A DNA stretch of 64,000 bases, taken from Salinicoccus halitifaciens (lineage in GTDB: Bacteria > Bacillota > Bacilli > Staphylococcales > Salinicoccaceae). This document shows, in pieces, positions 1 through 64,000 of the stretch. Every line of letters begins with the position of its first letter. Position 1 is the first letter of the stretch. Made by a program: the position numbers and the translations under genes. The stretch spans positions 310,001 through 374,000 of the forward strand of contig NZ_JAJNCU010000001.1 of the NCBI RefSeq assembly GCF_021026095.1. Reading direction: 5' to 3'. Under the pieces are notes generated by a model. The model had not been told where the DNA came from. It ran no database searches and saw only the letters and a program-made list of their open reading frames with translations.

Positions 1-1
1 A

Positions 2-1384
2 GGTCTATTCGGAGAAACGGCGCTGAATATGGCACTGACGGAAATTATGGCACAATTTGAAATCGGCGCCACGACAGCACAGTGGCTGACGACGGGGTAC
101 CTGCTCACGCTCGCGATACTCGTGCCGGTATCTGCGCTGCTGATGAAATGGTTCACGACGAAGCAGCTGGTCATCGGCGGTCTTACGATATCACTGGTCG
201 GGGCTTTATTTGCAGCGATGTCACTAAACTTCCCGATGCTCATGCTCGGGCGTGTCATCCAGGCTGTCGGAACGGGCATACTGCTTCCGGTGATGCTGAG
301 TGTCGTCATGCTGATATTCCCGATCCATAAACGGGGCATGGTGATGGGCATCATGGGACTCGTCATCACGACAGCACCGGCGCTCGGTCCGACACTTTCA
401 GGCATCATCATCAGCACGATGAGCTGGGAATGGATATTCTGGTTCAGCGCAGTCGTCTATGTCCTGATTACTCTGTATGCATTCACCGTCATTTCAAACG
501 TTTCTGAAATCACGAAGCCGAAAATCGACCTTGCGTCCATTGTCCTGTCCACAGCAGGTTTCGGCGGGCTTGTGTTCGCACTGAGCACATTGGCCGAGCA
601 GTCGATCACTGCACCGGTCGTTTTCATACCGCTGGTCATCGGTATCATTTCATTGATCGCCTTCGGAAGCAGGCAGCTGTCGATGGACCAGCCGATGGTG
701 GACTTACGTGTCTTCAAGCGCCCGATGTTTTCGCTCGGGACACTGATCATGTTCTTAAGCATCCTGATCATCCTGTCCACTGCGATACTGCTGCCGCTTT
801 ACTTGAAAGGCGCGTTGTTGTTCAGTGCAATGGCCGCAGGCCTTCTGATGCTGCCGGGCAACTTCATGAACTTCGTACTTTCCCCGGTGGTCGGTGGTTT
901 ATTCGATAAGGTCGGACCGAGGAAGTTCATCATCACGGGATTCGTGCTGATCGTCATTGCGAACTTCAGCTTCCTTACGGTGCTTGCTGCGGATACTCCG
1001 GCATGGCAGATCGTCGTATCATTCATGATTCTGTTCGTCGGCCTTACGATGACGACGATGTCTGCACAGACGAACGCGATGAACCAGCTGACGCGGGATG
1101 TGTATGCGGACGGTTCAGCTGCGATGAACACGTTGAACCAGGTTGCAGGTGCGGTCGGTACGGCCGTTGCAATCACCGTGTTCACGATCGGGCAGAATAC
1201 ATTCATGGCGGGGAACGCCGCCGGCGCACCCCCTGAGATGATTGCAGCAGGTGTAAAATACGCATTCTACTTCATCACCGGCATTTCCATCTTCGGATTG
1301 ATCTGTGCGCTGTTCGTGAGGAACAGCATCGATCCATCCCCGGCGAAAACCGAAGCGGTTGAAGAGAAAGTTGCAGAGGCATAA
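2..1384 (+). CDS. DHA2-family multidrug MFS transporter (5' end outside window)
   Basis: Proton-driven drug efflux permease of the major facilitator superfamily, DHA2 (EmrB/QacA/LmrB, 14-helix) group. The frame is open to the left edge (GLFGETALN precedes the first internal Met at 29), so the true start and about the first 15-25 residues lie outside the window. Family marks are TTAQWLTTGY in the first loop, motif A-like GRVIQAVGTGILLP and motif C-like TAPALGPTLSG, followed by regularly spaced hydrophobic helices and a charged C-terminal tail. It resembles the complete transporter at 40211-41626, which has the same TAQWLTTG and GRIVQAA segments, so the two are paralogues. The substrate cannot be read from sequence. 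A strong terminator follows the stop. Confidence 0.9.
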   Translation, partial: GLFGETALNMALTEIMAQFEIGATTAQWLTTGYLLTLAILVPVSALLMKWFTTKQLVIGGLTISLVGALFAAMSLNFPMLMLGRVIQAVGTGILLPVMLSVVMLIFPIHKRGMVMGIMGLVITTAPALGPTLSGIIISTMSWEWIFWFSAVVYVLITLYAFTVISNVSEITKPKIDLASIVLSTAGFGGLVFALSTLAEQSITAPVVFIPLVIGIISLIAFGSRQLSMDQPMVDLRVFKRPMFSLGTLIMFLSILIILSTAILLPLYLKGALLFSAMAAGLLMLPGNFMNFVLSPVVGGLFDKVGPRKFIITGFVLIVIANFSFLTVLAADTPAWQIVVSFMILFVGLTMTTMSAQTNAMNQLTRDVYADGSAAMNTLNQVAGAVGTAVAITVFTIGQNTFMAGNAAGAPPEMIAAGVKYAFYFITGISIFGLICALFVRNSIDPSPAKTEAVEEKVAEA

Positions 1385-1394
1385 TTTATATGGA

Positions 1395-1428
1395 GCTCCA
1401 CCGGTTGAATCCGGTGGGGCTTTTTTTA
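1395..1428 (+). terminator. Rho-independent terminator after MFS gene
   Basis: A 10-bp stem GCTCCACCGG / CCGGTGGGGC (one G-U pair) with a 6-nt loop is followed by a run of seven T. It ends the transporter transcript 10 nt after the stop codon. Confidence 0.9.
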
Positions 1429-1454
1429 TTTTACAGATTTCGGATTTTGGGGCG

Positions 1455-1549
1455 CAGAAATCGGATAACTGTCATGTTCTGAGGCAGAATTGGGAAAACC
1501 GGTGATTTATGAGTACAGAAATTGAATTGTTGCGATATGACAACAATTT
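1455..1549. repeat. CAGAAAT-type short repeats ending in a 37-nt hairpin repeat
   Basis: Three spaced copies of a CAGAAAT/CAGAATT word start at 1455, 1485 and 1516. The last lies inside a 37-nt block at 1513-1549 that recurs at 52815-52851 with 35 of 37 identical bases. Within the block AATTGTTG and CAACAATT form an 8-bp stem with an 8-nt loop, and both differences between the copies fall in the loop. There is no T-run, so it is not an ordinary terminator. It lies upstream of the NERD gene start at 1588. Confidence 0.7.
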
Positions 1550-1587
1550 GCATGCGGTTTACGATGGGGGAAAGGAGGGAGTTTCAT

Positions 1588-2489
1588 TTGAGGGAGAAGA
1601 CGAGGCGGCACCGGCAGCTTGAGATTTTGGATAAGCGTTATGAATTATCGGCTTTTGAAAAGGAGGAGCTGCAGAAACTTGAGGCGGGATATGAGGGGGA
1701 GCTGATTTTCGACGGCATATTGGAGGGGTTTATTCACGGGACGAACATTGTCCATTTGAAAGATTATAATTTTCATCCCGAGGTGGTCGATGCGCGGCTG
1801 CTGACCCGGCCTGAGGCGGAGGCGGCTCATGTGCAGATCGACAACGTGGTCATCGCAAAGGATTATCTCTACACTTTTGAAATAAAAAACTACAGCTTCG
1901 ATTTGCATCACAGGGATTCACAGTGGTTTTTCGACAATGGCGGTGAGTTTGCGGATCCCCTGGTCCAGGTCGTGAAGCAGCGCAGCATGATGGGGAAGCT
2001 GCTGGACAGTGTAGAGGGCCGCATCAGGATGTTCAATGTGCTGGTCTTCATCAATAAAGACCAGACGTATTCAACCTGCCCGCGAGCAATGAAATCATCG
2101 TGAGGAGCAATCTGCAGAAGAAGCTGGTGAAGGCGATGACCGTCAACCACCATGATTACAGCAGGCTCGTTGGGAAGCTGGAAGCGCGGCGGGTCAATGT
2201 GTTGAAGTACCAGGGCGATACGACGGTGGATTTCCGGGCGCTTAAAAAAGGCGTGTTCTGCACTGCTTGCGGCGAACGGCTCGTGCGGGTGAACCGGAAC
2301 TTGTTCCGCTGTGGTATCTGTGATGAGACGATGCCCATTCTTGAAGTTGCTCAGCGTTTAATTGAAGAGATGAAGATATTGAACCGGTCCTGGACATTGA
2401 ATCCTGTATCAATCCAGAAGTTTTCCGGTGGACAAATCAGTGACTTCTACATAAGGAAGTATGTGAAGGGAGGGATATTGAAATACTGA
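1588..2489 (+). pseudogene. NERD-domain (nuclease-related) protein, frameshifted
   Basis: The protein is a NERD-domain type with a C-terminal zinc ribbon. The first part reads from a TTG at 1588 (AAAGGAGG at 1571-1578, 9-nt spacing) and shows GYEGE, the core FEIKNY strand and DPLVQVVKQ, typical of the restriction-endonuclease-like NERD fold. At about 2067 the frame breaks: residues up to DQT are in one frame and VFNLPASNEIIVRSNLQKK continues in another, as if one G were lost from ACG-GTA. The second part carries CTAC and CGIC, a four-Cys ribbon. Joined, the product would be about 300 aa. Either a recent inactivation or a sequencing error would give this picture. Biological role of NERD proteins: putative DNA processing; not shown here. 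Confidence 0.75.
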
Positions 2490-2504
2490 GGAAGCCAAGA
2501 GAAG

Positions 2505-2675
2505 GGAAACGAGCAAGTCGGTGAGAATTGGAAGTATGCTCGTATTTCATCCCTTGAAAACGAGCAAGTCGCCGAGAATCGAAGATATGCTCGGATATTG
2601 GCCTCTGGAGACGAGCAAGTCGATGAAAATTGGAGGTATGCTCGTATTTTGGTTCTTAGAAACGAGTAAGTAGCA
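2505..2675. repeat. 51-bp tandem repeat array, 3.3 copies, each with an inverted repeat
   Basis: ACGAGCAAGTCG starts units at 2509, 2560 and 2611, and a diverged ACGAGTAAGTAG starts a fourth, partial unit at 2662. The period is exactly 51 bp each time. Every full unit contains CGAGCA and, 21 nt later, TGCTCG, so each can fold a 6-bp hairpin. The period is 17 codons, so the frame following the NERD stop stays open and reads repeats like NEQVGENWKYARI up to TAA at 2668. No ribosome binding site or start supports a separate gene, so I treat it as an intergenic repeat. Confidence 0.85.
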
Positions 2676-2810
2676 GGGAGATCCCCGATACATACCGAAT
2701 TCACCGTCATCCTTCCCACCGCAACATGTTTAAATGAATGCGCCCAAGGGATTATAATAGTAGTTAAATCAATTTATAAGCAGTAATAACCACGGGAGGT
2801 GCAGCAAGCG

Positions 2811-3338
2811 ATGCTTGTAGCAATCGATCTGCAGAATGATATATTTGATGAGAGGGGTTCGGGCTATGCCCAATGGACCGAGAAGGTGAAGGACGGCATC
2901 GAGGCGAGGATCAGAAGGGCGATTGACGAAGGGGAACCGGTCATCTACACACGGAACCTGTATCCGGACTTCGAGCATGAGAAGCGCTCGACCGAAAGCA
3001 TCCGCTTCGATGAGGAACTCTATCCCCAGTTCCGCGAGCTGCTTGAGACCCATGGGGACGAATACACGAAGACGTTTTACGGCATCCCGCCGGAGGAGGC
3101 GATGAGCCTCAAGGAAAAGTACGGGGATGATGTCGAGAACAACCGGCCGATCGAATTCATCGGAGCCGAGACGAATATATGCATCGTCGCCAATATCATG
3201 GTGATACAGAATGTCTTCCCGCAGGCGGACATCATACTGAATAAAAATCTCGTCGCGAGCACAAGTGATGAGCTCCATGACAAGGCGATCGAGCTCTTGT
3301 CGAATATGAACGTCGAGATTATCGAAACGACCGGCTGA
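2811..3338 (+). CDS. Isochorismatase-family cysteine hydrolase
   Basis: Cytosolic amidohydrolase of the isochorismatase/nicotinamidase superfamily, 175 aa, the usual single-domain length. The Asp-Lys-Cys triad can be placed: D6 in AIDLQND, K87 in YTKTFYG and C124 in GAETNICIV. I start at ATG 2811 because GGGAGGT at 2794-2800 sits 10 nt upstream; a GTG at 2799 overlaps that ribosome binding site and is unlikely. The metal-binding residues typical of true nicotinamidases are not obvious, so the substrate (amide of nicotinamide, ureidoacrylate or another compound) stays open. It is a monocistronic gene between the 51-bp repeats and a terminator. Confidence 0.9.
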   Translation: MLVAIDLQNDIFDERGSGYAQWTEKVKDGIEARIRRAIDEGEPVIYTRNLYPDFEHEKRSTESIRFDEELYPQFRELLETHGDEYTKTFYGIPPEEAMSLKEKYGDDVENNRPIEFIGAETNICIVANIMVIQNVFPQADIILNKNLVASTSDELHDKAIELLSNMNVEIIETTG

Positions 3339-3358
3339 CAATCATCAGCCGGTTTTAT
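3331..3358 (+). terminator. Rho-independent terminator
   Basis: ACCGGCTGA and TCAGCCGGT form a 9-bp stem overlapping the stop codon of the isochorismatase-like gene, followed by TTT. Confidence 0.85.
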
Positions 3359-3443
3359 TCATATGCAAATCCTACTAATTTTTTTAAAATTGTGTCATAA
3401 TGAAAACAATACTTCGGCAGCCGAAAGAAATGTGGTGTGACGC

Positions 3444-5165
3444 GTGTTAAAAATCTTCAAGTTTTCCCTTAAATATAAATGGTTCATGGTGATTGCCCTG
3501 TTGTGTATGCTGACGGAGCTCACGGTGGAACTGCTCCAGCCATTCTTCATCTCGAAGGTGATCGATGACGGCATCGTCGCAGGCGAAATCGATGTCGTAT
3601 GGATCTACCTCGGTGTCATGCTTGGGCTCAGCCTTGTATCATTTGCCGCCGGCATCATCAACTCATATTTTGCAAGTTTCGTCGCGACGAACTTCAGCTA
3701 TGACCTCAGGACGGCACTTTTCAAAAGGATACAGAACTTCACGCTCTCGACGTTGTCCAAGTTCCCGACATCGAGCCTGATCACGCGGCTGACGCAGGAT
3801 GTGCTCCAGACGGAGATGCTGCTTTACATGTCGCTCAGAATCGTCCTGAGGGCGCCGCTGCTTGTGGTGGGGTCCCTCATCATGTCATTCGTCGTCAACC
3901 CGACACTCGGATTCTACCTGTCGGTGCTGACGCCGTTCCTGCTGATCTTCCTCTACATAGTGGCAAAAAAAGGGGCGGCGATATTCCTGCGTGTCCAGAA
4001 GCGGCTCGATAAGCTGAACCGCTTCATACAGCAGAACCTTGAGGCGGTAAGGCTCATAAAAGCAAACGACCGTGCGGAATTTGAAAACAATAAATTCTTC
4101 AGTGTCGCAAGGAACCTCAAAAACGACACCGTAGGGGGACTCCGCCTGATGGAGTCCATCCTGCCGGTGCTCCTCATCATAATGAACACGAGCCTGCTGC
4201 TCGTCATATGGGCATCGTCCGATCTGCTCCAGACGGGGAATGTCCAGATCGGTGAAGTCGTGGCCGTCATCAACTACGGCCTCCGGATGCAGGGCGGATT
4301 CTCAATGTTTGCATTCATCATCATCGCCTACTCCCGCTCGAAGGCGAGCAGTGAGCGGATGAATGCCGTGCTAGATGCTCCGATCGTCGATAACAATAAC
4401 GACATCATCAACAAGGAGGCGAAGGCGGGCTCGGTCAAATTTGAAAATGTCTCGTTCAAATATCCAGGGACCACACGCTACGTATTGAAGGATATCTCCT
4501 TTGAAGTGGCGGAAAATGAGAAGCTCGTCATCATGGGCGGTACCGGTTCCGGCAAGAGCACCCTGATCAGCCTGATCCCGAGGATGTATGATGTCATCGA
4601 AGGGCGGGTGCTCGTCAACGGCATCGATGTCAAGGACTGGAATGAAGAGGACCTCAGGCAGACGATCGGTTACGTGCCGCAGTCCGCGATCCTGTTCTCC
4701 GGCTCCATCTATGAAAACCTGTTGTGGGGGGATGAGGAGGCACTGCATACGGATATCGTCTCATCCACCGAAAAAGCGCAAATCCATGAAAACATAAAAG
4801 CGTTCGACCATGAGTATAAGACAATCGTGGGACAGCGCGGCGTGACATTGTCCGGCGGCCAGAAGCAGCGCCTGTCGATTGCACGCGCACTGGTCAGGCG
4901 GCCGTCGATCCTCATCCTCGATGACAGCACCTCGGCACTCGACATCAAGACAGAATCCGCACTGTGGTCGGCTTTGGACGGCGAGGAAGCGACACGCATC
5001 GTCATCACCCAGAAAATTGTGACGGCGAAGACGGCAGACCGGGTCATACTGCTTGATGACGGCAGGATCAGCGCCATCGGCTCCCATGATGAACTCCTCG
5101 AAAAGTCGGAGCTGTACCGCAGGATCAACGCATCCCAACATGAAGGGGGTCATCTGGATGATTGA
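3444..5165 (+). CDS. Heterodimeric ABC exporter subunit with degenerate ATP site (YfiB-like)
   Basis: Half-transporter of 573 aa: six membrane helices (about 15-300) fused to a nucleotide-binding domain. Walker A GGTGSGKST is near 365-373, the Q-loop follows in YVPQS, and the signature LSGGQKQR is near 469. The catalytic Glu after Walker B is Asp (LILDD, D494), and the switch His is Gln (VITQK, Q523). This subunit therefore supplies the catalytically dead Walker site but the intact signature, as known for heterodimeric exporters such as TM287/288 and BmrCD. The start is GTG 3444. It overlaps the next gene by 8 nt, and the two should assemble as one drug or lipid exporter. Length and order match Bacillus YfiB/YfiC. 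Confidence 0.9.
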   Translation: MLKIFKFSLKYKWFMVIALLCMLTELTVELLQPFFISKVIDDGIVAGEIDVVWIYLGVMLGLSLVSFAAGIINSYFASFVATNFSYDLRTALFKRIQNFTLSTLSKFPTSSLITRLTQDVLQTEMLLYMSLRIVLRAPLLVVGSLIMSFVVNPTLGFYLSVLTPFLLIFLYIVAKKGAAIFLRVQKRLDKLNRFIQQNLEAVRLIKANDRAEFENNKFFSVARNLKNDTVGGLRLMESILPVLLIIMNTSLLLVIWASSDLLQTGNVQIGEVVAVINYGLRMQGGFSMFAFIIIAYSRSKASSERMNAVLDAPIVDNNNDIINKEAKAGSVKFENVSFKYPGTTRYVLKDISFEVAENEKLVIMGGTGSGKSTLISLIPRMYDVIEGRVLVNGIDVKDWNEEDLRQTIGYVPQSAILFSGSIYENLLWGDEEALHTDIVSSTEKAQIHENIKAFDHEYKTIVGQRGVTLSGGQKQRLSIARALVRRPSILILDDSTSALDIKTESALWSALDGEEATRIVITQKIVTAKTADRVILLDDGRISAIGSHDELLEKSELYRRINASQHEGGHLDD

Positions 5166-6978
5166 TAAAATAAAAAGGCCGTTCGGCTATGAACCTGTCC
5201 TGGAGAAAGAGGAGATCGGCCGCGGCAAAAAGAAAGAGGATCAGCGTGCCAGCGACTTCTGGGGCACACTGGTGCGGCTGTGGCAGTTCATGCGGGGCGA
5301 GCGGAAGCTTTTATACTTCATCATCTTCACCGTCATGATCACGAGCCTCCTCACCATCGTCGGCCCGTTCATGATCGGCTACACGGTGGACAATTACCTT
5401 GTCGTGCAGCAATTCGACGGGCTGATCAGCCTTTTATTGTTCATATTTATCGTCTATGTGGCATCCGCCGGCACCCAGTATCTGGCATCCTTCCTTATGG
5501 TGGGGCTTGCCCAGAGGACGATCTACAACCTACGGGTGCGGCTGTTTTCACATATGCAGCAGCTGTCGGTGCGCTTCTTCGATAAAAGGCAGCATGGCGA
5601 ACTGATGAGCCGCATGACCAATGATATCGAGACGCTGTCACAGACGATGAACTCCTCATTCATCCAGTTCACGACGAGCATCGTCACACTGCTTGCCACG
5701 GTATCAGTCATGATCTACTTAAGTCCGCTTTTGACGCTGCTCACGATGACGATCGTGCCGCTCCTCATATTCGGTGTGGCGTTCGTCACAAGGCGGACCG
5801 GCCCATTGTATAAGAAGAGGCAGCGGCGCACGGGTGAGCTGAACGGCTATATCGAGGAGGTCATCTCCGGACAGGAGATCGTGAAGGTGTTCTCCCAGGA
5901 GGAGCGGACCATCAACGATTTCGAGGAGCGGGCAGCTAACCTCCGCCATGTCACTTTCTGGGCCCTCCTGTATGCTGGGTTCATCCCGAAGATCATGAAC
6001 ATGCTGAACAATATCAGCTTTGCGATTGTCGCAGGAGCGGGCGGGCTGATGGCCCTCTATACCGACGGGCTGATCACCATCGGGACGATCGTCATCTTCG
6101 CCGAGTTCGCGAGGCAGTTCACGCGCCCGCTTGCCGATCTTTCCAACCAGTTCAACCAGGTGTTGTCAGCAATCGCCGGTGCAGAGCGGGTGTTCACCAT
6201 CATCGACACCGAAGCCGAAACCGATGACGGCACGATAGAAGATAGAAAAATCGAAGGGTATATCGACTTCAAAAATGTCTATTTCTCCTATGATAAGGAA
6301 CAGTATGAACATACGATCCAGGATCTGTCGTTCACGATAGACGCCGGCGAATCCGTCGCGCTGATCGGGGCGACGGGGGCGGGCAAGACGACGGTGATGC
6401 AGCTGCTCGCACGGTTCTATGAAGTGGACGGCGGCGAGATACTGATCGACGGCATCAACCTTACGGATTACAAACGCCATACCGTCCGCTCGCAGACGGC
6501 TTTCGTCCTGCAGGACCCTTACCTGTTCGAAGCGACGATCAGGGAGAACATCCGCTACGGCAGGCTGGATGCGACGGATGAGGAAGTCGAGGAGGCAGCG
6601 AAGCTCGCCAACGCGCACGATTTCATCGTGCAGCTTGAGGACGGTTATGACACGGTGCTCGAGCTGGATGAGGGCTTTATTTCCCAGGGGCAGAAGCAGC
6701 TCATATCGATCGCCCGGGCACTCGTCACCGACCCTGCGATACTGCTGCTGGATGAAGCGACTTCAAGTATAGACACCGTGACGGAACTGAAAATCCAGGA
6801 AGCGCTCGAACATCTGATGAAAGGCCGGACGAGCATCATCATCGCCCACCGGCTGAACACCATCAAGGCCGTCGATCGGATATTCGTCCTTGAGGATGGA
6901 CGGATGCTCGAATCGGGTACGGAAGAGGAACTGCTTGAGAAGAAGGGCCGCTACCATGAAATGATCAATGCGAAATGA
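5158..6978 (+). CDS. Heterodimeric ABC exporter subunit with catalytic ATP site (YfiC-like)
   Basis: Partner of the preceding half-transporter, 606 aa. A charged cytoplasmic N-terminus of about 45 residues precedes six membrane helices and a C-terminal ATPase domain. Walker A GATGAGKTT begins near 404 (K410), Walker B LLLDEATSS carries catalytic E533, and the switch His is present (IIAHR, H564). The signature is non-canonical, ISQGQKQ near 508, so with the partner's intact LSGGQ only one of the two composite ATP sites should hydrolyse. I choose ATG 5158 because AAGGGGGT lies 7 nt upstream; translation is coupled to the upstream gene by an 8-nt overlap. The substrate is unknown. Confidence 0.9.
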   Translation: MIDKIKRPFGYEPVLEKEEIGRGKKKEDQRASDFWGTLVRLWQFMRGERKLLYFIIFTVMITSLLTIVGPFMIGYTVDNYLVVQQFDGLISLLLFIFIVYVASAGTQYLASFLMVGLAQRTIYNLRVRLFSHMQQLSVRFFDKRQHGELMSRMTNDIETLSQTMNSSFIQFTTSIVTLLATVSVMIYLSPLLTLLTMTIVPLLIFGVAFVTRRTGPLYKKRQRRTGELNGYIEEVISGQEIVKVFSQEERTINDFEERAANLRHVTFWALLYAGFIPKIMNMLNNISFAIVAGAGGLMALYTDGLITIGTIVIFAEFARQFTRPLADLSNQFNQVLSAIAGAERVFTIIDTEAETDDGTIEDRKIEGYIDFKNVYFSYDKEQYEHTIQDLSFTIDAGESVALIGATGAGKTTVMQLLARFYEVDGGEILIDGINLTDYKRHTVRSQTAFVLQDPYLFEATIRENIRYGRLDATDEEVEEAAKLANAHDFIVQLEDGYDTVLELDEGFISQGQKQLISIARALVTDPAILLLDEATSSIDTVTELKIQEALEHLMKGRTSIIIAHRLNTIKAVDRIFVLEDGRMLESGTEEELLEKKGRYHEMINAK

Positions 6979-7000
6979 TTGTGTGAATCACACTTTAAGG

Positions 7001-7030
7001 CACACCGCAAATACTGCGGTGTGTCTTTTA
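7001..7030 (+). terminator. Rho-independent terminator
   Basis: CACACCGCA / TGCGGTGTG forms a 9-bp stem with a 5-nt loop followed by CTTTTATTT, 23 nt after the exporter operon. Confidence 0.88.
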
Positions 7031-7140
7031 TTTGAATTTACATGTCCGGGACTTCAAGAAAAATTAAATTGACTTTAAATTATTCACGAAAACCTATATA
7101 CTGAATAAAGATATTTCAATGGAGTAAATGGGGTTTTAAT

Positions 7141-8679
7141 ATGAATGAAGAACAGAGACTGGATGCTTCAAAAGTCACCCGTAAAAAAGAAGAGAAAGAT
7201 TACAGCCAATACTTCCAGCATGTCTACCAGCCGCCGAACCTCAGGGATGCCAGAAGGCGCGGCAAGACTGAAGTCGAATATCATTCAGATTTCAAGATCG
7301 ATGAGCGCTTCAAGGGACTCGGCAAAGGGCGCAAGTTCTTTATCCGCACCTACGGCTGCCAGATGAACGTGCATGACACCGAAGTCATCGCCGGCATCCT
7401 TGCAGCACTCGGCTACGAACATACAGATACGACAGACGATGCGGATCTGATTTTACTGAATACATGCGCGATCAGGGAAAATGCCGAAAATAAGGTGTTC
7501 GGTGAGATCGGCAATCTGAAGCACGTCAAACAGAACAACCCGGAAGTTTTGATCGGGGTGTGCGGATGCATGGCGCAGGAAGAGTCCGTCGTCAATAAAA
7601 TCATGAAATCATATCAGAACGTGGATATCATCTTCGGTACACATAATATCCACCGTCTGCCGAATATACTGGATGAAGCCTACATGTCCAAGGAGAAAGT
7701 GATTGAAGTATGGTCGAAGGAAGGCGATGTCATCGAGAATCTGCCGAAAGTGCGCGAAGGCGGCACGAAGGCATGGGTGAACATCATGTACGGCTGCGAT
7801 AAATTCTGTACATACTGCATCGTACCCTTCACACGCGGCAAGGAACGCTCACGTATGCCGGAAGACATACTCGAGGAAGTGAGGGATCTTGCAGCAAGAG
7901 GCTACCAGGAGATCACCCTGCTCGGGCAGAACGTCAACTCCTACGGCAAGGACCTGAAACTGGATTACAGTTATGACCTCGGCGATCTGATGCGTGATGT
8001 GTCCGGGACGGATATACCGCGCGTGCGCTTCACGACGAGCCATCCGTGGGATTTCACGGACAATCTGATCGAAGTGCTCGCCACAGGCAAGAACCTGATG
8101 CCGCATATCCATCTGCCGGTCCAGTCGGGCAATAATGATGTTCTGAAGATCATGGGCCGGAAATACACCCGCGAGGAATACCTTGAACTCGTAGGCAAAA
8201 TCAGGGATAAGATGCCGGATGTGGCACTCACGACGGACATCATCGTCGGCTATCCGAATGAAACGGAAGAACAGTTCCTGGATACGATGACGCTGTATGA
8301 GGAAGTCGGTTTCGAGCATGCCTACACTTACATCTATTCCCCGAGGGACGGCACACCTGCCGCCAAAATGGAGGATAATGTGAGCGATCAGGACAAGAAG
8401 GACCGCCTCCAGCGTCTGAACCGCCTGGTCACGCATTATACGCGCGATGCCCTCAGCAAGTATCAGGGTGAGTACGTGAATGTGCTGTGCGAAGGCACCA
8501 GCAAGAAGCGTGATGACATTTATGCAGGTTATACGGACAAGAGCAAGCTCGTGAATTTCACGGCACCCGGTGATGAAGTCATCGGAAAAATAGTTAAAGT
8601 AAAAATCACTGAAACGAAGAATTATTCCCTGATGGGTGAATTTGTGGAAGTGCTTAATGAAGAAAAGGTGGAAGCGTAA
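7141..8679 (+). CDS. miaB: tRNA-2-methylthio-N6-dimethylallyladenosine synthase MiaB
   Basis: Radical SAM methylthiotransferase that converts i6A37 to ms2i6A37 in tRNAs reading UNN codons. The 512-aa protein has the UPF0004 domain first (C73 in YGCQMNVHD, with further cluster ligands in NTCAIREN and GVCGCMAQ), then the radical SAM site CDKFCTYC (C219, C223, C226) and a C-terminal TRAM domain. It has an N-terminal extension of about 65 residues, common in Bacilli. The substrate is made by MiaA, encoded 7.9 kb downstream. The stop overlaps the start of ricA by one base (TAATG), so the two are cotranscribed, as in Bacillus and Staphylococcus. Confidence 0.97.
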
Positions 8680-9107
8680 TGTATACAAAGCAGGAAATAG
8701 TGGCAGAAGCAAAGAAACTGGGCAAGATGATGGCTGAGACGGAGCAGGTGGAATTCTTCAAGAAGGCGGAAGCCAAAATCCATGAAAACAAAGAAGTGCG
8801 CGAAAGGATGGCGAGCCTGAAGAGCCTCCAGAAGCAGGCAGTCAACTTCCAGAACTACGGCAAGGAACGTGCCTACCAGATGACGGAGGAGAAGATCAGC
8901 AAAATCCAGGATGAACTGGATGAAATGCCGATAGTGAACCAGTTCCAGGAATCCCAGAAGCAGGTCAATGAACTTCTGCAGCTCGTCTCCCATGCGATCA
9001 GCAGGACCGTGACCGAAGAAGTCATCACTTCGACGGGCGGGGATCTGCTCATGGGTGAAACGGGCGCTGCCGTCAGGAACAGGCCGAATCAGGAACCTAT
9101 TGAATAA
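8679..9107 (+). CDS. ricA: RicA/YmcA, YlbF-YmcA family regulator of RNA processing
   Basis: Small, highly charged, mostly helical protein of 142 aa. In Bacillus subtilis RicA (YmcA) forms the Y-complex with RicF (YlbF) and RicT (YaaT), which carries iron-sulfur clusters and acts with RNase Y on polycistronic mRNA maturation, affecting competence, sporulation and biofilm. Recognition rests on the YlbF/YmcA-type helical core (about 5-115, including EKISKIQDELDEMPIVNQF) and on its place directly after miaB, the conserved ymcB-ymcA arrangement. The last 25 residues look disordered. The ATG overlaps the miaB stop. Confidence 0.9.
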   Translation: MYTKQEIVAEAKKLGKMMAETEQVEFFKKAEAKIHENKEVRERMASLKSLQKQAVNFQNYGKERAYQMTEEKISKIQDELDEMPIVNQFQESQKQVNELLQLVSHAISRTVTEEVITSTGGDLLMGETGAAVRNRPNQEPIE

Positions 9108-9121
9108 TAATGAATCGAAGT

Positions 9122-9158
9122 CAGCTGTACGCCCGCCGGTGTACAGCTGTTTTCATTT
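9122..9158 (+). terminator. Rho-independent terminator after miaB-ricA
   Basis: CAGCTGTAC / GTACAGCTG is a perfect 9-bp stem with a 10-nt GC-rich loop, followed by TTTTCATTT. It separates the miaB-ricA operon from thiW; I saw no TPP riboswitch core in this leader. Confidence 0.85.
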
Positions 9159-9173
9159 GGGGGAGTGGGGATC

Positions 9174-9665
9174 ATGACAAGAAAATTGACGGTAACGAGT
9201 ATACTGATCGCACTGAATGTGGTGCTCGGGATGATTGTGACGATACCGCTCGGTTTCATCAGGGCGGCACCGGTGCAGCATCTGATCAATGTGATCGGTG
9301 CGGTGCTTACCGGACCGTGGGTCGTGCTGCAGGCATTCGTCTCTTCGACCATACGCATCCTGCTCGGCACCGGCACACCGTTCGCCTATCCGGGCAGCAT
9401 GGCGGGTGCGCTCCTGGCATGGCTTTTGTACCGGCGCCTGAAAAAACTGCCGGCTGCAGTGGCCGGGGAAGTCATCGGCACCGGACTGATCGGTGCACTG
9501 ATGACTTATCCGCTCATACTGGTTCTCGGGCTGGATGGCAGCTTCTTCATGGTCCTTGCCCCGGCATTCATCGTCAGCAGCCTGATCGGTGCGCTGATTT
9601 CCTGGTTCATCTTAAGGCAGCTGGAGAAGCGCAATGTGTTGTCCAGGATGATGGATGAGCGTTAA
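9174..9665 (+). CDS. thiW: ThiW-like ECF transporter S component
   Basis: Integral membrane protein of 163 aa with about five helices, matching the ThiW family: substrate-binding S components of energy-coupling factor transporters, thought to import the thiazole precursor of thiamine. Typical features are the N-terminal TSILIALNVVLG helix, the RAAPVQHLINVIGAVLTGPW loop, the RILLGTGTPFAYPG segment and the Arg/Lys-rich tail. It would need the shared EcfA/EcfT module, which is not in the window. ATG 9174 is chosen because GGGAG lies 8 nt upstream; the GTG at 9165 overlaps it. It lies alone between the ricA terminator and mutS, and no thiamine gene or TPP riboswitch is next to it. Confidence 0.8.
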   Translation: MTRKLTVTSILIALNVVLGMIVTIPLGFIRAAPVQHLINVIGAVLTGPWVVLQAFVSSTIRILLGTGTPFAYPGSMAGALLAWLLYRRLKKLPAAVAGEVIGTGLIGALMTYPLILVLGLDGSFFMVLAPAFIVSSLIGALISWFILRQLEKRNVLSRMMDER

Positions 9666-9734
9666 TCCCTTCAAACGAGACTTTGAATGATGATATAATT
9701 GAAGAGATAAAATTATTGATTTGGAAGTGTTATT

Positions 9735-12275
9735 ATGGCGACATCAGTCACACCGATGATGAAACAATATTTAACGATCAAGGAGCAGCATGAGGATGCC
9801 CTCCTGTTCTTCAGGCTGGGCGATTTCTATGAGCTGTTCTATGATGATGCCGTGACGGCGAGCAAGGTCCTTGAAATCACCCTGACTTCAAGGGATAAGA
9901 AGAAGGACCCGATCCCGATGTGCGGTGTGCCGCACCATTCCGCGAGGAACTACATCGCCAAGCTGATCGACAACGGCTACAAAGTGGCGATCTGTGAACA
10001 GATGGAGGACCCCCGGGAAGTCAAGGGCATGGTCAAGCGCGATGTCGTCCGGGTCATCACGCCGGGCACGCTGATCGATGACTTCGGCATGGAGGACGGC
10101 AGGAACAACTACCTGCTCGCCCTGTATGAGGAAGCAGGCCTCTACAGCGCTGCCTATGCAGACATTTCAACGGGTGAGCTTTATGCATTCAGCACGTCTG
10201 ATGAAGATGAGCTGAGGAGCGAAGTGGAGCGGGTGGAACCGTCGGAAATCGTCGTCGATGAAGGTAGTGCACATCTGCTCGGCATGATCTACAACGATCC
10301 GCCGCTCTATACGGTGTACGGTGAAGCGGAGGCGCATGATGTCGAGAAGGAAGAGGGGGTCTCCGAGGACGAAGCGCTGAATCTCCTCCTTTCATATATC
10401 AGTGCAAATAATATGAAGAGCCTCATACATTTCAGGCCGGTGAGGAAACACAGCATCAGCGGCGCCATGAAGCTCAACCATGCGGCGATCTCCAACCTGG
10501 AGCTTTTAAGCAACTTACAGACGAAAAAGGAAAAAGGGTCGCTCTTCTGGTATCTGAACCGGACGGAGACGCCGATGGGCAAAAGGAAGCTCCGCTCATG
10601 GATTGAACGCCCCCTGATGAACATTTCGGAAATCAAGGCGAGGCACGATGTCGTCAACATTTTCCTCGACAACTTCATCGAGCGGGCGGACCTGATCAAA
10701 CTCCTGAACCAGGTCTATGATATCGAGCGGCTCGTCGGGCGTCTGAGCTTCGGCAATATAGATGCAAAAGACCTGATACAGATCAGGGATTCACTCGAAG
10801 GGCTCCCGGCCATCAGGGATATACTGACAGAACTCGGGCTGCTCGAATTCCCGATCTTCAAAGGGTTCGATGCACTGGAGGACCTCCACCGCATACTGGA
10901 TGACAGCCTGCTCGACCCGCCGCCGAAAACCGTGAGGGACGGCAACATATTCAAGTCGGAATATGATGAGAAATTATCCGAACTGAGGTATATCCAGGAC
11001 AATGCAAGGAGCTACCTGAATGAATACCTTGAAGCGGAACGTGAGCGGACCGGCATCAAAAACATCAAGATCGGCTTCAATAAAGTATTCGGATATTTCA
11101 TTGAAATCTCAAAAGTCAATGCGATGAATTTCGATGCGGAGAAATTCGACTACAGCCGCAAGCAGACTTTGACGAATGCCGAACGGTTCATCACGCCTGA
11201 ACTGAAAGAGATGGAGACGAGGATACTGACCGCAGAAGATGAGAGCATCGTGCTTGAATACCGTCTGTTCACCGAACTTCGGAAAGAGATGGAGGCCTAT
11301 ATGGAACGGCTCCAGAAGACGGCGGAGATGATTTCGACACTCGACTGCCTGCTTGCGTTTGCGGAAGTCTCAAATACCTACCGGCTGACCGAGCCGGAAT
11401 TCGACCGTGAAAAGTTCGAAGTGGAGGACGGGCGGCACCCGGTCGTCGAGAAGGTGATCGGCGAGAACACTTATGTGCCGAACGATTTGAAGATGGATGA
11501 GGGGGAATTCATCTATCTGATCACCGGGCCGAACATGTCGGGGAAGAGCACTTATATGCGCCAGGTCGCAATCATCAGCATCATGGCCCAGATGGGCATG
11601 TTCGTCCCTGCCAAAAGGGCGGTGCTGCCGATATTTGATGCCATCTTCACACGGATCGGCGCAAGTGATGACCTATCCAGCGGCAAATCGACGTTCATGA
11701 TCGAAATGATGGAGGCGAACGAGGCGCTCCGTAAGGCGACGAAGGACAGCCTGTTGATCTTCGATGAGATCGGTCGGGGCACTTCCACGTACGACGGCAT
11801 GGCGCTTGCCGAAAGCATGCTCGTCTACATCCACAACTTCATCGGGGCGAGGACTTTATTCTCAACGCACTACCATGAACTGACCAGACTGGACGCGGAG
11901 CTCGCGGGCCTCGGCAACTATCACGTCAAGGCGACCGAATATGACGGGAAGCTCGTCTTCCTCCATAAGGTGAAGCCGGGGGCGGTGGAGAAGAGCTACG
12001 GCATCCATGTGGCACAGCTCGCCGAACTGCCGGAGGAGGTCACTTCCTACGCAAGGGAGAAGCTCGCAGCGCTCGAATCCGGCCGTACTTCCGGGTCAGC
12101 CGATGTCTACCAGCTCGAGCTGCCCCTCGATGACCTCGAGACCGCGGCCGGGGACAGAGCGTCGGACGTGGTCCAGGCGCTGAAGGCGGTGGATGTGAAC
12201 ACATTGACGCCGCTTGAAGGGCTGCAGAAGCTTTCTGAACTGACCAGCATGGTAAAGGATGATTACAATGAGTAA
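9735..12275 (+). CDS. mutS: DNA mismatch repair protein MutS
   Basis: Mismatch recognition ATPase, 846 aa, full length. The N-terminal mismatch-reading motif F-x-E is F31-Y-E33 in RLGDFYELF. The connector, core and clamp domains follow, then the ABC-type ATPase with Walker A GPNMSGKST near 598-606, FDEIGRGTSTYDG (Walker B and signature) and STHYHELT. The C-terminal helix-turn-helix dimerisation segment is present. It overlaps mutL by 8 nt, so the two partners are translationally coupled. MutS binds mismatches and small loops and recruits MutL. Confidence 0.98.
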   Translation: MATSVTPMMKQYLTIKEQHEDALLFFRLGDFYELFYDDAVTASKVLEITLTSRDKKKDPIPMCGVPHHSARNYIAKLIDNGYKVAICEQMEDPREVKGMVKRDVVRVITPGTLIDDFGMEDGRNNYLLALYEEAGLYSAAYADISTGELYAFSTSDEDELRSEVERVEPSEIVVDEGSAHLLGMIYNDPPLYTVYGEAEAHDVEKEEGVSEDEALNLLLSYISANNMKSLIHFRPVRKHSISGAMKLNHAAISNLELLSNLQTKKEKGSLFWYLNRTETPMGKRKLRSWIERPLMNISEIKARHDVVNIFLDNFIERADLIKLLNQVYDIERLVGRLSFGNIDAKDLIQIRDSLEGLPAIRDILTELGLLEFPIFKGFDALEDLHRILDDSLLDPPPKTVRDGNIFKSEYDEKLSELRYIQDNARSYLNEYLEAERERTGIKNIKIGFNKVFGYFIEISKVNAMNFDAEKFDYSRKQTLTNAERFITPELKEMETRILTAEDESIVLEYRLFTELRKEMEAYMERLQKTAEMISTLDCLLAFAEVSNTYRLTEPEFDREKFEVEDGRHPVVEKVIGENTYVPNDLKMDEGEFIYLITGPNMSGKSTYMRQVAIISIMAQMGMFVPAKRAVLPIFDAIFTRIGASDDLSSGKSTFMIEMMEANEALRKATKDSLLIFDEIGRGTSTYDGMALAESMLVYIHNFIGARTLFSTHYHELTRLDAELAGLGNYHVKATEYDGKLVFLHKVKPGAVEKSYGIHVAQLAELPEEVTSYAREKLAALESGRTSGSADVYQLELPLDDLETAAGDRASDVVQALKAVDVNTLTPLEGLQKLSELTSMVKDDYNE

Positions 12276-14139
12276 AATAAAGATCCTCGATCCAAAAATA
12301 CAGAATAAGATCGCCGCAGGCGAAGTCGTCGAACGGCCGAGCTCGGTCGTCAAGGAACTGATCGAGAATTCCATCGATGCCGGCGCCTCTGAAATCCAGG
12401 TGAGCATCGAAGAGTCGGGCATGAAGGAGATTAGGGTGATCGACGACGGAGAGGGCATCGAGGCAGAAGATGCCCCGCTCTTATTCGAGCGCCACGCGAC
12501 GAGCAAGATCGGCAATGACTACGACCTCTTCCAGATACGGACGATGGGGTTCCGCGGCGAGGCGCTCGCAAGCATCGGCGCCGTGGCGAAAGTCACGCTC
12601 GAAACCATGAACCGGGACTCGGAGCCTGTAAAACTCCAGTATGACGGTGGGGTCATTGCAGCGAACGAACCCGGAAAAGCACGCATCGGCACAGATATAA
12701 CAATCCGTGAACTGTTCTTCAACACACCGGCAAGGCTGAAGTATGTCCGCTCATTAAGGACGGAGGCGGGGAAGGTGATCGACATCATACAGCGCATGGC
12801 GCTGAATCATCCGGCCATCAGCTTCACGCTGCTGATCGACGGCAAGGAGAAGCTCCGCACGAGCGGCAAGGGTGATTTGAAGGCGGTGATCGCTGACATA
12901 TACGGCATCAATGTCGCAAGGCTCGCCGTGCCCGTTGAGGCGAGGACCCCGGACTTCCACATTACAGGCTATATCGTCCGGCCGGAAGTGACCCGGAGCC
13001 ACAGGAACTTCATCAACCTGGCCGTCAATCAGCGGTTCATCAGGAACTTCAGGCTGAGCCAGAGCATCATCAACGGGTATCATACACTGCAGCCGAAAGA
13101 TAAGTATCCGGTTGCGGTGATCAATATGGAGATGGACCCGAAGATCGTCGATGTGAACGTCCATCCCGCCAAAACGGAAGTGAGGTTCTCAAAAGAGCAT
13201 GAACTGAACGCACTCGTCGAGCAGACCGTAAGGGAGGCCCTTCGGGAGGAGACGCTCATCCCCGATGTTGAGAAGGGCGTGAAGAAACATGAAAAGGAAA
13301 AAACCGAGCAGCCGGGCTTCGACTTCAGGCCGCCCGAGGCAAAAGCGGCACCGGAACCCCGCCGGGGCACCGGCTACAGTACCCTCAGCGTCCGGGAGAC
13401 ACCAGTAAGCCGTTCTGAGTCATGGCCGAAAGTGTCCGGAACGGAGAAGCGGGCAGATTACAGCACCGGGAGGAACCCGAAAAGGGAGAAGTCACCTTTC
13501 CGGAAACCTGCGCAGACGTCGACGGGCACTTCCGAAGCAAAGCCCCTGGAGAAGGAGAAACTCCCTTACCTTGAAATCATCGGCCAGCTGCACGGCACGT
13601 ATATACTGATGCAGAACGACAGCGGCATGTATATGATGGACCAGCACGCCGCGCAGGAAAGGATCAAATACGAATACTATTATGAAAATATACAAAAAAA
13701 CGGGGACGGTGTGCCGCTGCTGATCCCGTACACGTTCGAATTTCCGCTGGATGATGTCATCACGATCGATGAGAAACTGCATGACTTGAGGGATCTCGGC
13801 TTTGAGATAGAAAAGACGGGTACGAAAAGTTACTCGGTCTCCCGCTATCCCGACTGGATCAAGGCAGATGATCCCGAAGAGGACATCGCATCACTCATCG
13901 ATTTCATCTGTCATAAAGATCATTTCAGCGTCAACGACTACAAAGAGGAAATGTCCATAATGATGAGCTGCAAAAAATCGATCAAAGCGAATCATTACCT
14001 GGATAAACGGCAGATGGAGGCCCTGCTGGAAGAGCTGAACCGGTGCGACAGTCCGTATACATGCCCGCACGGCAGGCCGGTCATCATACAGATGACGACG
14101 TATGAGATTGAAAGGATGTTCAACAGGATCATGAAATAG
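12268..14139 (+). CDS. mutL: DNA mismatch repair protein MutL (endonuclease type)
   Basis: GHKL ATPase and mismatch-repair matchmaker, 623 aa. N-terminal ATPase motifs: KELIENSIDAGA, DDGEGIE, RHATSKI and GFRGEALASIGAV. A disordered Pro/Lys/Glu-rich linker (about 330-435) leads to the C-terminal domain, which carries DQHAAQERIKYE, an exact fit to the metal-dependent nicking motif DQHA-x2-E-x4-E (from D458). The accessory CPHGRP motif is also present. MutL therefore supplies strand nicking itself, as in other MutH-less bacteria. ATG 12268 is favoured (AAAGGA 8 nt upstream) over the in-frame ATG at 12259. Confidence 0.97.
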   Translation: MSKIKILDPKIQNKIAAGEVVERPSSVVKELIENSIDAGASEIQVSIEESGMKEIRVIDDGEGIEAEDAPLLFERHATSKIGNDYDLFQIRTMGFRGEALASIGAVAKVTLETMNRDSEPVKLQYDGGVIAANEPGKARIGTDITIRELFFNTPARLKYVRSLRTEAGKVIDIIQRMALNHPAISFTLLIDGKEKLRTSGKGDLKAVIADIYGINVARLAVPVEARTPDFHITGYIVRPEVTRSHRNFINLAVNQRFIRNFRLSQSIINGYHTLQPKDKYPVAVINMEMDPKIVDVNVHPAKTEVRFSKEHELNALVEQTVREALREETLIPDVEKGVKKHEKEKTEQPGFDFRPPEAKAAPEPRRGTGYSTLSVRETPVSRSESWPKVSGTEKRADYSTGRNPKREKSPFRKPAQTSTGTSEAKPLEKEKLPYLEIIGQLHGTYILMQNDSGMYMMDQHAAQERIKYEYYYENIQKNGDGVPLLIPYTFEFPLDDVITIDEKLHDLRDLGFEIEKTGTKSYSVSRYPDWIKADDPEEDIASLIDFICHKDHFSVNDYKEEMSIMMSCKKSIKANHYLDKRQMEALLEELNRCDSPYTCPHGRPVIIQMTTYEIERMFNRIMK

Positions 14140-14150
14140 GGGGGAACCGG

Positions 14151-15029
14151 ATGATTTCCTATGAGGAAGTTCACAACGGAGAGTACAAAATAAAGGCCAA
14201 AGTCTTCAGGCCGGATGCGCCCGTCGCTGCTGTGCAGGTACTCCACGGCATGGCGGAGCATATGGAGAGGTATGACGAGTTCTGCACATGGCTGATGGCC
14301 AATGACATCTTCACCGTCATCCACAACCACAGGGGGCACGGGGCGGAGACGGACAACCCGGGCCACTTTGCAAGTTTCGATGACCTGATGGAAGATGCAT
14401 TGTGCGTAAAGACGCTCATCCCCCGGCATCTGGAGATTTCCATACTCGGCCATTCCATGGGGTCGATCGTCGCAAGACGGCTGCTGGCCCTGCCCGATTA
14501 TGATGCAGGGATACTCATCGGCACCGGCAGCAAAAGGGGGCTCACCAACGGTGTACTGTCAATTCTGATGGGCGGTGCGAAACGCTTCGTGCCTGAAATG
14601 CGCGGTGACTGGCTGACGCGGCTCGCCTTCTTCGGATATGACGGACACTTCCCTGAAAACGAGCAGAACCGCTGGCTGTGCAGCGACATGGATGTCGTAC
14701 ACCAGTATAACAGTGACGGCTTCTGCGGCCGCAACATGACTTTCAATGCACTCGCAGAAATCGTAAAGAACATCAGGGCGGCGGATTCCGCTGAGACGCT
14801 GAAGCGTTATCAGCCGGACACCCGGGTTTTACTGATCGGCGGAAAAGAAGATCCCTTCTCCGGTTTCGGCAGGGACATACGGATATTGGCCCGGAAAATG
14901 GCGCCGTATGCGGGTCCCGTCACCGTGCAGTTGTATGAGACGAGCCGGCATGAAGTGTTGAATGAGAAAAACAGGGAACAGGTATATCAAAAACTTTTGG
15001 AATGGGTGATGTCACATGTCGACCAATGA
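14151..15029 (+). CDS. Alpha/beta hydrolase, lysophospholipase/monoacylglycerol lipase-like
   Basis: Cytosolic serine hydrolase of 292 aa in the Hydrolase_4 (serine aminopeptidase S33/PldB-like) group. The nucleophile elbow is GHSMGS, the oxyanion segment is VLHGMAEH, the acid lies near GGKEDPFSGF and the catalytic His is in ETSRHEVLNE near the C-terminus. No signal peptide is visible. GGGGGAACC lies just upstream of the ATG; it follows mutL by 11 nt and overlaps miaA by 14 nt, so it belongs to the mutSL-miaA-hfq operon. A hydrolase occupies the same place before miaA in Staphylococcus. Lysophospholipid or monoglyceride is the likely substrate class; not provable here. Confidence 0.85.
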   Translation: MISYEEVHNGEYKIKAKVFRPDAPVAAVQVLHGMAEHMERYDEFCTWLMANDIFTVIHNHRGHGAETDNPGHFASFDDLMEDALCVKTLIPRHLEISILGHSMGSIVARRLLALPDYDAGILIGTGSKRGLTNGVLSILMGGAKRFVPEMRGDWLTRLAFFGYDGHFPENEQNRWLCSDMDVVHQYNSDGFCGRNMTFNALAEIVKNIRAADSAETLKRYQPDTRVLLIGGKEDPFSGFGRDIRILARKMAPYAGPVTVQLYETSRHEVLNEKNREQVYQKLLEWVMSHVDQ

Positions 15030-15948
15030 AAAATTAATAGTGCTGATCGGTCCGACCGCGGTCGGTAAAACTGCACTGTCGCTCGATATCGCGGAAAAAT
15101 TCGATTTTGATATCATTAGCGGGGATTCGATGCAGGTATATGAGCATATGGATATTTTGACGGGGAAGATCAAGCCTGAAGAGATGAGGGGCATCGTCCA
15201 CCATATGATCGATATAAAGAAGCCGGAGGAAAGTTTCTCGGTCCATGATTTCAAGCTCGAAGTGGATGATCTGATAGACACTTATCACGAAAATGATAAA
15301 ATACCGTTCATCGTGGGCGGCACCGGACATTATATAAGGGCGCTGATCTATGATTATGATTTCCATGATGAAGATGATGCCGATAAAAGGGAATTGATGG
15401 AAAGGCTGGATAAACTGAGCACCACGATACTGTACGGCCGGCTGAAGGAGATATCCGAGGACCTGGCGTCGAAAGTCCACCCCAACAACAGGCAGAGGAT
15501 ACTCAGGCAGCTCATCAAATTCGAATTGTCCGAAAGGATCAGCCACCGCCGGGCGGTGAAGGACTCTGACTATCAACACAAGCCCAAATATGATACATTT
15601 ATAATAGGGTTGGAACGCGAACGTTCCATATTATACGACAGGATCAACGAACGAGTTGAGGATATGTTCGATAACGGGATCGCTGAAGAAGCCGAAAAGT
15701 TATACAAGGAACATAAACTGTCGACGACGGCCAAAGGGGCAATAGGATACAAGGAGTTCCTCCCTTATTTCGAAGGTGACATCTCTTTGCAGCAGGTGAA
15801 GGAGAACATCAAGCAGAACACACGCCATTTTGCGAAAAGACAGTTGACGTTCTTCAGGAACCAGCTGGATGTCAATTGGTATGACATGGAGGACGAAACG
15901 AGCAAAGAGAAGATCTTCGACGATCTGAATCAGTTTTTAAGAACATGA
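15016..15948 (+). CDS. miaA: tRNA dimethylallyltransferase MiaA
   Basis: Transfers dimethylallyl from DMAPP to N6 of A37 in tRNA, making the substrate for MiaB. The protein is 310 aa, the normal length. The P-loop GPTAVGKT is at about 12-19, followed by SGDSMQVYEHMDILTGK (substrate Asp and Gln), VGGTGHYIRAL, the RRAVKDSD and ERSILYDRIN segments, and AIGYKEF with KQNTRHFAKRQLTFFR for tRNA contact. It overlaps the upstream hydrolase by 14 nt and its stop is 17 nt before hfq. Confidence 0.97.
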   Translation: MSTNEKLIVLIGPTAVGKTALSLDIAEKFDFDIISGDSMQVYEHMDILTGKIKPEEMRGIVHHMIDIKKPEESFSVHDFKLEVDDLIDTYHENDKIPFIVGGTGHYIRALIYDYDFHDEDDADKRELMERLDKLSTTILYGRLKEISEDLASKVHPNNRQRILRQLIKFELSERISHRRAVKDSDYQHKPKYDTFIIGLERERSILYDRINERVEDMFDNGIAEEAEKLYKEHKLSTTAKGAIGYKEFLPYFEGDISLQQVKENIKQNTRHFAKRQLTFFRNQLDVNWYDMEDETSKEKIFDDLNQFLRT

Positions 15949-15965
15949 AAAAGGGGTATGAGACT

Positions 15966-16160
15966 ATGAACAATGTAAATCTTCAGGATGAGTTTTTGAA
16001 TGAAATCAAGGATGAGGACATGGAAGTCACGGTGATTCTGCAGAACGGCTTCCAGATGAAAGGCAAGATCAAGGATTTCGACAAGTATGTGATCAAAGTG
16101 GAATCCGGCGGTAAAAGCCATATGATCTACAAACATGCGATCAGTACATTTGTAAAATAA
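15966..16160 (+). CDS. hfq: RNA chaperone Hfq
   Basis: Hexameric Sm-like RNA-binding protein, 64 aa, shorter at the C-terminus than enterobacterial Hfq, as usual in Firmicutes. Sm1 contains NLQDEFLNEI and VILQNGFQMKGKIKDFDKYVI; Sm2 has the YKHAIST motif that contacts U-rich RNA. I start at ATG 15966 (AAGGGG 9 nt upstream); an in-frame ATG at 15945 overlapping the miaA stop would add seven residues. Last gene of the mutSL-miaA operon, followed by a terminator. Relevant to the candidate small RNA in this window, although Hfq has a modest role in staphylococcal sRNA control. Confidence 0.96.
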   Translation: MNNVNLQDEFLNEIKDEDMEVTVILQNGFQMKGKIKDFDKYVIKVESGGKSHMIYKHAISTFVK

Positions 16161-16161
16161 T

Positions 16162-16190
16162 AAAACCCATCCAATTTTGGGTGGGTTTTA
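16162..16190. terminator. Bidirectional terminator between hfq and the convergent peroxidase-like gene
   Basis: AAAACCCATCC / GGGTGGGTTTT forms an 11-bp stem with a 6-nt loop, A-rich on the left and T-rich on the right, so it can end transcripts from both sides. Confidence 0.85.
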
Positions 16191-16193
16191 TCT

Positions 16194-16679
16194 TTAGCCG
16201 CTGAGCAGCTGCCGGATTTCATCTTCGAGCTGCAGGACGGGGGTGCGGGGTGAATGACGTGAAACGACCCGCCCTTCACGAGAGATGATGAACTTTGTAT
16301 AGTCCCATTTCACTTGATTTTTGAAAAGTGCAGATTTGCCTTCAGTAAGATACTGGAAAAGTGGATGGATTTCCTTACCTCTCACATGGACGGTCTCCAT
16401 GATGGGGAAAGCAGGAGTGTAGGCAGCTTTTTCTTTATTGCCTGCAAGAAGATTTGCCACTGGTATCCTCATGGTGAAGTCTTCAGAGGGAAAGCCGAGT
16501 ACATTGAAGCCGACTTCTTTATATTTCCTGTACAGATGTTCAAGATCGGCCAGCTGCTCCGTATATTCGGGCTCCGCCGGCATATTGATGATCAGCACCA
16601 CTTTTCCTTCATAATCTTCCATGGAGTGCTCATGACCATCTGCATCTTTAAACTTCAAGTCGTATATATGTGTTTTCAC
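16194..16679 (-). CDS. Glutathione-peroxidase fold protein without catalytic Cys
   Basis: 161-aa member of the glutathione peroxidase family (thioredoxin fold), in the position of bsaA/gpx between hfq and hflX in Staphylococcus. The framework is kept (YEGKVVLIIN, YKEVGFNVLGFP, VKWDYTKFIISREGRVV), but the active-site loop reads NMPAEPEYT where the family has NTASKCGFT, so the peroxidatic Cys is Pro (P37). The Gln of the catalytic tetrad is also missing and the Trp-Asn pair is Trp-Asp. Peroxidase activity is therefore unlikely. The start is GTG at 16679 with AAAGGGGCG upstream. The reading frame is intact, so a structural, binding or regulatory role is possible. Confidence 0.85.
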   Translation of the reverse strand: MKTHIYDLKFKDADGHEHSMEDYEGKVVLIINMPAEPEYTEQLADLEHLYRKYKEVGFNVLGFPSEDFTMRIPVANLLAGNKEKAAYTPAFPIMETVHVRGKEIHPLFQYLTEGKSALFKNQVKWDYTKFIISREGRVVSRHSPRTPVLQLEDEIRQLLSG

Positions 16680-16796
16680 TTGAAGCGCCCCTTTCTGATA
16701 AACAAACGAATATTCTATATATATTATGTACACTAAATATAATGGATTTAAACATTTATTTAAGACGAAATAAACTGATGGAGGTGAACCGGCTGT

Positions 16797-18047
16797 ATGT
16801 CTGAAAATTTAAAAGGCATCATCATCGCAGTGAATACATTCGATGTGAAAGATATCCACTCCGAGGTGGAGGAATTGAAAAGTCTGGCGCTGTCCAGCGG
16901 AATCGAGGTCGTCGGTTCGTATATTCAAAACAGGACCAGGATCGATCCGAAAAGCTATGTCGGCATCGGCTTTCTGGAATCCGTGGCGGCAGAGCATGAT
17001 GAAGGCATAGATTACTGCATCATCAATAATGAAATCACGGCGAGCCAGAACAGGCGGATTGAATCCGTCCTGGATATGAAAGTCATCGACCGGACACAGG
17101 TCATCCTGGATATATTCAGCTTGAGGGCCCACAGCAAAGCAGGCCAGCTGCAGGTCGAGCTTGCACAGCTGGAATACCTTGTGCCGCGGCTGAAAGGCCA
17201 GGGCATCAATTTATCCAGGCTCGGCGCGGGGATCGGCACACGGGGCCCGGGTGAGACGAAACTTGAAACGGACAGGCGCCATATCAACACCCGCATCAAA
17301 GAGATCAAGAACCAGCTGAAGACGATCATCAACCACCGGGAGCGGTACCGTGCAAAGAGACAGAAGAACCAGGTGGTCAAAGTGTCCCTGATCGGCTACA
17401 CGAACGCGGGCAAATCCACACTGTTCAACATCATGGCGGACAGTGATGCGCTCGAACAGGATAAACTGTTCGCAACACTCGATCCGAAGACGCGGCAGGT
17501 GACGACACCTGGCGGCTTCGAATGCATTTTGACGGATACGGTCGGTTTCATCCAGAACCTGCCGACCACGCTGGTCGAAAGCTTCAAATCGACGCTCGAG
17601 GAAGCCGGCGACAGTGACTTCATCATCCATGTGATCGACAACAATGCAGAAAACCTCATGACCCATTATGATACCGTCAAGTCACTCATGAAGGAGCTGG
17701 ACATGACGGACATCCCGCAGATCATCTTCTTCAACAAGAGTGATTTGAACGACCGCGAAAATCTGATCACCGATGAACCTGCTGTGTATGTATCGAAAAA
17801 CACCCCGCAGCAGGAGATCAACCAGCATCTTGAGGACTTTATGAAAGAGCATTTCGAAAAATATGAAGTCGAATTGTCCGCCGGGGATTCCCATTTATAC
17901 TACCCCTTGAAAAGCGCGACGATCATCGGGGGGACAAGTACGGATGAAGAGACGGGACATCTTAAAATAGAAGGATATTCACCGGAAGGTGGATGGATTG
18001 AAAGGATTGTAGGCAGTGACGACATTGGCAGTGCAAAATCTGATTGA
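16797..18047 (+). CDS. hflX: GTPase HflX
   Basis: Ribosome-associated GTPase that splits stalled or heat-stressed 70S ribosomes, 416 aa. The N-terminal HflX domain and coiled linker (GPGETKLETDRRHI) come before the G domain: G1 GYTNAGKST near 200-208, G3 DTVGF, G4 NKSD. The C-terminal domain is present. GGAGGTGAA sits 8 nt before ATG 16797. It overlaps the following ynbB-like gene by 32 nt, as expected for the conserved hflX-ynbB pair. Confidence 0.95.
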   Translation: MSENLKGIIIAVNTFDVKDIHSEVEELKSLALSSGIEVVGSYIQNRTRIDPKSYVGIGFLESVAAEHDEGIDYCIINNEITASQNRRIESVLDMKVIDRTQVILDIFSLRAHSKAGQLQVELAQLEYLVPRLKGQGINLSRLGAGIGTRGPGETKLETDRRHINTRIKEIKNQLKTIINHRERYRAKRQKNQVVKVSLIGYTNAGKSTLFNIMADSDALEQDKLFATLDPKTRQVTTPGGFECILTDTVGFIQNLPTTLVESFKSTLEEAGDSDFIIHVIDNNAENLMTHYDTVKSLMKELDMTDIPQIIFFNKSDLNDRENLITDEPAVYVSKNTPQQEINQHLEDFMKEHFEKYEVELSAGDSHLYYPLKSATIIGGTSTDEETGHLKIEGYSPEGGWIERIVGSDDIGSAKSD

Positions 18048-19245
18048 GGAATCTCTTGAGGAGATCGAACCGATCATCAAAGACAATAAAAGAATGGCAT
18101 ATAAGAACTTTTCAAAAGTGATGCAGGCTTTTCTGGATAATGAAGTGAGCGATACGGATTTCGCAGGCACGACCGGCTACGGCTACAATGACATCGGCCG
18201 TGACAAGCTTGAAGATATTTACCGGGATGTGTTCAGGGCGGAGGACGCGCTCGTCAGGAGCCAGATCATCTCCGGCACCCATGCGATCAGCCTCGTGCTG
18301 CTGTCGCTGCTCAGAAAAGGCGATGAACTCCTCTACATCACGGGGACACCTTACGATACGCTGGAGAAAGTCGTGGGCAGCAGCAAAGATGATATCGGCA
18401 GCCTTTATGATGAAGGCGTGTCATACAGGGAAGTGGAACTTAAGGACGGGACTTTTGATGCTGAAGGCATCATGGAGGCCATCAATGACAGGACCAGAGT
18501 GATCGGCATCCAGCGGTCGAGGGGCTATTCACTCAGGGCATCGACGACGATCGATGAAATTGAAGCGGTCTGCCGCACGATCAAAGAAAAGCATCCTGAA
18601 GTCATCATCTTCGTCGACAACTGCTATGGTGAATTCGTCGAAGAGCGTGAGCCTCTGGAAGCGGGGGCGGACATCATGGCCGGCAGCCTGATCAAGAACC
18701 CCGGCGGCGGCCTTGCCAAGATGGGCGGTTATATCGCAGGCCGGGCTGACCTTGTGGAAAGGGTGAGCTACCGTTTGACGGTGCCCGGCATCGGGAAAGA
18801 GATGGGGGCAAGCCTGAATGTGCTCACCGATATGTTCCAGGGGTTTTATATGGCACCCCATGCTGTTGCAGAGAGCCTGAACGGTGCGGTGCTGACGAGC
18901 CATGTGCTCGGCAGGATCGGCATGGAGACGGACCCGAAACCCGCAGATAAAAGGACGGATCTGATCCAGACGGTCAGTTTCAACACTGAAGACGAGATGA
19001 TCAAATTCGTCCAGATGATACAGAAGGCGAGTCCGGTGAATGCCAAGTTCATGCCGATACCCGACCTGATCCCCGGGTACCAGAATCCGGTCATCATGGC
19101 AGCAGGCACATTCGTGCAGGGTGCATCCCTTGAACTGAGTGCAGACGGTCCGATCAGGCCGCCCTACACCGTCTATGTACAGGGCGGGCTTGTCATGGAA
19201 CACGTCATCTATGCGCTGCATATGGCTTTGAAAGAATTAATCTGA
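18016..19245 (+). CDS. YnbB-like PLP enzyme (methionine gamma-lyase / aluminium resistance family)
   Basis: Pyridoxal-phosphate fold-type I protein of 409 aa, the family annotated as aluminium-resistance protein or methionine gamma-lyase-like. The PLP-binding core includes SGTHAISLVLLSLLRKGDEL, the VFVDNCYGEF segment with the cofactor Asp, and the Schiff-base Lys in AGSLIKNPGGGLAK. It starts inside hflX at GTG 18016 with AAGGA upstream. In Bacillus and Staphylococcus ynbB is followed by glnRA; here selO follows instead. The physiological substrate of the family is not established. Confidence 0.88.
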   Translation: MTTLAVQNLIEESLEEIEPIIKDNKRMAYKNFSKVMQAFLDNEVSDTDFAGTTGYGYNDIGRDKLEDIYRDVFRAEDALVRSQIISGTHAISLVLLSLLRKGDELLYITGTPYDTLEKVVGSSKDDIGSLYDEGVSYREVELKDGTFDAEGIMEAINDRTRVIGIQRSRGYSLRASTTIDEIEAVCRTIKEKHPEVIIFVDNCYGEFVEEREPLEAGADIMAGSLIKNPGGGLAKMGGYIAGRADLVERVSYRLTVPGIGKEMGASLNVLTDMFQGFYMAPHAVAESLNGAVLTSHVLGRIGMETDPKPADKRTDLIQTVSFNTEDEMIKFVQMIQKASPVNAKFMPIPDLIPGYQNPVIMAAGTFVQGASLELSADGPIRPPYTVYVQGGLVMEHVIYALHMALKELI

Positions 19246-19267
19246 ATTTCGATTGGAGATGGAGATA

Positions 19268-20710
19268 ATGACGTTCGGTTTCAATTTTGAAACGACTTAC
19301 AGGCAGCTGTCCCCGCACTTTTATACAGAGACAGAACCTGAAAAATCCAGCAGCCCGGAGATGCTGCTGTTCAACACCGGGCTTGCCCTGAGCCTCGGGT
19401 TGGAAGCATCGGCCCTCAATTCACCGGAAGGCGCGGAAGTGCTGTCCGGCAATAAGATCGTCGGGGAGACACCGATTGCCATGGCATATGCCGGACACCA
19501 GTTCGGAAGCTTCACACGGCTTGGCGACGGCCGGGCAGTGCTCCTCGGGGAGCATGTCCATGCAGGCCAGCGTTATGATATACAGCTGAAAGGCTCCGGA
19601 CGGACGAAATACTCCCGTTCCGGGGACGGCCGTGCACCGCTCGGACCGATGCTCCGGGAATATGTGGTGAGTGAAGCGATGCATGCACTCAGGATCCCGA
19701 CGACAAGAAGCCTTGCCGTCACCCTCACCGGGGACACCGTAAGACGGGAGACAATGCAGAAAAGCGCCGTTCTGACAAGGGTCGCAAGCAGCCATTTGAG
19801 GGCGGGCACTTTCCAGTATGCGATCATCGAAAGTGAAGAAGCTGCAAAAGAGCTTGCCGATTATGCAATAGAGCGTCATTATCCGGACTTTGCCGACAAG
19901 GAGAACAAATATGAGTTGTTTCTCGAGGCCGTCGTCCATGCCCAGAGCTACCTGATTGCGAAATGGCAGTCGATCGGCTTCATCCACGGTGTGATGAATA
20001 CGGATAATATGGCGATCAGCGGGGAGACGATCGATTACGGGCCATGTGCATTCATGGATTATTACGATCCGAAGACAGTATACAGCTCAATCGACGTCCA
20101 GGGCAGATACCAGTTCAGGAACCAGCCCGGCATTGCACAGTGGAATCTCGCCAAGTTCGCTGAAACGCTTCTGCCGCTGCTCAATGAAAATCAGGAGAAG
20201 GCGATCGAAATCGCCCAGGAGAAGCTCGATAACTACAAGGATCTGTACCAGGCGTACTGGCTGTCGGATATGGTCAATAAAATAGGCATACCGACGCCGG
20301 AGGAAAGCGATGTGGCGCTTGTACTCGACCTGCTTGAGATAATGGAAGAGGAGGCGCTGGATTATACCTCCACATTCAGGGCGCTGTCCCTTGGAAACAT
20401 CGAGAGCATCAAGGTGAAAGATGAGGAAAAGCTGAACGGATGGCTCAGCAGATGGAAATCGGCACTTGGTGAAAAAGACCAGTCCCTCGAGGATGCCCAT
20501 ATGCTGATGATCAACACCAACCCTGCAGTCATACCGCGCAACCATCTGGTGGAGGAAGCTTTGTTCTATGCCGAGAAGACCGATGACCTTTCCAAAGTCA
20601 AAAAGCTGGTGGAAGTGCTCGAGACACCATTCGATGATTCACATGATGAATATTATAAGCGGCCGCCGAATGAAGAAGAGATGATACGGAACACTTTCTG
20701 CGGCACATGA
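19268..20710 (+). CDS. selO: Protein adenylyltransferase SelO (YdiU family)
   Basis: Pseudokinase-fold enzyme that transfers AMP from ATP to Ser/Thr/Tyr of target proteins; the E. coli member acts on metabolic enzymes during oxidative stress. The 480-aa protein shows YAGHQFGSFTRLGDGRA, QLKGSGRTKYSRSGDGRA, HLRAGTFQYA and the metal/catalytic loop HGVMNTDNMAISGETIDYG. It ends in NTFCGT, keeping the conserved C-terminal Cys seen in the family. ATG 19268 is chosen with GGAG just upstream; a TTG at 19253 would add five residues. It sits 22 nt after ynbB, so it is probably in the hflX operon, and ends at a very strong hairpin. Confidence 0.93.
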   Translation: MTFGFNFETTYRQLSPHFYTETEPEKSSSPEMLLFNTGLALSLGLEASALNSPEGAEVLSGNKIVGETPIAMAYAGHQFGSFTRLGDGRAVLLGEHVHAGQRYDIQLKGSGRTKYSRSGDGRAPLGPMLREYVVSEAMHALRIPTTRSLAVTLTGDTVRRETMQKSAVLTRVASSHLRAGTFQYAIIESEEAAKELADYAIERHYPDFADKENKYELFLEAVVHAQSYLIAKWQSIGFIHGVMNTDNMAISGETIDYGPCAFMDYYDPKTVYSSIDVQGRYQFRNQPGIAQWNLAKFAETLLPLLNENQEKAIEIAQEKLDNYKDLYQAYWLSDMVNKIGIPTPEESDVALVLDLLEIMEEEALDYTSTFRALSLGNIESIKVKDEEKLNGWLSRWKSALGEKDQSLEDAHMLMINTNPAVIPRNHLVEEALFYAEKTDDLSKVKKLVEVLETPFDDSHDEYYKRPPNEEEMIRNTFCGT

Positions 20711-20712
20711 AT

Positions 20713-20757
20713 ATTGAAGACCGCATCTGCCTCAGCAGATGCGGTCTTCAATTTTTC
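20713..20757. terminator. Strong bidirectional terminator between selO and panE
   Basis: A perfect 18-bp stem (ATTGAAGACCGCATCTGC and its complement) with a 4-nt loop followed by TTTTT. It overlaps the stop codon of the convergent panE gene. Confidence 0.92.
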
Positions 20758-21623
20758 TCCCGGCCGATCGCGTATCCCTTAATCAGGGTATATGTCACAT
20801 CGAGGACGGGTGTCTCGAGGTGTCCCTTGTTGTCATGGAAATATTTTTGTATAAATTCATATTCTGTGGCGGTGTCGTTCATTACGTCATAATACATGCT
20901 TGTGCCCATATGGTCCGGATAGCTCCGGAACAACCGGATCGATTCATCAATGAAGTCATCGTTGATGATACGGGATTTTTGGTTGATCACGGCCTGGCCT
21001 TCCTTAAGCAGCGCTTCTGTCAGGGCGGTGATATCGGAATCCCGGAATATACGGGCGGTGTTGCGTGATAAGGCCGTGATGGTGTTGACCCCGAGATTGA
21101 TGAGCAGCTTTTCATACCGCAGCTTTTCAAATTCCGGGTCTTTATTGATTTCAAGAAGGATATTTTCATCCCGTTCAATATGTTCAATGAGACGGTCGAG
21201 ATGACGGCGGGGTGCATCTGCGATGATCAGCCGGCTGTCCCTGAAATGCTCGATATGATCCTCTTTCTTCTGGCCGCTGATATAGACGACCGCCGGGATG
21301 CTGTTTTGGAACCAGGTGTCATACCCCATGCCGTTCTGGCACAAAACGATTTCCGTCCCTTCGTGCGAGACGGCCGGGATGACCGGCTTCAAGTGTTCAA
21401 GTGCGGTCGCTTTTGAGGCGATGAAGATGATGTCATACCGCTTACCCCGGGCCCCGTCAATCGTTTGTACAGGGTGATTGTATGTAATATATTCCCCGTT
21501 TTCATAAATGGTGAAGCCGCTGCTTGCACGCCTCGAGTATAAATCGACATCGAAATCCGTCTTCTTCAGTTCCCTTGCAATGATGCTCCCGACGGCGCCA
21601 ATCCCTATGCAGGCGATTTTCAT
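20748..21623 (-). CDS. panE: 2-dehydropantoate 2-reductase (ketopantoate reductase)
   Basis: NADPH-dependent reduction of ketopantoate to pantoate, the second committed step of pantothenate synthesis. The 291-aa ApbA/PanE-type protein starts MKIACIGIGAVGS, a GxGxxG dinucleotide fold, and has KATALEHL with the Lys expected near the active site and KLLINLGVNTITAL in the C-terminal helical domain. GGAGGT lies upstream of the ATG. It is divergent from panBC with 76 nt between, so the three genes form a small pantothenate locus supplying steps 1 (panB), 2 (panE) and 4 (panC). Confidence 0.9.
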   Translation of the reverse strand: MKIACIGIGAVGSIIARELKKTDFDVDLYSRRASSGFTIYENGEYITYNHPVQTIDGARGKRYDIIFIASKATALEHLKPVIPAVSHEGTEIVLCQNGMGYDTWFQNSIPAVVYISGQKKEDHIEHFRDSRLIIADAPRRHLDRLIEHIERDENILLEINKDPEFEKLRYEKLLINLGVNTITALSRNTARIFRDSDITALTEALLKEGQAVINQKSRIINDDFIDESIRLFRSYPDHMGTSMYYDVMNDTATEYEFIQKYFHDNKGHLETPVLDVTYTLIKGYAIGREKN

Positions 21624-21699
21624 TCATAATACCTCCAATTGTAATGAGTATAATGTGGTAGAATAATTATAACTTAATGATCACTCAGGAGGGAAATTA

Positions 21700-22518
21700 A
21701 TGAAATCGACAATGGATTTTATTGAAATGAAAAAGAGCGGTGAAAAGATCACGATGCTCACCGCTTATGATTATCCGAGTGCACGGCAGGCGGAAGCCGC
21801 AGGCATCGATATGATCCTTGTGGGGGATTCGCTCGGCATGACGGTGCTCGGCTACGCCTCGACGGTGGAAGTGACGCTCGAGGACATGATCCATCATGCC
21901 AAAGCCGCAAGACGCGGGGCGCCGGATACATATATCGTGGTGGATATGCCGTTCGGCACGTACCATGTCAGCCATGAGGAAGCGGTGAGGAACGCCATCA
22001 TGCTGTATCAGGAAAGCGGTGCCAATGCCGTAAAAATCGAGGGTGCACACCTCAAGGAGTTCGTCCATCATCTGATCGATGCAGGCATACCGGTCGTCGG
22101 GCATCTCGGACTCACTCCTCAGGCCGTCGGCCTAACGGGCTTCAGGATGCAGGCATCCTCCAGGGAAGAGGCGGATGAACTCATCGAAACGCTTCAGAAC
22201 TTTGAAGCACTCGGTGTGGTGATGGCCGTGCTTGAAGCGATACCGTCAGATCTTGCTGAAAAGGCTGCCCGTGAGACCCAGATGCCTTTGATCGGCATCG
22301 GGGCGGGTGTCGGCACCGACGGACAGGTGCTCGTCTATCATGATGTGCTCAAATACGGCACAGGCAGGCCGCCGAGGTTTGTAAAACAGTACGGCGACTT
22401 CGACGAAGCAGGCAGCAAAGCCATCGGGGAATACATTACAGAAGTGAAGGATCAGAAATTCCCGGATGAGAACACTACTTATAAAAAGAAGGTATATGAG
22501 GATGAGAACAACGGGTAA
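21700..22518 (+). CDS. panB: 3-methyl-2-oxobutanoate hydroxymethyltransferase
   Basis: Makes ketopantoate from alpha-ketoisovalerate and 5,10-methylene-THF. The 272-aa TIM-barrel protein is normal in length. Signature segments: TAYDYPSARQAEAAGIDMIL, VGDSLGM (metal Asp), VDMPFGTY, AVKIEG, GHLGLTPQ and the IGIGAG loop. GGAGGG lies upstream of ATG 21700. It overlaps panC by 17 nt. Confidence 0.97.
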   Translation: MKSTMDFIEMKKSGEKITMLTAYDYPSARQAEAAGIDMILVGDSLGMTVLGYASTVEVTLEDMIHHAKAARRGAPDTYIVVDMPFGTYHVSHEEAVRNAIMLYQESGANAVKIEGAHLKEFVHHLIDAGIPVVGHLGLTPQAVGLTGFRMQASSREEADELIETLQNFEALGVVMAVLEAIPSDLAEKAARETQMPLIGIGAGVGTDGQVLVYHDVLKYGTGRPPRFVKQYGDFDEAGSKAIGEYITEVKDQKFPDENTTYKKKVYEDENNG

Positions 22519-23353
22519 AATCAAGGAAATCAGGGAGTATTTAAAAAATGCGGACACCGGGGGCGTCGCGCTCGTGCCCACGATGGGGGCACTGCACAGC
22601 GGACATATGAAACTGGTGCAAGAGGCGAAAAAACATGCCGAAACGATCGTCGTGAGCATCTTCGTCAACCCGCTCCAGTTCGGACCTGATGAAGATCTGG
22701 ACAACTATCCGAGGGATCTGGAAAGTGATCTTGAAATCTGCAGGGAAGCGGGAGTGGACTATGTCTTCCATCCGGAGACGGAGGAGATGTACCCGCGTGA
22801 ACTTGAACTCGACATTTCACTGAACAGCATGGCGGATGTGCTGGACGGCGTCAAACGCCCGGGCCATTTCGAGGGTGTCGTCACGGTCGTCAATAAACTC
22901 TTCAATATCATCGAGCCGGACTATGCGACGTTCGGTGAAAAGGACAGGCAGCAGCTGATGATCATCCAGCGGATGGTCGAAGACTTCAACCATGACATCG
23001 AGATTCTCCCGGTTGAAACGGAAAGGCATGAGAGCGGCCTCGCCAAAAGCAGCCGGAACATGAACTTGAGCGGACAGGAACTGTCGGAGGCCCCGCATGT
23101 CTATAAAAGCCTGAAGCTGGGTGAGGAACTCATCCAGTCCGGGGAGAGGGATCCAGCACTTGTCCTCGGGAAAATAAAAGATCACATCGGCCGGCATACC
23201 GGCGGGAGGATTGATGATGTGCAGATTTTCAGTCATCCGGATCTCAATCCTGTGACACGCATCGAATCGGATGTCATCATCTTCATCGCCGTACAATATG
23301 AAAAGGCGCGTCTGATCGACAACCTCCTGGTGAAGGTGGAGGGCCAGTCCTGA
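22502..23353 (+). CDS. panC: Pantothenate synthetase
   Basis: ATP-dependent ligation of pantoate with beta-alanine, 283 aa. The nucleotidyltransferase motifs are visible: PTMGALHSGHMKLV (HIGH-like), VSIFVNPLQFGPDEDL, GEKDRQQL and GLAKSSRNMNL (KMSKS-like). ATG 22502 is chosen because GAAGG lies 9 nt upstream; ATG 22496 is too close. The gene starts inside panB. No panD (aspartate decarboxylase for beta-alanine) follows, although staphylococci usually have panD here. Confidence 0.96.
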   Translation: MRTTGKIKEIREYLKNADTGGVALVPTMGALHSGHMKLVQEAKKHAETIVVSIFVNPLQFGPDEDLDNYPRDLESDLEICREAGVDYVFHPETEEMYPRELELDISLNSMADVLDGVKRPGHFEGVVTVVNKLFNIIEPDYATFGEKDRQQLMIIQRMVEDFNHDIEILPVETERHESGLAKSSRNMNLSGQELSEAPHVYKSLKLGEELIQSGERDPALVLGKIKDHIGRHTGGRIDDVQIFSHPDLNPVTRIESDVIIFIAVQYEKARLIDNLLVKVEGQS

Positions 23354-23435
23354 AGGCAGGATGATTGATTTCATCAAGGCACTGCCGATTGTCCGGCTCC
23401 AATAACCAAACTTTTGCACTGAAGCGGGTGAAGCC

Positions 23436-24428
23436 ATGTTAAAAAAACTGATATATCTGGCGGTGCTGACAGTGATCGCCTTCTTCGTGCATCCGGCAGC
23501 CGGGTCCTATGATTTCAGGAAGGGGCTGGACGGCGGCTATGCCATGGAATGGCTGAACATGTATGTACTGCCGAACTATGATACATCCAAAATAGAACAG
23601 GTCAACAGCGCACAGTCATATTCCGTCAGATATGAAATCGGCGGCACTTTCGCCATGGCACCCGGGGACACCAGGGTGGTCGGCAGTGAATACGGCGGTG
23701 AGTTCCATATCATCAACCAGAACGATATATTCCATATGCTGCTGGTGAATGACGGCAGGATTACCGGTGCGTATACGAACAATGATGAAGTCACGGTCGA
23801 TTCCATCAATATTCAGGGCATGGACCGTAAGAGGATACATGAAATCTACGGGGAGCCGGTGGGCACCGTGGACAAAGGTGAGAAACGCCTGATCGTGGAA
23901 AATGATGAATATGACGTTTTTGAAATCGATGACATCTACGTCTACTTCTTTTATGATCTGCATGAAGCAGACAAAGTGAACGGCCTGCTCATCGTGGCGC
24001 AGCCGGAGATGGAAAACGGCGGGCTGTACAATCATCCTTCCGCCGCTGATAATGAAGAGATGAAATTCCACCTGGTCAACGCCACACGCATCCAATACGG
24101 CGCCGGGGCGCTCGATCACCATGAGGGGGCGGCTGATGCTGCAGGCAGGCACAGCGAAGATATGGCGGACAATGATTATTTTTCCCATGATTCACCTGAC
24201 GGCGGCACTTTGAAGGACCGTATGGAGGAACAGGCGGTCCGGTTCAGGCTGGCCGGAGAAAATATCGCAATGGGCCATACTTCACCGATATTTTCTCACC
24301 ACAGTCTGATGAATTCAGAGGAGCATCGTGTGAATACGCTGAATGATGCCTACACCCACCTCGGCATCGGTGTGGATTACAACTCAGAAGATGTGCCGTA
24401 CTATACAGAGAATTATATAAAAAAATGA
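23436..24428 (+). CDS. CAP-domain protein with N-terminal CAP-associated domain (YlbC-like)
   Basis: Secreted or membrane-anchored 330-aa protein. An N-terminal hydrophobic segment (about 4-22, ending HPAAGS) acts as signal peptide or anchor. Residues about 60-190 match the repeat-like CAP-associated region (GxxxxxVxxxYGEPVG, EIDDIYVYFFYD), and residues about 205-325 form the CAP/SCP domain (NATRIQYGAGALDHH, AAGRHSEDMADNDYFSHDSPDG, GENIAMGH). The CAP His and Glu positions are present. Bacterial CAP proteins of this kind are extracytoplasmic with unclear activity. It stands alone between panBC and a terminator shared with lexA. Confidence 0.88.
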   Translation: MLKKLIYLAVLTVIAFFVHPAAGSYDFRKGLDGGYAMEWLNMYVLPNYDTSKIEQVNSAQSYSVRYEIGGTFAMAPGDTRVVGSEYGGEFHIINQNDIFHMLLVNDGRITGAYTNNDEVTVDSINIQGMDRKRIHEIYGEPVGTVDKGEKRLIVENDEYDVFEIDDIYVYFFYDLHEADKVNGLLIVAQPEMENGGLYNHPSAADNEEMKFHLVNATRIQYGAGALDHHEGAADAAGRHSEDMADNDYFSHDSPDGGTLKDRMEEQAVRFRLAGENIAMGHTSPIFSHHSLMNSEEHRVNTLNDAYTHLGIGVDYNSEDVPYYTENYIKK

Positions 24429-24464
24429 AATCCGCCGGGGACGCCCCCGGCGGATTTCATTTTT
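24424..24464. terminator. Bidirectional terminator between CAP gene and lexA
   Basis: A 15-bp GC-rich stem (TGAAATCCGCCGGGG and its complement) with a 4-nt loop is flanked by A-runs on the left and T-runs on the right. Confidence 0.92.
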
Positions 24465-24468
24465 GTGC

Positions 24469-25083
24469 CTAAAATTCCCTGAACAGACCGACGACTTTCC
24501 CGAGTACAGTGACGCTGTCGAGGTAGATCGGTTCAAGTGTATGATTCTCCGGCTGCAGACGGTAGTAGCCCTTCTCCTTGTAGAACCGTTTGACGGTCGC
24601 TTCATCATCTTCGGTCATCGCAACGATGATGTCACCATTATGGGCGATGTTCTGTTTGCGGACGATGACCCGGTCCCCGTCAAAGATGCCGGCTTCGATC
24701 ATACTGTCCCCGGCGACATTGAGGAGGAAGATTTCACTGTTATGGTTGGCCGTGAAATGTTCCGGCAAAGGGAAGTATTCATCCACATTTTCAACTGCCG
24801 TAATCGGCAGCCCGGCCGTGACCTTACCAAGGACAGGGACCTGGATCACTGGAGTATGAGCCTGGTTTTCCACCTGCACGACCTCGATGGCACGCGGTTT
24901 GGTGGGGTCCCGCCTGATATAGCCTTTATCTTCGAGTTTGGCCAGATGCCCGTGCACCGTTGAACTGGATTGCAGACCAACAGCATTTCCGATCTCCCTG
25001 ACACTCGGCGGATAGCCTTTATCCTGTACGGTTCTTTTTATAAATTGAAGAATCTGTTTCTGTCTGTCGCTTAATTCTTTCAT
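24469..25083 (-). CDS. lexA: SOS repressor LexA
   Basis: Transcriptional repressor and self-cleaving serine protease, 204 aa. Winged helix-turn-helix at about 25-60 ([20 protein letters not shown]). The cleavage site is A90-G91 in GKVTAGLPI, the catalytic dyad is S127 in AGDSMIEAG and K165 in EATVKRF. On RecA filament contact it cleaves itself and derepresses SOS genes. A promoter is readable on this strand: TTGTAA (25142-25137), 17 nt, TATCAT (25119-25114), with a LexA box overlapping the -35, so the gene should be autoregulated. Confidence 0.97.
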
Positions 25084-25113
25084 AATATGACCTCCAGCCC
25101 TTTATTTATAATA

Positions 25114-25142
25114 ATGATAACATATCCGGACATCTGTTACAA
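25114..25142 (-). promoter_or_regulatory. lexA promoter
   Basis: On the minus strand TTGTAA (25142-25137) and TATCAT (25119-25114) are separated by 17 nt and sit just upstream of lexA. The LexA box at 25140-25153 overlaps the -35. Confidence 0.7.
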
Positions 25143-25153
25143 ACGTTTGTTCG
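25140..25153. promoter_or_regulatory. LexA (SOS) box 1
   Basis: CAAACGTTTGTTCG fits the Gram-positive box CGAAC-N4-GTTCG with one mismatch. It overlaps the lexA -35. Confidence 0.85.
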
Positions 25154-25161
25154 CTAAAGGG

Positions 25162-25190
25162 TTGACCTAGAACGTCTGTTCTGTTACCAT
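25162..25190 (+). promoter_or_regulatory. sosA promoter
   Basis: TTGACC (25162-25167), 17-nt spacer, TACCAT (25185-25190). A LexA box occupies the spacer, giving direct repression. Confidence 0.75.
25169..25182. promoter_or_regulatory. LexA (SOS) box 2
   Basis: AGAACGTCTGTTCT keeps the GAAC-N4-GTTC core exactly and lies between the sosA -35 and -10. Confidence 0.88.
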
Positions 25191-25197
25191 GTGAATA

Positions 25198-25211
25198 CAA
25201 ACAGATGTTCG
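25198..25211. promoter_or_regulatory. LexA (SOS) box 3
   Basis: CAAACAGATGTTCG has one mismatch to CGAAC-N4-GTTCG and lies at the expected sosA transcription start, just before the ribosome binding site. Confidence 0.85.
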
Positions 25212-25225
25212 AGGAGGAGTTCGTA

Positions 25226-25480
25226 TTGACCAGTGAATTCAGAGGATTTGCCTTATTATTCGTTACAGTGGTGATGGTGGGCACGATATACATCTTCTTC
25301 AACGGTGAAGATGAGAACGCATATTCTGATAAATTATATACAAAAGAAGTGCACAATGAAATCATGGCAGTCGAACGGGATGCGAACACTCCGGATGAAA
25401 TCGATGGCCTTATGGAAGATGCGATGCTGACAGACGGCGATCATGAAGAGGATTTGAAGTCGGTCACCATGGTCGAGTAA
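25226..25480 (+). CDS. sosA: SosA-like SOS-induced membrane cell-division inhibitor
   Basis: 84-aa protein with one N-terminal membrane helix (about 7-25, FALLFVTVVMVGTIYIFF) and an acidic outside tail. Gene position (divergent from lexA, before ynzC and tkt), size and topology match staphylococcal SosA, which halts septum formation after DNA damage and is removed by proteolysis of its C-terminal part. The start is TTG 25226 with GAGGAGG 8 nt upstream; the ATG at 25205 lies within a LexA box and is unlikely. Three LexA boxes in the intergenic region predict SOS control. Sequence similarity of SosA proteins is low, so the call leans on context. Confidence 0.85.
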   Translation: MTSEFRGFALLFVTVVMVGTIYIFFNGEDENAYSDKLYTKEVHNEIMAVERDANTPDEIDGLMEDAMLTDGDHEEDLKSVTMVE

Positions 25481-25486
25481 ATATTT

Positions 25487-25517
25487 AAGTATGGGAATGG
25501 TCTCATACTTTTTTTTA
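25487..25517 (+). terminator. Rho-independent terminator after sosA
   Basis: AAGTATG / CATACTT stem (7 bp, 10-nt loop) followed by an unbroken T-run. Confidence 0.8.
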
Positions 25518-25549
25518 TGTTAAATTATATAAGAAAGGATTGAGGTCTA

Positions 25550-25786
25550 ATGCTCGAAAAAAGTAAACTTGACCGTATAAATGAACTTGCGAGAAAGAAG
25601 AAGGCCGGGAACCTGACTTCAAAAGAAGCGGCGGAGCAGAAAGAACTGCGCCAGGAATATTTGAAGGCATTCCGCCAATCATTCAAATCCCAGGTTGAAC
25701 ATACGAAAGTGATCGATCCGGAAGGCAGCGACGTCACTCCGGAAAAGCTGAAGACGATCCAGAAAGAGAAAAATATCAGAAAATAG
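25550..25786 (+). CDS. DUF896 (YnzC family) small protein
   Basis: 78-aa, highly charged helical protein of the DUF896/YnzC family, found next to lexA/sosA and tkt across Bacilli. The N-terminal two-helix hairpin (about 5-45, [20 protein letters not shown], then [20 protein letters not shown]) is the conserved part; the C-terminal tail is probably disordered. In B. subtilis ynzC belongs to the SOS-inducible yneA-yneB-ynzC operon. Here a terminator separates it from sosA, so SOS control would be by readthrough. The molecular function is unknown. Confidence 0.92.
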
Positions 25787-25799
25787 AGGAGATTTTAAA

Positions 25800-27785
25800 A
25801 TGGCTTTCGATAAGACTGATCAATTAGCAATCAACAGGATCCGGACGCTTTCAATCGACGCGATTGAAAAAGCGAATTCAGGTCACCCGGGTCTGCCGAT
25901 GGGTGCGGCACCGATGGCATATACACTGTGGAGCAGGCATCTGAATTTCAACCCGAATTCAATGTCGTGGTTCGACCGTGACCGTTTCGTCCTGAGTGCA
26001 GGGCACGGGTCGATGCTGATATACAGCCTGCTGCACCTTGCAGGCGGACTTGAAATGGAAGAGATCAAAAACTTCAGGCAGTATGAATCCAAAACCCCGG
26101 GGCATCCGGAGTTCAAGCATACCGAAGGTGTGGAGATCACGACCGGACCCCTCGGCCAGGGCTTTGCGATGAGCGTGGGCATGGCGATGGCGGAAAAGCA
26201 TCTCGCTGCCAAATACAACACCGGTGAATTTAAAGTGGTGGACCATTTCACCTATGTACTGGCGAGTGACGGCGACCTGATGGAAGGCATCTCGCATGAG
26301 GCGGCTTCCCTTGCAGGTCATTTGAACCTCGACAATCTTATCGTGCTGTACGATTCCAATGATATTTCCCTCGACGGCGATCTGGATAAGAGCTTCTCCG
26401 AAGACATCGGGAAAAGATTTGAAGCATACGGCTGGGATTACCAGCTCGTCAAAGACGGCAACGACCTGGAGGAAATCGATCAGGCGATCAGCAATGCCAA
26501 AGCTGCAGACAAACCGTCAATGATTGAAGTGAAGACGGTGATTGGCTACGGCGCACCGACCAAGTCGGGCAAGAGTGATGCACACGGTGCACCGCTCGGA
26601 CCGGATGAGCGCAAAGCTGCATTTGAATATTACGGCCTGGACCCTGAGGAAAGCTTCAAGGTCGAGGACGAAGTGTACAAGCGCTTCAATGAGACATTGA
26701 ACAAACGCGGCAACGAGGCACAGGAAGCATGGCTTGACCTGGTTGAAGAATACAGTAAAGCCGAGCCTGAAAAGGCGGTGGAATTCAAGGCTGCAATCAA
26801 TGAAGAGGTGCCGGAGGGCTACGACGAAGCACTTCCGAAATATGAAGCAGGCACCAAAAAGGCGACACGCGGCACTTCCGGCGACATGATCCAGGAACTG
26901 TCGAAATCCGTTCCGTCATTATTCGGCGGCGCGGCCGACCTTGCAGGAAGCAACAAGACTGCAGTGAGCGGTGAGGAAGACTTCAGCAAAGACAACTATG
27001 CAGGCAGGAACATCTGGTTCGGCGTACGCGAATTCGCAATGGCCGCTGCATTGAACGGCATGTCCGCACACGGCGGCATCAAACCTTACGGCGGCACCTT
27101 CTTCGTCTTCAGTGATTACCTGAAGCCGGCCATGCGCCTGAGCGCACTGATGAAACTGCCGGTCACGTATGTCCTGACCCACGATTCGATTGCGGTCGGC
27201 GAAGACGGCCCGACGCATGAACCGGTTGAACAGCTGGCAGGACTGCGTGCAATCCCGAACCTGAACACGATCCGCCCTGCTGACGGCAATGAGACGAGAG
27301 CTGCATGGAAAGTCGCAATCGAGGCAACGGATGCACCGACTGCACTCGTGTTGACCCGTCAGGATGTGGAAGTGACCGATGCCGATTACGATACTGTTGA
27401 AGAAGGCGTGAAACGCGGCGGCTACATCATTTATGATGAGGGCGATGACGCGATCGTCTTCGCTTCCGGCAGTGAAGTGCCGCTCGCTGTGAATGCTGCG
27501 GAAAAACTGAAGGAACAGGGCGTCAAAATCAAAGTCGCCTCCATCCCGAACATGCAGGCGTTCATGAAGCAGGATGAGTCCTATAAGGACAGTGTGCTGA
27601 ATAAGCACATCGCCAACCGTACGGCTGTGGAGATGGCGGCAAGCTTCGGCTGGCACCAGTTCACAGGCATCGACGGCAAACTGCTGACGATCGATACATT
27701 CGGCGCAAGTGCACCGGGCAACATCGTCGTCGAGAAATACGGCTTCACAGTAGAACAGGTGATGAGGACCATTTTGGAAAAATAG
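25800..27785 (+). CDS. tkt: Transketolase
   Basis: Thiamine-diphosphate enzyme of the pentose phosphate pathway moving two-carbon units between ketoses and aldoses, 661 aa, full length. N-terminal ThDP domain: [48 protein letters not shown] and the metal/diphosphate motif [20 protein letters not shown]. Middle domain: [16 protein letters not shown], and [21 protein letters not shown]-terminal domain: [17 protein letters not shown]. It lies 13 nt after ynzC. Confidence 0.98.
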
Positions 27786-27857
27786 TTTATTGAAAATCAG
27801 GTGATTTTACGATAAACTATATAATGGTTTATGTACGGGAGAAAGAGGTGAAGTCAC

Positions 27858-28100
27858 TTGGCTACTTGGATTTGGATACTCATCGTTATTGCGGCACTTG
27901 TTGGAGGTCTGGCATTGGGATTCTTTCTTGCGAGAAAGTACATGATGGATTATTTGGAAAAGAACCCGCCGATCAATGAAGAAATGTTGCGCATGATGAT
28001 GATGCAAATGGGTCAAAAACCATCACAGAAGAAAATTAATCAGATGATGAGCATGATGAATAAAAACGCAGACGCTCAAAAAGAGCGTGTCAAAAAATAA
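27858..28100 (+). CDS. YneF family (UPF0154) small membrane protein
   Basis: 80-aa protein with one N-terminal membrane helix (about 2-24, [22 protein letters not shown]) and the family-typical Met-rich cytoplasmic part [29 protein letters not shown]. It starts at TTG 27858 with GAGGTGAAG upstream. It follows tkt as in Bacillus and Staphylococcus. Function unknown. Confidence 0.93.
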
Positions 28101-28113
28101 CGATGGTATCATC

Positions 28114-28149
28114 AGCCGCCGGTTTCATTAATGAGGCCGGCGGCTTTTT
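28114..28149 (+). terminator. Rho-independent terminator after yneF
   Basis: AGCCGCCGG / CCGGCGGCT 9-bp stem with a 14-nt loop followed by TTTTTC. Confidence 0.9.
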
Positions 28150-28200
28150 CATGTAAATTATCACTTTATACAAAATATTCTAATTTATCCGAAAATTATG

Positions 28201-28229
28201 TTGCCAATAAATTTTTTAATGTATATAAT
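28201..28229 (+). promoter_or_regulatory. Sigma-A promoter of the peptide-binding lipoprotein gene
   Basis: TTGCCA (28201-28206), 17-nt A/T-rich spacer, TATAAT (28224-28229). The start codon is 28 nt beyond the -10, with GAGGAGG in between. Confidence 0.8.
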
Positions 28230-28256
28230 TACTTTAAAATAAGAGGAGGATAAACC

Positions 28257-29933
28257 ATGAAAAGATTTCACGTGTTCTTTATGCTTGCCATCACGTCTGT
28301 ACTGCTTGCAGCATGTGCAGATGATTCCGGTGCCGAAGAGGAAGCGGATGAAGGGGACACGGGAGCCGGAGGTTCATCAGGGGACATCACCATCGGCATG
28401 AGGGATGAAATGGTCACGCTGGATCTTCACGGGTCGAATGACTCCGCTTCCTCACAGGTGAGGCGGAACATTTATGAGACTTTGATATTCCAGACCGTGG
28501 ATATGGAACTGGAACCGCGTCTTGCAACCGAATGGGAACGGGTGGAAGACAACGTCCTGAACCTGAAACTCCGGGAAGGCACGACTTTCCATAACGGCTC
28601 GGATTTCACGGCAGAAGACGTCAAAGCCACGCTCGACCGGGTACGGGATGAAGCGGTCGCCTCGCAGGTTGCATTTTTATTCGAAATGATTGAGGAAGTC
28701 GAGATCGTCGGAGATCATGAAGTGAACCTGCATACAGCGTATCCTTTTGCGCCGCTGCCGAGCCATCTCGCGCATACGACGGCGGGCATAATGAGCAAGG
28801 AACTGATTGATGAGGATTATCAGGCTGCATTGGATTCAGCAGGAGTCGATATGACTGCTGAAGAATATTATGAAGTGCGTGAATCTGGCGGACCGGATTA
28901 TGAGGCGGTCGCCGATCAGATTTCCGAAGACCTCGGCGATGTCATCGGTTCCGGGACCGATGGAACCAACCATCTGAAACTCGAATCGCGATCAGCAGGC
29001 GAATCGGTGTCACTCAGCAGGTTCGAGGATTTCCAGGGCGGTGACCGTGATTTTGAAAACGTGATGTTCAGGGTGATACCTGAAAATAGTGTACGCGTGG
29101 CCGAGCTTGAGACCGGCGGCATCGATATCGCGACGGACATCGATTCATCGAGCGTCAACAGGATCGAATCGGGTGAATCGACCGAGCTGATCGAACAGGA
29201 ATCGGTGAGGATGAGTTACCTCGGCTTCAATACAGAGGTTGAGCCGTTCGATGATGTGAAGGTGCGCCAGGCAATCTCCCATGCGATCGACCGTGATGCA
29301 ATCATCTCGGGTGTCTATGATGATATGGGCATCGCGGCCGAGGGCCCGCTTGCACCGGATGTGTGGGGCTACAACCCGGATCTCGAAGGTGCGGAACATG
29401 ATTTGGACCGCGCACGTGAACTGCTCTCTGAAACGGATGTGGCGGACGGTTTCAGCACGACGATCTGGGTGGACAACGATCCCCAGATCATCGACACGGC
29501 CGTCTACATTCAGGAAAGCTTATCCGAGCTTGGCATCACTGTCACGATTGAACAGTATGAATGGGGTGCCTACCTCGAAACGCTCGCGAACGGCGATCAT
29601 GACATGTTCATCCTGGGGTGGACGACCGTGACGGCGGATGCGGACTACGGCCTCTATGCACTGTACCATCAGGACAATATGGGTGCACCGGGCAACCGCT
29701 CATTTTATGAAAATCAGGAACTGAGTGACCTCCTTGATGCGGGGCGCTCAGAATCGGATGAGGATCTGCGTTATGACATATATCAGGAGGCACAGGAGAT
29801 ACTGGCCGAAGAATTGCCGACGGCATATCTGTTCCATACGAACTTTGCGATCGGCGTCAATTCGGACAACCTGCGCGGGGTGGAGCTCGATCCGACCGGA
29901 GGCGTCAGGCTGGATAATGTATCATTCGAATAA
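28257..29933 (+). CDS. Peptide ABC transporter substrate-binding lipoprotein (SBP family 5)
   Basis: 558-aa extracellular lipoprotein. The signal peptide ends at the lipobox LLAACAD (Cys near 20), followed by an acidic Gly/Glu linker. The mature part is the DppA/OppA fold: MVTLDLHGSNDSASSQVRRN, ATEWERVEDNVLNLKLREG, FHNGSDFTAEDVKATLDRV, and in the second lobe FDDVKVRQAISHAIDRDAI. It probably delivers di/oligopeptides or glutathione-like compounds. No permease or ATPase genes adjoin it, so it must use a transporter encoded elsewhere. It has its own sigma-A promoter and terminator. Confidence 0.93.
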   Translation: MKRFHVFFMLAITSVLLAACADDSGAEEEADEGDTGAGGSSGDITIGMRDEMVTLDLHGSNDSASSQVRRNIYETLIFQTVDMELEPRLATEWERVEDNVLNLKLREGTTFHNGSDFTAEDVKATLDRVRDEAVASQVAFLFEMIEEVEIVGDHEVNLHTAYPFAPLPSHLAHTTAGIMSKELIDEDYQAALDSAGVDMTAEEYYEVRESGGPDYEAVADQISEDLGDVIGSGTDGTNHLKLESRSAGESVSLSRFEDFQGGDRDFENVMFRVIPENSVRVAELETGGIDIATDIDSSSVNRIESGESTELIEQESVRMSYLGFNTEVEPFDDVKVRQAISHAIDRDAIISGVYDDMGIAAEGPLAPDVWGYNPDLEGAEHDLDRARELLSETDVADGFSTTIWVDNDPQIIDTAVYIQESLSELGITVTIEQYEWGAYLETLANGDHDMFILGWTTVTADADYGLYALYHQDNMGAPGNRSFYENQELSDLLDAGRSESDEDLRYDIYQEAQEILAEELPTAYLFHTNFAIGVNSDNLRGVELDPTGGVRLDNVSFE

Positions 29934-29940
29934 AGATCTC

Positions 29941-29972
29941 AAAAAGCATGCCGCTCCGGCATGCTTTTTTTA
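29941..29972 (+). terminator. Rho-independent terminator
   Basis: AGCATGCCG / CGGCATGCT 9-bp stem with a 3-nt loop and a run of seven T; an A-run precedes it. Confidence 0.92.
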
Positions 29973-30059
29973 TGTCCGTACCACTCTGTAACTATTTCCA
30001 AATCCGAAATATATGGTAAAATTTTAAAGTGAGGGCTGGATACGGAGGGGGAGAAGGGA

Positions 30060-31841
30060 ATGAAGGTTTTTAAGGATCTGGGATGGTTCTTCAGACAGGA
30101 GAAAAGCAGCTATATATTCGGGGTGGTCATGCTGATCCTTGTGGCCCTGATGGAACTCATACCGCCGCAGATCATCGGCAGGGTCATCGACGGCATCACG
30201 ATGGAGACGCTGACACCGAGGGGTCTTGGGGCATTCATCGGCATTCTGCTCGCTGCAGCGGTGCTTACATACATATTCAGGTACTATTGGCGCATACTCA
30301 TATTCGGTGCAAGCAACAGGCTCGGCAGGATATTGAGGGAGAGGATGTACACCAAATTCTCATATATGAGCCCGTACTTTTATCAAGAGCGGCGCACCGG
30401 GGATTTGATGGCGCATGCGACCAATGACATCCGTGCCGTCCAGATGACCGCCGGCGCCGGGATCCTGACGATCGCCGATTCCATCATCACCGGCGGTGCG
30501 GTGCTCATCACAATGGCCGTCACCATCAGTCCGGAGCTCACTTTGATCGCCATGATCCCCCTGCCGTTCATGGTGGTGCTCACAAGCTATTACGGCACGC
30601 TGCTCAACAGGGGGTTCCGGAAGGCCCAGGCGGCATTCAGCGAATTGAATGACAAGAGCCAGGAGAGCATCGCCGGCATCAAAGTCACAAAAACATTCGG
30701 CTACGAAAAAAGTGATCAGGAAGATTTCAAGGCGCTGAGCGATGATGTGGTGGAGAAGAACCTGAAGGTGTCGAAAGTGGATGCATTGTTCGACCCGACG
30801 ATCATGCTCGTCATCGGGGCGAGCTATTTCCTCTCGATCATTTTCGGGGCACAGATGGTGCTCTCGGATGAAATCACACTCGGCCAGCTGATCACTTTCA
30901 CGACCTACCTCGGCATGATGGTTTGGCCGCTCCTTGCGCTCGGCTGGTTCTTCAACCTCGTCCAGCGGGGCCGTGCTTCATATGAAAGAATAGAAGAGAT
31001 CATGCAGACTGAAAATGATATCGGTCAGGAATATATGATTGAAGATGCGCCGGACGGCGACATCGAATTCGACATCGGTGCTTTTAACTTCCCGGGCAAT
31101 GGTGAAACTGCACTTAGGGATATCAGTTTCGAGATCAAAAAAGGGCATACTGTCGGCATCGTCGGACGGACCGGTTCCGGGAAAAGTGCATTGATCCGTC
31201 TGCTGCTGCGTGAGTTCGACACGAACAACCCGGAAGACATCACCTATGGCGGTGAGGCTTTAAGGGATTACAACATCGTCAACCTGAGGGCACAGTTCGG
31301 GTATGTCCCACAGGATCACTTCCTGTTTTCAACGACGATCAGGGATAATATCGCTTTTGCGGACCCGGGACTGGATGATGAAGTGATCCATGAAGCGGCA
31401 CGCCTTGCGAACATCCATGAAGATATACTGGGCTTCCCGGACGGGTATGATACGGTCGTCGGTGAACGGGGCGTCTCGCTGTCCGGCGGTCAGAAACAGC
31501 GTATTTCAATCGCAAGGGCGCTGATCACAAATCCGGAAGTGCTGATACTCGATGACTCGCTGTCGGCGGTGGATGCCCAGACGGAAGCCACGATCCTTGA
31601 AAACATTTCAAGGGTGAGGCACGGCAAGACGAACATCATCACCGCACACAGGATGAGCGCGGTCTCAAAAGCGGATCAGATCATCGTCATGGACAGGGGG
31701 ACGATTGTCGAACGCGGCACCCACAGTGAACTCCTCGCCCGGGGTGGATGGTATCACGATACTTACAGCCAGCAGGCACTCAGACAGAGCCTGACGGAGG
31801 AACTGGATGATCTTGTGAAGGGGGATGAAGGGGATGAATGA
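30060..31841 (+). CDS. Heterodimeric ABC exporter subunit, BmrC/YheI-like
   Basis: Half-transporter of 593 aa resembling Bacillus BmrC, beginning MKVFKDLGWFFRQEKSSY. Six membrane helices (about 17-310) precede the ATPase domain: Walker A GRTGSGKSA, the Q-loop in GYVPQDHFLFS, an intact signature LSGGQKQRIS and Walker B LILDDSLSAVD. The residue after Walker B is Asp rather than catalytic Glu; the switch His is kept (ITAHRM). As in BmrCD it should contribute the non-hydrolysing ATP site. GGGGGAGAAGGG precedes the ATG. It overlaps the partner gene by 8 nt. Probable multidrug export. Confidence 0.92.
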   Translation: MKVFKDLGWFFRQEKSSYIFGVVMLILVALMELIPPQIIGRVIDGITMETLTPRGLGAFIGILLAAAVLTYIFRYYWRILIFGASNRLGRILRERMYTKFSYMSPYFYQERRTGDLMAHATNDIRAVQMTAGAGILTIADSIITGGAVLITMAVTISPELTLIAMIPLPFMVVLTSYYGTLLNRGFRKAQAAFSELNDKSQESIAGIKVTKTFGYEKSDQEDFKALSDDVVEKNLKVSKVDALFDPTIMLVIGASYFLSIIFGAQMVLSDEITLGQLITFTTYLGMMVWPLLALGWFFNLVQRGRASYERIEEIMQTENDIGQEYMIEDAPDGDIEFDIGAFNFPGNGETALRDISFEIKKGHTVGIVGRTGSGKSALIRLLLREFDTNNPEDITYGGEALRDYNIVNLRAQFGYVPQDHFLFSTTIRDNIAFADPGLDDEVIHEAARLANIHEDILGFPDGYDTVVGERGVSLSGGQKQRISIARALITNPEVLILDDSLSAVDAQTEATILENISRVRHGKTNIITAHRMSAVSKADQIIVMDRGTIVERGTHSELLARGGWYHDTYSQQALRQSLTEELDDLVKGDEGDE

Positions 31842-33609
31842 CATCAAGGAAACAGTCCATCTGACAGCGAGGGATCAGCTCAAGGTCCTCATGCGTCTGA
31901 TTTCCTACACCTATCCTTTTAAATGGACCATCATCCTGGCCTTCGTCATGCTGATATTTTCCACCGTTGCCGGGATGATCATCCCTTATCTTGTGATGGT
32001 CTTCATCGATGATTATCTGACGCCGGCGGTGTTCCCGGAAGACGAGATCACGATGCTCATTGTGATTTTCCTTACCGTACAGATCATCGGTGCAGTGACG
32101 ACATACATGAACATCTACCTGTTCCAGTATCTCGCTTTCAAAGTCATACAGCAGCTCAGGATCGATGCATTCAATAAAATCGGCCGCCTCGGCATGAGAT
32201 ACTTCGATAAAGTGTCCGGCGGGAGCATCGTCTCCAGGCTGACCAATGATACGGAGGCGATCGTCGAGATGTTCATCGGGGTGTTCGCGACTTTCCTGAT
32301 GGCATTCTTCATGATGGCTTCAAGTTACGTGATGATGTTCGTGCTCGATGTGAGGCTCGCCTTCATCGCACTCATCTTCATGCCGCTGATATTTTTGATC
32401 ATGCTCATTTACCGTAAATATTCGGCGGTGTTCTTCTCCTATACGCGGCAGCTGCTGGCGGATTTGAACGCGAAGCTCGCAGAATCGATTGAAGGGATGA
32501 AGATCATCCAGGTCTTCAACCAGCAGGACCGCCTTCAGGGTGAGTTCAACCGGATCAATGCCGAGCATTATGAATATACGATGAAGACCGTACGCCTGGA
32601 CGGCCTGCTGCTCCGGCCCGCGATCAGCATGATCCAGATACTCGCCATCGCGGTCATTCTCGGTTACTTCGGCCTGCTCAGCTTCGAGTCTTCAATCACC
32701 GCCGGGCTGATATTTGCATTCATCCAGTATATGGAACGTTTTTTTGAGCCGATCAACCAGGTCAGCCAGAACTTGAGCATTTTCCAGCAGGCGCTCGTAT
32801 CAGCGAGCCGTGTTTTCAGGCTGATTGATGAAGATACACTTGAACCGGAACAGACACCCCGGACGGAACATGAAATCACGGACGGCCGCATCGATTTTGA
32901 GAATGTCACTTTCAGTTATGACGGCAGGACCGATGTGCTGAAAAACATCAGTTTCACCGCCATGCCGGGTGAGACCGTGGCGCTCGTGGGCCACACAGGC
33001 TCGGGTAAGAGTTCCATCATCAACCTGTTCATGAGGTTTTATGAATTCGATGAAGGGCGCATCCTGATTGACGGGCACTCCATCAAAACACTGCCGAAGC
33101 AGGAACTGAAGAACAACATCGGCCTTGTGCTTCAGGATCCGTTCCTCTTCTACGGGACGATCGAGTCCAATATCAGGCTGTACCATCCGACGATGACATT
33201 CGAAGCGGTGCAGACAGCAGCAGAGTTCGTCGGTGCAGATAAGTTCATAGAAGCACTGCCGGGCGGCTACCATCACAAGGTGCTTGAAAAGGGCAGCACT
33301 TTATCCAGCGGGGAGCGGCAGCTGATCGCTTTTGCAAGGACGATGGCTGTCGATCCGAAAATACTCATCCTCGATGAGGCGACGGCGAACATCGATTCCG
33401 AGACGGAGGAAGAGATACAGAAATCCCTGAATGTGATGCGGAAGGGCAGGACGACACTTGCGATCGCCCACAGGCTCTCAACCATCCAGGATGCCGACCA
33501 GATCCTCGTTTTGAACAAGGGCGAAATCGTGGAGCGGGGCACGCATGATGAGCTGATCAGCCGAAAGGGCATCTATCATAAGATGTATCTGCTCCAGAAC
33601 GGGCAGTGA
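31834..33609 (+). CDS. Heterodimeric ABC exporter subunit, BmrD/YheH-like
   Basis: 591-aa partner of the preceding gene. Six membrane helices are followed by an ATPase domain with Walker A GHTGSGKSS, Q-loop LVLQDPFLFYG, Walker B LILDEATANID with the catalytic Glu and switch IAHRL. The signature is the altered LSSGERQLIAFAR typical of BmrD-type subunits, so only the site combining this Walker pair with the partner's LSGGQ should be fully active. The start is ambiguous: ATG 31834 has AAGGGGG at 9-nt spacing, while ATG 31825 in the same frame abuts the purine run. No clear terminator follows. Confidence 0.92.
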   Translation: MNDIKETVHLTARDQLKVLMRLISYTYPFKWTIILAFVMLIFSTVAGMIIPYLVMVFIDDYLTPAVFPEDEITMLIVIFLTVQIIGAVTTYMNIYLFQYLAFKVIQQLRIDAFNKIGRLGMRYFDKVSGGSIVSRLTNDTEAIVEMFIGVFATFLMAFFMMASSYVMMFVLDVRLAFIALIFMPLIFLIMLIYRKYSAVFFSYTRQLLADLNAKLAESIEGMKIIQVFNQQDRLQGEFNRINAEHYEYTMKTVRLDGLLLRPAISMIQILAIAVILGYFGLLSFESSITAGLIFAFIQYMERFFEPINQVSQNLSIFQQALVSASRVFRLIDEDTLEPEQTPRTEHEITDGRIDFENVTFSYDGRTDVLKNISFTAMPGETVALVGHTGSGKSSIINLFMRFYEFDEGRILIDGHSIKTLPKQELKNNIGLVLQDPFLFYGTIESNIRLYHPTMTFEAVQTAAEFVGADKFIEALPGGYHHKVLEKGSTLSSGERQLIAFARTMAVDPKILILDEATANIDSETEEEIQKSLNVMRKGRTTLAIAHRLSTIQDADQILVLNKGEIVERGTHDELISRKGIYHKMYLLQNGQ

Positions 33610-33696
33610 AATGACCAAATGTCATAATTTATTCTAAATAAAAACCGCCCATCCGATTGCATGTCTGATAGAATACAATTGAATGGGGGGATATTT

Positions 33697-34401
33697 ATGG
33701 GTAGTGAAGTCACTTTTTTACTGGCATTTGGAGCAGGTGTGCTCAGTTTTGTCTCGCCATGTGTGCTGCCGGTCTTCCCGGCCTTCGTTTCCTACATAAC
33801 GGGGATGAGTTACAACGAAGTTGAAAATCAGAAATTTAATGCGCGTGCAATCTTCCATACATTATTTTTCCTTGTAGGGTTCAGTTTGATATATATTGCA
33901 CTTGGATTCGGAACCTCCTTCTTCGGAGGCATTTTCATCGAATACGGAAATCTCATCAGACAGATCGGTGCGATACTGATCATCGTGTTCGGTCTTGTCA
34001 TCACCGGGGTCTTGAGGTTCGAATTCCTGATGAAAGACAGGAAGGTCAACTTCAAGAACAGGCCTGCAGGGTTCCTCGGGTCCATTTTAATCGGCATGGC
34101 TTTTGCGGCAGGCTGGACGCCGTGCAACGGGCCGATCATCGGAGCGATCTTCGCGATGAGCGCAACCGAACCGAATAATGCGCTGATGCTGATGGTCGTC
34201 TACTGCTTAGGTTTCGGTGTACCGTTTTTTGTCCTCAGTTTCTTCGTCTCCAAAACACGCTGGATGCTCAAGTATTCCAATGCCATCATGAAAGGCGGCG
34301 GAATCGTCATGATACTCATGGGCATACTGCTGTACTTTGACGGACTGACTCAGATTATAATTTGGTTGCAGCCATTATTTGGTGATTTCCAAGGATTTTA
34401 A
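33697..34401 (+). CDS. ccdA: Cytochrome c biogenesis thiol-disulfide transporter CcdA
   Basis: Six-helix membrane protein of 234 aa that passes electrons from cytosolic thioredoxin to extracytoplasmic thiol proteins, needed for c-type cytochrome maturation in Bacilli. The redox pair is visible: C22 in FVSPCVLP and C143 in GWTPCNGP, each in the conserved proline-flanked kinked helices. ATG 33697 has GGGGGG 6 nt upstream; the upstream in-frame ATG (33661) would add an unlikely polar leader. ccdC follows 10 nt later. Confidence 0.95.
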   Translation: MGSEVTFLLAFGAGVLSFVSPCVLPVFPAFVSYITGMSYNEVENQKFNARAIFHTLFFLVGFSLIYIALGFGTSFFGGIFIEYGNLIRQIGAILIIVFGLVITGVLRFEFLMKDRKVNFKNRPAGFLGSILIGMAFAAGWTPCNGPIIGAIFAMSATEPNNALMLMVVYCLGFGVPFFVLSFFVSKTRWMLKYSNAIMKGGGIVMILMGILLYFDGLTQIIIWLQPLFGDFQGF

Positions 34402-34411
34402 GGGTGGTCGA

Positions 34412-34900
34412 ATGTTGGATTTAGATTGGGAAATGATATTGTTCACACTCGCTTCGATCATGGCGGTGTTCATGGGCATCGGGGTGATTTTCGTGCGCCA
34501 GAGGGCATCGGCACGTCCGCTCAGCCTTAAAAAGATCGTGATTCCGCCGGTGATGATGTCGACGGGCGCCCTGATGTATGTCTTTCCATACTTCCGGCTG
34601 TCCGGAGTCGAGATTTTGGAAGCACTCATCATCGGCCTGGCATTTTCCCTGCTGCTTGTCTTTACGACACGCTACGAGGAAAAGGATGATGAATTATATG
34701 TAAAACCGTCAAAATGGTTCATCGGCATATTGTTCGGGTTATTGATCTTAAGGCTGGGACTGAAATCCATCCTGTCTCTGTCCATTTCACCCGGCGAGAT
34801 CGGCGGGATGTTCTTCCTGCTCGCATTCATAATGATTGTGGTATGGAGATTGTCCATGCTGGTAAAATACAGGAATTTTAAAAAGCAGCAGGCTATTTAG
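34412..34900 (+). CDS. CcdC family membrane protein (YneJ-like)
   Basis: 162-aa protein with about five membrane helices, matching the CcdC/YneJ family found directly after ccdA in Bacillus (ccdA-yneI-yneJ region). Marks include the first helix LFTLASIMAVFMGIGVIFVRQRASARPLSLKKI and ILRLGLKSILSLSISPGEIGGMFFLL-type helices. In B. subtilis ccdC is not essential for cytochrome c formation and its role is unknown. ATG 34412 has AAGGGTGG upstream. The last 8 nt overlap the convergent DUF2621 gene. Confidence 0.88.
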   Translation: MLDLDWEMILFTLASIMAVFMGIGVIFVRQRASARPLSLKKIVIPPVMMSTGALMYVFPYFRLSGVEILEALIIGLAFSLLLVFTTRYEEKDDELYVKPSKWFIGILFGLLILRLGLKSILSLSISPGEIGGMFFLLAFIMIVVWRLSMLVKYRNFKKQQAI

Positions 34901-35390
34901 CCAGCTGCTTTACTTTTTCCGTCTGTTCGAATATGGAGAACTTCTCTTTTTCATCATCCGCATATTGGAACAGCTCCTCATAAGGGGTATAGTCTATACC
35001 CAGCTGATCCAGCTTTTTCTTCATGAATCTGTGGTCCTTCTTGGGCGTTGCTATGATGTAGCCTTTCATGATCTGATCAAGCTTTATCTCTTCCACGCCT
35101 TCATCCAGCGCAATCTTTGATATCCTGCCGGCGATCCGCTCTTTTGCCACCTGCCTGAACAGCTCGGGCACCGGGCTCACCAGTTCATTCAAAAGTGCTT
35201 TAGTGTCATCGTTCCAGAGCGGCAGTGCCGTCCGGATGTAATAATCCTGCCAGTCGAGTTCACTGTACCCGTCTTCTTTCGGCATCCTTCTCAAAAACTT
35301 CCTGAACATGAAAAATCCGCCTGTGAAAAACAAGCCGACCATTATGATCATCCACAGGGTAATTCCCCACATGAACAACGTATCAGTCAT
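34893..35390 (-). CDS. DUF2621 family membrane protein (YneK-like)
   Basis: 165-aa protein with one N-terminal membrane helix (about 4-28) and a cytoplasmic domain. The cytoplasmic part resembles the light-independent-reductase-type (PCP_red-like) fold described for YneK/DUF2621: a run such as ELFRQVAKERIAGRISKIAL. ATG 35390 has GGTGAAGGG upstream. In Bacillus yneK follows ccdC, but here it is convergent and overlaps it by 8 nt. Function unknown. Confidence 0.8.
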   Translation of the reverse strand: MTDTLFMWGITLWMIIMVGLFFTGGFFMFRKFLRRMPKEDGYSELDWQDYYIRTALPLWNDDTKALLNELVSPVPELFRQVAKERIAGRISKIALDEGVEEIKLDQIMKGYIIATPKKDHRFMKKKLDQLGIDYTPYEELFQYADDEKEKFSIFEQTEKVKQLAK

Positions 35391-35480
35391 ACCCTTCACC
35401 TCACCATCATTATATTCGTAAAAATGAAATATGTCCATATGCTGATTTGTGACGATATATAGGACGAGGAGGTGAAGCAC

Positions 35481-35681
35481 ATGCATAAAAGTACAAGCGC
35501 AAGGTTCTATTATTTGACGACGGATTCAGCAGGCAAGGAAATCCTGCGTTACCGCACAGTACCGAACATCAATATCCAGGCGGGGAATGACGCGATCAAC
35601 CAGCTCAAGGACGTTTTTGAAGCATTGACCAACGATGTATACGCCATTGTGGAGAAGGAAGAGACTTACGTGATCGGTTAA
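35481..35681 (+). CDS. DUF1659-like small protein
   Basis: 66-aa protein (KSTSARFYYLTTDSAGKEIL, then VPNINIQAGNDAINQLKDVFEALTND). The pattern of a beta-rich first half followed by a helix ending in a short strand fits DUF1659. It is the first of three tiny genes in a row: DUF1659, DUF2922 and YvrJ, a set that recurs in Bacilli. ATG 35481 has GAGGAGGTGA upstream. Cytosolic by sequence; function unknown. Confidence 0.8.
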   Translation: MHKSTSARFYYLTTDSAGKEILRYRTVPNINIQAGNDAINQLKDVFEALTNDVYAIVEKEETYVIG

Positions 35682-35704
35682 TCAAATGAAGAGGAGCATT
35701 TAAA

Positions 35705-35917
35705 ATGGAGAAAAGACTCGTTGTCGTATTCAATACAGATGCCAACAGACGCTTCACGATGAATTTCCGCAACCCGGATGAATCACTTACAGAAGCAGGA
35801 TTGCTTGAGGCTGCGAATAACCTTATCGCATCCGACGCACTCGACCCGATGCAGGGGAAGCCGGTCAATGTCGAGTCGGCGAAAATCGTCAGCACTGAAA
35901 CCCAAGTCATCATCTGA
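35705..35917 (+). CDS. DUF2922 family small protein
   Basis: 70-aa protein beginning MEKRLVVVFNTDANRRFTMN and containing FRNPDESLTEAGLLEAANNL and IVSTETQVII; this layout matches DUF2922. It lies 23 nt after the DUF1659-like gene with GAGGAG upstream, and its stop overlaps the next ATG (TGATG). Function unknown. Confidence 0.88.
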   Translation: MEKRLVVVFNTDANRRFTMNFRNPDESLTEAGLLEAANNLIASDALDPMQGKPVNVESAKIVSTETQVII

Positions 35918-36048
35918 TGGACTGGATCCCCTTTGTGAGCGATGTCGGTTTCCCGGTAGTGATTACATTTTTCCTCCTCCACAGGATGGAAAGGAAACTG
36001 GATGATCTGATCATCACTATCCGACAGCTCCAAAATATTGCGCCCTGA
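35917..36048 (+). CDS. YvrJ family 43-aa protein
   Basis: Short gene translated as MDWIPFVSDVGFPVVITFFL, then LHRMERKLDDLIITIRQLQN and IAP. A membrane-type helix (about 9-22) is followed by an amphipathic charged helix, as in the YvrJ family (Pfam YvrJ). The ATG shares one base with the DUF2922 stop, so translation is coupled. The stop codon lies inside the left arm of the terminator. Function unknown; the three-gene unit looks complete. Confidence 0.85.
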   Translation: MDWIPFVSDVGFPVVITFFLLHRMERKLDDLIITIRQLQNIAP

Positions 36049-36069
36049 TTTTTATCAGGGCGTTTTTTT
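36041..36069 (+). terminator. Rho-independent terminator after the DUF1659-DUF2922-YvrJ operon
   Basis: CGCCCTGA / TCAGGGCG 8-bp stem, 6-nt T-rich loop, seven T after the stem. Confidence 0.92.
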
Positions 36070-36095
36070 AGTATAATTGATTTGAGGTGTTATTT

Positions 36096-37205
36096 ATGAA
36101 AATTTTACATACCGCCGACTGGCATATCGGCAAGAAATTGAACGGCAGGGATCTGCTGGAAGACCAAAAATTCGTGTTGGAACAGCTCATCGGGCATATT
36201 GAAACGTTGAAACCCGACATCATCGTGATTGCAGGGGACATCTATGACCGCAGCAACCCGCCAAGGGAGGCGCTGAACCTGGTCAACCATTATCTTCACA
36301 AGATGAATGTCGAAATGGGGCTTCCGGTCCTGATAAACAGCGGCAACCATGATTCGAGGGCGCTGCTCGACTACGGATCTGAATGGTTCAAGGCGACGGA
36401 TCTGCATATACATACATCACTCGAGGAGGTGTTCACGCCCGTCACCATCGGCGGCATCAATTTTTATCTGGTGCCGCACATCGATGTCCTCGAGGCGCGC
36501 CACCATTTCGACGACAGCGGACTGCGTACGCATCATGACGTATATGAATACATCACGGAGCGGATGAAGCCCGATCTTGAGGAGCAGAATATACTGATCG
36601 GCCATCTCTTCATCCAGGACGGTGCACAGAGCGATTCCGAACGGGCACTGTCCATCGGGATGTCCGAGGAAGTGGACAGCACCATATTCGATGATTTCGA
36701 TTATGTGCTGCTCGGCCATCTGCATCACCCTTTTGCGATCAATCATGAGAAGATTTTTTACAGCGGTTCCCTATTGAAGTACTCATTCAATGAAGTCCAT
36801 CAGCCGAAAGGGTTCAGGTGGCTGGATACGGAGGCGGGGACCGTCAAATTCATACCGCTCTCACCGATGCATGACATCGTCGAGTTCGAAGGCGATTTCG
36901 ACGACCTCATCAATGAGAGGGTGGATTTCGACGATAAGGATGCATACTTCAAATTCACATTGAGCAATTTAAGCCATGTGAAGGAACCGATGTCGAAGAT
37001 CAAGATGATCTATCCGAACACCCTTGAGCTGAAGGTGAAGACGGACGACCATGACTTCAATATGACGACGATCGATATGAAAGAGACGAGTGACTATGAT
37101 ATATACGCTTCATTCATAGAAGAGATCGCCAAGCGGCCGCCGACTGAAACCGAGACAGAGATTTTTGAAGAATATTTTGGAGGTGGCCATAATGAAGCCC
37201 ATTAA
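36096..37205 (+). CDS. sbcD: Exonuclease subunit SbcD
   Basis: Mre11-type metallophosphoesterase subunit of the SbcCD nuclease, which opens hairpins and trims blocked DNA ends. 369 aa. Phosphoesterase motifs in order: D8-x-H10 in HTADWHIGKK, AGDIYDRSNPP, NSGNHDSR, GHLF and LLGHLHHP, followed by the capping domain. GAGGTG is 6 nt before ATG 36096. It overlaps sbcC by 14 nt. Confidence 0.96.
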   Translation: MKILHTADWHIGKKLNGRDLLEDQKFVLEQLIGHIETLKPDIIVIAGDIYDRSNPPREALNLVNHYLHKMNVEMGLPVLINSGNHDSRALLDYGSEWFKATDLHIHTSLEEVFTPVTIGGINFYLVPHIDVLEARHHFDDSGLRTHHDVYEYITERMKPDLEEQNILIGHLFIQDGAQSDSERALSIGMSEEVDSTIFDDFDYVLLGHLHHPFAINHEKIFYSGSLLKYSFNEVHQPKGFRWLDTEAGTVKFIPLSPMHDIVEFEGDFDDLINERVDFDDKDAYFKFTLSNLSHVKEPMSKIKMIYPNTLELKVKTDDHDFNMTTIDMKETSDYDIYASFIEEIAKRPPTETETEIFEEYFGGGHNEAH

Positions 37206-40176
37206 ACTGGAGATGGAATATTTCGGCCCCTTCAAAAGTGAAGCGATCGATTTCGGCAGCGTCGAAGGGCAGATGTTTCTGATCAGCGGGAAAACGGGTT
37301 CCGGCAAGACGATGATCTTTGACGCCATCACATTCGCACTGTACGGCCAGACATCCACATCGGACCGTGATGAAGATTCGGTCAGAAGCCAGTTTGCGAC
37401 GGATGACGATCTATCGAGAGTCAGCCTGGAATTCAAAATAGGGGAGCATGCCTACAGGGTGGAGCGGGAACTCAGCTTCAATAAAGCGGGCAGGAAGTCG
37501 AAAGTCCCTTCCAAAGCGGCACTGTATGGAGAAGACGGCAGCGTAATTGAAAGCTCCGTGACCGGTGTCACGGCGAAAGTCATCGAAATCATCCAGCTGA
37601 CGGCCGAGCAGTTCAGGCAGATACTGATCCTGCCGCAGGGGGAATTCAAGCGGCTGCTCGTCTCGACGAGTGAGGAAAAACAGAAGATTTTAAGGACTTT
37701 ATTCCGGACGGAGCGGTTTGTGCACTTTGAATTGAAGCTGCGGGAACTTGAGAAGAGCGTACAGGCCGAAATGCACCAGCTCGAGGCGAAAATCTCTGAA
37801 CAGCTGAGCACCCTGCCCGAGAATGAGGACCATCCGAGTTTCCACCATAGACTGTCCTCACTGGAGAAAAAGATTGAAGATACACGCCTTGAATCCGCCC
37901 GGCTGGCTGAAGGAATAGAGAAGGCGAGAACAGAACGGGATGCGCTGCAGGAGGGATTGAATAAAAAGACTGCACATAATGAAAAAGTGGCAAAACTGCA
38001 GCAATTGACCGGACAGCGGGATCATCTTGAAAGCCGTGCAAGGGACATGCGTATGCTGGAAGCAGAGATCAACGATTATAAAAAGGTGGGGACCATCAGT
38101 TTTGAGCTCAGACGCGAGCAGGAGCTCGAACGTCAGATCGCCGAATCGGAAAAAAGGCTTGAAAACCTCAACCGGGATTATGACCGCATACAAAATGACC
38201 ACTCGATGCTCCAGGAAGAACTGTCAGACCTCCAAAGCAGGGAAGAAGCGATCCATGAGAGCGAACGTTTCATCACACGCAATGAGCGCTTCCTGAATGA
38301 CCGTTTTGAAATGCTTCCTGCGGAGCTTTCCCGGTTGGATCACGAACTGGAAGCGCTCCGGAAATCCAGGAGCCTCCTGGAGGAGGAATATCAAGCATTC
38401 AGGGCGGAGCTTGAAAGCCTGACCGTCTCAAATGATGTGATTGAACAGCTCACTTCAAGGAAGCATGCACTGGAAATCAAAAAGCAGGAAATGAAAAGCT
38501 TGATTGCGCAGGAAGAGAAGTACAGAGGGTATGACAAGGAGATTGAAGCCCTCGAAGAGAAGCTGCGCGTCAACGGGGAAAAGCATGATGAATGCGTCCG
38601 GAATCTTGATGATTTGAAATCTTCGGTGCAGACCAAATTCAAGGCGGAAGATCGCGAACACATCGAACATCTCGTCAGCCATCTTGAAATCGGCGGCACG
38701 TGTCCGGTATGCCAGAAGACGGTCGAGGAGATGCCCGGCGCGCCGTATTATATGAGCGGTGAGGAAGAGCAGCAGATTAAGTCGCTGAATGCCCGCATTG
38801 AGTCATTGAAGGGGGAAGAATCCTCACTCCAGCAGGAAAGGCAGTTGTACAAAGCACTGCTGAAAGATGCAGAGCGCAGCTCCCTACAGGCGCTTGCGGA
38901 GGAAATGGCGTCTCTTGAAGATGAATCAGGCTGCGTATCAAAAGAGCTTGAAAATGCAAGGGCAGAGCGTGAAAGGAAAGAAGTCCTCCAAAAGGAGATG
39001 ACGGAAAAATCCAACTCACTCCATGAAGTGAACATAAAAATGGAGAAAAACGACCACAGGCGCATTCAGTTCGAGGAACATCTCAATGAATTCAAAAAAG
39101 AGACCGGGTTTTCGAAATACGGTGATTTTAAACAACATATGGAAAAGATCAAAAAGGAAGCGGAGGCATACAGGCAGCACAGGAAATCACTGGAGGAACG
39201 CCGTGATGCTTTAAATCATGAGTTCACCAGGATCTCACAGTCCATCAGGAGCCTTAATGAAGCGGTGATGAGCGACAAGGAGAAGGTCAGGGAAATGACT
39301 GTTATAGTGGACGGCTTTTTAAATGAGGAACCGTTCATCGACAGGGCCGAGCTGCATGAGATACTCGGCAGACGCGATATGGACGCAAAAGAGCAGGAAG
39401 TCCAGGCATTCCACCGTGAAAAGTCATCGACCGACATGCAGATTGAAGCCGTCAAAAAGGAACTGGATCACGAAGAAATGTATGATCTCAGTGAGGACCG
39501 GTCACTGATCGAGCATGCCGCTGCCGAAGTGGAGCAGCTGCAGACCGGACTTGCCGTGCTGCACAATGATATCAGGCAGTTCCAGCGTGTATTCGACACG
39601 GTGTCTGAGTATATCGGCGATTATGAGAAGAAGAAAGAGCGCCATCATGCGGTACACGAACTCGTACAGAAAGTCGCGGGCAACAACCACAGTAAAATCT
39701 CACTGGAACGCTACGTCCTCACTTATTTCCTTGAAAAGATACTGAACATCGCGAACAAACGGCTTTTGGAAATGACGCATCACAGGTATGCGCTGATCCG
39801 CAGCACATCCCAGGCACGGCGCAAGACCGGGCTCGATATCGAAGTGTTCGATTACTACAATAATTCATCGAGGCATATCTCCTCGCTGTCCGGCGGCGAA
39901 ACATTCCAGGCTTCACTGTCCCTGGCGCTCGCACTCAGTGAAGCGGTTCAGCAGGAAGCGGGCGGCATCAATCTCGATACGATGTTTATCGATGAAGGTT
40001 TTGGTACACTGGATAAAGAGACTCTGGAAATTGCCATTTCAACTCTTGTCGATCTGCAATCGGGCGGGAAGACAATCGGCATCATCTCCCATGTCACCGA
40101 ATTGAAGGAACGGTTGAACCACATTCTGGAAGTCAAATCGGAAGATGAAATAAGCACAGCCACATTCAATCTGTAG
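37192..40176 (+). CDS. sbcC: Exonuclease subunit SbcC
   Basis: Rad50-type SMC ATPase of 994 aa, partner of SbcD. Walker A GKTGSGKT (about 33-40) is at the N-terminus; long coiled coils (about 180-490 and 525-830) flank the zinc hook GGTCPVCQK (C504, C507). The C-terminal half of the ATPase has the signature SLSGGETFQASLSLALALSE and Walker B MFIDEGFGTLD. ATG 37192 has GGAGGTGG upstream and lies inside sbcD, so the subunits are translationally coupled. Confidence 0.96.
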   Translation: MKPIKLEMEYFGPFKSEAIDFGSVEGQMFLISGKTGSGKTMIFDAITFALYGQTSTSDRDEDSVRSQFATDDDLSRVSLEFKIGEHAYRVERELSFNKAGRKSKVPSKAALYGEDGSVIESSVTGVTAKVIEIIQLTAEQFRQILILPQGEFKRLLVSTSEEKQKILRTLFRTERFVHFELKLRELEKSVQAEMHQLEAKISEQLSTLPENEDHPSFHHRLSSLEKKIEDTRLESARLAEGIEKARTERDALQEGLNKKTAHNEKVAKLQQLTGQRDHLESRARDMRMLEAEINDYKKVGTISFELRREQELERQIAESEKRLENLNRDYDRIQNDHSMLQEELSDLQSREEAIHESERFITRNERFLNDRFEMLPAELSRLDHELEALRKSRSLLEEEYQAFRAELESLTVSNDVIEQLTSRKHALEIKKQEMKSLIAQEEKYRGYDKEIEALEEKLRVNGEKHDECVRNLDDLKSSVQTKFKAEDREHIEHLVSHLEIGGTCPVCQKTVEEMPGAPYYMSGEEEQQIKSLNARIESLKGEESSLQQERQLYKALLKDAERSSLQALAEEMASLEDESGCVSKELENARAERERKEVLQKEMTEKSNSLHEVNIKMEKNDHRRIQFEEHLNEFKKETGFSKYGDFKQHMEKIKKEAEAYRQHRKSLEERRDALNHEFTRISQSIRSLNEAVMSDKEKVREMTVIVDGFLNEEPFIDRAELHEILGRRDMDAKEQEVQAFHREKSSTDMQIEAVKKELDHEEMYDLSEDRSLIEHAAAEVEQLQTGLAVLHNDIRQFQRVFDTVSEYIGDYEKKKERHHAVHELVQKVAGNNHSKISLERYVLTYFLEKILNIANKRLLEMTHHRYALIRSTSQARRKTGLDIEVFDYYNNSSRHISSLSGGETFQASLSLALALSEAVQQEAGGINLDTMFIDEGFGTLDKETLEIAISTLVDLQSGGKTIGIISHVTELKERLNHILEVKSEDEISTATFNL

Positions 40177-40210
40177 TGTCTTATTTCTGATTCAGGAAAG
40201 AAGTGTCAGC

Positions 40211-41626
40211 ATGAAGAGAAAATTGTCGGATTTCTTTAATGAAAGAAATTTCGTTGTCGCGAATTTAATCTTTGGGGCATTCATCGCCATATTGAACCAG
40301 ACACTGCTCGTCACGGCCGTCCCGTCCATCATGGAAGATCTTAATATCCCGTTCAGCACGGCACAATGGCTGACAACGGGATTCTTCCTTGTGAACGGGA
40401 TCATGATTCCCGTGACCGCATTTCTGATTAATAAGTTCACGACCCGGAAGTTATATATATTCGCAATGACCTTGTTCACGATCGGGACGATCATTGCGGC
40501 AGCAGCCCCTGCTTTCGGCCTGCTGCTTGTGGGGCGCATCGTCCAGGCGGCAGCGGCGGGCATCATGATGCCCTTATCCCAGGTGGTGCTGCTCAAAATG
40601 TTCGCACCTGAAAAGCGCGGGCGGGCCATGGGGCTGTTCGGCCTGATCATCGGTTTTGCACCGGCGGTCGGACCGTCACTGTCCGGCTATATTGTTGAAA
40701 TCTGGCCGTGGCGGACGTTATTCATCATCATTGCACCTTTTGCTGCAGTGAACATATTATTTGCATACAGGTTCATGAGGAACGTCACTGAAACGACGGA
40801 TCCGCCTGTGGATTATACATCGATCATCCTCTCTACACTCGGTTTCGGCGGCATGCTCTACGGATTTTCGGTTGCAGGCATGCGCGGATGGACGGACCCG
40901 GAAGTCGTGCTGCCGATCATCATCGGCGGCATCATCGTCTTCATCTTTGTCCGCAGGCAGCTGAGGCTTGATATACCGCTTCTGGAACTCAGGGTGTTCA
41001 AAAACAAATATTTCCTGCTCAGCACACTCATCGGGGTGATCGTATTCACATCGATGGTCAGTGCAAACAACATTCTGCCGGTGTTGATGCAGGATATGCT
41101 CGGGTACACCGCATTCGAATCGGGCCTTGCATTATTCCCGGGTGCATTGCTGATGGGCGGGTTCGGTCTCGCAGCGGGCTTTTTATTCGACAAATACGGC
41201 ATCAAGGTGCTGACGGTGATTTCACTCGGGATCATTTTTGTGACCTCCGTCATGCTGGCAGTGCTGGATGAAAATACATCATGGATATACTTGACGATCG
41301 TCTATTCTTTCCGCCTCATCGGGGCGGGACTGTCGATGATGCCGCTCACGACGTTTGCGATGAATGCACTGGAAGACCATCTGCTGCCGCACGGGACATC
41401 GATCAACAATACGATGAGACAGATCGGCGGGTCATTGTTCACAGCCCTGCTGATCACGATCATGACAGGATTTGCGATCAATGCATCCGCAGGCGAGCCG
41501 ACGATCGCCGAAGAAATCATGGGCGTCAACGTCTCCTTCATCGTGGCTGCCGTCCTCGCATTCATCGGCCTCGTCATGGCCTTCTTCCTGAAGGAACAGA
41601 AGAGGAGGAAGATGGTCGAGGAATAA
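40211..41626 (+). CDS. DHA2-family multidrug MFS transporter
   Basis: 471-aa, 14-helix efflux transporter of the EmrB/QacA/LmrB group. Visible marks: the first helix AFIAILNQTLLVTAVPSIM, FSTAQWLTTGFFLVNGIMIP, motif A-like GRIVQAAAAGIMMP and motif C-like IIGFAPAVGPSLSG. It is closely similar in pattern to the truncated transporter at the left edge, so the organism has at least two paralogues within 40 kb. It stands alone after sbcC. Substrate unknown. Confidence 0.92.
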   Translation: MKRKLSDFFNERNFVVANLIFGAFIAILNQTLLVTAVPSIMEDLNIPFSTAQWLTTGFFLVNGIMIPVTAFLINKFTTRKLYIFAMTLFTIGTIIAAAAPAFGLLLVGRIVQAAAAGIMMPLSQVVLLKMFAPEKRGRAMGLFGLIIGFAPAVGPSLSGYIVEIWPWRTLFIIIAPFAAVNILFAYRFMRNVTETTDPPVDYTSIILSTLGFGGMLYGFSVAGMRGWTDPEVVLPIIIGGIIVFIFVRRQLRLDIPLLELRVFKNKYFLLSTLIGVIVFTSMVSANNILPVLMQDMLGYTAFESGLALFPGALLMGGFGLAAGFLFDKYGIKVLTVISLGIIFVTSVMLAVLDENTSWIYLTIVYSFRLIGAGLSMMPLTTFAMNALEDHLLPHGTSINNTMRQIGGSLFTALLITIMTGFAINASAGEPTIAEEIMGVNVSFIVAAVLAFIGLVMAFFLKEQKRRKMVEE

Positions 41627-41664
41627 AGGCAGCGCATGGACATACTAATTTCACAATATTATAT

Positions 41665-41695
41665 AAAAACACAGACAACTCGTGTTTTTAATTTG
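41665..41695 (+). terminator. Possible AT-rich terminator
   Basis: AAAAACAC / GTGTTTTT 8-bp stem with a 9-nt loop; the T-run is part of the stem. Weaker than the other terminators. Confidence 0.5.
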
Positions 41696-41731
41696 GTATA
41701 TTAAAAGTAGTTGAAATATGGAGGGTATTGA

Positions 41732-42346
41732 TTGAAGAAATTTATTTTGTTTACACTGATCTCTTCATTGCTGCTTGCTGCCTGCAGTGACTCGGATGTT
41801 GAAACAATGTCCAGTTTCGGTAATGAAATCGGGGAGTATTCGGTGACGAATCAAGACGGTGAGACCTTTACAAATGAAGATATGGAAGGCAAGGTATGGC
41901 TCCTTGATTTCATATTCACAAATTGTGCGACGGTCTGTCCTCCAATGACTGCCAATATGACACATGTCACACAGGAGCTCGAAGAGCTTGGTGTTGAAGA
42001 CTACGGTGTCCTGAGTTTCTCGGTCGACCCGGAAAATGATACACCCGAGGCCCTGACGGAATACATCGAGTATTATGAGGTGCCTGAAGGCACAGAGTGG
42101 CATCTGGTGACGGATTATGATTATGACTTCATCCGCGGATTTGCGGAACAGAATTTCAAGACGATTGTGGCACCGCCGCCATCGGGCAGTGACCAGGTCA
42201 CGCACGGGACGAGCTTCTATCTGATTGATTCGGATGGCGTCGTCAGGAAGTCCTACCCGGGGCTTGATACCGGAGATACGAGCTTCCCCGTCGATGAAAT
42301 CGTTGATGATGTTGCGACATTGACCGCGGAAATAGATATGGAATGA
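41732..42346 (+). CDS. SCO1/SenC family copper chaperone lipoprotein
   Basis: 204-aa membrane-anchored thioredoxin-fold protein that supplies copper to the CuA centre of cytochrome c oxidase. The lipobox is LLAAC (C18). Copper ligands are visible: C65-x3-C69 in FTNCATVCPP and H158 in QVTHGTSF. The start is TTG 41732 with GGAGGG upstream. With ccdA and ccdC it points to an aerobic chain with c-type cytochromes. An alternative role in thiol redox control is known for some SCO proteins. Confidence 0.93.
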   Translation: MKKFILFTLISSLLLAACSDSDVETMSSFGNEIGEYSVTNQDGETFTNEDMEGKVWLLDFIFTNCATVCPPMTANMTHVTQELEELGVEDYGVLSFSVDPENDTPEALTEYIEYYEVPEGTEWHLVTDYDYDFIRGFAEQNFKTIVAPPPSGSDQVTHGTSFYLIDSDGVVRKSYPGLDTGDTSFPVDEIVDDVATLTAEIDME

Positions 42347-42350
42347 CTTT

Positions 42351-42377
42351 AAAAGAGCAGACAGCTGCTCTTTTTTT
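42351..42377 (+). terminator. Rho-independent terminator after SCO gene
   Basis: AAAGAGCAG / CTGCTCTTT stem with a 4-nt loop followed by further T. Confidence 0.88.
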
Positions 42378-42444
42378 GATTTGACATATTTATAACCCGG
42401 TGAAATATGTTATGATGTTTTAGTTATTCAAGGGAGGCGGTCGA

Positions 42445-43650
42445 ATGTCGGTACGTAAAGAACGTTATTACATAGCTTTGTTGCTGCTCGCGATCATTTT
42501 TATAGGGGGATCCCTGCGCTCGCCGATTTCATCCATCGGTCCGCTGGTCCCTTTCTTCAGTGAGGATCTCGGCCTCAGCAATACGATGATCGGTTTCCTG
42601 AACACCCTGCCGCTTCTGGCATTCGGCCTGTTCTCGCCCTTCATACCGGGTATTGCGCGGAAATACGGCATGGAGATCCCTTTGCTGATTTCAATGATTT
42701 TTCTGACCGCAGGAATCTTCATGAGGGGGATGGACGGCACGGTCATGCTGTTTTTCGGAACTGCGGTGATCGGCCTCTCCATTGCGGTCGGCAACGTCCT
42801 CTCGCCGGGTCTCATCAAGGCGACTTTCCCGTTTAAGGTCGGCCTGATGACGGGGCTGTATTCTTTTTCAATGAATATCGTGAGTGCCCTGTCGGCGGGG
42901 CTTTCCGTAAGTGTGGCCGCCGCCAGCGGATATGACTGGCGGACGGCGCTCGCAATGTGGGGCATATTCCCCCTGATTGCCGTATTTGTGCTGATTCTGA
43001 GGATGCCGCGGGTGATGGAGGAACGGAAGAAGGTCTTCAAAGCAATTGATGGCAGGCCGTCCAAGAAACTGTGGAATTCCCCGCTTGCATGGGCTGTGAC
43101 GTTTTATATGGGGCTCCAGTCCCTGATTCCATATACTTTGTTTGCCTGGCTGCCGGCGATACTGGTGGATAAAGGTTTCAGCGAGACGGAAGCGGGATGG
43201 ATGCTCACAATCTATCAGCTGGGACTCCTGCCGACGACCTTCATCGCACCGCTCATCGCTTATAGATTTTCGGACCAGCGGGTGCTCGGTGTATCGAGCG
43301 GCCTGATGTTCGCAACGGGCCTTTTAGGTGTTTTGCTGATGCCGGTGCACTGGATGATCATACCGTTCCTGAGCCTTACCGGCATCGGTGCCGGCACCAC
43401 TTTCAGCCTGGCGATGATGTTCTTCGTGCTGCGCTCTAATTCGGTGGAACAGTCGGCACAGCTGTCGGGGATGGCCCAGTCCGTCGGCTATGTGCTGGCG
43501 GCGACCGGTCCTTTACTGCTTGGGATGCTTGCCGAATATACCGGCTCATGGAGTCCTTCCATGATGATACTGATTGCGGTGTCATTAATGATTGCCGTCT
43601 TCGGATATTTTGCAGGCAGTAACAGAACCGTGACAAACGGGGTTCGATAA
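42445..43650 (+). CDS. CynX/NimT-family MFS transporter
   Basis: 401-aa, 12-helix major facilitator of the CynX/NimT (cyanate/nitroimidazole) group. Typical features: GGSLRSPISSIGPLVPFFSE at the N-terminus, LGLSNTMIGFLNTLPLLAFG and the central loop with RMPRVMEERKK. AGGGAGGCGG lies upstream of ATG 42445. Substrate unknown; no cyanase or other catabolic gene lies beside it. Confidence 0.88.
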   Translation: MSVRKERYYIALLLLAIIFIGGSLRSPISSIGPLVPFFSEDLGLSNTMIGFLNTLPLLAFGLFSPFIPGIARKYGMEIPLLISMIFLTAGIFMRGMDGTVMLFFGTAVIGLSIAVGNVLSPGLIKATFPFKVGLMTGLYSFSMNIVSALSAGLSVSVAAASGYDWRTALAMWGIFPLIAVFVLILRMPRVMEERKKVFKAIDGRPSKKLWNSPLAWAVTFYMGLQSLIPYTLFAWLPAILVDKGFSETEAGWMLTIYQLGLLPTTFIAPLIAYRFSDQRVLGVSSGLMFATGLLGVLLMPVHWMIIPFLSLTGIGAGTTFSLAMMFFVLRSNSVEQSAQLSGMAQSVGYVLAATGPLLLGMLAEYTGSWSPSMMILIAVSLMIAVFGYFAGSNRTVTNGVR

Positions 43651-43724
43651 AATATCATCTTTTGCATGAGGACTTTTTTTGGTCTGTTATGCTACGATTA
43701 ATAAAAACAGGAAAGGCTGATTTT

Positions 43725-44669
43725 ATGAGGAATGTAATACTGGACTGCGATCCGGGACATGATGATGCAATCTCCATCATCATCGGGGCATCAAAAAGGA
43801 GCGGACTGAACATACTCGGCATCACCACGGTTGCGGGGAATGTGGAAGTCGAAAAGAATACGAGGAACGCCCTGCAGGTCTGTGAACTGATCGGTTTGGA
43901 TGTGCCTGTTGTTGAAGGTGCTGTGCGGCCGCTGGTCAGGGAAAGCGAAATTGCACCTGAAATCCACGGAGAGACCGGCCTCGACGGCCCTGTGCTTGAA
44001 GCGCCGCGCAAAGAGAAATCATCGGGCCATGCGGTCGACTTCATCATTGAACAGGTGAAAAAGAGTGAGGGGAAAGTGACGCTCGTTCCGACCGGGCCCC
44101 TTACGAACATCGCGCTTGCTTTGATCAAGGAACCTTCAATAAAGGACAATATAGACGAGATTGTCCTGATGGGCGGAGGCACGTTCGGCAACTGGACGCC
44201 TGCTGCAGAGTTCAACATCTATGTGGATGCAGAGGCTGCGAAAGTGGTGTACGAAAGCGGCGTTCCGGTCACGATGTTCGGACTGGATGTCACGCACCAG
44301 GTCATCGCAGATGAGGCGATCATCAATCGGGTGGCTGAGATCGACAACATCACCGCCGGGTTCGTGAAAGAACTCCTGATTTTCTTTGCCGAAACTTACA
44401 GAAACCATTTCGGTTTTTCAGGCGGACCGATTCACGATGCATGTACGACGATGTACCTGATCGACCCGGATATGTTCAACTTTGAAGATGTGAACGTCAC
44501 GATCGAGACGAAAGGTGAAGCTACATACGGGATGACCGTGGTCGACCTGCTAAAAACTACGGGCAAAACGGAAAACGTCAAATTCGCAACCGGTGTGGAT
44601 GAAGAGACATTCTGGAACGTCTTCCTGGACATCCTTGATTCGTATGGTGAAACCAATGCGGAAGCCTAA
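43725..44669 (+). CDS. Nucleoside hydrolase (IUNH family)
   Basis: Cleaves the N-glycosidic bond of ribonucleosides to base and ribose, 314 aa. The Ca-binding ribose site DCDPGHDDA (D7, D9, D13, D14) is at the N-terminus, followed by GITTVAGNVEVEKNTRNAL, LVPTGPLTNIALAL, EFNIYVDAEAA and the C-terminal DACTTMYLIDP. GAAAGG is 8 nt before ATG 43725. It overlaps the ribokinase gene by 14 nt, so liberated ribose can be phosphorylated at once. Purine versus pyrimidine preference is not readable with certainty. Confidence 0.94.
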   Translation: MRNVILDCDPGHDDAISIIIGASKRSGLNILGITTVAGNVEVEKNTRNALQVCELIGLDVPVVEGAVRPLVRESEIAPEIHGETGLDGPVLEAPRKEKSSGHAVDFIIEQVKKSEGKVTLVPTGPLTNIALALIKEPSIKDNIDEIVLMGGGTFGNWTPAAEFNIYVDAEAAKVVYESGVPVTMFGLDVTHQVIADEAIINRVAEIDNITAGFVKELLIFFAETYRNHFGFSGGPIHDACTTMYLIDPDMFNFEDVNVTIETKGEATYGMTVVDLLKTTGKTENVKFATGVDEETFWNVFLDILDSYGETNAEA

Positions 44670-45525
44670 GGTCACCGTCATCGGCAGCATCAATATGGAC
44701 CTTGTGACCATCACCGATGAAGTGGCGATGCAGGGTGAGACCGTCCACGGAAAGGACTTCCGGACACTCCACGGCGGCAAGGGCGCAAACCAGGCCATTG
44801 CCGCCTCGCGCCTCGGAGCCGACGTATCCATGATCGGGAAAGTCGGGGATGATGATTTCGGACGCGCGATGCTTGAAAACTTTGAGTCGAACGGTGTGGA
44901 TATTAAGGGAGTCGGCATTGAAAAAGACACCCCTTCAGGCATTGCGAACATCATCGTTTCAGATAAAGACAACCGGATCATCATCGTTGCCGGGGCCAAC
45001 GGCAAGGTGGGACGGGCACATGTCGACCGGTATGCTGAAATCATCCGGGAGAGCGATATCGTGCTCGTCCAGTTCGAAATACCGATGGAGACTGTAAAGC
45101 ATGCAATCGATATATGCCGCCGGGAAAATGTCCCCGTCATTATCAACCCGGCACCGGTCACAGCGCTTGAGGATGCCTACTTTGAAGCTGCCGCTTATAT
45201 CACACCGAATGAACATGAGCGCGCAAAACTCTTTAAAATGCGTGATGACGGCCTGCCGGAGCATCATGAGAAACTGATCACGACACAGGGCGCACAAGGT
45301 GCGTCATACTTCGAGGAGGGCAAAGAAATCATACTGCCGCCGAAAAGTGTCGAAGTGGTGGATACGACCGGGGCTGGGGATACCTTCAATGCCGCGTTCG
45401 CTGTTGCCATCGCCGAAGGAAAAGGTATCGAAGCGGCGATCAATTTCGCGAATGCCGCCGCAGGTATTGCGGTCGGTAAAATCGGTGCACAGAACGGGAT
45501 GCCGAAGCGGGAAGACCTCCAATAA
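44656..45525 (+). CDS. rbsK: Ribokinase
   Basis: PfkB-family sugar kinase, 289 aa, converting ribose to ribose-5-phosphate. It shows VIGSINMDLV, the substrate-loop GGKGANQAIAASRLGADV, PAPVT and the anion-hole/catalytic motif DTTGAGDTFNAAF (catalytic D242). The start is inside the nucleoside hydrolase gene; ATG 44656 gives the usual short lead into the first strand, with GGTGA 5 nt upstream (ATG 44644 is possible). Nucleoside hydrolase and ribokinase form a two-gene salvage operon. Confidence 0.93.
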   Translation: MRKPKVTVIGSINMDLVTITDEVAMQGETVHGKDFRTLHGGKGANQAIAASRLGADVSMIGKVGDDDFGRAMLENFESNGVDIKGVGIEKDTPSGIANIIVSDKDNRIIIVAGANGKVGRAHVDRYAEIIRESDIVLVQFEIPMETVKHAIDICRRENVPVIINPAPVTALEDAYFEAAAYITPNEHERAKLFKMRDDGLPEHHEKLITTQGAQGASYFEEGKEIILPPKSVEVVDTTGAGDTFNAAFAVAIAEGKGIEAAINFANAAAGIAVGKIGAQNGMPKREDLQ

Positions 45526-45539
45526 TCATGTAAACTCAG

Positions 45540-45578
45540 AACTCCCGCAGGTCCAATAATGGACGTGCGGGAGTTTTA
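45540..45578 (+). terminator. Rho-independent terminator after ribokinase
   Basis: AACTCCCGCA / TGCGGGAGTT 10-bp stem, 16-nt loop, TTTTAAT tail (two T of the tail lie in the stem). Confidence 0.85.
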
Positions 45579-45596
45579 ATGTAGATTCACATGATT

Positions 45597-45911
45597 TTAA
45601 TTCGTTTTTTGAGCCATTCTGACGAGGGTCCTTGCGACCGCCTTCTTCTCGTCATCATTTTCAGTCGTTTTCCAAAGCTCTTTTAGAACCTGTTCTTCAC
45701 GGTTCCGCGGTTCTTCACTTGAAGCCAGATAATCCGCCACTTTAGTGGCAGCTTTTGCGAGCTGGTCTTCATTCATGCCCATCTTCTCGCCTTTGCTCAC
45801 CTGATCGCCTAAATAATTGATGAACTTGTCATAGTTCTGCAGGATTTGATCCTTGTCTTCCTAATCCATGTTGCGTGCTTCTTCTGGGTTATTCACATTC
45901 TCGTTACTCAT
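45597..45911 (-). pseudogene. DUF3243-family protein with in-frame stop
   Basis: Read from ATG 45911 (AGGAGGCG upstream) the frame gives MSNENVNNPEEARNMD, then TAG at 45863-45861, then EDKDQILQNYDKFINYLGDQ continuing without shift into GMNEDQLAKAATKVADYLAS and the end at 45597. The downstream part is a good DUF3243 match (Bacilli, about 90 aa, unknown function). The perfect ribosome binding site and unbroken frame on both sides make this one recent nonsense change, a sequencing error, or less likely readthrough. A GTG at 45800 could give only a truncated 67-aa product. Confidence 0.75.
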
Positions 45912-46190
45912 ACTACGCCTCCTATAAATTTGAATTTCTTGAATTGAATTCGCGTAATTCCAATAGGACGTTGTAAGTATCTTGTGATGTCATTCCATCT
46001 ATTGAACAAGCTTCCCGTTATATAGATGTTCCATACATTTAAAATATAAACATCCAATCAATTTATCAGCATACCGAGGCGAACGGCTTCCAGTTAAAAG
46101 GTAGTTGAAAACAGACCGGGTCAGATCAAAATTGTCACACCCTGAAAATTAATATATGATCAGTTATACATTAACTTCGAGGAGACGAAC

Positions 46191-47176
46191 ATGAAGAAGC
46201 GCAATTACAATATTGACATTCTAAAGGGCCTGGCAATCATTGCCGTTATTTTGATACATAGCTTACCAGATGAAATGCTGCTTGCCATTTTATCTCCTTT
46301 CTACATTTGGCAGGCCGTTCCTGTATTCATGCTGCTGGCCGGGTATAATACAGCCCAGTCTTTTCAGCGGAGAGGTTTCATCAGTCTGAACCAGTTCTAT
46401 AACTTCCCTTCCTTTACAAAAAGGTTGAAAGGCTGGTTTATCCCTTTCTTTTCATATGGATTATCCAGGTCATCATCCAATTTCTAATGATGGATGGATT
46501 GGATTTTAAAACTTTACTGATATCTTTATTCGCCGGCGGATGGGGTCCCGGAAGTTACTTCATACCTGTCATTATACAGGCGACACTGATATTGCCTTTA
46601 ATATATATGGTGCTTAAAAAGAATCTGACTGCTGGTGTGATCGCTCTATTCTTCATCAGCATATTGGTGGATGCAATATGCATGATGATGGATGTTCCGG
46701 GAAGTGTGTACAGGATCATCGTCGTCCGTTATATATTTGCCTTGGTTTTAGGTGTCTGGTTAGCTCTGAACACTAAAAATATAAACTATAAATGGCTGAT
46801 TCCCCTAGCCATTCTGAGTGCGGTCTATATCGCAGGTGTGTATTATCAGGGGTGGGAATTTTTCATAGAAAGATATTGGCAGAGCCAGCATGTGCCGTCT
46901 TATTTCTGGACATTATTACTCGTCATCATCGGGCTCCGGGCCTATCAATTCAAAGCAGCCAATCCTCTCAGCAGATTACTGGTGAAAATGGGGCAGGCTT
47001 CCTACCACATATTTTTGGTCCAGATGTTTTATTTCTGGGTGATTGCAGACAGTATCAGTGATTTTCCACTCATGATTTATTCAGTCATAAGCCTGGCGGT
47101 CTGTATCGTATTCGGAATATTATTCTTCAATGCTGAAAACGGATTGAGAAATAGAATAAAATTACAGAGGCAATAA
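46191..47176 (+). pseudogene. Acyltransferase-3 family membrane protein, frameshifted
   Basis: Multi-helix O-acyltransferase of the OafA/NodX-like family. The first part (46191-46487, MKKRNYNIDILKGLAIIAVI, then LIHSLP and VFMLLAGYN) has the family N-terminal helix with the conserved His, and ends prematurely. Near 46462 the frame shifts by one lost base: IIQVIIQF leads into MMDGLDFKTLLISLFAGGWG and continues to 47176 with about eight more helices. Joined length about 328 aa, normal for the family. GAGGAG precedes the first ATG. The gene is more AT-rich than its neighbours, which suggests acquisition. Cell-surface polysaccharide or lipid acylation is the usual role. Confidence 0.75.
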
Positions 47177-47211
47177 AACCCGACATCTCCAAAGAGGTGT
47201 CGGGTTCTTTT
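47177..47211. terminator. Bidirectional terminator between acyltransferase and YeeE-type transporter
   Basis: AACCCGACATCTC / GAGGTGTCGGGTT 13-bp stem (one G-U pair), 4-nt loop, T-rich on both strands. Confidence 0.9.
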
Positions 47212-47229
47212 GTAAGGGTGCTTTTTAAA

Positions 47230-48483
47230 TCAGCACACCGAATCGTTTGATTTGGGGACGGACAATCCGAATAAAGGTCTCAAGTACAGTGCAAGGAATG
47301 TGCCGCCGATCGCGACGATGCCCCAGATGTAGCCGTGCAGGCTGAATGATGCGATGCCGCCGAAGTATGCACCGATGTTGCAGCCGAATGCAAGGCGTGC
47401 ACCGTAGCCCATCATCAGACCGCCGATGACGGAGGCCATGAAATTGCCTCTTGTAATCTTGGTGAACTTGAACAGTCCGCCTGCTGCCGATGCGATGAAC
47501 GCACCGAGTATGACACCGAAGTTCAGGATTGTCGTGGAGTCTGCAAATATGGATGAGTTCAACGCCGTTGCCGCTTCACCCTGCCAGTATCCCCAGCTTG
47601 CCACATCAAAACCGATGAACTGCGCGGCTTTCGAGCCCCAAAGTGCAAACGCGGAAGTGATGCCCCACGGCTCGCCGCGTGTCATCAGCGTCAGTGCGTT
47701 CAGCACCGCAAGTGCGATTGCCGCAGCCCACAGGGGCCATGAGCCCCTGAAGATCCGCTTCCAGCCGCGGGCGCTTGGAAGGGGCGCGATTTTAGGTGAG
47801 TTCTTCTTCCTTTCAACGACTTTGCTGATATACGCGATGACCGCAAAGATGATCAGTGAAACGATCAGTGCACCGCCGTAGCCAAGGTTAGTCGAGGTCG
47901 CGAGGGAGAATTCTCCCATTGACGGCATTTCCTCTGTCCAGAACGGCAGGTGCGCCGCCCCGATCGTCGTACCGATGATGAAGAAAATCAAGGTGATGAA
48001 CATGACGGTACGTCCGCCGCCGATGGCGTATAGCGTCCCTGAAGCACATCCGCCACCGAGCTGCATGCCGATGCCGAAGATGAAGGCACCGACAATCAGG
48101 CTGACGCCGACAGGTGCGACATAACCCGCCACCTCAGCACCGAAGAATGACAGGCCGAGTGCCAAGACCGGTGCGAATAATACAGTCGCCGCACCGAGCA
48201 TCAGCATATGTGCCCTGAGCGCTTCACCGTTGCCGACCGACATGAGCCGCCTGAATGCGGAAGTGAAACCGAAACGTGCATGGAACAAAGTGTAGCCGAG
48301 CAAGAGCCCGATTACGAGCAACACCGGCTGGATGATCACCTGCGTCACTGCCAAATATATGAATAAAACCAGACTGACTAAAATACCGCCGCCGATCAGT
48401 AGTTTCTGCGGATCTTTCAGCGCATCCACATCGCGGTGGACCGGATCCATCACTTTACTGACCGTATTAATATTGGTGGTCAA
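47230..48483 (-). CDS. YeeE/YedE family thiosulfate/sulfur transporter
   Basis: 417-aa membrane protein with two homologous halves of the YeeE/YedE (TsuA) family, which in characterised members imports thiosulfate using conserved Cys residues along the channel. Two are visible in family context: GGGCASGTLYAIGGGR in the first half and FGCNIGAYFGG in the second. A third Cys ends the protein. There is no TusA gene beside it, although the two often adjoin. Oriented against the upstream gene, with its own terminator. Confidence 0.9.
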   Translation of the reverse strand: MTTNINTVSKVMDPVHRDVDALKDPQKLLIGGGILVSLVLFIYLAVTQVIIQPVLLVIGLLLGYTLFHARFGFTSAFRRLMSVGNGEALRAHMLMLGAATVLFAPVLALGLSFFGAEVAGYVAPVGVSLIVGAFIFGIGMQLGGGCASGTLYAIGGGRTVMFITLIFFIIGTTIGAAHLPFWTEEMPSMGEFSLATSTNLGYGGALIVSLIIFAVIAYISKVVERKKNSPKIAPLPSARGWKRIFRGSWPLWAAAIALAVLNALTLMTRGEPWGITSAFALWGSKAAQFIGFDVASWGYWQGEAATALNSSIFADSTTILNFGVILGAFIASAAGGLFKFTKITRGNFMASVIGGLMMGYGARLAFGCNIGAYFGGIASFSLHGYIWGIVAIGGTFLALYLRPLFGLSVPKSNDSVC

Positions 48484-48563
48484 ATGAATTCCTCTTTTCC
48501 TAGTTATTAAATATGAATTGTAATTATAAAAGGGAATGTGTGATTTGTCAAAGGTGCTGACTG

Positions 48564-48593
48564 AAAAAAGCAGCGCTCATATGAGCGCTGCTT
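48564..48593 (-). terminator. Rho-independent terminator of the MFS gene on the minus strand
   Basis: A perfect 26-bp palindrome (AAGCAGCGCTCAT and its complement, 48568-48593) followed on the minus strand by a T-run. It lies 18 nt beyond the MFS stop. Confidence 0.88.
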
Positions 48594-48611
48594 ATTTTAA
48601 TCGATTGAACT

Positions 48612-49802
48612 TTAAGCATGCATCCTCTTCGCCCGTATATAAAGCAGTATGTAGATGATCATCGCCATCAGGACGGAACCTGCGGAAGCGGCATAAATCG
48701 ACGCATAGCCGAACATGAATGCCATCTGGCCGAACAATATCGCGCCGAGGCCGATGCCGAGGTCGAAGAATGAGAAGAAGGTGGCATTCGCCATCCCGCG
48801 CCTGTTGGCAGGTGCATTTTCCACGGACCATGCCTGGAGCGCCGGCTGGACGCTGCCGAAACCGAGGCCGTACAGGGAAGCGGCGATCAGCAGGACGGTG
48901 GTGTTCGGCAGCCATGCGAGCAGCAGCATTGCGATGAAGATCATGAAAGCACCCGGCATGAACACATACAAGTGACCTCTCCTGTCATATATCCTGCCAG
49001 CAAACGTCCTCGAGATCATCAGGAATGCCGCATACAGCAGGAAATACAGCTCAATACCCTGGATGCCGCGTTCTATCGCAAAGATCGGAAGGAACGTCGC
49101 AATACCGCCGAAAGTCGCCGTGATGAAGAATAGCAGAATGGAGGGCTTGATGGCGGTCTTCTCAAAAATGTCGAATTTGAGTTTTGCGGCCCTCGTTTCT
49201 GACGCCTCCACTTTCTTATAACGGATTCTTGAAGCAAAAAGCAGTGCCATCAAACCGCATGCCGCACATATCAGGAACAGCTGGGGAAATGATATCACTC
49301 CGACAAGCGTCAGGCCGAGCGTCGGTCCAAGCGCAAGTGCCAGGTTGCCTGATAAGCCGAAATATCCAAGACCCTCGCCGCGCCGCTTCGGCGGGATGAT
49401 GTCCGTTGCGATTGTACCGCCTGCAGTGGTTGAAAACCCCCATCCCATCCCCTGGACGATCCTTAAAATGAATAAAAACAATATGCTTGAAATGAAGCTG
49501 TAGCTCGCAATCGACAGGACGAAGACGGCAAGGCCGGTCATATAGACGAACTTCCGGCCCTTTGATTCCAGAGCGTGTCCCGCATACGGCCTGAGCAGAA
49601 GCGCAGAGAACGTGAATATACCGACGATCAGCCCGACGAGCTGATCATTCCCGCCGAGCTCTTTTAAAAAGAGGGGGAGGGTCGGCAAAGTCATCTGGAA
49701 ACCGAAAAACACAAAAAAGTTGGCCAGGCAGACGAAGACGAAATCACGGGTCCAGATCCTGTCTTCCGCGGGCCCACTTTGTCTGTGCGGCTGAACATTC
49801 AT
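48612..49802 (-). CDS. MFS transporter (12-helix, DHA1-like)
   Basis: 396-aa permease with 12 predicted helices. It has the motif A region GHALESKGRKFVY after helix 2, RIVQGMGWGFSTTAGGTIAT in helix 4 and GLSGNLALALGPTLGLTL (motif C-like) in helix 5. ATG 49802 is chosen because AAAAGGGG lies 8 nt upstream; the ORF extension to 49844 lacks a signal. It stands alone. An efflux role is likely from the motif C-like segment, but the substrate is unknown. Confidence 0.88.
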   Translation of the reverse strand: MNVQPHRQSGPAEDRIWTRDFVFVCLANFFVFFGFQMTLPTLPLFLKELGGNDQLVGLIVGIFTFSALLLRPYAGHALESKGRKFVYMTGLAVFVLSIASYSFISSILFLFILRIVQGMGWGFSTTAGGTIATDIIPPKRRGEGLGYFGLSGNLALALGPTLGLTLVGVISFPQLFLICAACGLMALLFASRIRYKKVEASETRAAKLKFDIFEKTAIKPSILLFFITATFGGIATFLPIFAIERGIQGIELYFLLYAAFLMISRTFAGRIYDRRGHLYVFMPGAFMIFIAMLLLAWLPNTTVLLIAASLYGLGFGSVQPALQAWSVENAPANRRGMANATFFSFFDLGIGLGAILFGQMAFMFGYASIYAASAGSVLMAMIIYILLYIRAKRMHA

Positions 49803-50057
49803 GAAGAGACCCCTTTTCTTTTGAAGTTTAATTCCATTATACATATAAATTATAAGCCATACTATATTTATGACGGAATTCGAAGGATTTTATAATGAAA
49901 TATACTTTTAGCAGGGATGCTACCTGAATTGTGACAGAAAAACTTCATTATAATAATTTAATAATTAGGAACATTAATGAAAGTATTGTATTCAATGAGC
50001 CCTATACATTATCATTAGTCGGCGGTATTCAGTACGGCGCATATAAGGAGGTTCATT

Positions 50058-50951
50058 ATGAAAAATAACAGAAGAAATAAAAAACTTAATTTTGAAAAGA
50101 TAAAACTGATGCGGACACCAAAGATCACCCTGGAGACTCTGGTGAATATTTTGTCGGTCATCGCAGGAGCATTCATATTTTCAGTGGGGATAAACGTCTT
50201 CATGATTGCAGGAAACCTGGGTGAGGGCGGCGTCACTGGACTTTCCATCATCTTCTTTTACGCATTCGACATACCACTGGCAGTTTCAACATTGATCTTA
50301 AATGGCATACTGCTGATCATCGGATTCAGGTTCCTGTCGAAAAGGGCGATGTACTACACAATTTTTGCGGTCATCATGATGTCGTTTTTCCTCGGGGTGA
50401 CCGGTTCATGGTCGATCGAGAACGATGAAATCATGCTCAATGTATTGTTTGGCGGCCTGCTGATCGGGCTCGGCAACGGGCTGGTCATCAGAATCGGAGC
50501 GACCACGGCAGGTTCTGCGATCATCGGGCGGATCGCCAATAAATATCTGGACATCAAAATCGCAAACGCGATACTCGCAGTCGATATGCTCGTCATCCTG
50601 CTCAGCCTGACGGTGCTTTCAGTCCAGCAGGTGCTGCTTACGGTCGTTGCGATGTTCACGGCGGTCAAAGTGATGGACTTCGTCATCGAGGGTCTGAATC
50701 CGAAGAAGGCGATCACGATCGTATCATCAAAACCGGAAGCGCTCGGCACATTGATCAACAGCGAAATCGGCCGGGGTGTGACGATGGTGAACGGCAAGGG
50801 GTTTTATTCCAAGGAAGAGACGGACATACTGTATGTCGTCATCAATAAATCGAGGCTGGTCAGGCTGAAGCGGCTCATCAAGAAATATGATGAAGACGCC
50901 TTTGTCGTGGTGAACGATGTGAACAGCGTGCTCGGCAGTTCGTTCGTATAA
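50058..50951 (+). CDS. YitT family membrane protein (DUF161/DUF2179)
   Basis: 297-aa protein: five or six membrane helices (about 30-205, including GNLGEGGVTGLSIIFFYAFD and RIGATTAGSAIIGRIANK), then a cytoplasmic DUF2179 domain (about 215-290, GRGVTMVNGKGFYSKEETDI and LYVVINKSR). This is the standard YitT layout. The function of the family is not established; proposals include small-molecule transport with a ligand-sensing tail. AAGGAGG lies upstream of the ATG. Confidence 0.92.
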   Translation: MKNNRRNKKLNFEKIKLMRTPKITLETLVNILSVIAGAFIFSVGINVFMIAGNLGEGGVTGLSIIFFYAFDIPLAVSTLILNGILLIIGFRFLSKRAMYYTIFAVIMMSFFLGVTGSWSIENDEIMLNVLFGGLLIGLGNGLVIRIGATTAGSAIIGRIANKYLDIKIANAILAVDMLVILLSLTVLSVQQVLLTVVAMFTAVKVMDFVIEGLNPKKAITIVSSKPEALGTLINSEIGRGVTMVNGKGFYSKEETDILYVVINKSRLVRLKRLIKKYDEDAFVVVNDVNSVLGSSFV

Positions 50952-50975
50952 AAAGTTAAAAAATCAAAAGCGTTT

Positions 50976-50992
50976 TTATTGACCTATTTTGA
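50976..50992. promoter_or_regulatory. CtsR operator
   Basis: ATTGACC-TAT-TTTGACC; the complement reads GGTCAAA-ATA-GGTCAAT, the CtsR heptad direct repeat with 3-nt spacing (one mismatch to GGTCAAA-NNN-GGTCAAA). It overlaps the -35 (TTGACC, 50977-50982) of a promoter whose -10 (TATATA, 51000-51005) follows after 17 nt. CtsR is the class III heat-shock repressor of Firmicutes. This predicts heat induction of the downstream 62-aa gene and hsp20. Confidence 0.82.
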
Positions 50993-51005
50993 CCAATGTG
51001 ATATA
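50977..51005 (+). promoter_or_regulatory. Sigma-A promoter of the small-protein/hsp20 operon
   Basis: TTGACC, 17-nt spacer, TATATA. Its -35 is embedded in the CtsR box. Confidence 0.7.
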
Positions 51006-51048
51006 AAATAATTGTAAAAAGATATCATAATGTTTGGGAGGAGTTGGT

Positions 51049-51237
51049 ATGGCATTGGAAAACATGTATATCAATGAAAAAGGTACACCTCTGAAGCATT
51101 TGGAGCAGCATGGGGAAAGCTGCAGGAGTGAAGCACTCTCCGGCGGCGCTTTTGTTGAAGCTGAAGGGTTCCGCAGTTGGGAAGAGTATTTAGACTCAAT
51201 CGATTTAGTTAGGCAAATTAGCAGGAAAACCAGTTAA
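51049..51237 (+). CDS. Hypothetical 62-aa protein in CtsR-boxed operon
   Basis: I do not recognise a family. The sequence MALENMYINEKGTPLKHLEQ leads through a Ser/Gly/Ala-rich middle (CRSEALSGGAFVEAEG) to an acidic-basic tail with SWEEYLDSID. No membrane helix or signal peptide. GGGAGG lies 7 nt before ATG 51049, and the ribosome binding site and codon pattern support translation. It is 44 nt downstream of a CtsR-overlapped promoter and 26 nt upstream of hsp20, so it is probably a heat-shock gene. Confidence 0.75.
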   Translation: MALENMYINEKGTPLKHLEQHGESCRSEALSGGAFVEAEGFRSWEEYLDSIDLVRQISRKTS

Positions 51238-51262
51238 TTTCTATACTAAGGAGTGATATGTT

Positions 51263-51697
51263 ATGGCTTATGATATGAAACCATTCAACAGAGATTACTT
51301 TGATATGAGTCCAAGTGAAATGTTCAGGGATTTCGGCAGACAGTTCTTCAGCAACTTCCCGGAAACGAAAAGTGTCAGAACCGACATCAAGGAAATGGAA
51401 GACCGCTACGAATTGACTGCAGAACTGCCGGGCTTTACGAAAGATGCGATCGATGTATCCTATGAAAACGGCCTGCTTACAATCAAAGCGGAAAACAATA
51501 TGATGAACGAAGCAAAAGATAATGAAGGCAGGGTCATCCAGAAGGAAAGATCCTTCAGCAACGTGAAGCGGATGTATTCGATCAGTAACGTCGATGAGGA
51601 CAACATCGATGCCTCCTTCAAGGACGGCATACTGTCACTCTCACTGCCGAAGCTTGAGAAGAACAAGCGGAAGTCAATCGAGATAAAAGAAGGATAG
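51263..51697 (+). CDS. Hsp20/alpha-crystallin small heat-shock protein
   Basis: 144-aa ATP-independent holdase. The alpha-crystallin domain spans about 37-135: RTDIKEMEDRYELTAELPGF, DVSYENGLLTIKAE, and the conserved near-C-terminal DGILSLSLPK, followed by a basic tail with KSIEIKEG. AAGGAGTG is upstream of ATG 51263. Its place behind a CtsR-type operator fits control of hsp20 by CtsR in some lactic acid bacteria. Confidence 0.96.
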   Translation: MAYDMKPFNRDYFDMSPSEMFRDFGRQFFSNFPETKSVRTDIKEMEDRYELTAELPGFTKDAIDVSYENGLLTIKAENNMMNEAKDNEGRVIQKERSFSNVKRMYSISNVDEDNIDASFKDGILSLSLPKLEKNKRKSIEIKEG

Positions 51698-51705
51698 AAA
51701 TAAAG

Positions 51706-51736
51706 AAGAGACCTTTTTAAAAGGTCTCTTTTTTTT
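51706..51736 (+). terminator. Rho-independent terminator after hsp20
   Basis: AAGAGACCTT / AAGGTCTCTT 10-bp stem with a short T/A loop and a long T-run. Confidence 0.92.
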
Positions 51737-51749
51737 GTTTTATAAAGCG

Positions 51750-52655
51750 TCAATCACCGGTATGGTCATCCATCTTCAAATCCTTATAGTTATATTCAAG
51801 GTCAGGTGAGCCGAGATAATCGGCAGCCTCCTTGAATGAGGCGTGAAAGAAGTCGAGGACCGTTTCGGCATCCGGTTCGCCGACATCGGTTTTGATCTCC
51901 ATAATATATTCAGCCATCCTTTTGTTGAAATAGGCGCCTGAAGGGAAATCCCCCGTCACATCCAGTTCTTCTCCATCGACGAAAGGGTAGGGCAGAACGA
52001 AGAATGTCGGATTATCGAAGTCATGATCCCCGAGCCAGAAGCCGAATTCGATCATCTGCTCATCGAACGCTGCCCGCTCGATCACCTTCGAATCATCCGG
52101 AAATGGCCGGTATTCATTATAGACGAGGATGCAGGAGACATCGAAAGTGCCCCAGAACAAGCCGGGATGGACTTTCCTGTTCCTGAGCGGTGCGATGAAT
52201 TTCATCTCCGTATCTTTTGCGAAATGAAACCATTTAAGCACTTCAATGGCGGTTTCCCGGTCATAGTGATGGTGCTCCGTATCCGACTCGAACGGGACGG
52301 CGGACTTCATTTCCTGCGGCCTGGTGTTGATCGTGATATCAAGGCCGAGGTCCTGCGTCACAGTAATGAGTTCATAATAGTAGTCACGGATGGATTTGCC
52401 ATCGGTCATCTGGATGTTGTTTTCATTGTCGATTGTTCTGATGGTGATGATATGATCTGCGAGGTTCGCTTCAATTTCAAAGTAAATATCATTGCACTTC
52501 AGACTGCCTGTGGAAAAACCACGGGTCGTTATCTCCAAAATGACATGCTCCCATTGCGGCTCCTTCGGTGCACATTCCAATTTAATCTTTCCGAGTATCT
52601 GAGAAATCAGATGCAGCGTCAATATTTCCTTCTCATGATTTTTATAAAAGCCCAT
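51750..52655 (-). CDS. DUF5996 family protein
   Basis: 301-aa cytosolic protein of the DUF5996 family, recognised by the opening pattern (WEHVILEITTRGFSTGSLKC, IYFEIEANLADHIITIRT), by FHFAKDTEMKF and HPGLFWGTFDVSCIL, and by the tail FHASFKEAADYLG. Function unknown. ATG 52655 is chosen with AAGAGGTG 6 nt upstream; the GTG at 52664 overlaps that signal. It is convergent with hsp20. Confidence 0.85.
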   Translation of the reverse strand: MGFYKNHEKEILTLHLISQILGKIKLECAPKEPQWEHVILEITTRGFSTGSLKCNDIYFEIEANLADHIITIRTIDNENNIQMTDGKSIRDYYYELITVTQDLGLDITINTRPQEMKSAVPFESDTEHHHYDRETAIEVLKWFHFAKDTEMKFIAPLRNRKVHPGLFWGTFDVSCILVYNEYRPFPDDSKVIERAAFDEQMIEFGFWLGDHDFDNPTFFVLPYPFVDGEELDVTGDFPSGAYFNKRMAEYIMEIKTDVGEPDAETVLDFFHASFKEAADYLGSPDLEYNYKDLKMDDHTGD

Positions 52656-52735
52656 AAACATCACCTCTTGATTACAATTATATACATTTTTTAAATTTGT
52701 ACTAATTATTTGGATTTCGAGATAATCGAAAACTA

Positions 52736-52851
52736 CAGAAATTAAAAAACTGCGTGCAGAAATTAAAAAACTGTCGACTTTTGAATCAAAAACTCAATTT
52801 CTGCATGAAAAAAGGTACAGAAATTGAATTGTTGCGATTTTACAACAATTT
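52736..52851. repeat. CAGAAATT repeats ending in the second 37-nt hairpin copy
   Basis: Two direct copies of CAGAAATTAAAAAACTG (52736-52752 and 52757-52773), an inverted AATTTCTGCATG nearby, and then the 37-nt block 52815-52851 that matches 1513-1549 in 35 of 37 bases. The 8-bp AATTGTTG/CAACAATT stem is intact. It lies 45 nt upstream of comC. Confidence 0.75.
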
Positions 52852-52895
52852 AAGGTGAAAGTATGATGTTTTTAGCCGCTTAAGGAGGGGATGAT

Positions 52896-53612
52896 ATGGC
52901 TGCATTGATTGTACTGGGCGGTGTTTGTGCATCGTTTGTATATGCCCTGACGTCCGCCAGGAATATCTCATTCTTATACAGGAGAAGCTGTTGTGACAGT
53001 TGCAGTAAACCACTGAAGTGGTATGAGCTGATACCAATATTAAGCTTCGTTTTTCTAAAGGGCAGATGCCGCAGATGCGGGGAAAAGATTCCGATATCCA
53101 ACTTCATTGCAGAATTCACGATGGCCATTCTTTTTATCATGCCGTTATTTTTTCAATTGGGCTTAAACGATTTGACACTCTATTACCTGATCATTATATT
53201 TTTGATCCCGCTCTCCATTTTTGATTTTGAAACTTTCACCATCCCGAATCACATAAATCTAATATTTTTATTCACCGGATTGTATTTGACCAACCTGCAG
53301 TATGTGGAACCGTTGGGTGACTTCTCGGCCATCCTCGTTCTGCATTTATTTTATTACTTGTTTTACGGCAGCATAGGCTATGGGGATATAAAGCTGTTCA
53401 GTGTGCTTACTTTAATCACACCTTTGAATTTTTTCCTTTATATCCTGATATTCACATACTTGATCGGCGGTTTGTTCGTTGTGCTGATCAACCTGTATAA
53501 AAGCAGCAGGGTCGACAAAGTGCCGCTGGTGCCTTTCATCACCAACGGTATACTCATTGTGTTTTATATGTATGAAGACATCCATCTAATATACGCCGGA
53601 GGATTTTTATGA
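52896..53612 (+). CDS. comC: Prepilin peptidase ComC
   Basis: Type IV prepilin-like leader peptidase and methylase (A24 family) that processes ComG pseudopilins for DNA uptake. 238 aa, with about seven helices. The zinc-binding pairs C33-x2-C36 and C58-x2-C61 are in the first cytoplasmic loop, and the two catalytic Asp are D110 in LSIFDFET and D164 in GYGDIKL. AAGGAGGGG lies 6-8 nt before ATG 52896. The stop overlaps the ATG of radC. comC-radC adjacency is also seen in Staphylococcus. Confidence 0.93.
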   Translation: MAALIVLGGVCASFVYALTSARNISFLYRRSCCDSCSKPLKWYELIPILSFVFLKGRCRRCGEKIPISNFIAEFTMAILFIMPLFFQLGLNDLTLYYLIIIFLIPLSIFDFETFTIPNHINLIFLFTGLYLTNLQYVEPLGDFSAILVLHLFYYLFYGSIGYGDIKLFSVLTLITPLNFFLYILIFTYLIGGLFVVLINLYKSSRVDKVPLVPFITNGILIVFYMYEDIHLIYAGGFL

Positions 53613-54292
53613 CATTGATGATCAAAGAAATGCATTCATCCGATAAACCGAGGGAAAGGCTGTTGCTCTACGGGGCAGATAAATTGAACAACCAGGAATT
53701 GCTCGCAATCCTGATCAATACAGGGAGCCGGGAGGGCTCCAGCCTGACCCTTGCCAACAACATCATTAAAGACTTTAAGACAATCAGGGATTTGAGGGAC
53801 ATCACTTATCAGGAGCTGACGAGCATCAAAGGGATCGGGCAGGCTAAGGCCGTTACGATACTGGCGATGATTGAACTGGCTGTCCGGATGCATACACATT
53901 CATTAGAAGAGGAAGTCTACATCAAAAGCCCTGAAGATGTTTCCATGCTCTTAATGGAAAAGATGAGGTATTACCATCAGGAACATTTCGTAGTGCTTTA
54001 CCTCTCCACCAAAAATATGGTCATCCATCAGGACACTTTGTTCAAGGGTTCATTAAATACGTCGATTGTACATCCAAGGGAGATATTCAAAGGAGCGGTC
54101 AAAAGGAGTGCTGCTGCAATCATTTGTGTGCATAATCATCCAAGTGGCGACCCGGCGCCTTCGCACGAGGACATTGAAGTGACAAAACGGCTCAAGGAAT
54201 GTGGGGAATTGATCGGCATCGACTTTTTGGATCACATCATAATTGGATCGGGCAGATATTTAAGTTTAAAAGAAATGAATTATATAGATTAA
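53609..54292 (+). CDS. radC: RadC family JAB-domain protein
   Basis: 227-aa protein: N-terminal helix-hairpin-helix (SIKGIGQAKAVTI, about 72-84) and C-terminal JAMM/MPN domain (about 105-227) with the metal motif HNHPSGDPAPSHED (H175, H177, D188). The role in DNA repair is disputed for the family; nuclease or isopeptidase-like action has been suggested. Translation is coupled to comC by a TATGA overlap. Confidence 0.95.
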   Translation: MTLMIKEMHSSDKPRERLLLYGADKLNNQELLAILINTGSREGSSLTLANNIIKDFKTIRDLRDITYQELTSIKGIGQAKAVTILAMIELAVRMHTHSLEEEVYIKSPEDVSMLLMEKMRYYHQEHFVVLYLSTKNMVIHQDTLFKGSLNTSIVHPREIFKGAVKRSAAAIICVHNHPSGDPAPSHEDIEVTKRLKECGELIGIDFLDHIIIGSGRYLSLKEMNYID

Positions 54293-54303
54293 GGAGCAGA
54301 GAT

Positions 54304-54666
54304 ATGGGACTGGACATGTACTTATATTTAGAGGATAAAGAAACATCGGAAATCATAGAATACAGTTATTACAGGAAATTCAACGCCCTGCAGGGATATT
54401 TTGTAAGGAATTTTGATATCCCGAACTGCGGGAGGGTCGGTTTGAACCATGAGACAATTGATGATGTCTATCAGATGCTGAACGAAGTGAGATACGACAG
54501 GGAAAAAGCCGGCGTATTGCTTCCGACCTTCCCGGGTCCGTTCTTCGGCTCTTACGATTACGACAGGATTTATCACGGCTATATCGATCAGGCGGCAGCC
54601 GATTTCTATCACGCCAAGTTCCTGGACTTCAACAAGTACAATCTTTTCTACACCTCGAACTGGTGA
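54304..54666 (+). CDS. Hypothetical 120-aa protein of MGLDMYL type
   Basis: I recognise the MGLDMYL opening, common to scattered small proteins often encoded on phages and plasmids, but no family with known function. Aromatic-rich sequence (EYSYYRKFNALQGYFVRNFD, GSYDYDRIYHGYIDQAAADF) and no membrane helix. AAGGAG is 7 nt before ATG 54304. It starts 11 nt after radC, so it is probably cotranscribed with comC-radC. Confidence 0.8.
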   Translation: MGLDMYLYLEDKETSEIIEYSYYRKFNALQGYFVRNFDIPNCGRVGLNHETIDDVYQMLNEVRYDREKAGVLLPTFPGPFFGSYDYDRIYHGYIDQAAADFYHAKFLDFNKYNLFYTSNW

Positions 54667-54716
54667 GGAAACATTAATATTTGAATTGAAAATTACCTGA
54701 ATACCTTCAACAGATG

Positions 54717-54744
54717 AAAAGGGGCCTTTCAAAGGCTCCTTCTT
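54717..54744 (+). terminator. Possible terminator after the comC-radC operon
   Basis: AAGGGGCCTTT and AAAGGCTCCTT pair with one G-U; tail CTTTAAAT is only partly T-rich. Confidence 0.6.
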
Positions 54745-54862
54745 TAAATCTGCATTATTATAATAAAGTGGTAAATAAGTGATTAATCATTCGCTTAAAC
54801 TGAACATTTTCCACTAGTCTAACTTTTACATTATCACTCTTTAAGTAATTACAATATAAGTA

Positions 54863-54891
54863 TTGACATAAATTATTTCACCATGTTAATA
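54863..54891 (+). promoter_or_regulatory. Sigma-A promoter of the CarD gene
   Basis: TTGACA (54863-54868), 17-nt spacer, TTAATA (54886-54891; TAATAT with 18 nt is the alternative). The region 54745-54957 holds nothing else that I can support. Confidence 0.72.
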
Positions 54892-54957
54892 TAGAGAATT
54901 TGATTAAAAATGATTGGGGTGTTATACTTATAAGTGTGAGAATATGGAGGCGATACT

Positions 54958-55452
54958 TTGTATCTAGTAGGAGACAACATTTTTTATCCAATGCATGGTG
55001 CAGGCAGGATCGACGCGATCGAAGAAAAAGAAGTCTCGGGAGAAAAGCGGCAGTATTATATTATCCATATGATTGATGATAATATGAAAGTGATGATTCC
55101 AAAGGAGAAGGTTTCCAAGTCGAACATCCGTCTTGTCACAGATATGGATACGGTGAAGGAAATTATAACTATGATAGAGACTGAGGAACCGGATAAAGAG
55201 CTTCCATGGAAACAAAGGTTGAAAGCCAACGAGGACAGGATAAAAACAGGCAGCCTGAAAGCATGTATCGAAGTGGTTTACGCTCTGATGCATATGCAAA
55301 AAGAAGAGAAGCTGAATTCAAGTGAAAAAAGACTGCTGAAGCAGGCTCAAAAATTCCTGATGAGTGAATTGAGACTGGTGGAAGGCATGGACAAGGATAA
55401 GAAGGATCAGTTCATCTCCAGATTGACAGAGGACCGTAAAGCCATTTCTTAA
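54958..55452 (+). CDS. CarD family transcription regulator
   Basis: 164-aa CdnL/CarD-type protein. The N-terminal Tudor-like RNA polymerase interaction domain (about 1-55) begins LYLVGDNIFYPMHGAGRI and has KVMIPKEKV, and the C-terminal helical domain (about 80-160) can contact DNA at the upstream edge of the promoter bubble. Known members stabilise the open complex. The start is TTG 54958 with GGAGGCG upstream. It is the last gene before the 532-nt structured intergenic region. Confidence 0.92.
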   Translation: MYLVGDNIFYPMHGAGRIDAIEEKEVSGEKRQYYIIHMIDDNMKVMIPKEKVSKSNIRLVTDMDTVKEIITMIETEEPDKELPWKQRLKANEDRIKTGSLKACIEVVYALMHMQKEEKLNSSEKRLLKQAQKFLMSELRLVEGMDKDKKDQFISRLTEDRKAIS

Positions 55453-55544
55453 ACATGCAATTTGCATATATAAGGACCTTTTCTGCATAAATTGTTGCAC
55501 AATATTACAATCAGATTACAAATCAATAAAATAGGTTTTATCCC

Positions 55545-55573
55545 TTGAAATGAGAATCAGATTAAAATATAAT
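55545..55573 (+). promoter_or_regulatory. Consensus sigma-A promoter without a protein gene downstream
   Basis: TTGAAA (55545-55550), exactly 17 nt, TATAAT (55568-55573). It predicts a start near 55580. No credible coding region follows for over 400 nt. Confidence 0.82.
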
Positions 55574-55579
55574 GAAGAT

Positions 55580-55728
55580 AACATAACAAGGACGTCAACG
55601 AATCATTCCTATATAAATATTCGTTTCATCGACGCCTTCCGATAGAGGACACTGCTTTGTCCTCTAGATATCATATATTATATTATTTATCTGTGAAAGA
55701 GACTGGATATCCAGTCTCTTTTTTTTTG
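55580..55728 (+). ncRNA. Candidate small regulatory RNA of about 150 nt
   Basis: Bounded by a consensus promoter (55545-55573) and a strong terminator (AAGAGACTGG / CCAGTCTCTT, then a T-run, 55698-55728). Inside are two more hairpins. One has CGTCAACGAAT paired with ATTCGTT plus GACG across a 5-nt bulge (about 55592-55634). The other is AGAGGAC/GTCCTCT with loop ACTGCTTT (55644-55665). There is no ribosome binding site with a start codon giving a credible protein. I do not recognise a known RNA family. Confidence 0.72.
55698..55728 (+). terminator. Terminator of the candidate small RNA
   Basis: AAGAGACTGG / CCAGTCTCTT 10-bp stem, 4-nt loop ATAT, nine to ten T. Confidence 0.92.
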
Positions 55729-55743
55729 TGCATTAAAATCAAT

Positions 55744-55794
55744 GCCCGGAATCATGAAAGTTTCGACGTTTTTGGGAGTATCATGATTCCCGGC
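55744..55794. repeat. Imperfect inverted repeat in the CarD-amidohydrolase intergenic region
   Basis: GCCCGGAATCATGA and TCATGATTCCCGGC pair in 13 of 14 positions around a 23-nt loop. There is no T-run. It may be an RNA stem or a protein-binding site. Confidence 0.65.
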
Positions 55795-55884
55795 TCATCT
55801 ATAATTTCCTATATCCACGCCGCACCGGTCTTAAACATATATAATATATAAAAGCTATCTGAGGCTTGATGAAAATTGGACAGT

Positions 55885-55975
55885 CCTCCCGCTAGTCCAT
55901 CCGGCAATGCCGGGGTTTTTTCATTTATAGTATAATGATCATAAATGCAATATTATAATTTGTTGGAGCGGGAGG
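55885..55975 (+). promoter_or_regulatory. Anti-Shine-Dalgarno segment, intrinsic terminator and RBS in the amidohydrolase leader
   Basis: CCTCCCGCT (55885-55893) is a perfect 9-nt complement of AGCGGGAGG (55967-55975), the ribosome binding region of the gene starting at 55985. Between them lie a short intrinsic terminator (CCGGC-AAT-GCCGG plus six T, 55901-55921) and a TATAAT (55931-55936). A long transcript through this region could mask its own ribosome binding site, while one starting after the TATAAT could not. Confidence 0.5.
55901..55921 (+). terminator. Short intrinsic terminator in the amidohydrolase leader
   Basis: CCGGC / GCCGG 5-bp stem with loop AAT, then GG and a run of six T. 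Confidence 0.7.
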
Positions 55976-55984
55976 GGAAGTCTC

Positions 55985-57292
55985 ATGTCAACTGAAGAAT
56001 CGGTCATTTTGAAACAGGCTGAAGGAATTGAAGAGTATGTAGTCGGTATCCAGGAGGATCTACATATGCATCCGGAAGTGAGCGGTGAAGAAACAAGGAC
56101 GATAACGAAAATCATCAGTGAACTGGAAGGGATGGGCCTGCAGTGTGAAGTCGTCCCGAACGGCGGCATCATTTCAATCATTGAAGGCGGGTCCCCCGGA
56201 AAAACGCTTGTACTCCGGGCGGATATAGATGCACTGCCGATGAAGGAAGACGACACTAACCTGAAGATGCAGAAAAAGATTATTTCCAAATACGATGATG
56301 CAGCACACACGTGCGGGCATGACGGTCATACCGCGATGCTTCTCGGTGCCGCAAAAATACTTGTCAGGCAGAGGGAGAACATCAAAGGCAGGCTCATACT
56401 CGCCTTCGAGCAGGGTGAGGAGGATGGCCGCGGCATCGTCGGCATACTGCGCCGCATACTTGAAATCGGTGCGGACGGCGTGTGGGGCATCCACCTGAAA
56501 GCGGATATGCCTTCAGGTGCAATATCGGTGGATCCAGGGCCGAGGATGGCGGGTGCATTTCTGTTCGATGTCAAAATCATCGGCAACGGCGGCCACGGGG
56601 CGAGACCGGACCTTGCCAGTACGCCGCTTGATGTCTTCACGGACTTCTACAACAACCTTAAATCGATGCGCATGAATTCCCTGGACCCTTTCAAGGCCAT
56701 CACTTTCTCCATCGGCAGCGTTAACAGCGGATCGAACCACAATGTCATCCCCGACAGCCTCAACTTTAAAGGCACCTTCAGGTATCTGCATCATGATCAA
56801 GGCAAAAGGGCAGAGATTGAGTTCAGGGAGCGGCTCGATAAGATTGCGGCGCTGCATCACTGCTCTTACGAATATATACAGGAACCGAATGCGATCGATT
56901 TGTCCGTCTACAATAATAAGGACTGTGCTGAAATCGCCCGCGAAGCGGTGGAACGGTCGCTTGGGAAAGAAGTGCTCTACAATTATCCCGCTTGGATGGC
57001 ATCGGAGCCGTTCGCCTTTTATCAGAAGTACCTCCCGGGCGTTTTTGCATTCATCGGTATTGAAAACGCGGAAAAAGGGACGGGCGCAGGCCACCATCAT
57101 CCGAAGTTCGAAATCGATGCCGACGTTTTAAAGCTTGGTGTTGCGGCAACTGTCCAGTATGCGTTGGATTTTCTGGCCTCAGATGAAGAAATCATCTTTG
57201 AACCTGAAAGCAAGGCACTTGAGTCACTCGCAAAAGAGGCGGGGATCCGGGTATTTCCGAGAGAGGGTGAAAATCATGGAGATTCAAGGTAA
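55985..57292 (+). CDS. M20D family amidohydrolase/carboxypeptidase
   Basis: 435-aa metal-dependent amidohydrolase of the HipO/IAA-amino-acid hydrolase group, which removes acyl groups from amino acids or similar amides. Ligand motifs in order: LRADIDALPM, the Cys-His pair in AHTCGHDGHTAML, EQGEEDGRG (Glu pair) and the C-terminal HHHPKFEID. The dimerisation domain lies at about 190-300 (GNGGHGARPD). The ribosome binding site GGAGCGGGAGGGG is close to the ATG. It overlaps rtcB by 17 nt, an unusual partner. Substrate unknown. Confidence 0.92.
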   Translation: MSTEESVILKQAEGIEEYVVGIQEDLHMHPEVSGEETRTITKIISELEGMGLQCEVVPNGGIISIIEGGSPGKTLVLRADIDALPMKEDDTNLKMQKKIISKYDDAAHTCGHDGHTAMLLGAAKILVRQRENIKGRLILAFEQGEEDGRGIVGILRRILEIGADGVWGIHLKADMPSGAISVDPGPRMAGAFLFDVKIIGNGGHGARPDLASTPLDVFTDFYNNLKSMRMNSLDPFKAITFSIGSVNSGSNHNVIPDSLNFKGTFRYLHHDQGKRAEIEFRERLDKIAALHHCSYEYIQEPNAIDLSVYNNKDCAEIAREAVERSLGKEVLYNYPAWMASEPFAFYQKYLPGVFAFIGIENAEKGTGAGHHHPKFEIDADVLKLGVAATVQYALDFLASDEEIIFEPESKALESLAKEAGIRVFPREGENHGDSR

Positions 57293-58472
57293 AAACGGAG
57301 TTGCGAAAGCATTCATCGAAACGATTGAAGAGAATACCGTCGAACAGATCAAAAAGATGCTGGACAGTGATATTACCGAAAACGCAAAGGTGCGGATCAT
57401 GCCGGATGTACACTACGGAAAAGGTTCGACGATTGGGACGACGATCCGGCTGCCGGAATCCAAAAATGACTGGAAAGTGTCACCGAATGTCGTCGGGGTC
57501 GATATCGGCTGCGGCATGATGTCGTATAAGCTCGCAGATTTCAATATCCCGCTGGAGCAGTTCGACAAGCTGGTCGGAAGCAAAGTGCCGAGCGGCAAGG
57601 GCGTGCACGCACAGCCCAATTCCGATCCGGAAGAATGGACGAGGAACCTTACAATGCCTTTATCAGATAAAGAGAAAGAGTATATCAACCGGTCACTCGG
57701 CACGCTCGGCGGCGGGAACCATTTCATCGAGCTTGCTGTTGATGAAAACGGCGACCACTGGCTCACCGTCCATTCGGGTTCAAGGAAGCTCGGCCATATG
57801 ATTGCGACCTATCATCAAAAAGTCGCAGACTTCACGCGCAACAACGCGGAAAATGAAGCGCTGCTTCAGTCCTTAAAGGAGAAGGGACATTATGAGGAAA
57901 TCCATAAACTCTTAAATCCCGGCAAAAAGAAGCGGAAGCGGGTGGATGATCTTGCATATCTCGAAGGTGACCTCCTTGCCGACTATATCAATGATATGGC
58001 GATCGCCCAGCAGTTTGCCCATGCAAACCGCAAGGCCATGCTGGATGAGATGATTGAAGCTGCAGGACTTGAGTCTGTGGATGCATTCGATTCCATCCAT
58101 AATTTCATAGATATCGAGAATGGCATCATCCGCAAAGGAGCGACGAGCGCCAGGGAAGGCGAGCGTCTGATCATCCCGCTCAATATGAGGGATGGCTCGC
58201 TGATATGTGCAGGCAAAGGCAACCCGGACTGGAATCACTCCGCACCCCACGGGGCGGGCAGGGTGATGAGCCGCACACAGGCCAGTAAAACTATCGATGT
58301 CAAAGCCTTCATGGATTCGATGAAGGGCGTCTACTCCTCGTCGGTTGGCCAGAAAACCGTGGATGAATCACCTTTTGTGTATAAAGCGGCAGAGGACATC
58401 ATTTTCCGTATCGGGGATACAGTCGAAATCCACCACTGGATCAAACCGGTTTACAACTTCAAGGCGAAATAA
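57276..58472 (+). CDS. rtcB: RNA-splicing ligase RtcB
   Basis: GTP- and Mn-dependent 3'-phosphate/5'-OH RNA ligase, 398 aa. Metal and catalytic residues are in place: C79 in VDIGCGMM, H149 in GGGNHFIE, H166 in TVHSGSR, and the guanylated His H325 in SAPHGAGRVMSR. ATG 57276 (GAGGGTG upstream) lies inside the amidohydrolase gene; the longer ORF start at 57135 has no signal. RtcB in bacteria repairs cleaved tRNA or rRNA. No RtcA, RtcR or archease gene adjoins. Confidence 0.95.
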   Translation: MEIQGKNGVAKAFIETIEENTVEQIKKMLDSDITENAKVRIMPDVHYGKGSTIGTTIRLPESKNDWKVSPNVVGVDIGCGMMSYKLADFNIPLEQFDKLVGSKVPSGKGVHAQPNSDPEEWTRNLTMPLSDKEKEYINRSLGTLGGGNHFIELAVDENGDHWLTVHSGSRKLGHMIATYHQKVADFTRNNAENEALLQSLKEKGHYEEIHKLLNPGKKKRKRVDDLAYLEGDLLADYINDMAIAQQFAHANRKAMLDEMIEAAGLESVDAFDSIHNFIDIENGIIRKGATSAREGERLIIPLNMRDGSLICAGKGNPDWNHSAPHGAGRVMSRTQASKTIDVKAFMDSMKGVYSSSVGQKTVDESPFVYKAAEDIIFRIGDTVEIHHWIKPVYNFKAK

Positions 58473-58485
58473 ATGCAATTGTCTC

Positions 58486-58512
58486 AAACCCTCATGATTA
58501 CCATGAGGGTTT
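58486..58512. terminator. Inverted repeat after rtcB, possible terminator
   Basis: AAACCCTCATG / CATGAGGGTTT is a perfect 11-bp stem with a 5-nt loop, but no T-run follows beyond the stem. Confidence 0.5.
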
Positions 58513-58598
58513 AGGCTAAGCAAATAATTTCTGAATATTCAATATGCATTTGGTATAATTGGAATATTAGTTGATTTTAGTCATTAAGGGTGATTTGT

Positions 58599-59093
58599 AT
58601 GAATATAAGGGCATTGGATGAAAGTGATGCAGCTGAGTTCCTGGAGCTGAGTAAGAGGCTGGATGAGTCGGGCTATATGCTCTATGATCCCGGCGAGCGG
58701 CAGACGAGCGTGGAGGACCAGAGAAAAGCCATAGCCGGGTTAAAGAAGGATGATGGGGTTTATTTTCAAGTCGCGGAAGTGGACGGCAATCTTGCAGGAT
58801 TCATGGCGGCATTCAGGGGGAAACTCAAACGGAATAAGCATTCGGCCTACCTCGTGCTTGGAGTGGATGCAGCATACAGAGGCAGGGGAATCGCCTTATC
58901 ATTATTCAGTCATATATTCGAATGGGCTGAAGACCAAGGCATCACAAGGCTTGAGCTCACGGTCATCAAAGATAACGCGCCGGCGTTCAACCTCTATAAA
59001 AAGATGGGATTCACCGTTGAAGGCGAGAAAGTACATTCACTGATGATCGACGGCAGGCCGATGAATGAGTATTATATGTATAAATTGATTTAA
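58599..59093 (+). CDS. GNAT family N-acetyltransferase
   Basis: 164-aa acetyl-CoA-dependent acetyltransferase. The CoA-binding loop is in GVDAAYRGRGIALSLFSHIF (Q/R-x-x-G-x-A type RGRGIA), followed by RLELTVIKDNAPAFNLYKKM, the last helix pattern. ATG 58599 has AAGGGTG 6 nt upstream. Substrate not readable (small molecule or protein N-terminus). It is followed after a 33-nt gap by another GNAT gene, so the two are probably cotranscribed. Confidence 0.92.
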   Translation: MNIRALDESDAAEFLELSKRLDESGYMLYDPGERQTSVEDQRKAIAGLKKDDGVYFQVAEVDGNLAGFMAAFRGKLKRNKHSAYLVLGVDAAYRGRGIALSLFSHIFEWAEDQGITRLELTVIKDNAPAFNLYKKMGFTVEGEKVHSLMIDGRPMNEYYMYKLI

Positions 59094-59126
59094 AAAATGT
59101 ATATTCAGATTGACGGGGGAATGGAA

Positions 59127-59633
59127 ATGAAGATCAGACAAGCGGTATTGAAAGATGCACCGGGCATCGCAAAAGTCCATGTGGACAGCTGGAGGACGAC
59201 TTACAAGGAAATCATACCCGGGAGTTACTTGAACGATTTATCTTATGACGAAAGGACCGACCTGTGGAACAGGATTCTTATGGAAGAAAAGGACAATGTC
59301 ATCGTTGCGGAGGATGAAGCGGGCCGGATCATAGGCTTTGCCTCATGGAATGGCAGGGATGCCTCATGTGACCTCACGGCAATCTACCTGCTGGAGGAAT
59401 TCCAGGGCAGGGGAATCGGCAAGAAAATGTTCGAAAAACTGTTCAGCCACTTTAAAGAGAAGGGCTACGGCAGGATCACTGTCGAGGTGCTCGAAGATAA
59501 TAAAACCCGTCACTTTTATGAACATTACGGTGCGGAACTGACCGACACCGTTAAAATCCAAATCGGCGGGGAAATGTTCAATGAACTGATCTATGAGTGG
59601 GATGATGTGGGCAAGGTTCTGGAACAGTTATAA
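59127..59633 (+). CDS. GNAT family N-acetyltransferase
   Basis: 168-aa acetyltransferase. The N-terminal IRQAVLKDAPGIAKVHVDSW, then YKEIIPGSYL match a group common in Bacilli. The CoA site is EEFQGRGIGKKMFEKL and the last helix is NKTRHFYEHYGAEL. ATG 59127 is chosen with CGGGGGA 6 nt upstream; ATG 59121 abuts it. It is convergent with yihY. Substrate unknown. Confidence 0.92.
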   Translation: MKIRQAVLKDAPGIAKVHVDSWRTTYKEIIPGSYLNDLSYDERTDLWNRILMEEKDNVIVAEDEAGRIIGFASWNGRDASCDLTAIYLLEEFQGRGIGKKMFEKLFSHFKEKGYGRITVEVLEDNKTRHFYEHYGAELTDTVKIQIGGEMFNELIYEWDDVGKVLEQL

Positions 59634-59684
59634 GTTTTATAGAAATAATGCATCGTTTGAAACCAACTTGCCCTATAACAGTTT

Positions 59685-60506
59685 CTATCTTTCACTCTGT
59701 CTATCGCTTATGATGGCATTAATCTCACCGCCTATTAAAATTATCAAGGAAGTTAAATACAACCAGATCAGTAAAATGATGATGGTTCCAAGATTGCCGT
59801 AGATAATGGAATAATCAGCGATACTCACATAGTACGAGAACCCGAGTGAAGCCAGCTGCCATCCAACCACAGCAAACAATGTGCCGGGGATGATGTCGCG
59901 TATACGCAGTTTTTTGTTTGGCGCAAAATAATACAGACCTGCAACGACGACTACCAATATAATAAAACTGAACGTCCAGCGAAATGTATTCCAGTCCTGC
60001 AGGAAATTGGGGTCAAACCCTAACAGGGAAGAGATGGACAGCCCGATCTCTCTTCCAAACACCAGCAATATTAAAGAGATGACTACACTCAGGATCATAC
60101 CGATGGCGAGCAGGATTGCTACACTAATCGCCTTAATGAAAGGCCTGCTCTCTTCCACCCGGTGCGCACTATTCAACGTCCGTACGAGTGCAATGGCACC
60201 CATGGCCGACAGCCATATCGTCGCTATCATACTGAGCGACAATAAGTCTCCCCTTGTAACTTCAAGCACTTGATATAAATTGTCTTCAATCAACTGCATT
60301 GCTCCCTCTGGAGCATACGGGCTGATAATATCCAGTACTGTCCCGGTGGTGATCGGCAGAAAACGCATTAAGGTAAATATTAGAATCAAAAACGGGAATA
60401 TCGCAAGCAGCAGATAATAAGAGAGCTGTGCAGCCATATCAAACACTTTATCTTTTATGGAATTGTAGAACAGCTTTTTGGAAAATTGCTTTACCCAAAT
60501 TATCAT
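59685..60506 (-). CDS. YihY/virulence factor BrkB family membrane protein
   Basis: 273-aa inner-membrane protein with about six helices. Family marks: MAAQLSYYLLLAIFPFLILI, the polar loop SAMGAIALVRTLNSAHRVEE, and IRDIIPGTLFAVVGWQLASL with YGNLGTIIILLIWLYLTSLI near the end. Earlier called RNase BN in error; the real function is unknown. AAGGGGATTT precedes the ATG. Confidence 0.94.
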   Translation of the reverse strand: MIIWVKQFSKKLFYNSIKDKVFDMAAQLSYYLLLAIFPFLILIFTLMRFLPITTGTVLDIISPYAPEGAMQLIEDNLYQVLEVTRGDLLSLSMIATIWLSAMGAIALVRTLNSAHRVEESRPFIKAISVAILLAIGMILSVVISLILLVFGREIGLSISSLLGFDPNFLQDWNTFRWTFSFIILVVVVAGLYYFAPNKKLRIRDIIPGTLFAVVGWQLASLGFSYYVSIADYSIIYGNLGTIIILLIWLYLTSLIILIGGEINAIISDRQSER

Positions 60507-60604
60507 TTAAATCCCCTTCAGTCCTATTCATTTTGGGAAACATACAGGATATTCCCGCCACTGTAGTACAGCATATTTGTACATATACGCTGAATGTCTA
60601 ACGG

Positions 60605-61255
60605 TTAAAGAGAGAATTTCCTCATGAAGTCATCAATCTCCTTATATACCTCATCAGGTTCGGTGGAAAAGTGGGAGGTCTGGACATTCGGCAGCCATTG
60701 CACCCCGATCGTCCAGACACCGGCGCTCATGCCAGCCCCAATGTCTGCATCACTGTCCCCTAAAAACACGACTTCATCTTTCCTAAGGTTCAATTTATTC
60801 AGTACTGTGAAGATACCTTCAGGATCAGGTTTTGGCCTGTCTACATCATCGCCGGAGATCTTACAGTCGAAAAAGTTCTCCATACCAAGACGCTTTAGAG
60901 AAATTTCCAGGCTTTTCCGGGATTTGCCGGTGACGATGCCGAGCTTAATGCCTTTCTCTTTCAGCCCTGTAATCAGCGTATGCATTTTATCATTGCGGAT
61001 CACAAAGTCATCATGATTTTCCGTGTAGGTTTTGAAATAAAGATCGATTGCCGATTCTTTCTCATCACTGACGAGATGTTCCTCGATGATTGCGGGTTCA
61101 GCAGGTCCAAACAGCGATCTGATCTCTTCATCCGTAAAGTCCTTCCCGTCGAATGTTTTGAAGACAGTCTGGAACGCGTGGTAGCAGAGCGGCAATGTAT
61201 CAGCCAGTGTACCGTCGAAATCAAAAATGACGGCTCGTATATTTTGGTATTTCAT
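60605..61255 (-). CDS. HAD superfamily IA hydrolase (phosphoglycolate phosphatase-like)
   Basis: 216-aa phosphatase. HAD motif I is VIFDFDGTLADT (both Asp), motif II is GIVTGKSR, motif III Lys is in RPKPDPE and motif IV is FLGDSDADIGAG. A four-helix cap follows motif I (subfamily IA). It resembles PpaX/Gph-type phosphatases acting on small phosphate esters. GGAAGGGG lies upstream of the ATG. Confidence 0.92.
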   Translation of the reverse strand: MKYQNIRAVIFDFDGTLADTLPLCYHAFQTVFKTFDGKDFTDEEIRSLFGPAEPAIIEEHLVSDEKESAIDLYFKTYTENHDDFVIRNDKMHTLITGLKEKGIKLGIVTGKSRKSLEISLKRLGMENFFDCKISGDDVDRPKPDPEGIFTVLNKLNLRKDEVVFLGDSDADIGAGMSAGVWTIGVQWLPNVQTSHFSTEPDEVYKEIDDFMRKFSL

Positions 61256-61301
61256 AATTGACCCCTTCCAAATTTTTATTAATGGAAATTGCTCATATCG
61301 A

Positions 61302-61520
61302 TCAGGTAAGGGTGATTTTTCTTTTCGTAATGTAAGTGATGATCAGTGCAAGCACGGGAATCAGAGGCAGGAACGTGGCGCCGCTGATGAAGTAGACGAC
61401 CGGTATGAAAAACGCGGTCATCCCCAAGAAGAAAAATAACTGCGATTGCTTCTGCAAGCCGTAAAAGAAGAGGATGGCGCCCTCAACAAGTAATATTATC
61501 AGTATTATAGTAACCAGCAT
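61302..61520 (-). CDS. Small two/three-helix membrane protein
   Basis: 72 aa from ATG 61520: LVTIILIILLVEGAILFFYG, a polar QKQSQ, a second helix FFFLGMTAFFIPVVYFISG and a third, LPLIPVLALIITYI, ending KRKITLT. The last two could pack as a hairpin. The ribosome binding site (GGATGTG) is weak, and no family is recognised. It is downstream of no clear promoter; 61521-61805 holds a TATAAT at 61736 but nothing else I can support. Confidence 0.6.
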   Translation of the reverse strand: MLVTIILIILLVEGAILFFYGLQKQSQLFFFLGMTAFFIPVVYFISGATFLPLIPVLALIITYITKRKITLT

Positions 61521-61805
61521 TATAATGTCACATCCATCTTTTAAAAGTGTTGAGTTGACTTCATTCTGCAAATCCTACTCAACGTAATTTATTCACTGTA
61601 ACAACCAAGGTAGTATCAATCTCATTATCCCTTCCCGTATCCCCGTTGACAAGGCTTTTATCAAGTGACCGGTCATTATCAGCACTTATTTTGGTGGCGT
61701 TTTCAAAAAATCTTTTAAGATTAACGCCGGCTTGTTATAATATGGTGAAAAATGAAGGGAACGACATGGTCATACGCAAATCACTTATGAAATGAGAATC
61801 GGGAA

Positions 61806-62297
61806 ATGAAATTACACATTGAAAATATGGACCGGGAATTTGCATTGAAGATTCTGGACTGGAAATATGAAAAGCCGTATGACTACTACAATAATGACCC
61901 GACAGCGGAGGATTTGAAGGAACTGCTGGACGGCACTTATTTTGCACTGGTCAATGAGGAGGATCTGGTGGGTTTCTTCTGCATCGGCAAAAATGCTCAG
62001 ATACCTGACGGCCATCAGTACGGCGTGTATGTGGAGCCGTACCTCGATATTGGTTTCGGTATGGATCCTGACCTGACGGGGAAAGGGTATGGTTATGAAT
62101 TTTGTTCCTTCATCCTGAAAAGCATTGAAGAAAAATATAAGAAGACGACATTCCGTCTGACTGTCGCGAAATTCAATGCAAGAGCCATTCATCTTTACGA
62201 AAAACTCGGGTTTGAAAAGACAGATGAATTTCCTGCATATTCCAGGGAATACTGGACGATGATCAAATATACAGAATCTGCAAGCATTTTAAAATGA
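61806..62297 (+). CDS. GNAT family N-acetyltransferase
   Basis: 163-aa acetyltransferase. The core has LVGFFCIGKNAQIPDG, the strand IGFGMDPDLTGKGYGYEF (CoA loop TGKGYG), and RLTVAKFNARAIHLYEKLGF in the last helix. It resembles the RimJ/RimL-like ribosomal or small-molecule group common in Bacilli. No relation to the GNAT pair at 58.6-59.6 kb beyond the fold. Confidence 0.9.
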   Translation: MKLHIENMDREFALKILDWKYEKPYDYYNNDPTAEDLKELLDGTYFALVNEEDLVGFFCIGKNAQIPDGHQYGVYVEPYLDIGFGMDPDLTGKGYGYEFCSFILKSIEEKYKKTTFRLTVAKFNARAIHLYEKLGFEKTDEFPAYSREYWTMIKYTESASILK

Positions 62298-62367
62298 GCC
62301 AAAACAATCTTCTAGATAATTAAGTGACTAGAAAATAAGGTACAATTAAATTTTAGTACTCCTCTGA

Positions 62368-62384
62368 GATATACAAAGTATATC
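62368..62384. promoter_or_regulatory. Palindromic operator candidate of the mazEF module
   Basis: GATATACAAAGTATATC is a perfect 7-3-7 palindrome overlapping the -35 (TATACA, 62370-62375) of a promoter with TATAAT at 62393-62398, 17-nt spacing. This is the expected place for MazE or MazEF autorepression. Confidence 0.65.
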
Positions 62385-62398
62385 CATGGTGATATAAT
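62370..62398 (+). promoter_or_regulatory. mazEF promoter
   Basis: TATACA, 17-nt spacer, perfect TATAAT. It is 32 nt before the antitoxin start. Confidence 0.65.
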
Positions 62399-62430
62399 TA
62401 AGTTACCAATAAAGAAGAGGAGTGAGGGTC

Positions 62431-62673
62431 ATGATGAAAGTATCAGTCAATAGATGGGGTAACAGTAAAGGCATAAGACTCCCTAAAGCAGTGACAGAAG
62501 CTCTGGAAATCGAAGAGAACGACAGCTTAAATATTGAAATTAAAGACGGGGCAGTTATTCTTTCAAAACCGAAAAAAGAGATCACTATAGAAGAGATGTT
62601 CAAGGACTACAAAGGTGGGTCTTTTCAAGCAGAGATACAGGAATTTGAACCTGAAGGTAATGAAAAATGGTAA
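62431..62673 (+). CDS. mazE: MazE-type antitoxin (AbrB/SpoVT DNA-binding fold)
   Basis: 80-aa antitoxin. The swapped-hairpin DNA-binding domain is at the N-terminus (KVSVNRWGNSKGIRLPKAVT, then DSLNIEIKDGAVILSKPKK), the acidic toxin-binding tail follows (TIEEMFKDYKGGSF, EFEPEGNEKW). AGAGGAG is 9 nt before ATG 62431. It overlaps the toxin gene by 7 nt. It should block MazF and repress the operon through the palindrome upstream. The DNA here is more AT-rich than the core genes, suggesting transfer. Confidence 0.93.
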   Translation: MMKVSVNRWGNSKGIRLPKAVTEALEIEENDSLNIEIKDGAVILSKPKKEITIEEMFKDYKGGSFQAEIQEFEPEGNEKW

Positions 62674-62996
62674 AGCAAGGTGAAATAATTAAAATAAACC
62701 TCAATCCTGAGAGAGGACATGAACAACAGGGCTACCGTCCTTACATTTGTTTGAGCCATGAAATCATCAGCCAAGTATCGAATATAGCTATCTTTGCTCC
62801 AATAAGTAATACAAAGAGGGACTATCCATTCTATATCCCTTTAAAAAATACCGTCACAACCGGGAAAGTTCTTTTGGATCAATTGGTAGCGGTGGATTAC
62901 AATGCCCGTCAGTACGTGTCTGTAGAAACAGTGGATAACGACTTGCTGGAGGAGCTCCTGATGAAGGTGAGGGCGATATTTCAAAAAAGTTCTTAA
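62667..62996 (+). CDS. mazF: MazF/PemK-type endoribonuclease toxin
   Basis: 109-aa mRNA interferase. N-terminal GEIIKINLNPERGHEQQGYR (catalytic Arg region before RPYICLSH), then the middle ISNTKRDYPFYIPL with the second basic cluster, and VLLDQLVAVDYNARQYV, the conserved strand pair (with Gln-Leu-Val in place of the usual QIRTID). It cleaves single-stranded RNA at short motifs that cannot be predicted here. It starts within mazE, the usual coupling. Confidence 0.93.
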   Translation: MVKQGEIIKINLNPERGHEQQGYRPYICLSHEIISQVSNIAIFAPISNTKRDYPFYIPLKNTVTTGKVLLDQLVAVDYNARQYVSVETVDNDLLEELLMKVRAIFQKSS

Positions 62997-63081
62997 AAGA
63001 AATGCTTGCTTTCACAAATATCCATGACAAATCGAGACAGCTGAAATATTTAACATTTTTGAATGAGGAATAATTGTGCAG

Positions 63082-63113
63082 GGATAGAGGCGCATAGCTT
63101 CTGTCCTTTTATT
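63082..63113 (+). terminator. Terminator after mazEF
   Basis: GGATAGAGG and CTTCTGTCC pair over 9 positions (two G-U) around a 7-nt loop, followed by TTTTATTAT. Confidence 0.7.
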
Positions 63114-63193
63114 ATAATATCATCTAAAGTTTAGAGCATTATATCCAGCCGGCCCCGGGTAATAGTAAAATAAGAAAATGAACCGGAGGGATC

Positions 63194-63766
63194 ATGATGA
63201 ACAGTATTGAAACGTTTTCCACGGAGCAGGAAGTGATTAAAAGGATAGACGAGTTGAAGTCTGAAGGTGTGGATGAAAATCAGATTACGCTCGTTGCGGG
63301 TCACGACTTAGATGCAGGAGGGGCGTTCGAGGCATATTCAGGAGTGAAGATGAAAAACTCAGAAGGCAGTGCCTGGGATAAAGTCGTGTCGTTCTTCACC
63401 GATGATCAACCTGAAGAGCGGGTGGCCGAAAGTCTGGATCTGACTGCTTCAGAAGAAGAGGAATTCATGAGATCATTGGATGCCGGTAAGATCCTGCTCT
63501 ATGTGGATAAGCAGGCGACGGTGTCGGGGCAGGATACAGGCTTTATAGGCGGCCCGGGTGCAGGGGCGGCCGGCGCCGACGGCATCAGGATGACAGGCGG
63601 AGCCGGCAGAACGGACCTCGGGGCAGCAGGACTTGCAGGCGCACTCGATTCCAATGAAGATGACACTGGAAAAGCCCGAAGCGGTGAAGGAGTCACCTCC
63701 GATGAAGAATTGCGCAGACTCCGTGAAGAGGAAAACATCGATGAAATCCTTGGCGACAGAAAGTGA
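63194..63766 (+). CDS. General stress protein, YflT/GSP17M-like domain
   Basis: 190-aa protein. An N-terminal YflT-type domain (about 5-105, FSTEQEVIKRIDELKSEGVD, ITLVAGHD and ILLYVDKQ) is followed by a Gly/Ala-rich low-complexity stretch (about 115-160) and a charged C-terminal helix. Homologues are sigma-B-controlled general stress proteins of unknown activity. GGAGGG is just upstream of ATG 63194 (ATG 63197 is also possible). I could not find a convincing sigma-B promoter. The remaining 63767-64000 shows no supported gene. Confidence 0.85.
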   Translation: MMNSIETFSTEQEVIKRIDELKSEGVDENQITLVAGHDLDAGGAFEAYSGVKMKNSEGSAWDKVVSFFTDDQPEERVAESLDLTASEEEEFMRSLDAGKILLYVDKQATVSGQDTGFIGGPGAGAAGADGIRMTGGAGRTDLGAAGLAGALDSNEDDTGKARSGEGVTSDEELRRLREEENIDEILGDRK

Positions 63767-64000
63767 TTGATTTTAACAACCGGTGCAGGAGGAACTTTAT
63801 TCACTATCAATATCATCTTATATAATGAACTTCAAAAGGAGAGGGACGAAGCTTCTTGTTTCTTTAACGGTGTTTTCATCATTCTGTCATCAATTTCTAG
63901 AGGGCTCTCATCTTCTCTCGGCTTAAAGCCGGAGCATATATCAGTTTTGCAGCACCGGCCATGAGTGTTATATCAGAATATTGTATATACACAACCTCTA

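Follow-up and report, generated by a model that had tools for sequence, protein, structure and literature searches.

In the 64,000-nt stretch of the Salinicoccus halitifaciens genome analysed here (the window), positions 55580–55728 appear to encode one member of a small RNA family that spans the whole bacterial family. Members occupy two sites, site A downstream of radC, which holds the copy in the window, and site B immediately before mreC. We consider it probable that this is a family-wide small RNA that is activated by WalR at site A and most likely acts in trans. At the level of sequence, the evidence consists of the architecture of the gene, its conservation and covariation, its presence at two loci and an operator that it shares with cell-wall genes. 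WalR, the essential cell-wall response regulator, would bind at 55504–55520, upstream of the −35 box, and activate transcription, and the RNA would be a stand-alone transcript ending at its own terminator.

The gene lies in the 532-nt gap between the stop codon of carD (55452) and the ATG of an M20 amidohydrolase gene (55985; amidohydrolase by Pfam), where the initial annotation had noted a consensus promoter, two hairpins and a terminator. Both the promoter and the hairpins preceding a terminator are borne out. TTGAAA-17-TATAAT matches 11 of 12 consensus positions and ranks first among the 12 promoter-like sites in 2 kb (5.0 ± 2.0 in shuffles), and the 149 nt from position 55580 fold at −44.3 kcal/mol, compared with −23.2 ± 3.4 kcal/mol for shuffled sequences (z = −6.2, 0 of 200 as good). 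The strong terminator stem and the T-run also stand, the stem (55695–55722) being 12 bp long and not 10 bp as first given; of the nine T at 55719–55727 the first four are paired inside the stem. A loop described as 8 nt long proved to be the 6-nt loop of SL2 (CTGCTT). Downstream of the promoter of the window copy we found no Shine-Dalgarno and start codon pair with a credible frame, as had been stated before; the only frames listed are one of 31 aa, which starts upstream of the predicted transcript, and one of 64 aa, which begins with TTG and runs through the terminator. The locus thus combines its own promoter with an intrinsic terminator and has no long reading frame, as expected of an intergenic small RNA gene. 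From 5′ to 3′ the parts are ACATAACA, SL1, GATAG, SL2, CTAGATATCATAT with its AU-rich continuation (SL3, with a large loop) and the terminator, and the coordinates are collected in Table 1. The annotated feature should extend upstream to 55504, so that the operator is included. Directly 3′ of the terminator, an inverted repeat, CCCGGAATCATGA...TCATGATTCCCGG, can be seen by eye at 55737–55800; it is also present in the closest relative (L007).

Table 1. Predicted features of the small RNA locus, in positions of the window.
Feature	Position	Strand	Basis or remark
Direct-repeat operator ATTACA-N5-ATTACA, WalR type (predicted)	55504..55520	+	ends 24 bp before the −35 box
Sigma-A type promoter TTGAAA-17-TATAAT	55545..55573	+	consensus match; kept in relatives
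Predicted small RNA	55580..55728	+	about 148–149 nt; start inferred from the −10 box
SL1, closing stem AAGG(A)CGUC/GACGCCUU	55588..55638	+	sequence varies by clade, pairing mostly kept
SL2, stem (U)AGAGGACA/UGUCCUCU(A)	55643..55666	+	flanks GATAG and CTAG nearly unchanged
CTAGATATCATAT	55664..55676	+	identical in 42/42 elements, but elements were selected by CTAGATATCATAT
SL3, short AGAUA/UAUCU stem with large AU-rich loop	55666..55692	+	weakest helix
Intrinsic terminator, 12-bp stem and nine-T run	55695..55727	+	fold; compensatory changes

The direct repeat upstream of the promoter is the single match in the window to DTWACA-N5-DTWACA. Of the 44 elements, 23 carry it; these are without exception site-A copies, and they come from four genera: 5/5 Lacicoccus site-A copies, 8/8 Jeotgalicoccus copies, 9/10 Salinicoccus site-A copies and the one copy of genus g2. 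No repeat is seen at site B (0/17), in Phocicoccus (0/2), in one decayed copy (0/1) or in the site-A copy of S. albus. As site B, Phocicoccus and the S. albus copy lack the operator, control by WalR would not be universal. The strict RTTACA form (ATTACA-N5-RTTACA) is present in 22 of the 23 operator-bearing elements, and one half of the g2 repeat reads TTTACA. In an alignment of the upstream regions, which took in only operator-bearing rows (18 of 23), both TTACA halves are unchanged, with a variable spacer and variable flanks. Four of the nine operator-bearing Salinicoccus site-A copies add a third repeat that continues the 11-bp register. The −35 box lies 24 bp downstream of the operator in Lacicoccus (5/5) and Salinicoccus (9/9) and 23–25 bp downstream in Jeotgalicoccus (8/8); in g2 the interval is 14 bp, one helical turn less. 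A repeat of the form TGTWAH-N5-TGTWAH, in either orientation and close to a promoter, is what a WalR operator should look like, and such a repeat is found here. In Staphylococcus aureus, WalR recognises the motif TGTHH-N6-WGTNDD, and WalR sites upstream of the −35 box are associated with activation (PMC10746227). The repeat at 55504–55520 fits both this operator and the activating position. The operator of CiaR is TTTAAG-N5-TTTAAG; inspection by eye revealed no TTTAAG repeat in 55400–55600.

The loose form of the repeat occurs at 28 sites in the genome of the window, compared with 9 for the reversed pattern. For the strict form there are 27 sites in five genomes of three genera: six in the genome of the window (taken from the loose list) and 21 in four relatives vs 6 for the reversed pattern, a control that covers these four relatives only. 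Five of the 27 sites, one per genome, precede the small RNA. Another 14 precede genes with the Pfam families LysM, CHAP, NlpC/P60, Amidase_2 or M15/VanY, two of the 14 sitting before one gene, and five precede one type of lipoprotein without a Pfam family (likeness judged by eye). The last three lie before genes for a protein with an aggregation-promoting-factor C-terminal domain, a solute-binding protein and a protein without Pfam match. The lipoprotein type, which carries the strict operator in five genomes (L122, L177, L183, L184, L186), probably belongs to the WalR regulon as a so far uncharacterised member. The genome also contains walR (452 bits, cut-off 340), and the operator thus stands at cell-wall hydrolase genes in a genome that encodes the regulator. 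The gene set behind the strict repeat has the profile of a WalR regulon.

The same family-wide RNA could instead be governed by PhoP or another OmpR-type regulator reading the repeat, which would place it under phosphate or other stress control. PhoP boxes are TT(A/T/C)ACA repeats, with a spacing similar to that of the WalR-type repeat, and a PhoP-like paralogue is encoded in the genome (second NF040534 match, 282.9 bits). The likeness of the boxes, the TTTACA half in g2 and the location, by eye, of some loose TTTACA/TTAACA sites upstream of phosphate- or teichoic-acid-linked genes would agree with control by PhoP. However, the strict RTTACA form that characterises 22 of 23 RNA genes is shared with LysM, CHAP, NlpC/P60, amidase and carboxypeptidase genes. 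This gene context favours WalR over PhoP as the reader, short of proof, and we consider the PhoP explanation unlikely. In the genome of the window, loose TTTACA/TTAACA sites were noted at L125, L129, L130 and L138, upstream of genes that by eye look linked to phosphate or cell-envelope polymers; these sites are perhaps PhoP boxes that can be separated from the RTTACA sites.

A BLAST search with 281 nt retrieved, in the genome of the window, the element itself and a second copy 23 kb further on, between an ABC-transporter gene and mreC. The element was matched in 30 of 60 genomes, the own genome included; 27 of these belong to the family of the window, and the matches in G045, G051 and G053, outside the family, were marginal and partial. 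A gapped pattern scan of named genomes gave 37 stretches, of which 35 are in Salinicoccus, Lacicoccus, Jeotgalicoccus and Phocicoccus, and the other two (Roseivirga, Vibrio) were read as chance. The distinct elements collected number 42, the two chance matches having been dropped before all counts. A covariance search had been proposed by the initial annotation, and a model of the 3′ half (R1, built from 24 of the 42 elements) matched 28 of the 33 family genomes. The remaining five, from g3 and g5, were recovered with a Phocicoccus-derived pattern at 0 mismatches, and three of these show the full element upstream of mreC; R1 is blind to all five despite the presence of the RNA. All 33 family genomes examined, from six of six genera, therefore carry the element. 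Among 157 genomes of the order, these 33 included, no relative outside the family held up. The R1 matches in G070 (E 0.023) and G056 (E 0.039) are without GATATCATAT and were read as chance, and GATATCAT is absent from about 1.1 kb upstream of mreC in 8/8 sister-family loci. Since R1 failed on g3 and g5, a diverged relative may exist beyond the family. NCBI taxonomy places Lacicoccus in Salinicoccaceae and still has Salinicoccus in Staphylococcaceae.

No part of the window reaches the gathering score of any Rfam 15 family (0 matches). When the 281 nt were scanned permissively, FasX (31.6 bits, E 0.0009; gathering 100) and McaS (23.4 bits, E 0.038; gathering 42) aligned from SL2 to the terminator; membership in either family was rejected, since the scores are far below gathering. 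The proposal of a probable new small RNA, from which this work set out, is thus strongly supported: the element is family-wide, its stems covary and it has no Rfam family at threshold.

The gene order around the elements is comC, radC, site A, variable genes, site B, mreC. For 36 of the 42 elements the flanking sequence examined contains comC, radC, carD or mreC, each time on the strand of the element; for the other 6 it contains none of these four genes. Site B is followed by mreC in 17/17 cases, and full-length matches are centred at +553 to +576. With R1, two full copies were found in 5 of 6 genomes of the Lacicoccus group and in 11 of 12 Salinicoccus genomes, and a single copy in Jeotgalicoccus (9/9) and in the g2 genome; with the pattern, one copy per genome was found in g3 and g5. 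The second copy in G026 (L118), a site-A copy that has the stems without the operator, the short frame described below or the T-run, is apparently decaying. The gene 3′ of site A varies by genus (M20 peptidase, RtcB, transporter-like and others), and the RNA is kept.

An element in this setting might, instead of acting in trans, serve as an untranslated leader or an attenuator for the gene that follows it, the amidohydrolase at site A and mreC at site B. All landmark genes do lie on the same strand, and mreC is without exception the gene 3′ of site B (17/17). However, the gene after site A changes between genera while the RNA stays, which argues against a cis-acting leader. Furthermore, a terminator-like hairpin ends each copy, and an extended −10-like sequence, TGGTATTCT, can be seen by eye between site B and mreC. 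We therefore regard a leader as improbable.

Eleven of the 12 Salinicoccus site-A copies (L021, L030, L032, L040, L044–L050) contain AGGAGG, followed after 7–8 nt by ATG and exactly 21 codons; the exception is the decayed L118. This frame is open in 11/11 copies, and the two remaining forward frames are interrupted in 9/11 and 11/11. The 21-residue peptide is not conserved, with a pN/pS of 1.20 vs 0.73 and 0.77 in the other frames. A conserved open frame without a conserved peptide is a further oddity of Salinicoccus. The AGGAGG of the frame pairs with GCCUCC in the 3′ arm of SL1, so that the ribosome-binding site would be sequestered in hairpin 1. We take this arm, GCCUCCUUU, to mimic the anti-Shine-Dalgarno end of 16S rRNA. 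No such frame is present in 32 of 42 elements, the window copy included; among these 32, two flagged matches fall in SL2 and that of the window runs through the terminator. Bacillus subtilis SR1 is a dual-function small RNA with a short frame and a ribosome-binding site. The Salinicoccus site-A RNA resembles it in having both, and differs in that its peptide is not conserved and the window copy is without the frame.

The frame with its AGGAGG in 11 of 12 copies could mean that the Salinicoccus transcript, and perhaps its ancestor, functions mainly as an mRNA for a small protein, and that the RNA structure does no more than control translation. Set against the lack of peptide conservation and the 32 of 42 elements without a frame, this is very improbable. 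A more speculative version of the small RNA reading, to which we give little weight, is a translation-gated small RNA within the essential WalKR regulon, in which cell-wall signalling would be combined with translation capacity. In Salinicoccus, WalR would drive transcription of the RNA and a ribosome translating the 21-codon frame, whose sequence would be arbitrary, would melt SL1. The ribosome would then stop inside the 5′ arm of SL2, and the nearly invariant CUAGAUAUCAUAU would be exposed.

The structure of the RNA is kept by compensatory change in the terminator, in SL2 and in most of SL1, and not in SL3, in a comparison of hairpin arms among relatives such as the initial annotation had called for. 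The alignment used to measure covariation comprised 24 of the 42 elements; the 18 left out were from Phocicoccus, near duplicates and others. In these 24 sequences 93% of cells are paired in the named structure, compared with 41–55% with a slid partner, a comparison that favours the named structure since it was named from folds of the same 24 sequences. Changes on both sides of a pair occur in 45 cells vs 13.3 ± 3.5 in shuffles (24 of 42 elements). Of the five measures compared with shuffles, two give weak signals: pairs with double changes number 8 vs 5.9 (14/500 shuffles as high), and pair types number 18 vs 16.6 (118/500). The eight double-change pairs are distributed over the terminator (6), SL2 (2) and SL3 (0). 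For SL1, native arms pair at −9.9 kcal/mol (n = 42) and arms crossed between clades at −4.7 kcal/mol (n = 1,414), with the exception of the 5′ arms of Lacicoccus site B and Phocicoccus, for which a 3′ arm from another clade is the better partner. In genus g2 (L115), GGCAG...CTGG replaces GATAG...CTAG, a compensatory change from U-A to C-G. RNAalifold predicted only 4 pairs on the full MAFFT alignment, a low yield that we put down to misalignment of SL1. Because of this misalignment the 3′ half was modelled with a structure drawn by ourselves, and the arms of SL1 and SL2 were compared between clades by script. A chance structure or a functionless mobile repeat, which one might suspect in an AT-rich region where short hairpins arise by chance, is very unlikely in view of the fold (z = −6.2), the compensatory changes, the operator at fixed spacing and the occurrence in 33/33 family genomes as one or two syntenic, not dispersed, copies.

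The most constant part of the RNA is the AU-rich GATATCATAT, which is nearly invariant, and the loops of SL1 and SL2 are not conserved between paralogues or genera. The g2 copy, which was found without selection on this stretch, has CTGGATATCATAT in place of CTAGATATCATAT. SL3 with its AU-rich loop is a candidate region for pairing or protein binding. The initial annotation had suggested that the loop ACTGCTTT and the exposed stretches CATTCC and GCCTTCC pair with ribosome-binding sites. The variation of both loops speaks against this, and GCCTTCC is not fully exposed, being partly paired within SL1. Thus, of that first description the small RNA has been retained and the mode of pairing has not; the AU-rich GATATCATAT, the second copy, the mreC neighbourhood and the operator were not part of it. 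It had also drawn attention to hfq, which is indeed in the window, recognised by motif near 15.9 kb and about 40 kb from the RNA. A link to Hfq was dropped, as no finding ties it to the RNA.

A search for mRNA partners gave no conserved target, the complements of the conserved stretch not recurring at gene starts across genera. In the genome of the window the exact complement ATATGATATC has 20 matches, two of which are the RNA genes themselves, compared with 2 for the reversed sequence; most of the other matches fall inside genes. The best case at a start site, L168 (glutathione-peroxidase-like by eye; −20.3 kcal/mol), was rejected because it does not recur in three relatives, and its rank among start regions is biased since it was taken up because of the seed. 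Five mRNAs of the WalR regulon rank 31st or lower among 158 start regions of the own genome with every segment tested; two further WalR genes lie outside the 158 regions scored. At G000:C1:70839-70867 there is a perfect complement, 18 nt long, of the AU-rich stretch; it sits just before the terminator of another intergenic element, which precedes a sugar-transferase-like gene (G000:C1:70700-70900; L006 700–900). Since only one relative shares this region, the complement was not retained as a conserved partner.

The nearest precedent for such a family is the streptococcal csRNAs. Each genome encodes several of these related intergenic RNAs, every one with a terminator of its own. They belong to the regulon of the two-component system CiaRH, which affects beta-lactam resistance and autolysis, and they were predicted from the promoter signal of the regulator together with a terminator, Northern blots confirming those tested (PMC3091779). 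Their targets include comC (PMC4507080). The RNA described here is similar in being intergenic, in having several copies per genome with their own terminators and in its predicted connection to a two-component regulon, but differs in its WalR-type repeat, its lineage and its three hairpins with an AU-rich conserved stretch. In S. aureus, a related family, RNA regulators tied to WalKR are SprX, an antisense RNA to yycF and the vigR 3′UTR (PMC9266662, PMC8698359 and PMC9217812). SprX and the antisense RNA act on the walR/yycF mRNA, and the vigR 3′UTR overlaps the WalKR regulon downstream (isaA), whereas the RNA gene described here would itself be the target of the regulator. A review from 2022 counts five S. 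aureus two-component systems as controlling small RNAs (PMC9266662, section 6.2); WalKR is not one of them. Among the matches listed from openly licensed literature, including the parts available of PMC10746227, PMC9266662, PMC4959528, PMC13204101, PMC8698359 and PMC9217812, no small RNA is reported as a direct WalR target. Openly licensed literature on Salinicoccus small RNAs or Jeotgalicoccus sRNAs yielded nothing relevant by title and start of abstract. Going by its sequence, the RNA would be of a known kind and belong to a new family, with a link to WalR that we did not find in openly licensed print.

WalKR is the only two-component system that is essential in S. aureus (PMC10746227) and is described as present in all Firmicutes (PMC9210968). 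From the features above we infer transcription of the RNA, binding and activation by WalR, action in trans and the region of pairing. The action in trans would most likely proceed through the AU-rich stretch that begins with CTAGATATCATAT, either by pairing with mRNAs or by binding of a protein, and the WalR signal would thereby reach genes to which WalR does not bind directly. The RNA probably helps to tune the cell wall. If this is true, a post-transcriptional arm would be added to cell-wall control, in the form of a concrete gene with a sister next to mreC.
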